Of a DNA stretch of 34,271 nt, positions 1 to 34,271 are shown in pieces. A model generated the notes under the pieces. The model was not told the DNA's origin. It searched no databases and was given only the letters and a program-made list of their open reading frames with translations. The first letter of the stretch is position 1, and each line of letters opens with the position of its first letter. This DNA is from Cycloclasticus sp. (lineage in GTDB: Bacteria > Pseudomonadota > Gammaproteobacteria > Methylococcales > Cycloclasticaceae): the NCBI GenBank assembly GCA_018066825.1, contig JAGPVU010000177.1, forward strand, positions 1 to 34,271, in the 5' to 3' direction. Both the position numbers and the translations under genes were made by a program.

Positions 1-2581
1 CTCCATGACCATGTTTTAAGTCAAAACAGCCCGCTTCAGTCTTTAACAAGGCCGAACGCATTTTCTCCCGCATCTCGATAATGTCTTTTTTTAAGTCGCC
101 CAACGCCCTAGTTTTGGCTAACACGAGCTGTCGAGTCTGCCCAAATACTGCCTCTGTGTGCTGGCAACCGGCAATAAAACGGGCTCGAATTAAGGCTTGA
201 TGCTCCCAAGTCCACGCTTGGTTTTGCTGGTAATTTTTAAAGGCCGTTTCACTGCTGACTAGCAAACCAGAATTACCATTTGGCCTAAGTCTAAGGTCCA
301 CCTCATACAAGGGGCCAGAAAAGGTTCGTGTCGTCAGCAAGGTAATCAACTTTCTGCCCAGGCGGGTATAAAATTCGGCCAGAGAAATAGGTTTATCACC
401 GCAGGTGGTTGCGTCTAGTGGTGCATCTTGATGCATAAGCACTAAATCTAAGTCAGAACCAAAACCCAGCTCGATGCCGCCGAGCTTGCCAAAACCGATC
501 ACGCAAAAGCCGCTCACTTCCTCTGCGTTTGCCTCGGGCGGTACACCGTGAGTAGCGCACACTGATTGCCAACTGAGGTTTAATGCCTTGGCAATAATCA
601 CCTCGGCAATCTCGGTTAATTTGTCGCTGACGACCATTAAAGGAATAACACCTGTTAGGTCGGCCGCCGCCACACGTAACACATTGGCCTGTTTAAACAG
701 CCGCAAGGCTTCCATTTGCGCTTCTACATCAGTCGCGTCTATTTCGTTCAAGGTAATATCTAACTCACTCTGCAACTGCTGCTTAGTCGCCGGGTGATAC
801 AAGCTGGCCGGATCGATTAACTCATCTAACAAAATAGGCGAACGGGTTACCTGGCTAACAATCCAAGGGCTTAATTTTGACAAACGTAACAACTGGTCAA
901 AAACTAACTTGTTTTCAACCAACAAGACTAAGTAAACGGTTCGATTACAGATTTTTTCGAGCATGGTTAAAAAACCCACTAAGGTTTTCTCATCCGCCTT
1001 TGGCAACAATAACGCATCTAACAGCATGGGCATTAAGCGCGATAAATACTCACGCCCCTTTTGTTCTAGACGCCTGACGGCATAACTATGGCAAAACTCA
1101 AGTAATAAGCGACTGGCCTCCTCACTCAAATTGAGCTGCTTGGTTAGCAAGTATTGACTTAAAGCAGCATCGTCTAAGTCCATCCAATTGGGTTGATCGC
1201 TTTGTTGATCAGGCGTTGAAAAGTCCACCAGTGAGGCAAAATAACCGTGCACCCGCGCCATCACGATTTCTGTTTTTTGTAACAAAGCTTGCCAATCATC
1301 GGCCTGCATGGCCATCACCAAACGGTGTTGATTTATTTCATCTTGTGGTAGTTCGTGGGTTTGCTTATCGTCAATTTCTTGCAGACGATTTTCCAAGCGC
1401 CGCAGATAAATATAGTCCTGCGTCAATTCTTCTGCCGCCAGCGCTGGGATTTGGCCTTTTTCTGCCAATAAGGCCAGGACCTTTAAAATACCACGCGCCT
1501 GTAAGGGCTTGTCACGCCCACCACGGATCAACTGGAACGCCTGACCGATAAATTCAATTTCTCGAATACCACCGGGGCCTAATTTAACGTTAAACTGAAT
1601 ACCCTTTTGTTGTAACTGCGATTCGATTTGCCGCTTCATCACGCGTATTGAATCAAATATCCCATAGTCCAAATAACGGCGATACACAAAGGCCCTAAGC
1701 ATCGACATTAAACTGCTTATGTCGTTTGACTGGCCCGTGATAACGCGCGCTTTAACCATCGCGTAACGCTCCCATTCTCGCGCCTGGCTTTGATAGTAAT
1801 ATTCCATTGCGTCGCTGTTAACTACCAAGGCACCGCTGGTACCAAAAGGCCGTAAGCGGGTATCGACTCGAAACACAAAGCCGTCGACTGTGCGCTTATC
1901 TAATAGACGCACCACCACTTGGCACAAACGGGTAAAGAACTCTTCATTGCTGATGCTTCGCGCACCGTCGGTATCGCCCGATGAAGGGTAACAAAAGATC
2001 AAGTCTATATCAGAGGAAAAATTCAGCTCTTGCGCGCCCAGCTTGCCCATAGTAATCACCATAAGCTTTTGTTCGCGTCCAACCTCGTCTGTTGGCACGC
2101 CCCATTTTTTACAGGCGTGAAAATACGCCCAGTCCACCGCGAAACGAATCATCGCATCGGCCAAGTCCGACAAGCTTTGCAGTACCAACGACAAATCAGC
2201 ACCGGCCAGGTCGCGCCATGCAATCAGCATCATATGCTTATTGCGCTGCTGCCTTAAGCCCTTCATAACCTCGGCTTCGCTCGACTCTATGCTAATCAAA
2301 CGACTCAGCTCAAGCGCATACTCATCCGCGTTATATTGCAGTTGCTCAACGCCTTCGGCCAAGCCTTGCAACACCGTTTCTGTGTATTTATTGTGTTGTT
2401 CACAGATAAATTGACTGCTGGCTAATGCCGTGACAAATTGATTAGCTCGACCCTCATCGACAACCTTATTCTGATCACGGAGCAACTCATTTAAACCGGC
2501 GACAGCCTGTTCAACGTTGTGTTGTATAGCGTTCGGCAGTGATTGTGAAAAATTAATTTTTATTTTATCTTGCATAGCCAT
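1..2581 (-). CDS. glnE: Bifunctional glutamine synthetase adenylyltransferase/adenylyl-removing enzyme (3' end cut by window edge)
   Basis: GlnE adds AMP to, and removes it from, glutamine synthetase in response to PII and glutamine, so it controls nitrogen assimilation in the cytoplasm. The reverse strand stays open from the ATG at 2581 to the left edge, about 860 codons of the roughly 950 usual for the family, so only the C-terminal end is missing. Both nucleotidyltransferase halves show their signature: MGKLGAQELNFSSDIDLIF near residue 178 (deadenylylating half) and GFGKLGGIELGFGSDLDLV near residue 694 (adenylylating half), each with the paired metal-binding Asp residues. The start is ATG-GCT-ATG, so a start at 2575 is also possible; neither has a strong Shine-Dalgarno. 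It is divergent from the c-di-GMP gene. Recognition is very secure from the two motifs. Confidence 0.95.
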   Translation of the reverse strand, partial: MAMQDKIKINFSQSLPNAIQHNVEQAVAGLNELLRDQNKVVDEGRANQFVTALASSQFICEQHNKYTETVLQGLAEGVEQLQYNADEYALELSRLISIESSEAEVMKGLRQQRNKHMMLIAWRDLAGADLSLVLQSLSDLADAMIRFAVDWAYFHACKKWGVPTDEVGREQKLMVITMGKLGAQELNFSSDIDLIFCYPSSGDTDGARSISNEEFFTRLCQVVVRLLDKRTVDGFVFRVDTRLRPFGTSGALVVNSDAMEYYYQSQAREWERYAMVKARVITGQSNDISSLMSMLRAFVYRRYLDYGIFDSIRVMKRQIESQLQQKGIQFNVKLGPGGIREIEFIGQAFQLIRGGRDKPLQARGILKVLALLAEKGQIPALAAEELTQDYIYLRRLENRLQEIDDKQTHELPQDEINQHRLVMAMQADDWQALLQKTEIVMARVHGYFASLVDFSTPDQQSDQPNWMDLDDAALSQYLLTKQLNLSEEASRLLLEFCHSYAVRRLEQKGREYLSRLMPMLLDALLLPKADEKTLVGFLTMLEKICNRTVYLVLLVENKLVFDQLLRLSKLSPWIVSQVTRSPILLDELIDPASLYHPATKQQLQSELDITLNEIDATDVEAQMEALRLFKQANVLRVAAADLTGVIPLMVVSDKLTEIAEVIIAKALNLSWQSVCATHGVPPEANAEEVSGFCVIGFGKLGGIELGFGSDLDLVLMHQDAPLDATTCGDKPISLAEFYTRLGRKLITLLTTRTFSGPLYEVDLRLRPNGNSGLLVSSETAFKNYQQNQAWTWEHQALIRARFIAGCQHTEAVFGQTRQLVLAKTRALGDLKKDIIEMREKMRSALLKTEAGCFDLKHGHG

Positions 2582-2733
2582 ACAATGAGTTAAAAAACGG
2601 TACACCAACCCTAAATGACGCCCAGGTGGCTCATGATAATAGCAATAATTAAAGCCTTGTATCGAGTTTTTACTTTACCGCTCCGCTATTTAAGCGCAGT
2701 CGATGTTAACCCAAATTTTATTTGTTTTTAAAG

Positions 2734-4479
2734 ATGCCCAGTCACCCAACAGAGAACTCAACCAACATCGCCGCACTTTTAGCGGAAAGAAAACGTCACC
2801 TAGCCATCTTATCCTCGCTTAGCGAAGGCGTAATTTCAATTGACCCAGCCGGGGCGGTGAACTACCTCAACCCGTCTGCCGAAACTTTATTAGCCTTACC
2901 AAGCCAGCACGCCATTAACCAACCACTGGCTGATATTTTTAAGCTGGTTAACGAAGAAAATCAACAAAGCATTGTTTTGTCAGATTATATCGTGCTCGAT
3001 AAACCGATGAACAATGGCGAGTCTTTTCTACGTCAATCCGTACTCAAACGGCATGATAAAAATGATCTGTACATCGATTGGAGCTTCGCCAGCATTAAGG
3101 ACGAACAAGGCTTGGCCGTTGGCGTCGTTATCACTTTTCGCGATATTAGTGATACGCATAATTTGACCTTGCAACTTAAACACCAAGCCACCCACGACCC
3201 GCTCACTGGATTGGTCAATAATGATGAGTTTAATAAGCGACTGAAAAATTTACTGGCTACAACCTACGGTTCTGGCGCCATGCACAGTTTGGTGTTTATC
3301 GACCTTGACCAATTTACCACCGTCAACGAACAGTGCGGTTATCAGGCCGGCGATCATTTACTAAAACAAATATCTGCCCTACTAAAACCCAAAGTACGCG
3401 GCCGCGACACACTGGCCCGAGTCGGCAGTGATAAGTTCGCCGTTCTGCTAGAAAATTGCCCAAAGAAAGTCGCCTTAAAAATTGCTAATGATTTACTGGT
3501 GACTATTCAGGATTTTCGTTTTTTATGGGACGAACGCCACTTTGACATTGGCGCCAGTATGGGCGTGGCTTATTTTTCAAGCGACCCGTTGGATGATGGC
3601 AATGACCCTATTATTGCCGCCAAAAGGGCCTGCTCCGATGCTAAAAATAGCGGTCGAAACCAAATACGCGAGCTGGATATTTCGCACTCAAACAGTCCAA
3701 ACGAACAGCAACACGCCGAGATGCATTGGGTCGGCCGCATTAAAGCGGCACTCAACGAAAATCGTTTATTGCTTTTTCAACAAACCATTCTGCCTTTGGA
3801 ACCAAAAAAAACGGATCGTTTGCACTTTGAGATTTTATTGCGCATGAAAAACAAAGACGGCGAACTGATCAGCCCCGGCGCTTTTTTACCCGTGGCCGAA
3901 CGTTACAATATGATCAATAAAATTGATCGCTGGGTGATTGAAACCACCTTTCAATGGTTGGCCGAGCACCCCGCCGTTTTAGCTAAAACTGACTTTTGCA
4001 GTATTAACCTATCTGGCTTATCCCTGTCTGACAAATCGTTGGCTGCCTTTGTGAGTGATTGTTTTACTAAACACGCCATCGATTGCCAAAAAGTATGTTT
4101 TGAAATAACCGAAACGTCAGCCATCCACAACTTAGATTCAGCGATGGATTTTATGGCTAAAATGAAAAAATTGGGTTGCTACTTTGCACTGGATGATTTT
4201 GGCACGGGCATGTCCTCTTTCTCGTACCTCAAACACTTGCCTGTTCAGCACTTAAAAATTGACGGTACCTTTATTAGAGACATCCTTGATGATCCCATTG
4301 ACCGCGCGATGACTCGTTCAATTAATGACATTGGCCATGTTATGGGCATGCAAACCATCGCTGAATTTGTTGAAAATGAAGAAACCCTGCAATTATTGAA
4401 ACAACTTGGCGTTGACTACGCTCAGGGTTACCATATCGCCCAACCAGCACCCTTACAGCAATTACTAGAGGGCTTGTGA
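2734..4479 (+). CDS. PAS-GGDEF-EAL cyclic-di-GMP protein, probable phosphodiesterase
   Basis: This 581-residue protein has no visible membrane segment and is probably a cytoplasmic sensor. A PAS domain spans about residues 20-135. A GGDEF domain follows (HDPLTGLVNNDEF near 151), then a C-terminal EAL domain (about 335-575). The GGDEF signature is degenerate (RVGSDKF near 228), so cyclase activity is unlikely, although an RxxD (RGRD) inhibitory-site-like motif precedes it. The EAL domain keeps its key groups: E in FEILLR (the EAL position, near 364), NLSG, EITET, DDFGTG near 485, K in LKIDG, E in AEFVE and QGY. I infer a c-di-GMP phosphodiesterase whose PAS and GGDEF parts act as regulators. 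I chose the ATG at 2734 over a TTG four codons upstream because neither has a good ribosome-binding site. The gene ends 5 bases from the convergent copper ATPase. Confidence 0.9.
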   Translation: MPSHPTENSTNIAALLAERKRHLAILSSLSEGVISIDPAGAVNYLNPSAETLLALPSQHAINQPLADIFKLVNEENQQSIVLSDYIVLDKPMNNGESFLRQSVLKRHDKNDLYIDWSFASIKDEQGLAVGVVITFRDISDTHNLTLQLKHQATHDPLTGLVNNDEFNKRLKNLLATTYGSGAMHSLVFIDLDQFTTVNEQCGYQAGDHLLKQISALLKPKVRGRDTLARVGSDKFAVLLENCPKKVALKIANDLLVTIQDFRFLWDERHFDIGASMGVAYFSSDPLDDGNDPIIAAKRACSDAKNSGRNQIRELDISHSNSPNEQQHAEMHWVGRIKAALNENRLLLFQQTILPLEPKKTDRLHFEILLRMKNKDGELISPGAFLPVAERYNMINKIDRWVIETTFQWLAEHPAVLAKTDFCSINLSGLSLSDKSLAAFVSDCFTKHAIDCQKVCFEITETSAIHNLDSAMDFMAKMKKLGCYFALDDFGTGMSSFSYLKHLPVQHLKIDGTFIRDILDDPIDRAMTRSINDIGHVMGMQTIAEFVENEETLQLLKQLGVDYAQGYHIAQPAPLQQLLEGL

Positions 4480-4484
4480 TTACA

Positions 4485-6917
4485 TTACAGTCTGAGGTGT
4501 TTCAACCGCAGGGCATTGGCGATCACTGAAACTGAACTTAGACTCATCGCTGCTGCAGCGATCATCGGCGATAGCAGTATGCCAAAAAAGGGGTATAACA
4601 CGCCCGCCGCCACCGGCACCCCTAGGCTGTTATAAAGAAAAGCAAACACCAGATTTTGCTTAATATTTTTCATCGTCGCGACACTTAATTGTTGCGCTCG
4701 CAAGATACCCCGTAAGTCGCCCTTAACCAACACAATACCGGTGCTCTCTATCGCCACATCTGAGCCATTACCCATCGCAATACCTACGTCTGCCTGTGCC
4801 AGCGCCGGGGCGTCATTAACCCCATCGCCCGCCATTGCCACCACTTTACCCGCGGCTTGCAATGTTTTAACCACCTCTGCTTTTTGCGCTGGCAAAACGC
4901 CTGAACGATAGTCCTCAATACCTAATTGTTCGGCTACTTGTTTAGCCGCCCCTTGCTGGTCACCGGTCAGCATCACAATGTTAATGCCGTTACTCTGAAG
5001 TAAGCGAACGGCTTCGTGGCTAGATGCTTTAATTTCGTCTTTTAGAAATAGAATGCCTGCTGCACGCTGATCAAGCGCCATATACAGCGGAGTTGCTCCG
5101 CTATACCCATCACCTTGTAGACCATCTAAGGCTTGCACGTCGATTTGCTGGCTTTTCAAAAAGCTAAGGTTACCCAATAAGACAGTCTGACCGTTTACCA
5201 CACCGGCCACCCCTTGCCCGGGGGTCGATTCAAAGTCACTTACATCAAACAAGGTGTGCTCTGATGCCGCTCTAACCACCGCTTCAGCCAATGGATGCTC
5301 GCTGGCTTTTTCTAAACTAGCCGCCAGTTGTAATAGCGTCTTTTCTTGCTGTCCTTCGACAACCTTAATTGCCATTAAACTGGGTTTACCGGCCGTTAAG
5401 GTCCCCGTTTTATCTACTACCAAGGTATCGACCTTCTGCATTACTTCTAATACTTCTGCATTTTTTATTAATACGCCCATGCTCGCGCCACGACCCATGC
5501 CAACCATAATTGACATTGGCGTTGCCAAACCTAAGGCACAAGGACACGCGATAATTAGCACCGCCACTGCATTCACCAACGCCATCGCTAAGGCCTGTTC
5601 AGCCGCTAAAAAGTACCACGCAAAAAAGGTGACTAGCGACACTAATACCACAATCGGTACAAACCATGACGCTACGACATCGACAACTTGTTGAATCGGC
5701 GCACGGCTGCGTTGTGCTTCGCCGACCATTTTTATAATTTGCGACAGCAGCGTTTCCCCACCCACACGTTGCGCCTTAAACAAAAAGCTGCCTGTGCCAT
5801 TCACGGTTCCACCAATCACAGGTGCACCGACAAATTTTTCAACCGGTATGGGTTCCCCGCTGACCATCGACTCATCAATCGAACTATTGCCATCTATCAA
5901 CTCACCATCGACAGGGACTTTTTCACCCGGTCTTACCCGTAAAACATCGCCCAGCTGAATATCTTGCAAGGGAACATCTTGCTCCTCACCCTGCTCATTA
6001 ACTCGCCGTGCAGTAGTTGGCGATAGGCCAAGCAATAGTTGAATGGCTTGATTGGTTTGACCACGCGCTTTCAGCTCAAGCACCTGACCCAGCAACACAA
6101 GGGTGATAATGACTGCTGCCGCTTCAAAATAAACCGGAATAAGGCCGTGTGCATTGAGCATCGTCGTGGGAAATAGACCCGGCGCAAACACCGCCAACAA
6201 ACTATATATCCAAGCCACCGATACACCCAAGCCGATCAAGGTGAACATATTTAAATGCCATGTCTTAACCGACTGCAATGCGCGCTCAAAAAATGGCCAG
6301 CCCGCCCACATGACAACCGGGGCTGCTAACGCAAGTTGCAGCCACAATAAAACCTTAGGCGAGACTAATTGGGCCAAGTCTATGCCTGGCAACATCTCCG
6401 ACATGGCGATAACAAAAAGCGGTAAAGTAAACGCAATGCTGACTTTAAAACGACGACTCATGTCGTCTAGTTCAGGGTTTTCTTGTTGCAATACCGTGGT
6501 GCGCGGTTCCAAAGCCATGCCGCACTTTGGGCAGGCGCCTGGATGATCTTCAACTACCTCTGGGTGCATCGGACAGATATAGTCGACGCGACTGGCCGGT
6601 GGTGTAAATTGTTCAGGCTCAAGCGCCATACCACATTTGGGGCAATTATCAGGCCCGTCACTTTCAACCCCTGGGCACATGGGGCAAATATACTTGGCAC
6701 CGACAACTGCAGCGGGTGTTGGCCTAGGTTTAGCGGATAAATAGCTATCTGGGTCTTTATTAAATTTAAGCAAACACGACTCACAACAAAAGCCAATCCA
6801 TTGCCCCTTATAGTCCGTATGGTGTGCAGCCTCCTTGCTTACCGTCATACCGCACACAGGGTCCTTTAACTCGGGCGCTTCCTCGCGCTCCCCGCAACAA
6901 TCTGTTTTGTCATTCAT
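4485..6917 (-). CDS. Cu(+)/Ag(+)-type P1B ATPase with YHS and two heavy-metal-binding domains
   Basis: This 810-residue membrane pump exports monovalent copper (and probably silver) from the cytoplasm using ATP. Seen: the CPC motif in [12 protein letters not shown] (about residue 457), the phosphorylation site DKTGTLT (about 500), the SEHPLAEAV motif, [15 protein letters not shown]-like SGEPIPVEK, and the group-1 signatures YN in TM7 and MSLSSVSV in TM8 that specify Cu(+). The N-terminus is not a CxxC HMA domain. It has a YHS domain (18-60, DPVCGM plus CCESC) followed by two short heavy-metal-binding domains (76-101 and 113-138, ending [10 protein letters not shown]). The first has CPMCPG where the second has the usual CPMHPE. 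It lies 56 bases downstream of the epoxide-hydrolase-like gene and may be co-transcribed with it. I see no convincing CueR-type operator upstream. The usual name would be copA, but the architecture differs from E. coli CopA. Confidence 0.93.
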
Positions 6918-6973
6918 TGTAATAGCCTATCGTATCCCTACATTAACTAACATAATTTCACTAAATCACTTCT

Positions 6974-7366
6974 CTATAACGCTGGGCCACCCAGATCAAC
7001 CCACGTTTTCAAATCCCAATATTCACGCCACTCGCTAATTTTTCCATCAACGTCAAATTCAAAAACACCCAGTACCGGCAATTCTTTTAGCGCGGTACCA
7101 TCCAAAAAATCAAAGCTATCCAGCCGTTCGGTAACGACCCGTTTGTCGTTAGCCGTTAAATTAAGGATATCAAAACAACAACTGCTCGAAATGCCAAAAA
7201 AGCCACCCACAAAATCAGCAATTTGCTGCTGTCCTATCAAGGGTTCTAATGGCATATTATGGTAAATCGCATCATCGCTCATTAACGCCAAAATACCTTC
7301 TAAATCTAACCTGTCCCATGCTGTACAAAACTGTCTAACGGTGGATTCATGCTGTGCTGCTGACAT
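6974..7366 (-). CDS. Limonene-1,2-epoxide hydrolase-like protein (NTF2/SnoaL fold)
   Basis: This is a small soluble protein of 130 residues. It resembles the limonene-1,2-epoxide hydrolase family, which opens epoxides with a water held by an Asp-Arg-Asp triad plus Tyr and Asn. The matching residues appear to be present: Y35 and N37 in DAIYHNMPLEPLIG, R81 and D83 in TERLDSF, and D118 in WREYWD. Many relatives are annotated only as nuclear-transport-factor-2-like or SnoaL-like, and the true substrate is unknown; there are no terpene genes nearby. A GGGGA ribosome-binding sequence lies about 8 bases before the ATG. It sits directly upstream of the copper ATPase on the same strand, which may be chance. 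Fold assignment is likely; hydrolase activity is inference from the residues. Confidence 0.75.
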   Translation of the reverse strand: MSAAQHESTVRQFCTAWDRLDLEGILALMSDDAIYHNMPLEPLIGQQQIADFVGGFFGISSSCCFDILNLTANDKRVVTERLDSFDFLDGTALKELPVLGVFEFDVDGKISEWREYWDLKTWVDLGGPAL

Positions 7367-7510
7367 CTATACGTCCCCTATGAATAAAATAATCAATTTA
7401 TAATACACCTTATTAATAACCGTTTTAACAACTTCTTCCTACTGTATCAGCCTTAGCCATCCAGCAAAAAACTGCGTTCTAACAGCGTTAACCCTTACCG
7501 GTGAGAGTGA

Positions 7511-9454
7511 TTATTTTTTTGTAATAATTAAATTACCGTAGTCATCAACCGTGCATTGCCAATCTGCGGCAAGGTAGGTGGTAGCCACTTGTTCAACGAT
7601 CAAGGCCTCACCTTCGATAACATCATTGGCCAATAAGTGCTGGCGCTGGTAAATACGCAGTTTATTTTGTGCTTGGTAGCTTAATGGTAATGTAGCGCTG
7701 CGTTTGGCTAGCTTAGTTAACGTGGGTTTTTCCACGTGTGCCGACAAGGTCAGTCTTAGTGTGACTAATTCTATCGGCAAGTCTAATTCGTGCCCGTAGC
7801 GCTGTTTATGTTGTTGGTGAAACAACGCCATCACTGATAACTTATTATTCCACGGTATAGATAAACTGTATGACTGGCCCAAATACCTTAAATCAACCCC
7901 ATAGTTAAGCTTAATTGTTTCTACTGCCACCCCTTCGGCCAACAGCTCAGTAACGCCCTGTTGGCGCAAATTATCGAAGCCGCTTTCGATCTGATCGTCT
8001 GGCACCTGCTGCAACTCACCCAGCAAGCTATGCGATAAGGCCCGAGACCTTGGCGCGGTTAGCATACCGAAGGCGGACAATACCCCCGAGTTGACCGGCA
8101 CAATGGCCGTTTGCATAGTTAAGGCATCGGCCAAGGCACATACATGCAAGCCGCCTGCACCACCGAAGGTCATCAAGGCATAAGGGCGTGGATCGATACC
8201 GCGTTGGATCGAAATGACCCGTAAGGCACGAGCCATGTGTTCATTGGCTAAGCCAATCACGCCGTCGGCCGCTTGCTGAGGTGTACAGTCTAATTGTGCG
8301 GCTAACTCAACAAGGGCTTTATTAGCAGCGGCCACATCTAGCACCATACCACCAGCCAAAAAGTGTTCTGTACTAATACGGCCCAAATACAAGTTGGCAT
8401 CGCTAACCGTTACCTGAGTGCCGCCGTTACCGTAACAGGCAGGCCCAGGCAAAGCCCCGGCTGATTCTGGTCCAACACACAACATGCCTGCTGCATCAAC
8501 ACGGGCAATCGAGCCGCCACCCGCTCCGATGGTATGCATATCCACCATTGGCACCGCAACCGGATAACCTGCCACTTTGCCTTCATTGGTGAGTGATATA
8601 GCACCATCCAATAAGGCGACATCAGTCGACGTACCGCCCATATCTAAGGTTAACAGGCGATCATAACCCGCTGTTTTACCGATATGTAAAGCAGCCACCA
8701 AGCCCCCAGCGGGGCCGGAAAGCAACATACGAACGGCTTGTTCACCCGCCTGTTCAGCGGCGATGGTACCGCCTGAACTTTGCATCACCGACACCGATGA
8801 TGAGCTAAGCGATTGCGTTAACTCGCTCAAATACCCACTCACTAACGGTCCCACATAGGCGTTAAGCCAGGTCGCCATACCCCGTTCATATTCCTTATAT
8901 TCGGGTAGCACCTTGGATGAGCGCGAGACGAAAACCCCCGGTGGCATGGCTGCCTCGATACGTTTTTCTGCCTCATCGTTTAAAAACGAAAACAATAAAT
9001 TAATGGCCACCGATCGAGGTGCCAACTTTTGTACCTGTAAGCGTAAGGCTGTTAACTGTTCATCTGTTAACGGTGTCAACAGCTCGCCTTTTGCAGATAC
9101 ACGTCCAGCCGTTTGTAAGCATAACTCCGGAGGCACCGGCGGGCTTTCGGCTGCGGGATTAAGGTGATACAACTCTTTTCTCGCTTGTCGGCCAATGGTT
9201 AACATATCGGCCATACCCTCATTGGTAATAAAGCAGCAACGGACCCCTTTCTTTTCTAACACCGCATTGGTTGCCACGGTTGAACCGTGAACGATCAGCA
9301 AGGTGTTTGTGTCGACGCCCATGTCCTGTATGCCTTGCAAGATAGCCTGTTCTGGCGCGGCCGGCGTTGACGGCACTTTATGGATACGCGTACCCCTTGG
9401 GTCCACATACACAAAATCAGTAAACGTGCCACCTGTGTCTACACCTAATAACAT
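7511..9454 (-). CDS. HyuA-type hydantoinase/oxoprolinase family protein (orphan subunit)
   Basis: This 647-residue protein belongs to the family of N-methylhydantoinase subunit A, 5-oxoprolinase and acetone/acetophenone carboxylase subunits, ASKHA-fold enzymes that use ATP to activate cyclic amides or ketones. Seen: the N-terminal phosphate loop LLGVDTGGTFTDFVYVD, the second ATP-site motif LTLDMGGTSTDVALLDG (about residues 265-280), and GPACYGNGG typical of HyuA. Length is near the usual size for subunit A. The HyuB partner normally encoded next to it is absent here: upstream is the divergent ABC operon, and downstream, after a 144-base gap, is the LEH-like gene. An AGAGAG ribosome-binding sequence precedes the ATG by about 9 bases. 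The substrate cannot be told from sequence; 5-oxoproline and hydantoins are the main candidates. Confidence 0.88.
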   Translation of the reverse strand: MLLGVDTGGTFTDFVYVDPRGTRIHKVPSTPAAPEQAILQGIQDMGVDTNTLLIVHGSTVATNAVLEKKGVRCCFITNEGMADMLTIGRQARKELYHLNPAAESPPVPPELCLQTAGRVSAKGELLTPLTDEQLTALRLQVQKLAPRSVAINLLFSFLNDEAEKRIEAAMPPGVFVSRSSKVLPEYKEYERGMATWLNAYVGPLVSGYLSELTQSLSSSSVSVMQSSGGTIAAEQAGEQAVRMLLSGPAGGLVAALHIGKTAGYDRLLTLDMGGTSTDVALLDGAISLTNEGKVAGYPVAVPMVDMHTIGAGGGSIARVDAAGMLCVGPESAGALPGPACYGNGGTQVTVSDANLYLGRISTEHFLAGGMVLDVAAANKALVELAAQLDCTPQQAADGVIGLANEHMARALRVISIQRGIDPRPYALMTFGGAGGLHVCALADALTMQTAIVPVNSGVLSAFGMLTAPRSRALSHSLLGELQQVPDDQIESGFDNLRQQGVTELLAEGVAVETIKLNYGVDLRYLGQSYSLSIPWNNKLSVMALFHQQHKQRYGHELDLPIELVTLRLTLSAHVEKPTLTKLAKRSATLPLSYQAQNKLRIYQRQHLLANDVIEGEALIVEQVATTYLAADWQCTVDDYGNLIITKK

Positions 9455-9568
9455 GCGATTAACTCTCTTTTTAAGTCTTTGTATTTTTACACGGCAGAAA
9501 AAATTTCATACAATTATTTTACTAATTTTTACTCACTTGAACGAAGGGTCGTCACGTATACTCAAGCC

Positions 9569-10501
9569 ATGAACACATTAATTGAAGTTAATAATTTAAG
9601 CCGCCAGTTTGGTGAATATTGCGCCGTCAATGACGTCAGCTTTTCATTAAAACAAGGCGAAGTATTGGGGTTTTTAGGCCCCAATGGTGCAGGCAAATCA
9701 ACCACCATGAAAATGATCTGCGGCAACCTAACACCGACCATTGGTGAAATTAAAATCAATGGCTACGATATCATCGAGCAACCTAAGCTGGCGAAAGCTG
9801 AATTAGGGTTTTTACCCGAGGTTCCACCGCTCTACCCCGAACTAACCGTCGATGAGTATTTAATCTATTGCGCCAAATTGCACGGCCTGCGAAAAATTGC
9901 CGTTAAACAAGCGGTTGAGCAAGGCAAACTAAAATGCGGCCTGGCCGATATGGGGCACCGTTTAATCAATAATTTATCCAAGGGCTACCAACAGCGCATA
10001 GGCATAGCACAAGCTATTTTGCACAACCCGTCGGTGATTATTTTAGACGAACCAACGGTTGGTTTAGACCCGCTTCAAATCTTGGAAATTCGCCAATTAA
10101 CCCGTGAACTAGGCAAACAGCACAGCGTTATTTTATCTACCCATATCCTGTCTGAAGTACAACAATCGTGTAGTCGGGTACAAATTATTCATCACGGAAA
10201 ATTAGTACTCAATGAAGACATCGCTGGCTTATCTCGCCGTATGACTTCATCCAGTTTATTATTACGCCTACGCGAAACACCCGATTTAAACCAGCTACGC
10301 AACATTAACGGCGTTGACACCATTGATGAGCTAGGCGACCAGCAATATCGCATCCACCATGCACAGCAGCTTAGTCTTGCCGAGGCGATTGCCGAACTGG
10401 TCGTCAAGCAGCATTGGGGCTTACTGGAGTTGATGCCAGAAAAACACGATATGGAACATATCTTTCTTTCAATTACTAATGACTCAGCCACCCATGAATA
10501 G
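9569..10501 (+). CDS. ABC transporter ATP-binding protein, GldA-like
   Basis: This 310-residue ATPase powers the membrane complex encoded by the next three genes. Seen: Walker A GPNGAGKSTT (about residue 36), Q-loop region LGFLPEVPPLYPELTVDEYL, signature LSKGYQQRIGIAQAI (about 136), Walker B VIILDEPTVGLDP (about 158) and the H-loop in STHILSE. The PEVPPLYPELTV stretch is typical of the ATPases that accompany GldF/GldG-like proteins. I chose the ATG at 9569 (MNTLIEVNNLSRQFG), because the reading frame upstream to 9479 has no family resemblance. There is no Shine-Dalgarno, and a TATACT sequence sits just upstream (see the leaderless-mRNA observation). It overlaps the permease gene. The transported substrate is unknown in non-gliding bacteria. 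Confidence 0.9.
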   Translation: MNTLIEVNNLSRQFGEYCAVNDVSFSLKQGEVLGFLGPNGAGKSTTMKMICGNLTPTIGEIKINGYDIIEQPKLAKAELGFLPEVPPLYPELTVDEYLIYCAKLHGLRKIAVKQAVEQGKLKCGLADMGHRLINNLSKGYQQRIGIAQAILHNPSVIILDEPTVGLDPLQILEIRQLTRELGKQHSVILSTHILSEVQQSCSRVQIIHHGKLVLNEDIAGLSRRMTSSSLLLRLRETPDLNQLRNINGVDTIDELGDQQYRIHHAQQLSLAEAIAELVVKQHWGLLELMPEKHDMEHIFLSITNDSATHE

Positions 10502-11249
10502 TTTTATTATTGCCGGCCGTGAATTAAGGAACTTATTCCTATCACCGCTGGCGTGGACCATACTCGGCGTTACCCAATTAATCCTTGCGTATATGTTTTT
10601 AACGCAAATTGATTATTACCTGACGATTCAAGCCAAACTGGTCGGTATTCCGAACGCGCCAGGGGTTACTGACTTGGTTGTCGCCCCCTTGTTTGGTAAC
10701 GCGGCTGTTATCTTATTGCTCATCACCCCCTTACTTACCATGCGCGTTATTAGCGACGAACGGCGCAACAAGACCATCAGCCTTTTATTTTCTGCGCCGA
10801 TCAGTCTTAGCGAAATTGTATTGGGTAAGTTTTTGGCGATTTTTGCCTTTTTACTGATTATTCTACTGTCGATTGCCTTAATGCCACTCTCTTTACTCAC
10901 GGTAGGCGACTTAGATCTGGGTAAGTTTTTTGCCTGCCTACTCGCCTTGGCACTGTTGATGGCATCGTTCAATGCCTTGGGTTTGTACATGTCCGCTATA
11001 GCGACACAGCCGACAGTAGCCGCGGTGTCTAGCTTTGGCGCATTATTATTATTATGGATAATCGATTGGGCTGGCAGCAACAGCGGCAATAGCAGTGCCT
11101 TGCTTGAATACATTTCCATCATGCGCCACTTTGAAAATCTACTGCGGGGCTTAGTGAATACCACCGACGTGGTCTATTTTGTCTTGTTTACTGCTGGGTT
11201 TTTGATCTTGAGTATTCGGCGCCTAGATAACGATCGGCTACAGTCATGA
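10494..11249 (+). CDS. ABC transporter permease, GldF-like
   Basis: This is an integral membrane subunit of about 251 residues with roughly six hydrophobic segments. The opening MNSFIIAGRELRNLFLSPLAW is typical of the ABC-2 permeases paired with GldG-like proteins. A cytoplasmic loop carries SDERRNKTISLLFSAPIS, the conserved region of this class (about 85-105). It overlaps the ATPase gene, and its stop (11247-11249) overlaps the start of the next gene (11246), so the three are probably translationally coupled. Another ATG in the same frame at 10479 would add MTQPP; I prefer 10494 because it matches the usual N-terminus and gives a shorter overlap, but no ribosome-binding site decides it. Confidence 0.85.
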   Translation: MNSFIIAGRELRNLFLSPLAWTILGVTQLILAYMFLTQIDYYLTIQAKLVGIPNAPGVTDLVVAPLFGNAAVILLLITPLLTMRVISDERRNKTISLLFSAPISLSEIVLGKFLAIFAFLLIILLSIALMPLSLLTVGDLDLGKFFACLLALALLMASFNALGLYMSAIATQPTVAAVSSFGALLLLWIIDWAGSNSGNSSALLEYISIMRHFENLLRGLVNTTDVVYFVLFTAGFLILSIRRLDNDRLQS

Positions 11250-12607
11250 AGATTTCACGCAAAATACACCAATTTATCCGCCTGCAAAACATCGCCTTTA
11301 CGCTTTTATTTGTCGGCGTTTTTGCCCTATTAGCCTGGCTCAGTTCACAATATAGCGCGCAATCCGATTGGACAGCCAATAGCAGAAACTCCTTATCCGA
11401 GCCCAGCGTGCAATTATTGCAACAGCTCGATCAGAACGTCGATATAACCGTATACGCCACAGAGAATGAGCTGCTACGCCAACAAATTTCGCAGCTGCTG
11501 GAAAAATATACCCGGCATAAACCCGATATATCACTGAGTTTTGTTAATCCTGATATGCGTCCAGACCAGGCGCGAGAAGAAGGCATCACCAACGATGGCG
11601 AACTGGTGATCCGTTATAACGGGCGCCGCGAGTCGATCAGCCGCTTGAACGAACAAGCTCTGACTAACGCCTTACAACGGCTGTCTCAAAGTGATCAACG
11701 CTGGGTGGCATTTTTAGCCGGACACGGGGAGCGCAAGCCTGATGGTAATGCTAATTTCGACTTTGCCATCTTTAGCAAGGAGTTAAAAAATAAGGGCATT
11801 AATAGTCAGAGCCTAAACTTGATTAATACCCCGCGCATCCCAAAAAACACCTCGTTGCTGGTGATTGCCGACCCAAAATCGGCACTACTCGCTGGTGAAA
11901 TTCAATTGATCCACGACTACATCAACCAAGGTCGCCCCTTATTACTGCTAACCGAGCCGGGACAAGCTAGTTATATTCAGGCTATTACCAAACTACTAGG
12001 CATCTCTTTACTGCCGGGCACAGTTGTTGACGCGACCACACAATTATTCGGCATTGATGACCCCACGTTTGCCTTGGTCACTCAATACCCCGATCACTTG
12101 GCGACGCGTCATTTGCAAACCATGAGCTTATTTCCCGGCGCCAATGGACTGGCGATCAACAATGACTCCAACTATACGGCAACGTCCCTATTATCTACCT
12201 TAGACAGATCATGGACTGAAACCGGCAGCATTGAAGGTAACATTCAATTTGATAGCGACAGTGATGAGCAACAAGGCCCAATTGCGATAGCTTATGCCCT
12301 TAGTAATAAGCAGCCGATGGGCAGTATTGACGATGCGTCTCAACGCATTGCGGTGATCGGTGATGCCGACTTTTTATCCAATGCCTTTTTGGGTAATGGC
12401 GCCAACTTGGATTTAGGCTTAAGCCTAATACAATGGTTAAACCACGACGACAGTTTAATCGACATTCCGGCTAAAACCGCCAACGATATTGCGTTAGAAA
12501 TTAACCAAACTTGGTCGATCATTTTTGGGCTTGGATTTTTGTTTCTTTTACCGCTCGTATTTATTGTGACGGGCATTGTTATTTGGCTTAAACGGAAAAA
12601 ACGTTAA
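11246..12607 (+). CDS. GldG-like ABC transport auxiliary protein
   Basis: This 453-residue membrane-anchored protein matches the ABC-type uncharacterised transport family (GldG). One membrane segment lies near the N-terminus (about 17-37), followed by a large extracytoplasmic domain containing NSLSEPSVQLLQQLDQNVDITVY, AFLAGHGERKPDG (about 153-165) and RIAVIGDADFLSN (about 367-379). A second membrane helix (about 425-448) ends in a basic tail, KRKKR. The GHGE and GDADF motifs are hallmarks of the family. The start overlaps the permease stop by 4 bases. Its role is thought to be structural or substrate-handling within the ABC complex; in Flavobacterium the related protein is needed for gliding, but nothing here indicates gliding. 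Confidence 0.85.
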   Translation: MKISRKIHQFIRLQNIAFTLLFVGVFALLAWLSSQYSAQSDWTANSRNSLSEPSVQLLQQLDQNVDITVYATENELLRQQISQLLEKYTRHKPDISLSFVNPDMRPDQAREEGITNDGELVIRYNGRRESISRLNEQALTNALQRLSQSDQRWVAFLAGHGERKPDGNANFDFAIFSKELKNKGINSQSLNLINTPRIPKNTSLLVIADPKSALLAGEIQLIHDYINQGRPLLLLTEPGQASYIQAITKLLGISLLPGTVVDATTQLFGIDDPTFALVTQYPDHLATRHLQTMSLFPGANGLAINNDSNYTATSLLSTLDRSWTETGSIEGNIQFDSDSDEQQGPIAIAYALSNKQPMGSIDDASQRIAVIGDADFLSNAFLGNGANLDLGLSLIQWLNHDDSLIDIPAKTANDIALEINQTWSIIFGLGFLFLLPLVFIVTGIVIWLKRKKR

Positions 12608-12611
12608 TCCG

Positions 12612-13472
12612 ATGAAAAGCCGCCTGGTCATCAACCTGCTGTTATTGCTGCTAGCCATTGGGCTTGGCATGGTCGTTTGGCTAAAACCCGGGCTGCAACC
12701 GAGTCAGCGCTTTCAACTCACCACGCTGGACCCTCAATCAATTCAGTTAATACGCATCGATCGCCAGTCCGGCGGTCGCATCGAGTTAACGCGCCAAAAT
12801 GGTCAATGGTGGCTAACTCAGCCAATCAAAGCTCCCGCCTTAAACGGCAAGGTGGAACGGTTATTAAAAATTTCTCAAATTAGCCCCCCCGTTAGCTACC
12901 CGCTTGATGCAAATGCATTAAGCCGTTTTGGTCTATTAAACCCTGTGGTACGCCTTAGCTTTAATGACACCCACTTAGCCATTGGTTCGACAGAAAGCAT
13001 GAACGCACGGCGTTATATCAGCGACGATACGCAACTCTACTTAGTCGATGACACCTTCTTGCACCATTTAACAGCGCCAATAGATGACTACCTTGATACA
13101 CGGCTATTGGCAGATGGGGTACAAATTACGCAACTGAACACACCCAAACTTCAGCTACAACAAACTAAAAGCGGCCATTGGCAAAACCTATTACAGCCTA
13201 ACGACGAACTGTCAGCTGATGCAGTACAAATGCTGTTTGATGAATGGCGCTTTGCCCGCGCAATTCATGTCAGCCATCGACCAAGCAGCGCGACAATAGG
13301 CGACGCTGTTTTAATCACCCTCAGTAGCGGTGAAAAAAAACGCTTTAGCGTCATACGACAGCAGAACGAGGTTATTCTAGTGGCCAACGATACATCACTG
13401 ACCTACACCTTTAGTCTCGATAAATACCAGAAAATGAGTCAATTATCCAAGCCCACTACACCTGATGCCTGA
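12612..13472 (+). CDS. DUF4340 domain-containing protein
   Basis: This 286-residue protein has one N-terminal membrane anchor (about 5-25, LVINLLLLLLAIGLGMVVWL) and an extracytoplasmic region rich in short beta-strand-like stretches, such as the NGQWWLTQPIKAPA motif and FGLLNPVVRLSF (about 103-114). This fits DUF4340, a family of unknown function that regularly follows GldG-like genes. The frame is open back to 12576, but the ATG at 12612 (MKSRLVIN) gives a normal anchor and lies 4 bases after the upstream stop, so I use it. The end overlaps the start of mutM by 8 bases, so the ABC genes and mutM are likely one transcript. Confidence 0.82.
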   Translation: MKSRLVINLLLLLLAIGLGMVVWLKPGLQPSQRFQLTTLDPQSIQLIRIDRQSGGRIELTRQNGQWWLTQPIKAPALNGKVERLLKISQISPPVSYPLDANALSRFGLLNPVVRLSFNDTHLAIGSTESMNARRYISDDTQLYLVDDTFLHHLTAPIDDYLDTRLLADGVQITQLNTPKLQLQQTKSGHWQNLLQPNDELSADAVQMLFDEWRFARAIHVSHRPSSATIGDAVLITLSSGEKKRFSVIRQQNEVILVANDTSLTYTFSLDKYQKMSQLSKPTTPDA

Positions 13473-14280
13473 ACTACCCGAAGTTGAAACCACCAAACGC
13501 GGCATTGCCCCCCATATAGAAGGTAAACGTGTATCGCGGGTACACGTTCGACAAGGCAAACTGCGTTGGCCGGTTAGCCCCGAAATCGAACAGCAATTAC
13601 CGGGGCTGATCATTCATCGGGTCAAACGCAGGGCAAAATATCTATTGCTTGAAACAGACCAAGGTACGCTGATTATTCATCTAGGTATGTCGGGCAGTTT
13701 ACGCATCGTTGATGCGGCAGTAGAACCGGAAAAGCACGAACATATCGATATCGTCTTAGATGGTAATAGCTGCCTACGTTACAAAGATCCCCGCCGTTTT
13801 GGTTGTTTTTTATGGTCAGCTGGAGCGATTGAAGAACATAAGTTGATACAGCACTTAGGTCCAGAACCCTTATCTGACGTATTTACTATTGATGACTTTT
13901 ACCCCAAGGCACGCAATAAAAAAACACCCATCAAAAGTTTTATCATGGATGGCAAAGTCGTTGTTGGTGTGGGTAATATTTACGCCAGTGAGGCGCTTTT
14001 TCGCTCAGGCATTCACCCTAATCGCCCCGCTACTCATATCTCTAAAGCACGCATGACGCAGTTAGTCAGCGATATAAAAACCATCCTGAGCCAAGCGATT
14101 GAACAAGGTGGTACAACACTCAAAGACTTTGTGAATAGCGACGGCAAGCCCGGTTATTTTCAACAAACACTCAATGTCTACGGTCGAGCGAAAAAACCCT
14201 GCAGCACTTGCGATACGCCTATCAAGCAAGTCACTATCGGCCAACGCTCCACCTTTTACTGCCCACATTGCCAACATTAA
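13465..14280 (+). CDS. mutM: Formamidopyrimidine-DNA glycosylase
   Basis: MutM (Fpg) excises 8-oxoguanine and formamidopyrimidines from DNA and then cleaves the strand by beta/delta elimination. At 271 residues it is the usual length. Seen: the N-terminal catalytic PELPEVETT (Pro nucleophile and Glu after Met removal), the lysine-containing VKRRAKYLL segment (about 53-61), HLGMSGSLR, the YKDPRRFG loop, VGVGNIYASEALF, and a C-terminal zinc finger with CSTC and CPHC pairs (about 249-269). It overlaps the DUF4340 gene by 8 bases, so it is probably expressed with the ABC operon. The following 85-base gap separates it from the DUF1538 operon. Confidence 0.97.
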   Translation: MPELPEVETTKRGIAPHIEGKRVSRVHVRQGKLRWPVSPEIEQQLPGLIIHRVKRRAKYLLLETDQGTLIIHLGMSGSLRIVDAAVEPEKHEHIDIVLDGNSCLRYKDPRRFGCFLWSAGAIEEHKLIQHLGPEPLSDVFTIDDFYPKARNKKTPIKSFIMDGKVVVGVGNIYASEALFRSGIHPNRPATHISKARMTQLVSDIKTILSQAIEQGGTTLKDFVNSDGKPGYFQQTLNVYGRAKKPCSTCDTPIKQVTIGQRSTFYCPHCQH

Positions 14281-14314
14281 ACCGTACATTTTTACCCAAA
14301 AATAAATAAACGGA

Positions 14315-14342
14315 TTAGAAATTCATGGTTTTTTACTATAAA
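14315..14342 (+). promoter_or_regulatory. Possible sigma70 promoter of the DUF1538 operon
   Basis: TTAGAA (14315-14320) and TATAAA (14337-14342) are 16 bases apart, 24 bases upstream of the TTG start, in the only gap before the operon. The match is partial; this is a motif-based guess. Confidence 0.35.
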
Positions 14343-14353
14343 GTAAGTCGCTC

Positions 14354-14359
14354 AGGAGG
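14354..14359 (+). promoter_or_regulatory. Strong ribosome-binding site that fixes a TTG start
   Basis: AGGAGG lies 6 bases before the TTG at 14366. A near-ideal Shine-Dalgarno at correct spacing, with no alternative ATG nearby in frame, shows that the first DUF1538 gene begins with TTG. Confidence 0.8.
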
Positions 14360-14365
14360 CGCTGT

Positions 14366-15100
14366 TTGTTTAAGGTAAAAAATAAGTTTTTCAGGCAGTT
14401 AATCGGCAGCGTAAAGGACTTGCTTCCTATTTTTGCTGTTATTTTTGTTTTTCAGATTTTTATCTTGCAACAGCCTATCCCAGATCTTGGCGATATTGCC
14501 ATTGGCACTGTGTTTGTTGTACTCGGACTCACGCTGTTTATTCAAGGACTTGAAAAAAGCCTGTTCCCGATTGGCGACAATATGGCCTATGCTTTCGCCA
14601 AAAAAGGCAGCCTTTTTTGGTTAATGGCGTTCGCTTTTTCTTTGGGCTTTGGTACTACCGTTGCAGAGCCTGCATTAATAGCCGTAGCAAACGAAGCCGC
14701 TCGTATCGCTGCCGAAGGTGGCATGATTGACTTATCTGATGCCGCAAAAACAAGCTATGCCCTAGGCTTACGTTATACCGTTGCCGTGTCGGTTGGCTTC
14801 GCCATTTTACTCGGTGTATTGAGAATTATCCGCGGCTGGCCCTTACACTATCTTATTATTCCTGGGTATATCGGTGTTGTCGTGATGACCTTTTTTGCCC
14901 CCGATACCATCGTCGGCATTGCCTATGATTCCGGCGGTGTCACCACCGGCACCGTGACCGTCCCACTGGTTACCGCCTTAGGTGTCGGTCTTGCTTCTGC
15001 CATTCAAGGTCGTAACCCGATGACCGATGGTTTTGGCTTAATTGCCTTTGCCTCGTTAACCCCTATGATGTTTGTGATGCTGTATGGGATTTTAATATGA
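14366..15100 (+). CDS. DUF1538 membrane protein, first subunit (UmpA-like)
   Basis: This 244-residue integral membrane protein has about six to seven hydrophobic segments. It shares with the next gene the DUF1538 hallmarks: [11 protein letters not shown] (about residue 100), [16 protein letters not shown] (about 186) and [17 protein letters not shown] (about 216). A DUF1538 pair from a halophilic Halomonas has, as I recall, been reported as a two-component Na(+)(Li(+),K(+))/H(+) antiporter named UmpAB; that function is carried over here by family only. The start is TTG at 14366, supported by AGGAGG 6 bases upstream. The stop overlaps the start of the second gene by 4 bases (ATGA), pointing to coupled synthesis of two subunits. 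Confidence 0.85.
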
Positions 15101-15891
15101 GCAGCTGGCTAAATGAAATCAGCAGCGTATTGCTGTCTACGCTAAGAGATATTGCACCGATTTTATCGATCATTATATTTTTCCAATTAGCTATCATCCG
15201 TCGTCCTTTTAGTCATCTCAAAAATTTAATTATTGGCATGGTTTATGTCATTATCGGCATCACCTTTTTTCTTGTTGGCTTAGACAAAGCTCTGTTTCCA
15301 TTAGGCGCCATGATGGCAGAGCAGCTCACCAGCGATAGCTTTATTCAACCGAGCACCGATCAGTCCGTCTCTATCGCATGGCGCGATTATATTTGGGTGT
15401 ATGTGTTTGGCGCTTGTATTGGCTTTGCTACTACCTTAGCCGAACCCTCACTGATTGCCGTTGCCATTAAGGCCCAACAAATTTCAGCCGGTGCCATTAG
15501 AGCATGGTATTTACGCCTCGCCGTTTCGGCTGGCGTGTCTTTTGGCATCGCATTAGGTACCTACCGTATCGTTAGCGGTACAGAGTTACACCTGTACATT
15601 ATTGCCGGCTATATCGTCGTTATTATACAAACCATGTTTGCGCCTAAACTAATTATTGGCTTGGCGTATGACTCTGGCGGCGTGACAACGTCGACCGTTA
15701 CCGTGCCCTTAGTTACCGCGCTAGGTATTGGTTTGGCGTCCTCCATTCCCGGTAGAAACCCCTTATTGGATGGCTTTGGCCTGATTGCCTTCGCCAGCCT
15801 TTTCCCTATAATAGCCGTGCTCGCATACGCCCAGTTAACTGAATGGCTAGCGCATCGAACGCAGCATAACCCGCCTGATAAAGGAGATTAA
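15097..15891 (+). CDS. DUF1538 membrane protein, second subunit (UmpB-like)
   Basis: This 264-residue membrane protein is paralogous to the gene before it. It has the same N-terminal pattern ([20 protein letters not shown] against [20 protein letters not shown]), [11 protein letters not shown] (about 116), [16 protein letters not shown] (about 190) and [17 protein letters not shown]. The charged and polar residues conserved in both copies (Glu in EPxLIAVA, Asp in YDSGG, Asp and Asn in GRNPxxDG) are the obvious candidates for ion binding in the membrane. It has a slightly longer hydrophilic loop between the second and third segments and a polar tail. It overlaps the first gene by 4 bases, and the PII-like gene starts 2 bases after its stop. 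Heteromeric transporter is an inference from the pairing. Confidence 0.85.
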
Positions 15892-15893
15892 CG

Positions 15894-16244
15894 ATGCACT
15901 TTAAATTGATTTTAGTATTTGTTGACGACAACAAAACGGACCTCGTCCTAAAAGCCGCTCGAGAGGTCGGCGCCACCGGCGTGACCATTATTAATAACGC
16001 GAGAGGGGAAGGCTTAAAGCAGAAAAAAACCTTTTTAGGCCTAAATTTAGAAACCCAACGTGATGTTGTTTTGTTTTTAGTAGAGGAACATTTAAGCCGG
16101 AAAATCATTGAAGAAATTTCCCGAGCGGGACGATTTGATGAAGAACCAGGCAGTGGTATTGCCTTAAAAATTGACGTTGAAGACGCCATCGGCGTGCTTC
16201 ATCAAGCACAAGAAATAACACAGACTATTGAGGAAGAACTATGA
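15894..16244 (+). CDS. Divergent PII-like signalling protein
   Basis: This 116-residue cytoplasmic protein resembles the PII (GlnB/GlnK) fold. The start (MHFKLILVFVDDNKTDLVLKAA), the centre (GATGVTIINNARGEGL) and the end (RAGRFDEEPGSGIALKIDVEDAIGV) line up with PII beta-1/alpha-1, the T-loop base and the B-loop region. The T-loop is short and lacks the uridylylated Tyr of classical PII. The B-loop is AGRFDEEPGSG instead of TGKIGDG, about two residues longer with an acidic insert. It therefore probably binds a different nucleotide or ligand than GlnB. A ribosome-binding AGGAG lies about 6 bases upstream, inside the end of the DUF1538 gene. By analogy with GlnK-AmtB it may gate the DUF1538 pair; that is inference from operon position. 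Confidence 0.8.
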   Translation: MHFKLILVFVDDNKTDLVLKAAREVGATGVTIINNARGEGLKQKKTFLGLNLETQRDVVLFLVEEHLSRKIIEEISRAGRFDEEPGSGIALKIDVEDAIGVLHQAQEITQTIEEEL

Positions 16245-16654
16245 GTGAGAAAAAAACCATTCGCGTTCGCGACGTAATGAAAACCGACGTACATATGATC
16301 GATGGGAAATGCACCGTAACCGAAGCCATTCGGGTGATGAAACAGCACCAAACCTCGGTTCTTTTTGTTAATAAGTTTCATGATGACGATGAATACGGCG
16401 TTATCAATGCCGGTATTATTGCACGATTGGTGTTAGCTAAAGACAGGGCCGCTGACCGCGTTAATGTCTACGAGATTAACGAAAAACCACTCATCTCTGT
16501 GTCCCCCGATATGGATATTCGCTATTGTTCACGCTTATTTGCACGATATAACCTAATGCGAGCACCGGTAATTGAGAACGGTAAAATTATTGGCGTGATC
16601 AGCCCTATTCAGTTGGTGCTGGACGGCTTGTGTGAACTGTCGGGGATTTGTTAA
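16241..16654 (+). CDS. CBS-pair domain protein
   Basis: This 137-residue soluble protein consists almost entirely of two CBS motifs: VRDVMKTDVHMIDGKCTVTEAIRVM (first, about residues 8-32, in two parts) and the second around INEKPLISVSPDMDI through MRAPVIENGKIIGVISPIQLV (about 85-130). CBS pairs bind adenosyl ligands such as AMP, ATP or c-di-AMP and often control transporters or enzymes. The start overlaps the PII-like stop by 4 bases, so this is the fourth member of the same operon. I infer a sensor or regulatory subunit for the DUF1538 transporter. No DNA-binding or catalytic domain is attached. The next gene begins 111 bases downstream. Confidence 0.88.
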   Translation: MSEKKTIRVRDVMKTDVHMIDGKCTVTEAIRVMKQHQTSVLFVNKFHDDDEYGVINAGIIARLVLAKDRAADRVNVYEINEKPLISVSPDMDIRYCSRLFARYNLMRAPVIENGKIIGVISPIQLVLDGLCELSGIC

Positions 16655-16765
16655 ACCACTTGAAAAAATAACAGTTGATGGTTAGTTCACGCAATTAGCA
16701 ATCACATTAAAGTATGATTTTTTACTCAACGAATAACTGTTCATATTTATTCTAATACTCAAGTA

Positions 16766-18289
16766 ATGAAAACAAACCGACTGTTGGCCCGTGCAAAATC
16801 CCTTAAAAATAAGGGTGACTTCGAACAGGCCCGAGAACTTTATAATAAGATTTTAGATCAATCACCTCAAAACCCATTGGCTAAGAAGGGGCTGTTAGCC
16901 ATAGACGATCGATCTGACGCCACGCCACATGTTTCTCGTGAGCTGGAGTTACAGCTTAAATCTGCTACAACTTTGGTTTCGAATGGTCAGCTCTACGCCG
17001 CAGTCAATTCGCTCAATAAGCTAGCCTCTAAATACCCTGATTCAGCCACCCTCTTTTATACCCGCGGCCGTTGTTTTCAACTGACTTCAAAACTTGATGC
17101 TGCTATTAGCGACTATAATCGCGCTATAACATTAGATCAAAACTATGCCGACGCGCACGCTGATTTAGGCGTTACTTTAAATGTGCTTGGGCAATCAGAA
17201 GCCGCGATAGAAAGCTTGCAACGGGCACTTAGCATAGAAGCAAACCATGTGACTGCGCTTTGCGGCCTATACCCTTTAAAACAACAACCCGATAGTATCC
17301 CTATCGCACAAATACACAAACTCTATGAAAGTTCAAAACTGACAAACCGGGAGCGAATTTTAGTTTGTTACACCTTAGCGCGCGCCCACAATAAGTTGGG
17401 GGAAGAAAACGTCGCATTTGATTATTTATTAGAAGCTAATAAACTCAGCAAAGCTGAAGTTGGCTACAAATTTTATAAGTCAGAAAATACGTTTTCATCC
17501 ATTAAAAAACTATTTAGCGTTAAACATCCTATCCTTGACGTAGACGATTTTGACTCCTTATCAAAAATCAGGCCTATTTTTATTGTGGGCATGCCACGCT
17601 CTGGAACCTCTCTTACCGAACAAATTCTCGATAGTCATTCTAAGGTTCGTGGAGCAGGTGAGTTAGATTTCTTGAATCAACTGGCCCACATTATTATGCA
17701 AGAACAGCAGGCCAACTTAAAACGCCAATACCCAAAACCCTTGTCAAAAAGTAGCCTTCGCGCCATTCGTACTAGGTACCAGGGCTCATTACAGGCACTG
17801 AATTATCCCGAAAACATCATTATTGATAAAATGCCGCTAAATTTTAGGTGGGTCGGTCTCATATTATCGGCTTTTCCAGAAGCAAAAATTATTCATCTAA
17901 AAAGAGACCCTGTCGCTACGTGCTGGTCAAATTTTAACAACTATTTTCCTGTGCATGGACTTGGCTTTACTAATAATTTAAATGACTTGGCCAAGTTTTA
18001 TCATCTGTATGCTGATTTAATGACGTTCTGGCACCAACGCTTTCCAAATAAAATTTATGACTTGTGTTATGAGGATTTAACCGAAAACCAAGCACAAGAA
18101 ACAAAAAAATTACTCGCTTATTGTGAACTAGAATGGGAGGACGCCTGTTTAAACTTCCACGAAAATACACGTCGAGTCGTGACTGCAAGCTCTAATCAAG
18201 TCGGACAAAAGATGTACCAAGGCAGCTCTAAGTCGTGGAAAGAATACGAGCAACAATTACAGCCTTTGGTAAAAGCGTTAAATTATTAA
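16766..18289 (+). CDS. TPR-repeat sulfotransferase family protein
   Basis: This is a 507-residue protein. The N-terminal third (about 1-160) contains about four tetratricopeptide-like repeats (for example KGDFEQARELYNKILDQSPQNP and SEAAIESLQRALSIEANHVTA). The C-terminal half is a PAPS-dependent sulfotransferase domain with the 5'-phosphosulfate loop IFIVGMPRSGTSLTEQIL (about 270-287) and the 3'-phosphate region HLKRDPVATCWSNFNNYF (about 375). It ends with the WKEYEQQLQPLVKAL helix usual in this bacterial group. Substrates of such fusions are mostly unknown; protein tyrosine, polysaccharide or lipid are possible. No glycan genes are nearby. Flanking genes are unrelated, and the coding sequence looks more AT-rich than its neighbours, consistent with a separate acquisition, though I have not measured this. 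Confidence 0.88.
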   Translation: MKTNRLLARAKSLKNKGDFEQARELYNKILDQSPQNPLAKKGLLAIDDRSDATPHVSRELELQLKSATTLVSNGQLYAAVNSLNKLASKYPDSATLFYTRGRCFQLTSKLDAAISDYNRAITLDQNYADAHADLGVTLNVLGQSEAAIESLQRALSIEANHVTALCGLYPLKQQPDSIPIAQIHKLYESSKLTNRERILVCYTLARAHNKLGEENVAFDYLLEANKLSKAEVGYKFYKSENTFSSIKKLFSVKHPILDVDDFDSLSKIRPIFIVGMPRSGTSLTEQILDSHSKVRGAGELDFLNQLAHIIMQEQQANLKRQYPKPLSKSSLRAIRTRYQGSLQALNYPENIIIDKMPLNFRWVGLILSAFPEAKIIHLKRDPVATCWSNFNNYFPVHGLGFTNNLNDLAKFYHLYADLMTFWHQRFPNKIYDLCYEDLTENQAQETKKLLAYCELEWEDACLNFHENTRRVVTASSNQVGQKMYQGSSKSWKEYEQQLQPLVKALNY

Positions 18290-18323
18290 TGATGCTATCA
18301 CTCTCTTTACACTGCAGACGAAA

Positions 18324-18800
18324 TTAATACGCCCTAGCATACTGACGAGAGTGGCTTTTTAGTAAGGGATCAATGAGTAAAAGCGCTTTCACATCATCGG
18401 GAATAGCCACCGAATGATGCGCCTTTGGGTCAAAGAAGACATTGACACTGTGTGCCGTTGCCACACAGTCATCAGCGACAAACACACCGTAGCCGGTTGT
18501 GATCGATTTATTACCTACAGCAATAACTCGTGTGCCCACATCGACCGTACCGGGGTAATACGCCTCTTTTATATAATCAATCGTTACATTGGCCAAAACA
18601 AAGTCGATAGCGGGGTGCTTTTTTGCATCTAACAAACCCCCAATAAACATTGTACGGCCTGCTTCAATATAGGCAGCGTAAGCGACATTATTGATATGTC
18701 CCAATGGGTCTTGATCAGAAAAACGGGTGCTGACTGGTGTCCAAAAATGGAAACTTTCCTTTGATGTTAAATCAACACTTACTTTGCTATCGTTTGTCAT
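18324..18800 (-). CDS. Acyl-CoA thioesterase, 4HBT hot-dog fold
   Basis: This 158-residue cytoplasmic protein has the 4-hydroxybenzoyl-CoA thioesterase/YbgC-like pattern: TRFSDQDPLGHINNVAYAAYIEAGR (about 21-45, in two parts), with the catalytic-type Asp and the GHxNN motif, then DFVLANVTIDYIKEAYYPGTV and a later VFFDPKAHHSVAIP segment. The family hydrolyses acyl-CoA thioesters; chain length cannot be predicted. It lies 48 bases downstream of the YebC-family gene on the same strand and may be its downstream operon partner. Its end faces the convergent sulfotransferase gene. Confidence 0.85.
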   Translation of the reverse strand: MTNDSKVSVDLTSKESFHFWTPVSTRFSDQDPLGHINNVAYAAYIEAGRTMFIGGLLDAKKHPAIDFVLANVTIDYIKEAYYPGTVDVGTRVIAVGNKSITTGYGVFVADDCVATAHSVNVFFDPKAHHSVAIPDDVKALLLIDPLLKSHSRQYARAY

Positions 18801-18848
18801 GAGTTAAAACCAATCGTGTTATACAAAGTGACGGCGGCTTATCATCGC

Positions 18849-19577
18849 CTAGTCAAGCTCGGGCATTTCAACGTTGTGGTACACCTGCTGCACATCGTCT
18901 AACTCGTCCAGCATGGCCAAAAACTTGTCGAATAAGGCTACATCGTCACCGTTGATGGTGGTGGTGTTTTGAGCAATAAATTGTATTTCATCAACGTCAA
19001 AATCAATCTCACCAAAACTGTCGAGCAAGGCCTGTTTCGCCTTAAAGTAATCGGTGTTGGGAGCAAACACAGAGAGTTTTCCGTCGTCACCTTCAATATC
19101 GCTGACGTCTACCTCGGCGTCCATTAGGGCTTCTAGTACCGCGTCTTCATCGTCATGGCTAAAAACAAAAATAGCCGAATGATCAAACATATGACTAACG
19201 CTACCTTGGGTGCCGATTTTACAATCGGTTTTGGTGAACGCCATACGTACATCGCCAAACGTGCGGTTGGGGTTATCGGTTAAACAATCAATAATTGCCA
19301 TGCACCCGCCCGGGCCATACCCTTCATAACGTGCGGGGGAAAAGTCCTCGCCAGCGCCACCTTTAGCTTTTTCAATCGCCTTATCTATCACGTGAGCCGG
19401 CACTTGATCTTTTTTAGCGCGATCTATCAAACTTCGTAACGCTAAGTTGCCCGTGGGGTCAAAGCCTCCAGACTTAGCCACGACATAAATTTCGCGCCCA
19501 TAACGGCTATACACCTTGGCTTTCATATCCGATGTTTTAGCCATGGATAATTTGCGGTTTTGGTAAGCTCTGCCCAT
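18849..19577 (-). CDS. YebC/PmpR (TACO1) family protein
   Basis: This 242-residue cytoplasmic protein is of the YebC family. Seen: [20 protein letters not shown] at the start, [46 protein letters not shown], the [23 protein letters not shown] core (about 85-107) and [13 protein letters not shown]. Members were long described as transcription regulators; recent work, as I recall, points to a role in relieving ribosome stalling. The N-terminal MGRAYQNR form, rather than MAGHSKWAN, marks the second (YeeN-like) subgroup, so another yebC next to ruvC would be expected elsewhere in the genome. A GGAG lies about 10 bases before the ATG, and a possible promoter lies upstream. Confidence 0.93.
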
Positions 19578-19608
19578 GTAACTTGTGCTCCGTAGTAATA
19601 GAAAAGTT

Positions 19609-19637
19609 ATTTTACGCGCTAGGGCGTATTAGTGAAA
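19609..19637 (-). promoter_or_regulatory. Possible sigma70 promoter of the yebC-family gene
   Basis: On the reverse strand TTTCAC (19637-19632) and TAAAAT (19614-19609) are 17 bases apart, about 32 bases before the start codon. It is a moderate match in the 122-base gap after ggt. Confidence 0.35.
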
Positions 19638-19699
19638 CCAGATTAGCCGGTCCTTTTTGCTCGCAAACAATGATCGGGGGTACGCTTCTCTTAACGCCC

Positions 19700-21364
19700 T
19701 TACTCCACCAAGGCCTTGCCGGAATGCCTTGGGTCGCTGGCGGCGCTCACTTTATTGCTTTTTTTATCCCATAAAATCACGTGCATATTGCCGTAGCTTC
19801 TACCCACTGATTTAAGTTGGTGACCTTTAGCTTTGAGTTGTGCGATTGTTTGCTCACTCAGTGCCTTGGGTTCGTGCTGTATCCAATCGGGCAAATATTG
19901 GTGGTGATAGCGCGGTAAGCTAACCCACGATTGGGGGTTTTGCCCTTGCGCTGCATCCAACAAAGCCAATAACACCATGCTGATGATGCGGCTGCCGCCG
20001 GGAGTACCCAGTAAGCCTATGCTATCGTTCGTTTCAAAAAACGTGGGCGACATACTCGATAGCATCCGTTTGCCCGGCTGTATGGCATTCGCTTCGCCAC
20101 CCACCAGACCGTACACGTTAGGTGTACCAGGTTTAATTGAAAAATCGTCCATTTCGTCGTTCAATAACACGCCTGTACCCGGTGGTACGAACCCTGAGCC
20201 AAAGGGGTAGTTAATGGACAAAGTGGCCGATACCCGATTACCTTGCCTATCTAAGACCGAGAAGTGTGTCGTATCGTGGCCTTCTGTCGGATTAAGCCCG
20301 TTGATCTGTGCGCTTGGCGTTGCCTTATCTAAGCTAATATCGGCAGCCAGCTGACGTGCATAAGATTTTTTTCGCAGCTCGGCGCTGGGGACATTCACAA
20401 AGTCACTGTCCCCCATACTTAAAGCGCGATCACGGTAAGCACGGCGCATGGCCTCTACAACGACATGGATACGCGTAGCTTCGTCCATGGCGGCTAAGTC
20501 ATACTGTTCTAGACTGTTGAGTGCGATCGACAACACCAAACCACCTGACGATGGCAAGGCCGCGCTGATGATTTTGATGCCTTTGTAATCAATGGTAATA
20601 GGCTCGCGTTCTTTAACCCTGTAATTAGCTAAGTCCTGATGTGTCCAGATGCCACCCGCCTGCTGTACACCACGCACCAGTTTGTCGGCTACTGGGCCCG
20701 CATAAAAGCCATTGAATCCGTCTTTTCCTAATTGCCTTAATGTCATCGCCAAGTCCTTTTGGACGATGCTAGCGCCTAATTTCGGCACTTGACCCTGCTG
20801 TAAAAAAAGCGACTTTGCAGGCTCGCTGCTCGCCAATACCGCTTGCCGAAATTGTGCGAGGCTTTGGTAATGTTGATTAACGCTAAAACCGTTTTCGGCC
20901 AGTTTGATCGCCGGTTTTAAGCTAACACGTAAAGCTAGCTTTCCATACTGTTGCGACAAATGCACCAAGGCAGCCGGCATACCAGGAATACCCGCCGCTA
21001 ATGCCCCATCGACCGAGGCCTGTTTAATCGGCTCGCCGGTGTGATCTAAATACATATCTCGATGGGCTTTTTGAGGTGCGACCTCACGCCCATCAATCAT
21101 TACCTGCTTACCGTCGCTGGCACGATGTAACAGCCAAAAACCACCGCCACCGATACCGGAACCAAATGGCTCAACAACCGCCAACGCAGCACTAACGGCC
21201 ACCGCCGCATCAAAGGCATTGCCGCCTTGATTAAGGATATCCAACCCTGCTTGAGTGGCTGCAGGGTGCGCACTGGCTACAGCCTGTGCCGGTGGGTGAC
21301 TTTCTGGGTTAACACACGCTGATAAAAATAACAGAACCACTGCTGCCAAGCTGAATTGTTTCAT
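19700..21364 (-). CDS. ggt: Gamma-glutamyltransferase, predicted lipoprotein
   Basis: GGT cleaves the gamma-glutamyl bond of glutathione outside the cytoplasm; the precursor cuts itself before a catalytic Thr. This 554-residue protein shows GGNAFDAAVAVSAALAVVEP and GSGIGGGGFWLLH near the start, the self-cleavage region EGHDTTHFSVLDRQGNRVSA (catalytic Thr about residue 363), GTGVLLNDEMDDFS, NVYGLVGGEANAI, KRMLSSMSPT and LGTPGGSRI. The N-terminus has a signal peptide ending in LSAC, a lipobox, so it is probably anchored to the outer membrane rather than being a free periplasmic enzyme. It lies 1 base after the ferredoxin gene and is the last gene of the M16-M16-rsmD-coaD-fdx-ggt run. Confidence 0.95.
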   Translation of the reverse strand: MKQFSLAAVVLLFLSACVNPESHPPAQAVASAHPAATQAGLDILNQGGNAFDAAVAVSAALAVVEPFGSGIGGGGFWLLHRASDGKQVMIDGREVAPQKAHRDMYLDHTGEPIKQASVDGALAAGIPGMPAALVHLSQQYGKLALRVSLKPAIKLAENGFSVNQHYQSLAQFRQAVLASSEPAKSLFLQQGQVPKLGASIVQKDLAMTLRQLGKDGFNGFYAGPVADKLVRGVQQAGGIWTHQDLANYRVKEREPITIDYKGIKIISAALPSSGGLVLSIALNSLEQYDLAAMDEATRIHVVVEAMRRAYRDRALSMGDSDFVNVPSAELRKKSYARQLAADISLDKATPSAQINGLNPTEGHDTTHFSVLDRQGNRVSATLSINYPFGSGFVPPGTGVLLNDEMDDFSIKPGTPNVYGLVGGEANAIQPGKRMLSSMSPTFFETNDSIGLLGTPGGSRIISMVLLALLDAAQGQNPQSWVSLPRYHHQYLPDWIQHEPKALSEQTIAQLKAKGHQLKSVGRSYGNMHVILWDKKSNKVSAASDPRHSGKALVE

Positions 21365-21365
21365 T

Positions 21366-22104
<739 letters not shown>

Positions 22105-22105
<1 letters not shown>

Positions 22106-22680
22106 TAACTTTCTCGCTGAAATAAATAGTAAGACACTTGGCCATTGGTTTTACTGCGGTGTTGGCGCCAATTGCTGGGCAAAAAGTCTAAGTCCAGCCT
22201 ACGTTCACACTCAATATAAATGAGTGCATCGCCCGCCAATAGACCACTTTCCTCAAGTCGCTTACTGCACTCGGGTAGACTATTATGCTTGAAAGGTGGG
22301 TCAAGGAATACCACATCAAACGTTGGGTCTGTTGGTTTTGGTTTATCGCTTAAAAAATCCATCGCCGAGCGGTGCATCAACTGCACGTTATCCGCCTTGA
22401 TTAATTCCTTATTATTGCGCAAGGACTTAATGATAATGACATCTTTTTCAACCATTAAAACACGTTCGGCACTTCTTGAGGCGGCCTCAAAACCCAACGC
22501 ACCACTGCCCGCGTACAGGTCCAAACACGTGGCACCGGATAGGTAAGGCTGCAACCAATTAAACAAAGTTTCACGTATAGGGTCGGTGGTTGGCCTTAGG
22601 CCTTCGACACTAGGAAAACCAATTTTACGACCGCGCCACTGGCCGCCAATAATTCGCACACGGTTCTCTTTACCAGCCAT
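22105..22680 (-). CDS. rsmD: 16S rRNA (guanine(966)-N2)-methyltransferase
   Basis: RsmD methylates G966 of 16S rRNA in the small subunit using S-adenosylmethionine. The 191-residue protein shows RIIGGQWRGRKI near the start, RPTTDPIRETLFNWL, the SAM-binding CLDLYAGSGALGFEAASR (about 54-71) and the catalytic FLDPPFK (about 124-130), a DPPF variant of the NPPY motif. Length and order match the family. Both ends overlap neighbours in a TAATG arrangement (M16 upstream, coaD downstream). The rsmD-coaD pairing is common in bacteria. Confidence 0.96.
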
Positions 22681-23999
22681 TAGTTATTTGCATCCTTATT
22701 TTCGCCAACGGTTACCAAAGTCATGTTTTTTATACTCACACGACGCTGGAACGCCTGTTGTATTTGCTTTGCCGTTAGCGCATTAACTTTTTGTACATAG
22801 GTATTAAGGTAGTCTAATGGCGCACCACTGACGACAATACCCACCACGTTAGCTAGTAGTTTTTTATTACTATCCAGTTTTAACGCAAAACCACCGCTGA
22901 TATTTTTTTTCGCCGCAATCAATTCTTCTTCGCTTGGGCCCTTGTCTACAAACTGCGTTAGGACCTGTTTTGTTGCCTTTACTGCTTCATCAAGCGATTC
23001 ATTTTTAGTTTGCAAACCCATCATAAACGGGCCTTTTTGTAACATCGGAGAGAAATAGCTATAGGCGCTATAAGCCAAGCCTCGTTCCTCACGAATTTCT
23101 TTTACGATACGTGAACTAAACCCGCTGCCGCCTAAAATATGATTGCCCACGTACAACGCAAAATAATCCTCATCATTGTGTTTTAAAACCGGCATGCCGT
23201 ACAGCACATGCGTTTGTTGCGATGGATACGACTGCTGGATAACTGCCCCGTTTAACGGCGTGTCAACCGCCGCTATGGGTGTAGCTTTTTCGCCTGGCGC
23301 CAATCGACCCACGGCTTGATCAACCAATAACTCGGCCTGTTGGCGCGAAATACCACCCACCAACACCACGGTTAGGTTGCTGCCCACATAATATTTTTTA
23401 TAAAACGCTTTCAGCTCATCAACACTGAGTTTTTCAACCGAGTCATACTGCCCTTGGATGGGGTTTGCATACGGGTGTGAACCATACATTTGTTGGTATA
23501 AGGCCAACTGCGCCAATGTGCCCGGTGATTCTTCACGCTGTTTGATGCTCAACAGCGTACGCTGCTTTTCACGCGAAAAATCTACCGCTGGAAAACTCGG
23601 TGTATTAACCACCTTAGTCAATACCCCCCACGCGGTTTTTAATGTCTGCTGATCACTTAAGCTACGAAACGAGACCGACGTATAATCGCGTGAGCTGGAT
23701 GCACCCATTCGTGCCCCGACGCTGTCTAATTGCTCGGCAATTTGTTGTGCAGTTAAACTGCCAGCGCCTTGATCAATCAACACACTGGTTAACGCCGCCA
23801 AACCTAATTTTTCGCCATCACGCGCGCTACCAGCGTCAAACACCAATTGAACATCTAATAGCGGCAAACCTTCCGTTGGCACAAAATAAACGGCTGCGCC
23901 ATTAGCTAGCTGCCAGTGTTGAATTGTTGGCACTGCCATACTTTGCGAACCAACCATCGCCAGCATAAAGGCCAGTAATACGCTCACCTTACTGTGCAT
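22680..23999 (-). CDS. M16-family peptidase homologue lacking the zinc motif
   Basis: This 439-residue exported protein has a signal peptide (about 1-22, ending SMA) and the M16 (insulinase/pitrilysin) fold. The zinc-binding HxxEH motif is absent: the matching stretch reads GLAALTSVLIDQG. It keeps the SRIVKEIREERGLAYSAYSYF segment whose Arg and Tyr normally complete the active site of the partner chain. Bacterial M16 proteins of this type work as a pair of one zinc-bearing and one zinc-less subunit, as in the mitochondrial processing peptidase. It overlaps the zinc-bearing gene by 11 bases, supporting a periplasmic heterodimer. Its substrate is unknown. Confidence 0.93.
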   Translation of the reverse strand: MHSKVSVLLAFMLAMVGSQSMAVPTIQHWQLANGAAVYFVPTEGLPLLDVQLVFDAGSARDGEKLGLAALTSVLIDQGAGSLTAQQIAEQLDSVGARMGASSSRDYTSVSFRSLSDQQTLKTAWGVLTKVVNTPSFPAVDFSREKQRTLLSIKQREESPGTLAQLALYQQMYGSHPYANPIQGQYDSVEKLSVDELKAFYKKYYVGSNLTVVLVGGISRQQAELLVDQAVGRLAPGEKATPIAAVDTPLNGAVIQQSYPSQQTHVLYGMPVLKHNDEDYFALYVGNHILGGSGFSSRIVKEIREERGLAYSAYSYFSPMLQKGPFMMGLQTKNESLDEAVKATKQVLTQFVDKGPSEEELIAAKKNISGGFALKLDSNKKLLANVVGIVVSGAPLDYLNTYVQKVNALTAKQIQQAFQRRVSIKNMTLVTVGENKDANN

Positions 24000-25359
24000 G
24001 ACGAGCCTCCCGTTTGCTGTCTATCGGCTGCGGTTGCATATGCACAACCGTTAAATGATCTTCAATCAAGTAGTTATTCGCCACTGCCTGAATTTGCTCT
24101 GCTGTTACCGCTTTCACCTTATCAAGGTATTCTGCTTCTTTTCGCCAACCAATGCCCACCGTTTCCAGCATACCCAGTTGCAGTGCCTGATAAAAATTGG
24201 AGTCTTTTTGATACACCGCTGCGGCGATAACTTGCGCCTTGATACGATCGAGTTCCTGTTGTTGAACGGGTGTTTTTTTCAAGTTATCTATCTCACTGAT
24301 AATGGCCTTTTCTAACTCTTGTAGGCTGCGCCCATCTGCCGGCACCCCGTCGAATAAAAACAAGCTGTCTAATCTAGCATTCAGGTCATAGCCCGCGCTG
24401 GCGTTTGTCGCCACTTGCTGGCCTCTAACTAAACGGGAGTCTAAACGTGCACTATTGCCACTGCTTAAAATACCTGACAACAGCTCTAAGGCGTACACAT
24501 CCGTTTCTTTATCGGTAGTATTAAGCACAGGCACCTTATAACCCATCAGTAAATACGGTAATCTCGCCGTTTGTTTAATAATGCTGCGTCGAACCCCTAA
24601 TTGGGGCACCTCCACACGTTGCTTGATTGGGGTAAATGACACCGCCGGAATCGCGCCAAAATGTTTTTCTGCCAGGCTAAACACTTGCGTTGCATCTACG
24701 TCACCCACCACCACTAAGGTTGCATTATTCGGTGCGTACCATCGTTGGTACCATTGCGCCAAGTCTGCCAACTGCATATCTTTTAAATCTTGCATCCAGC
24801 CGATAATCGGATTGCGGTACGGGCTGCTGGTATAGGCCATCGCTTTAAAGTACTCGTAGGTTTGACCTTGCGGCTTATCCTCGGTACGCAAACGCCGCTC
24901 TTCCATCACCACTTGCAATTCTTTTTCGTATTCTTTTTGCTGTAAGTTTAAATGCTGCATCCGTTCGGCTTCTAGCCGTAGACTCACTTCCAAACGGGAC
25001 GCTTCCATGGTTTGAAAATACGCTGTGTAGTCGGCGCCAGTAAAGGCATTTTCTTGCCCACCATTAGCGGCAATGATTTTTGAAAACTCACCAGGTTCAA
25101 GGTTTTTGGTACCTTGAAACATCATATGTTCTAACACATGAGAAACGCCTGTAATGCCATCGTATTCATAGCTTGCACCCACCTTATACCAAACTTGCGA
25201 CACCATAACGGGCGCACGGCGGTCTTCTTTTACCAGAATTTTTAAGCCATTTTTAAGCACTTTTTCGTGTACCATATTAGACATTAATTCTGGCGAGGCA
25301 AACGCGGTCAATGAATACAAACTATTCAGTAAAAATACCGTAACGGATAACTTTCTCAT
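23989..25359 (-). CDS. Zinc-bearing M16-family peptidase
   Basis: This 456-residue exported peptidase has a signal peptide (about 1-21, ending FA) and a complete active site: HVLEH at 74-78 in GVSHVLEHMMFQGT, followed by the distal Glu in RLEVSLRLEAERM (about 113-125). The M16 landmarks GGQENAFTGADYTAYFQ and LVVVGDVD are present. It is the first gene of a six-gene run with its zinc-less partner, rsmD, coaD, ferredoxin and ggt. A GAGAG sequence lies shortly before the ATG. It diverges from ftsY across a 73-base gap, the same order as in Pseudomonas. Confidence 0.95.
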   Translation of the reverse strand: MRKLSVTVFLLNSLYSLTAFASPELMSNMVHEKVLKNGLKILVKEDRRAPVMVSQVWYKVGASYEYDGITGVSHVLEHMMFQGTKNLEPGEFSKIIAANGGQENAFTGADYTAYFQTMEASRLEVSLRLEAERMQHLNLQQKEYEKELQVVMEERRLRTEDKPQGQTYEYFKAMAYTSSPYRNPIIGWMQDLKDMQLADLAQWYQRWYAPNNATLVVVGDVDATQVFSLAEKHFGAIPAVSFTPIKQRVEVPQLGVRRSIIKQTARLPYLLMGYKVPVLNTTDKETDVYALELLSGILSSGNSARLDSRLVRGQQVATNASAGYDLNARLDSLFLFDGVPADGRSLQELEKAIISEIDNLKKTPVQQQELDRIKAQVIAAAVYQKDSNFYQALQLGMLETVGIGWRKEAEYLDKVKAVTAEQIQAVANNYLIEDHLTVVHMQPQPIDSKREARHAQ

Positions 25360-25432
25360 ATTGCTCTCACATAAACTGTAACTGTACTAAAATGGGCATT
25401 TTACGACAGCCCCCTCGGAAAGACACGATATC

Positions 25433-26431
25433 ATGTTTGGATTTGGTAACAAAAAAAACACCGCTTCTACTGAAACTGCCAATAGCGAGCAACCAAAGGC
25501 CGGTGTCTTTGACCGCCTTAAGGCACAACTATCTAAAACGCGCGTAGGTTTAGCCGGCGGCTTAGCCAACGTATTTCTCGGCAAAAAACAAATTGACGAC
25601 GCGCTATTTGAAGAACTCGAAACCATTTTGTTAACCGCTGATGTTGGTATTGAAACCAGCCAAGGTATTATCGATAAGCTAACCCAACGCGTAGCACGCA
25701 AACAGCTATCCGATCCTCAGGCGCTGAGCGATGCACTACAAGAAGAACTGCACGCCATCCTGCAAGCTAACCAACAACCGCTTCGTATTCCAGACAGCGA
25801 TTCGCCCTTTGTTATTTTAGTAGTCGGTGTTAACGGCATGGGCAAAACCACCACCATTGGTAAATTGGCTAAACGCTTAAAAGCCGAAGGTAAAAGTGTC
25901 ATGCTCGCCGCTGGTGACACCTTTAGAGCCGCTGCGATTGAGCAATTACAAGAATGGGGCAAGCGAAATGAAATTGAAGTCGTCGCGCAGCATACTGGCG
26001 CTGATTCGGCTTCGGTTATCTACGATGCCTTTGAAAAAGCTCGCGCTCGTAAAGTCGATGTACTACTCGCTGACACCGCAGGACGTTTACATACGCAAAC
26101 AAATCTGATGAACGAACTCAGTAAAATCAACCGGGTTATCAAGAAGCTAGATGAGTCCGCACCCCATGAGGTGATGTTGGTTGTTGATGCTGGCACCGGG
26201 CAAAACGCGATTTCACAAACTAAAAACTTTAATGAGGCGACACCCTTAACCGGCATTACACTAACCAAGCTGGACGGCACCGCTAAAGGCGGCATTATTT
26301 TTGCCATCGCCAACCAATTTAATTTACCCATTCGTTTTATCGGTATCGGTGAAGGCATCGACGATTTGCGTGAGTTTGACGCAAAAGAATTTACCCACGC
26401 GTTATTCGATAAACCTGAGCCAACTCACTGA
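25433..26431 (+). CDS. ftsY: Signal recognition particle receptor FtsY
   Basis: FtsY docks ribosome-SRP complexes at the inner membrane; it is a GTPase that pairs with Ffh. The 332-residue protein has a short charged N-terminus (about 1-28) instead of the long acidic A-domain of E. coli. It then has the N domain and a complete G domain: GVNGMGKTTTIGKLA (P-loop, about 138-152), the DTFRAAAIEQL insertion-box motif, LADTAGRLH, TKLDGTAKGG and the closing GIGEGIDDLREFD. The start ATG at 25433 begins the typical MFGFGNKK. It heads the ftsY-ftsE-ftsX-rpoH group, with 6 bases between ftsY and ftsE. Confidence 0.97.
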   Translation: MFGFGNKKNTASTETANSEQPKAGVFDRLKAQLSKTRVGLAGGLANVFLGKKQIDDALFEELETILLTADVGIETSQGIIDKLTQRVARKQLSDPQALSDALQEELHAILQANQQPLRIPDSDSPFVILVVGVNGMGKTTTIGKLAKRLKAEGKSVMLAAGDTFRAAAIEQLQEWGKRNEIEVVAQHTGADSASVIYDAFEKARARKVDVLLADTAGRLHTQTNLMNELSKINRVIKKLDESAPHEVMLVVDAGTGQNAISQTKNFNEATPLTGITLTKLDGTAKGGIIFAIANQFNLPIRFIGIGEGIDDLREFDAKEFTHALFDKPEPTH

Positions 26432-26437
26432 TTTTAT

Positions 26438-27100
26438 ATGCTGCAATTTATTAACGTTAGTAAGCGATACCCCGGCGGCGGCGACGCGCTTAAAAACGTT
26501 AATTTTGAAATAAAACAAGGGGAAATGGCCTTTTTAACCGGCCACTCGGGTGCGGGTAAAAGCACGCTGTTAAAATTAATCGCCTTGCTTGAGCGCAGCA
26601 CCCAAGGCCAAGTGATGCTAGATAATCAGAATATTGGTCGCCTGTCTAAACGGCTGGTGCCGTATACGCGTCGCAAAATCGGCATGATTTTCCAAGACCA
26701 TCGCTTGCTCCATGACCAAACAGTATTTGACAACGTCGCTTTGCCGCTAATTATTGCTGGCTTTAATCACCATGAGATTAAACGCCGGGTGCGCGCGGCT
26801 TTAGATAAAGTGGGTTTATTGGGTAAGGAGCAGCGCTACCCGATTACCCTATCCGGTGGAGAGCAACAACGTATTGGCATCGCTAGAGCTGTGGTTAATC
26901 GCCCCCCTATGATTTTAGCCGACGAACCCACAGGCAACCTTGACCCCGCGTTATCAGAAGAGATTATGCAGTTATTCGTACAATTTAATCAGGTGGGTGT
27001 TACTGTTTTAATCGCCAGTCACGATATCAGTTTAATCCAACAAATGGGCTATCGTACGCTTCAATTATCACAAGGTGAGTTGGTGCAAGCACATGGCTAA
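26438..27100 (+). CDS. ftsE: Cell-division ATP-binding protein FtsE
   Basis: FtsE is the ATPase of the FtsEX complex, which controls periplasmic peptidoglycan hydrolases at the division septum. Its 220 residues are standard. Seen: [20 protein letters not shown] at the start, Walker [14 protein letters not shown] (about 36-48), [11 protein letters not shown], signature [15 protein letters not shown] (about 138) and Walker [14 protein letters not shown]. The stop overlaps the ftsX start by 8 bases. Confidence 0.97.
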
Positions 27101-28052
27101 TCGTCGTAACAGCATAAAAAAACCCCTGCAGAATTTTAATCTGCGATCTTATATTCGTATTCACTTACACACTTTTTTTGCGAGTCTCGGCCGTTTTTAT
27201 CGCGCACCGTTTAACTTTATGATGACTGTTAGCGTTATCGCCATCACACTATCCTTGCCCTCTGGCTTGTTAGTATCGATTACCAATTTAAAGTCGTTAA
27301 GCGACCAAATTGACCTGAATAATAACATTTCAATATTCTTACAACAAAGCGTCACTTTTCAGCAAGCGGTGGATTTAAGCCAATTACTGGAAAACGACGA
27401 TAAAATTGCCAATACAACACTGATTAGCAAGCAAGATGCCTTACAGGAGTTTCGTCAATACAGTGGTTTTGGCGCCGCTATTCGTGTTCTCAACGACAAC
27501 CCCTTGCCGCATGTCATTCAAATAACACCTATAGCCAACGTAAACAATTCAACACAACTACAGCAATTAGTTACACAACTTGAACAACAGCCGTCCATCC
27601 AACTTGTACAAATGGATATGGGCTGGTTATCACGCTTACAAGGGATTTTAGATATTGCGCAACGCGCGGTCATTCTTATCACCGTATTATTAGGTTTTGC
27701 TGTGCTACTAATTGTGAGTAACACCATTCGTTTAGAACTACAAAACAGGCGTGATGAAATTGATATTACTCGTCTAGTGGGTGCTACTCGATCTTTTATT
27801 ATGCGGCCTTTTATTTACAGTGGTTTTTGGTACGGTTTTTTGGGTGGGGTATTGGCCTGCATTTTAGTCAACTTATCGGTTTGGTTGCTTGACGGCCCGT
27901 CGAGCTCACTTGCTCAGCTATACAGCAGTTCGTTTACTATCGATTATATGACTATCAGCCACGCGCTGTTATGGGTGCTTTTTTCTATCTTATTAGGCAT
28001 CGTCGGTTCTTGGATCGTGGTGAGCCGCTACCTGAGTGAACTAGAACGCTGA
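27093..28052 (+). CDS. ftsX: Cell-division protein FtsX
   Basis: FtsX is the membrane subunit of FtsEX. The 319-residue protein has four membrane segments (about 40-65, 190-215, 240-265 and 285-310) with a large periplasmic loop after the first. Family features include VSVIAITLSLPSGL, SIFLQQSVT, the cytoplasmic ELQNRRDEIDITRLVGATRSFI (two parts) and FIYSGFWYGFLGG. An upstream GTG at 27075 is also in frame, but the ATG at 27093 overlaps the ftsE stop by 8 bases and gives the expected N-terminus, so I use it. Confidence 0.95.
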   Translation: MANRRNSIKKPLQNFNLRSYIRIHLHTFFASLGRFYRAPFNFMMTVSVIAITLSLPSGLLVSITNLKSLSDQIDLNNNISIFLQQSVTFQQAVDLSQLLENDDKIANTTLISKQDALQEFRQYSGFGAAIRVLNDNPLPHVIQITPIANVNNSTQLQQLVTQLEQQPSIQLVQMDMGWLSRLQGILDIAQRAVILITVLLGFAVLLIVSNTIRLELQNRRDEIDITRLVGATRSFIMRPFIYSGFWYGFLGGVLACILVNLSVWLLDGPSSSLAQLYSSSFTIDYMTISHALLWVLFSILLGIVGSWIVVSRYLSELER

Positions 28053-28078
28053 TAAGCCGACCTTTTACATTCTTTTCA

Positions 28079-28109
28079 TTGACACAATCTTTTGAACTTT
28101 TGCTATAAT
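28079..28109 (+). promoter_or_regulatory. Sigma70 promoter of rpoH with extended -10
   Basis: TTGACA (28079-28084) and TATAAT (28104-28109) both match consensus. The spacer is 19 bases, longer than ideal, but a TG at 28101-28102 makes an extended -10 (TGCTATAAT), which compensates. The predicted start of transcription is near 28115-28118, about 60 bases before the rpoH ATG and inside the CIRCE element. Confidence 0.75.
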
Positions 28110-28120
28110 TAGCACTCTTA
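28094..28120 (+). promoter_or_regulatory. Possible sigmaE promoter of rpoH
   Basis: GAACTT (28094-28099), 16 bases, then TCTTA (28116-28120) resembles the sigmaE consensus GAACTT-N16-TCTGA at four of five -10 positions. E. coli rpoH has a sigmaE promoter with the same spacing. It overlaps the sigma70 -10 and CIRCE, so part of the match could be chance. Confidence 0.4.
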
Positions 28121-28135
28121 TATGGCGAGTGCTAG
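28109..28135 (+). promoter_or_regulatory. CIRCE operator (HrcA-binding site) at the rpoH promoter
   Basis: TTAGCACTC (28109-28117), nine bases, then GAGTGCTAG (28127-28135). The CIRCE consensus is TTAGCACTC-N9-GAGTGCTAA, so 17 of 18 arm positions match and the spacer is exact. The left arm starts at the last base of the -10 box, so bound HrcA would cover the transcription start. The same repeat would form a hairpin at the 5' end of the rpoH mRNA. HrcA is a GroEL-dependent repressor; its gene is not in this window. Confidence 0.9.
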
Positions 28136-28164
28136 ACTCTAAATGTGATAGCACGATGATAAAT

Positions 28165-28170
28165 GGGAGG
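28165..28170 (+). promoter_or_regulatory. Ribosome-binding site of rpoH
   Basis: GGGAGG lies 6 bases before the ATG at 28177. This fixes the rpoH start and rules out the in-frame GTG at 28129, which lies inside the CIRCE element. Confidence 0.85.
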
Positions 28171-28176
28171 GATAAT

Positions 28177-29046
28177 ATGACTTATGCACTTACAGTACCA
28201 GCTAACTTGTCGGCCGGTTCTTTGGATGCCTATATTGCATCCGTTTCTTCTGCGCCTCTTTTAACCGCCGAAGAAGAAAAATCCTTAGCCTTTCGCTTAC
28301 ACAACGATAATGACTTAGAAGCCGCGCGCACGCTAATCTTATCTCATATGCGCTATGTCATCCATATTGCTAGAAGCTACAGTGGCTATGGTTTAGCCCT
28401 ACCCGACCTTATTCAAGAAGGTAGCATCGGTTTAATGAAGGCAGTTAAACGCTTTGACCCCGAGATGGGCGTACGCTTAGTGTCGTATGCGGTACATTGG
28501 ATTAAATCTGAAATCCACGAGTTTGTTATTAAAAACTGGCGCATTGTTAAAATTGCCACCACTAAGGCTCAACGTAAACTGTTTTTCAACCTTAGAAAAC
28601 ATAAACGCGGGCTGACTTGGTTAAATGAATCAGAAGCGGGTGCTATTGCCAATGACCTGGGCGTCGACAAATCAGCCGTTTATGAGATGGAAAAACGCTT
28701 AAGTAATCACGATATGGCGTTTGACGGCCATCAAGACGACAATGCTGACAGCGACGAATTAGTACACACACCAGCGAGCTTTGTCACTGATGAAGAGCAC
28801 GACCCTGCGCGCATCGTTGAAGACAATGTAGAAGAGTCACGTAATAGTGCTCAATTACAAGCTGCTCTGAATCGCCTGGATGACCGAAGCCGGTCAATTT
28901 TGTCAGAACGTTGGTTGAGTGATGAAAAGTCTACTCTGCACGAACTTGCTGATAAATATCAAGTCTCGGCAGAACGTATTCGCCAGCTCGAAAAAAATGC
29001 TATGAACAAAATTAAGCAGCAATTATTGGAGTTTCAGCCGAGTTAA
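28177..29046 (+). CDS. rpoH: RNA polymerase heat-shock sigma factor RpoH (sigma-32)
   Basis: RpoH directs RNA polymerase to heat-shock promoters for chaperones and proteases. The 289-residue protein is of normal length. Seen: the N-terminal SLDAYIASVSSAPLLTAEEE, region 2 (SHMRYVIHIARSYSGYGLALPDLIQEGSIGLMKAV, in parts; LVSYAVHWIKSEIHEFVI), the RpoH box QRKLFFNLRK (about residue 131), which separates it from other group-3 sigmas, and region 4 (ALNRLDDRSRSILSERWLSD; TLHELADKYQVSAERIRQLE). It follows ftsX but has its own promoter region with a consensus -10, a CIRCE operator and a possible sigmaE promoter. The stop codon lies in a 9-bp hairpin. Confidence 0.97.
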   Translation: MTYALTVPANLSAGSLDAYIASVSSAPLLTAEEEKSLAFRLHNDNDLEAARTLILSHMRYVIHIARSYSGYGLALPDLIQEGSIGLMKAVKRFDPEMGVRLVSYAVHWIKSEIHEFVIKNWRIVKIATTKAQRKLFFNLRKHKRGLTWLNESEAGAIANDLGVDKSAVYEMEKRLSNHDMAFDGHQDDNADSDELVHTPASFVTDEEHDPARIVEDNVEESRNSAQLQAALNRLDDRSRSILSERWLSDEKSTLHELADKYQVSAERIRQLEKNAMNKIKQQLLEFQPS

Positions 29047-29056
29047 AAACTCGGCT
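29036..29056. terminator. Perfect hairpin over the rpoH stop, possible terminator
   Basis: AGCCGAGTT (29036-29044) and AACTCGGCT (29048-29056) pair perfectly over 9 bp with a 3-base loop. It lies between convergent genes and includes part of the rpoH stop codon. There is no clear T-run on either side, so it may be a weak terminator or an mRNA 3'-end stabiliser. Confidence 0.45.
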
Positions 29057-29067
29057 ATCTGCTCTGC

Positions 29068-29598
29068 TTATCTGACAGGGGCTTTTAGCTGCAGGGTTAA
29101 CTGCTTATCTTTTTGTAGTAGATCAAGGTGTTTAAGAAAACTCATACCCAATAACACCTGATCACCTTCCATGTGCGGGTTAATGTGCGCAGCTATATTT
29201 CGCAACTCAATAGACCCCAACTTAACCGTATCTAAAGTGACGCGGTACACCACGATATCACCGTTTGCTGTACGTGCTCGTTCAGCGCGGCCTTCAGTTA
29301 AATTCAAGGCCTTTGCCAACTTACCAGGGATACTGAGCTTAGTCGCCCCTGTATCGAGTATAAAGGTTGTCCAGTGACCATTAATTTTTCCATCAGCGAT
29401 ATAATGCCCTTGCCGATTTTGTATTAGCGTTACCTCAGCACTTCCATCTGCTGTGTAAACCGCCTCAGGCCTTTCATTTGGGTTAGTCCGTTTATCAAGG
29501 TAGCGATCAAAGCCAATAACCAGCATGGCTAGAAAACCAATCCAAGCAAGCGATACCATTATTTGACTAATTTTATTACCCGACCGAAGTGATTTCAT
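29068..29598 (-). CDS. Retropepsin-like aspartic protease, membrane-anchored
   Basis: This 176-residue protein has one N-terminal membrane helix (about 11-28) and a domain with the single-copy aspartic protease motif FILDTGATKLSIPGKLA (DTGAT about 80-84) and a later VLLGMSFLKHLDLL (about 151-164). These are the usual landmarks of the clan AA bacterial family typically annotated as retropepsin-like. Such proteins act as homodimers, each supplying one Asp. The catalytic domain probably faces the periplasm. The substrate is unknown. It is convergent with rpoH and separated from ctaB by a 117-base gap in which I see no gene. Confidence 0.85.
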   Translation of the reverse strand: MKSLRSGNKISQIMVSLAWIGFLAMLVIGFDRYLDKRTNPNERPEAVYTADGSAEVTLIQNRQGHYIADGKINGHWTTFILDTGATKLSIPGKLAKALNLTEGRAERARTANGDIVVYRVTLDTVKLGSIELRNIAAHINPHMEGDQVLLGMSFLKHLDLLQKDKQLTLQLKAPVR

Positions 29599-29715
29599 AA
29601 GTAACCGTATGATTACCTCTTACAGTTATTACGCTTAATAGTAGAAATGTGAAGCCTTGTGAGCAATAACACTGTTTTAAATAGCCTTAATCATTGCGCC
29701 TAATATTGTTTGATT

Positions 29716-30612
29716 TCAATATTTAACGTAATGGTCTATCAATAAAACAGCGAACAATACCATTAAATATACAATTGAGTATTTAAACGCTTTCATCGCA
29801 ATCACGTCATCAGCCGTTCTTTTTAACAAGATAGCGTAATATAAAAACCCCAAGCCTAAACCAATTGCAGCAACTAAATACAGCAAGCCACTCATCCCTG
29901 TCAAATAGGGCAACAGTGTGACCAAAAGTAATAGCACGGTATAAAACACAATGTGCAAGCGGGTAAAGTCAGCTCCATGTGTGACCGGTAACATGGGAAT
30001 GTCTGCCTTGGCATACTCGTCACGTCTCGCCACCGCTAGCGCCCAGAAATGTGGCGGTGTCCAAATAAAAATAATTAAAAATAACAATAAGGCGTATGGG
30101 TCGATGGTCCCTGTTACTGCACACCAGCCAAGTACCGGCGGAGCAGCACCGGCAGCACCACCAATAACAATATTTTGTGGTGTCGCGTGTTTAAGGTAGA
30201 CGGTATAAACCACTGCGTATCCAATTAACGATAAAAAAGTTAAAAAAGCTGTTAATTCATTAACCAGAAACACCAAAATCAGCATCGCTATAATGCCCAG
30301 TGTAAAGGCAAACCCAAGCACTTGTTTACCCGTTAGGTCACCATGAGGTAATGGTCGACCTTGGGTGCGCGCCATTTTTGCATCGTACTTCTGATCCAAA
30401 AAATGATTAATCGCCGCAGCCGATGAAGCAGCCATGCCAATACCAAGGGTGCCAAAAATCAAAGGTTGCCACGGCACCATACCGGGAACTGCCAAAAACA
30501 TGCCAACAACCGCAGTAAATACGATAAGCATAACGACCTTTGGTTTACACAGCTCGTAATAACTTGCCCAACTTACGTGCTTTACCGGCTGATTGATAAT
30601 TTGTTCTGTCAA
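29716..30612 (-). CDS. ctaB: Protoheme IX farnesyltransferase (heme O synthase)
   Basis: This membrane enzyme attaches a farnesyl group to heme b to make heme O, the first step toward heme A. The 298-residue protein has about nine hydrophobic segments, the prenyl-diphosphate-binding [21 protein letters not shown] region (NxxxD and RTxxRP, about 69-89 in parts), and a second Asp-rich segment around [18 protein letters not shown] (about 196-213). It lies 13 bases after ctaA, so both heme A steps are co-expressed. The name cyoE is also used; ctaB fits because the operon serves an aa3-type oxidase. Confidence 0.95.
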
Positions 30613-30625
30613 AATTAAACCCTAT

Positions 30626-31600
30626 TTAATATCTATTTTGTTTTAACCTGAAGTTGACGTACACCATACTCAATAACAACAGTGCTGCAATGCCATTATG
30701 CGCTACAGCTATGCTGAGTGGCAAACTCAAGACTACGTTTAAAATACCTAACATGACTTGTGTACATAATAGCGTTAGCAATATGCCCCCTTCTTTACGC
30801 GCACGCACCTTAAATAACTTTGCCGCTAAATAAGCCAATATGATCGTGGTGACGATGGCACCCAACCGGTGCACCCAATGTATCGCAGCGCGCGCTTCAT
30901 TGCTGAGTACGCCAAATTCATAATCAACGCCTAAGCCTCGCCATAGTACGAAACCCTCACTGTAATCAAGTGATGGGGTCCAGTTGCCCGCAAAGCACGC
31001 CGGAAAATCAGGGCAGGCTAGGGCTGCATAATTGGTACTAGTCCATCCGCCTAGTGCAATTTGGGCGATCAATACAACCAAGCCTAACTTGGCTAAACTC
31101 TTTACACTGTTATCCGTCTGACTGACCAATAAGCGTTTATTGTTAAGCCGTAATAACAACCAAAAGAGCAAGCTTAATGTCGCTAAACCTCCCAGCAAAT
31201 GGCTGACTACGATGGCGGGTTTAACCAGCAAGGTCACCGTCCACATGCCTAAGGCACCTTGAAACACAACCAGCAAAAACAGGCTAATTGTCAAGCCGCG
31301 CTGGCCTAACAAAGGCCGTCGCCATGCTATCACCATTAAAATTAGAATTACCAGACCCAAGCCACTGGCAAAATAGCGATGGATCATTTCTTTCCAAGCT
31401 TTAGAGGCTTCAAATGGGCGCTCTGAAAAGGCCTCATTAGCTTTTAATACCTCATCATGCCCCTCTTCAATAATGAGGTTACCGTAACAACCTGGCCAAT
31501 CAGGGCAACCTAGGCCCGCATCAGACAAACGTACATAAGCACCTAATACCACGACAAATAAAGCCAGTAAAATTGCAAAAATGGTTAGCTTTCTAAACAT
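30626..31600 (-). CDS. ctaA: Heme A synthase (COX15/CtaA)
   Basis: CtaA oxidises the C8 methyl of heme O to give heme A for cytochrome aa3. This 324-residue membrane protein has about eight helices. The conserved heme-ligand His residues are visible in MIHRYFASG, VSHLLGG, HWVHRLGA and AHNGIAA. It has the two Cys-pair loops GLGCPDWPGCYG (about 30-41) and ACPDFPACF (about 195-203). It begins 4 bases after the SCO-like gene and ends 13 bases before ctaB. Confidence 0.95.
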   Translation of the reverse strand: MFRKLTIFAILLALFVVVLGAYVRLSDAGLGCPDWPGCYGNLIIEEGHDEVLKANEAFSERPFEASKAWKEMIHRYFASGLGLVILILMVIAWRRPLLGQRGLTISLFLLVVFQGALGMWTVTLLVKPAIVVSHLLGGLATLSLLFWLLLRLNNKRLLVSQTDNSVKSLAKLGLVVLIAQIALGGWTSTNYAALACPDFPACFAGNWTPSLDYSEGFVLWRGLGVDYEFGVLSNEARAAIHWVHRLGAIVTTIILAYLAAKLFKVRARKEGGILLTLLCTQVMLGILNVVLSLPLSIAVAHNGIAALLLLSMVYVNFRLKQNRY

Positions 31601-31604
31601 GGCT

Positions 31605-32195
31605 TTACCCTATTTGTGAGGCCTTAAATAAAAGTTTTAAGTCCTTTTGTATCCCATACGGATCTGCTTGTTGTTGATACTTCATCATGATATTACCTAA
31701 TGGATCTAGTAAAATCATATCACCATCATTCAACCCTGCAATCAGCGTCTTCAGCTTAGCTATGTGCTCTTCTGTCCAAGGTAGTACAGTAAGCCCACCA
31801 TCTTGTGAAAACAGCGCTTGCGCTGCATCAGAACCAGATCCGCCGTTATCAAAGAAAACGCGTTTCAAACGGTCAGAATCTTTATTCAATAAGATGTTCA
31901 GTTGATGCAGTAACTTAACAGACTCAATGCATCCGCTATCGCAACGCCCATCAAGATCGAGGTGGACAAGAACCCAGCGACCCTTTAAATGTTGCAACCC
32001 TTCTTCAGTTGCTTGATTAACAAAATTTTGAATCTGAGATGGAATGGCAGGGGATATTAACTCACCATAGTTTTTAGTCTTACTTCCTTCCAGAAGTTGA
32101 GGGTTTTGATAAACAAACCAAGCCGACAAAACCGGCAACGCAAACAAGGTTGTAATAAAAATCAGTTTTAATCTATTTTTCGTTAATGTTTTCAT
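31605..32195 (-). CDS. SCO/thioredoxin-like protein of the cytochrome oxidase cluster
   Basis: This 196-residue protein has one N-terminal membrane anchor (about 10-29) and a periplasmic domain that looks thioredoxin-like: GRWVLVHLDLDGRCDSGCIE (about 72-91), with Cys85 and Cys89 in CxxxC, and a C-terminal MILLDPLGNIMMKY strand. CxxxC is the copper or thiol site of SCO proteins, but the distal conserved His is not evident. The same position in the pseudomonad cox cluster holds a similar uncharacterised protein. It overlaps surf1 by 4 bases. A role in CuA assembly or thiol reduction is likely from context, not proven by sequence. Confidence 0.7.
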   Translation of the reverse strand: MKTLTKNRLKLIFITTLFALPVLSAWFVYQNPQLLEGSKTKNYGELISPAIPSQIQNFVNQATEEGLQHLKGRWVLVHLDLDGRCDSGCIESVKLLHQLNILLNKDSDRLKRVFFDNGGSGSDAAQALFSQDGGLTVLPWTEEHIAKLKTLIAGLNDGDMILLDPLGNIMMKYQQQADPYGIQKDLKLLFKASQIG

Positions 32196-32905
32196 GTTTT
32201 CTTAGTTTTAGTTTTAATGGTTACAACAAAATATATAATCAACCAAGTTAGCGCCAAGGCAAACCACTGAAACGCATAGCCATGGTGTTTTTCTGGTCCC
32301 ATTTCAAATAACGTCCATTCACGTTCATAGCCGTATAACTCATCATTATTTAATAATACTTGATAAGGCATAACAGCATAACCTAAACGCTCGGACACCT
32401 TGGCTAAATTAATCGTTTGCACAACCGCCGGCCAGCCTTTAGATAACACGTCAGCACCTTCTAGCGCAATACCAACACTTGGAAAATGGTCTAGCCTACC
32501 GTTTACCGATAGCTCAACTGTGTTGACTTTAACATCTGGTAAGGTGTTTCGATCATCACCTAAGGGAAGCCAACCTCTGTTTAGTAAAATAGCGCTGTTA
32601 TTGCTTAGCTTAATAGGCGTTAAAACGAAGTATCCCGCACGCCCTTGTTTAATTTGGTTATCAATCAATATTTGTTGATCAGCATCTATTGTGCCAGACA
32701 CAGTCACTGGTAGATAACGTAACTGTTGTTTGTTGATACGCACTGACTCTATTGCGACCGGTGCTAACTGTACACGCGCCGCTTGTAAATCTAACAACGC
32801 TTGCTTTTGTTCGGCTCGGTCTAATTGCCAATAGCCTAAGCCCAACAATAAACCCAGCACTAAAACAGCCAAAAGCGTTAAAATGAAATTAAATTTAAAC
32901 TGCAT
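32192..32905 (-). CDS. SURF1-family cytochrome oxidase assembly protein
   Basis: This 237-residue protein has the SURF1 layout: an N-terminal helix (about 5-26), a periplasmic domain and a C-terminal helix (about 210-230). Family features include LGLGYWQLDRAEQKQALL near the start, YLPVTVSGTID, RAGYFVLTPI, ILLNRGWLPLG (about 106-116) and YAFQWFALALTWLIIY at the end. SURF1 helps place heme A in subunit I. Its 3' end overlaps the SCO-like gene by 4 bases. It diverges from the DUF2909 gene across a 70-base gap. Confidence 0.93.
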   Translation of the reverse strand: MQFKFNFILTLLAVLVLGLLLGLGYWQLDRAEQKQALLDLQAARVQLAPVAIESVRINKQQLRYLPVTVSGTIDADQQILIDNQIKQGRAGYFVLTPIKLSNNSAILLNRGWLPLGDDRNTLPDVKVNTVELSVNGRLDHFPSVGIALEGADVLSKGWPAVVQTINLAKVSERLGYAVMPYQVLLNNDELYGYEREWTLFEMGPEKHHGYAFQWFALALTWLIIYFVVTIKTKTKKT

Positions 32906-32975
32906 AAACTAAAGCTGCCATTGCTTATTTACTTGCATTTATTCAACCATAGTAAACATTAGCTGAGATCACCAC

Positions 32976-33251
32976 ATGCCACCTATCATTAAATATCTCG
33001 TTGTTTTTATCTTATTTTTAATAATTTACCAATTATTTAGGGCGTTTTATCACCTAAGCAATACCAAATCAAAACCCAAAGAGGTCGTTAAATCCTTGGT
33101 TATTCGAATTGGTCTCTCAATCGCATTATTTATTGCTCTAATTTTAGCAGCCAGTTTTGACCTTATTAAACCACACGGCGTTGTACCTCATTCGCCATCA
33201 CTACCACAATCAAATGGAAACGAGATCAATAAAAAAGGCGCTACACAGTAG
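32976..33251 (+). CDS. Twin-transmembrane DUF2909-like protein
   Basis: This 91-residue protein has two membrane helices (about 5-24 and 45-65) separated by a basic linker (STKSK PKE region) and a polar C-terminal tail. The position between surf1 and subunit III, on the opposite strand, is where DUF2909 (twin transmembrane) genes sit in other gammaproteobacterial cox clusters. The tail is longer than I recall for the family. Its function is unknown. The stop codon falls inside a terminator hairpin shared with the convergent ctaE. Confidence 0.8.
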   Translation: MPPIIKYLVVFILFLIIYQLFRAFYHLSNTKSKPKEVVKSLVIRIGLSIALFIALILAASFDLIKPHGVVPHSPSLPQSNGNEINKKGATQ

Positions 33252-33261
33252 CGCCTTTTTT
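33231..33261. terminator. Bidirectional intrinsic terminator between DUF2909 and ctaE
   Basis: GGCGCTAC (33237-33244), loop ACA, GTAGCGCC (33248-33255), with six A before and six T after. It gives a hairpin plus T-run on both strands, serving the convergent genes. The DUF2909 stop lies in the right arm. Confidence 0.92.
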
Positions 33262-33276
33262 AAAAAGCAAGGCGAA

Positions 33277-34140
33277 CTACAGCCAGTAAACAAATATAAA
33301 TAAGCCTAACCAAACAACATCAACAAAGTGCCAATACCAAGCAGCCGCTTCGAATGCAAAGTGATTTTCTGGCGTAAAGTGCCCTTTAATACTGCGAATT
33401 AGCATAACCAACAACATGATGGCGCCAACGGTTACGTGAAAACCATGGAAACCTGTCAACATATAAAAAGTAGAACCGTAAACACCTGAGCCCATTGTCA
33501 AATTGAGTTCATTGTAACCATGGCTATATTCTAAGACTTGTAAACCAACAAAAATAAAGCCGAGTAAAACTGTAGCCGCCAAACCCATAATTAACTGTTT
33601 ACGGTTATTGGCAACCAATCCCCAATGTGCCCACGTTACAGTGGCACCACTGATCAAAAGAATGAAGGTATTAATCGCAGGAAGACCCCATGCGCCCATT
33701 TTTTGATACTCGCCGCCCACCGCAGCTGGACCATTAGTTGGCCAAACAGCTTCGAAACCACTCCATATAAACTCATTAGTAGATGCACCCGAACCCTCTC
33801 CTGCCAACCAAGGCACCGAGAATACACGGATATAATAAAGTGCCCCGAAAAACGCGGCAAAAAACATGACCTCGGAGAAAATAAACCAGATCATCCCCAT
33901 ACGGAAAGACACGTCTTCTAATTTTTTGTAGGTGCCAGATTCACTTTCATCGATCACGTCACCAAACCAACCAAACATCATATAAACCAGTACTAAAAAC
34001 CCAATAATCATGACATTGGCTGCCATGCTATTACCATTTAATTGGCCAGCAAATCCGCCTAAAAACAGGGTCAAGCCAATCGAACCAACAATTGGCCATT
34101 TAGCATCGTGAGGAACGTAATACGCGTTTTCTGAAGACAT
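33277..34140 (-). CDS. ctaE: Cytochrome c oxidase subunit III
   Basis: Subunit III is a membrane component of aa3-type cytochrome c oxidase that stabilises proton pumping. The 287-residue protein has seven hydrophobic helices. Family motifs: AYYVPHDAKWPIVGSIGL, FGWFGDVIDESESG, GMIWFIFSEVMFFAAFFGALYY (in parts, about 81-103), ISGATVTWAHWGL, GSTFYMLTGFHGFHVTVGAI (about 225-244) and the closing AAAWYWHFVDVVWLGLFIFVYWL (in parts). It faces the DUF2909 gene across a shared terminator and lies 50 bases downstream of a partial gene at the right edge. Other names are coxC and coIII. Confidence 0.96.
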   Translation of the reverse strand: MSSENAYYVPHDAKWPIVGSIGLTLFLGGFAGQLNGNSMAANVMIIGFLVLVYMMFGWFGDVIDESESGTYKKLEDVSFRMGMIWFIFSEVMFFAAFFGALYYIRVFSVPWLAGEGSGASTNEFIWSGFEAVWPTNGPAAVGGEYQKMGAWGLPAINTFILLISGATVTWAHWGLVANNRKQLIMGLAATVLLGFIFVGLQVLEYSHGYNELNLTMGSGVYGSTFYMLTGFHGFHVTVGAIMLLVMLIRSIKGHFTPENHFAFEAAAWYWHFVDVVWLGLFIFVYWL

Positions 34141-34190
34141 ATAGTTACCTATTTCAGTTTAATTTTTTAATTAACAAGTTATCTACTTTG

Positions 34191-34271
34191 TTAATTATTG
34201 GTTAAAAATACAAACGAACCAAAATAAAATGTTGCAGCAATAGATATCAATATAACGACGGCTATTACATT
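34191..34271 (-). CDS. C-terminal end of a small membrane protein (partial, possibly DUF2970)
   Basis: From the right edge the reverse strand reads 26 residues and a TAA stop at 34193-34191. They form one hydrophobic helix (VIAVVILISIAATFYFGSFV) with a short polar end. In related clusters a small DUF2970 membrane protein or CtaG (Cox11) lies directly before subunit III; a single closing helix suits DUF2970 better, since CtaG ends in a soluble domain. The fragment is too short to be certain it is coding. Confidence 0.5.
   Translation of the reverse strand, partial: NVIAVVILISIAATFYFGSFVFLTNN

Follow-up and report, generated by a model that had tools for sequence, protein, structure and literature searches.

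Accounts of heat-shock control usually treat HrcA and sigma-32 as two alternative or parallel circuits. In the classical HrcA/CIRCE operons, groESL and hrcA-dnaK, operator and repressor are the same as at the locus described here; the groES CIRCEs of this order, however, overlap sigma-70 promoters, whereas here a sigma-factor gene appears to lie under a sigma-E promoter. Promoters of sigma-E follow the pattern GGAACTT-N16-TCTNA. The E. coli record confirms rpoH P3 as TGAACTT-N16-TCTGA between ftsX and rpoH, and this promoter is sigma-E dependent (reviewed in PMC8103513). P3 shares with the present locus the sigma-E spacing and the gene order ftsE-ftsX-rpoH but has no CIRCE, and with PF01628 no HrcA was found in the E. 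coli control genome. A CIRCE at rpoH is not new as such, as in Geobacter sulfurreducens the sequence TTAGCACTC-N9-GAGTGCTAA was predicted in 2004 at -51 from rpoH (Rodionov et al. 2004, Table 8, PMC545781). That site resembles the one described here in being a consensus CIRCE before rpoH, with further CIRCEs at groESL and hrcA-grpE-dnaKJ, and differs in being a computational prediction for one delta-proteobacterium among the genomes studied; the part of the paper that treats it mentions neither a sigma-E promoter nor a dependence on hrcA loss and makes no claim for Gammaproteobacteria (PMC545781). No statement of a class-wide rule or of a sigma-E/CIRCE overlay was found in the open full-text literature. 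The 2004 study of Permina and Gelfand on beta-, gamma- and epsilon-proteobacteria may already mention gammaproteobacterial rpoH.

The window, which is the whole stretch of 34,271 nucleotides analysed here, carries ftsY-ftsE-ftsX followed by rpoH, and all features named below are on its forward strand. It belongs to a host assembly that is 87% complete. The gene ftsX (TIGR00439) occupies positions 27075-28052 and rpoH, which encodes the heat-shock sigma factor sigma-32 of 289 amino acids, positions 28177-29046, with an ATG start at 28177 and 388.6 bits to TIGR02392 (cut-off 323.1). The nearest named RpoH is a Cycloclasticus symbiont protein with 83% identity, which makes Cycloclasticus the probable genus. 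Between the two genes the first-pass annotation had described a CIRCE operator with 17 of 18 arm bases and a 9-base spacer, and both its coordinates and its score were reproduced exactly. Positions 28109-28135 read TTAGCACTC-TTATATGGC-GAGTGCTAG, with arms at 28109-28117 and 28127-28135 and the spacer at 28118-28126, and are conserved class-wide; the consensus used was the palindrome TTAGCACTC-N9-GAGTGCTAA. This is the single match with at most three mismatches in the 34-kb window (mean 0.01 in 100 shuffles), and an upstream region of 350 bp would contain a match of at least 17/18 by chance with a probability of about 3e-7. The operator lies 41 bp before rpoH and overlaps a TATAAT box as well as a sigma-E type -10, that is, the promoter of a heat-shock gene. 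The overlap with TATAAT (28104-28109) is as had been claimed, its last T being the first base of the CIRCE. An in-frame GTG at 28129, within the CIRCE, would extend the rpoH reading frame by 16 codons; it is unlikely to be the start because a probable ribosome-binding site, GGGAGGG, is located at 28165-28171.

The host genome contains the matching repressor gene. Its hrcA (G000:C87) scores 332.3 bits with TIGR00331 (cut-off 197.2), encodes a relative of the solved structure 1STZ and is itself preceded by a weaker CIRCE (15/18). The gene for sigma-E, rpoE, is also found (G000:C79, TIGR02939 293.6 bits, cut-off 236.15). No groEL was found in the 87% complete host assembly, and the groESL operator was therefore examined in congeners, where a groES CIRCE is indeed found; in congeners and relatives from the order, CIRCEs are located at groES, hrcA and rpoH.

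To see the operator against a wider background, rpoH upstream regions were scored in a class sample in which each family is represented by roughly one genome, with at least 15/18 taken as a CIRCE; the GTDB class probably takes in the former Betaproteobacteria. A CIRCE was present at rpoH in 94 of 103 genomes with hrcA versus five of 36 lacking it (Fisher 8e-18), and shuffled upstream regions scored at most 13/18. The arrangement is no peculiarity of this organism and is nearly universal in Gammaproteobacteria with hrcA. The exceptions are nine genomes with hrcA and no site and five with a site and no hrcA; for these five, assembly gaps or a missed divergent HrcA are a possible cause. Among 80 named gammaproteobacterial rpoH loci, those of most Methylococcales score 16-18/18, as do those of Thiodiazotropha, Pseudoalteromonas, Alishewanella and Dyella; Halomonas relatives and Acinetobacter have no such site. 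The site was present in 36 of the 37 hrcA-bearing named loci with usable upstream sequence versus five of about 41 without hrcA, a count that leaves out one locus (L072) with no upstream sequence. Two Pseudoalteromonas loci (L172, L173) show a very divergent HrcA, encoded by a 321-amino-acid reading frame between nadK and grpE, together with an rpoH CIRCE of 18/18; in L172 this HrcA reaches 118 bits with TIGR00331, below the cut-off of 197. As a control for kinship, independent pairs on supported branches were compared. A tree built only from the RpoH proteins of the class sample yielded four supported pairs, which is too few, and a larger tree of 244 RpoH proteins was therefore used. It gave 12 independent pairs, in about eight of which hrcA and CIRCE changed the same way and in none the opposite way (median p 0.008).

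Within the genus the same association can be followed at closer range. In the nearest relative, G005, the rpoH CIRCE is identical to that of the window. No hrcA was found in six congeners (G001, G004, G009, G012, G014, and G016), five of which are 98-100% complete. The arms score 16-18/18 in the nine genomes with hrcA and 11-14/18 in the six without. In G016, one of the latter, the groES CIRCE has also decayed, to 15/18, its spacer still being the same as in the intact copy of G017. The best genus tree has three hrcA changes, of which supported branches require only a few, so that the losses are not well separated. G017 was excluded from the comparison, since the two parts of its hrcA lie at the ends of different contigs (C18 and C38, loci L174 and L175); the middle is missing, either through insertion of a mobile element or through a break in the assembly. 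In L128 of G013 the sigma-E/CIRCE block is about 140 bp farther from rpoH than in congeners, with the sigma-E start at -214, apparently through an insertion between operator and rpoH. Control of rpoH by HrcA, as proposed in the first-pass annotation, is strongly supported at the level of sequence by the presence of hrcA, the retention of the repeat in relatives and the decay of its arms after hrcA loss. With hrcA present and the repeat conserved, neither of the two sequence-level objections to the proposal, a missing repressor gene and an unconserved repeat, materialised.

The nature of the promoter is a separate matter, and here the picture changed. When the 94 sites of hrcA-bearing genomes were aligned on the operator, the arms were near-invariant and the flanks and spacer mostly near-random, except for spacer bases T9 and A11 and a second conserved block, GGAACTT, at -16 to -10 from the CIRCE. 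Of 99 sites, 54 have the first base of this block at precisely -16 and 65 have it between -17 and -15, with zero to four sites at each other offset; roughly one third of the rpoH CIRCE sites have no recognisable GGAACTT. Class-wide, TCTNA occupies CIRCE positions 7-11, at a spacing of 16 bp from GGAACTT. The window has TGAACTT-N16-TCTTA (28093-28120), in which the -35 element (28093-28099, beginning 16 bases before the first CIRCE base) matches 6/7 and the -10 element (28116-28120, made up of the last two bases of the left arm and spacer bases) matches TCTNA in full. At groES CIRCEs the GGAACTT block is absent, and these follow TTGACA...TATNAT instead. A genome-wide search for the sigma-E/CIRCE composite found matches in 62 of 149 genomes, and the reversed pattern, used as a control, found none. 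The 51 matches with zero to two mismatches comprise 47 at rpoH in coding orientation, one at rpoH on the opposite strand and three elsewhere. Of these three, one is at clpB, one is near groES and one is next to ftsX at the end of a contig that has probably lost rpoH to truncation. The composite upstream of clpB (L319:1355-1396, in G202) is perfect, and rpoH of that genome has no CIRCE; the gate seems to have moved to another heat-shock gene. A further feature of rpoH CIRCEs in the class sample is that the right arm overlaps hexamers resembling TAAAAT (positions 24-29, T at 29 in about 90%), which are not found at groES CIRCEs and possibly represent an extra sigma-70 -10 with TTRGCA as -35.

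By its conservation, then, the main promoter beneath the operator is taken to be a sigma-E promoter, which the first-pass annotation had missed. Because of it the predicted input to rpoH is sigma-E AND NOT HrcA, rather than the simple derepression that had been envisaged. Five of the six congeners lacking hrcA keep the sigma-E elements while their CIRCE arms decay. In five of six, too, TCTTA is preceded by GG, giving GGTCTTA (compare GGTCTGA in E. coli), versus AC or AG directly before TCTTA in congeners with hrcA, and the recurrent CIRCE mismatch of the genus, TTAGCAGTC, falls at the position of these two bases. This would fit one stretch of DNA read by both HrcA and sigma-E and relaxed after the loss of one reader, in the few lineages concerned.

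On this evidence the repeat is, with a probability of about 0.8, a functional HrcA operator that spans the -10/start region of the rpoH sigma-E promoter and overlaps, in this genus, a sigma-70-like -10. The original version, in which HrcA represses an ordinary sigma-70 promoter at TATAAT and the likeness to sigma-E is incidental, is unlikely, even though the box carries an extended TG, overlaps the first CIRCE base in the register seen in groES promoters and has been retained, mostly as TATAAT or TATACT, across most of the genus. The claim of a TATAAT promoter stands in that the box is present and kept in the genus, but the conserved profile of the class consists of GGAACTT and TCTNA, a TATAAT-like sequence is in register before the CIRCE in only 14 of 94 sites, and the sigma-E layout recurs in E. 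coli rpoH P3. The sole perfect TTGACA (28079-28084), a doubtful -35 common to the window and G005 only, stands 19 bp from TATAAT, so that a sigma-70 promoter here would depend on the extended -10 (TG at 28101-28102 within TGC 28101-28103); owing to this spacing a generic sigma-70 scan called no promoter at the CIRCE site. As another candidate, a sigma-32 autoregulatory promoter over rpoH was rejected, its best match of 8/13 being not convincing.

Two readings do without a present-day operator. An mRNA hairpin or thermometer would account for the inverted repeat if transcription began at 28109, from where the transcript would fold a 9-bp hairpin. The predicted starts lie inside the repeat, however, and the hairpin therefore cannot form, folds from 28114-28118 having lost it; the arms are invariant in sequence with no compensatory changes, the presence of the repeat tracks hrcA, and an Rfam search gave no match, so that this very improbable reading was rejected. 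A second reading, in which the repeat is merely a relic, or a neutral copy without current control, might be argued from its one deviation from the consensus and from the five of 36 genomes lacking hrcA that keep a site. It deserves hardly any credence, as the repeat is preserved in G005 and the hrcA-bearing congeners despite variable intergenic sequence next to it, and the arms decay once hrcA is gone.

For the preferred reading, that of a working operator over a sigma-E promoter, the site, its register with the promoter, its conservation and its dependence on hrcA come from sequence comparison, and HrcA binding, repression and the GroE feedback are modelled on established HrcA biology. As long as GroE is free, HrcA would bind the CIRCE and keep RNA polymerase off the rpoH promoter; once GroE is taken up by misfolded protein, HrcA would fail and rpoH would become transcribable, with the strongest effect where sigma-E has been released by envelope stress as well. 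The drive would be supplied by sigma-E, and bound HrcA would shut out polymerase from the sigma-E and from any sigma-70 promoter. The cascade from GroEL titration to a rise of rpoH, as first suggested, is plausible as half of the input only. In most gammaproteobacterial families with hrcA, rpoH is probably such a two-input gate, driven by sigma-E and the envelope and vetoed by HrcA, GroE and cytosolic folding, with an operator that shares bases of the sigma-E -10; E. coli would be a remnant after hrcA loss whose promoter drifted to the better -10 GGTCTNA.

The genus supplies natural losses of hrcA, and the gate is directly testable in tractable Gammaproteobacteria that have the gene. If true, HrcA and sigma-32 would be stacked in most sampled hrcA-bearing gammaproteobacterial families, the status of GroE would control whether the sigma factor is made, and the same gene, rpoH, would also receive the signal of envelope stress. 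The textbook heat-shock scheme, that of E. coli, seems to be exceptional in having lost this layer of control and would then be a reduced case, which may help to explain why its rpoH relies on translation and protein stability.
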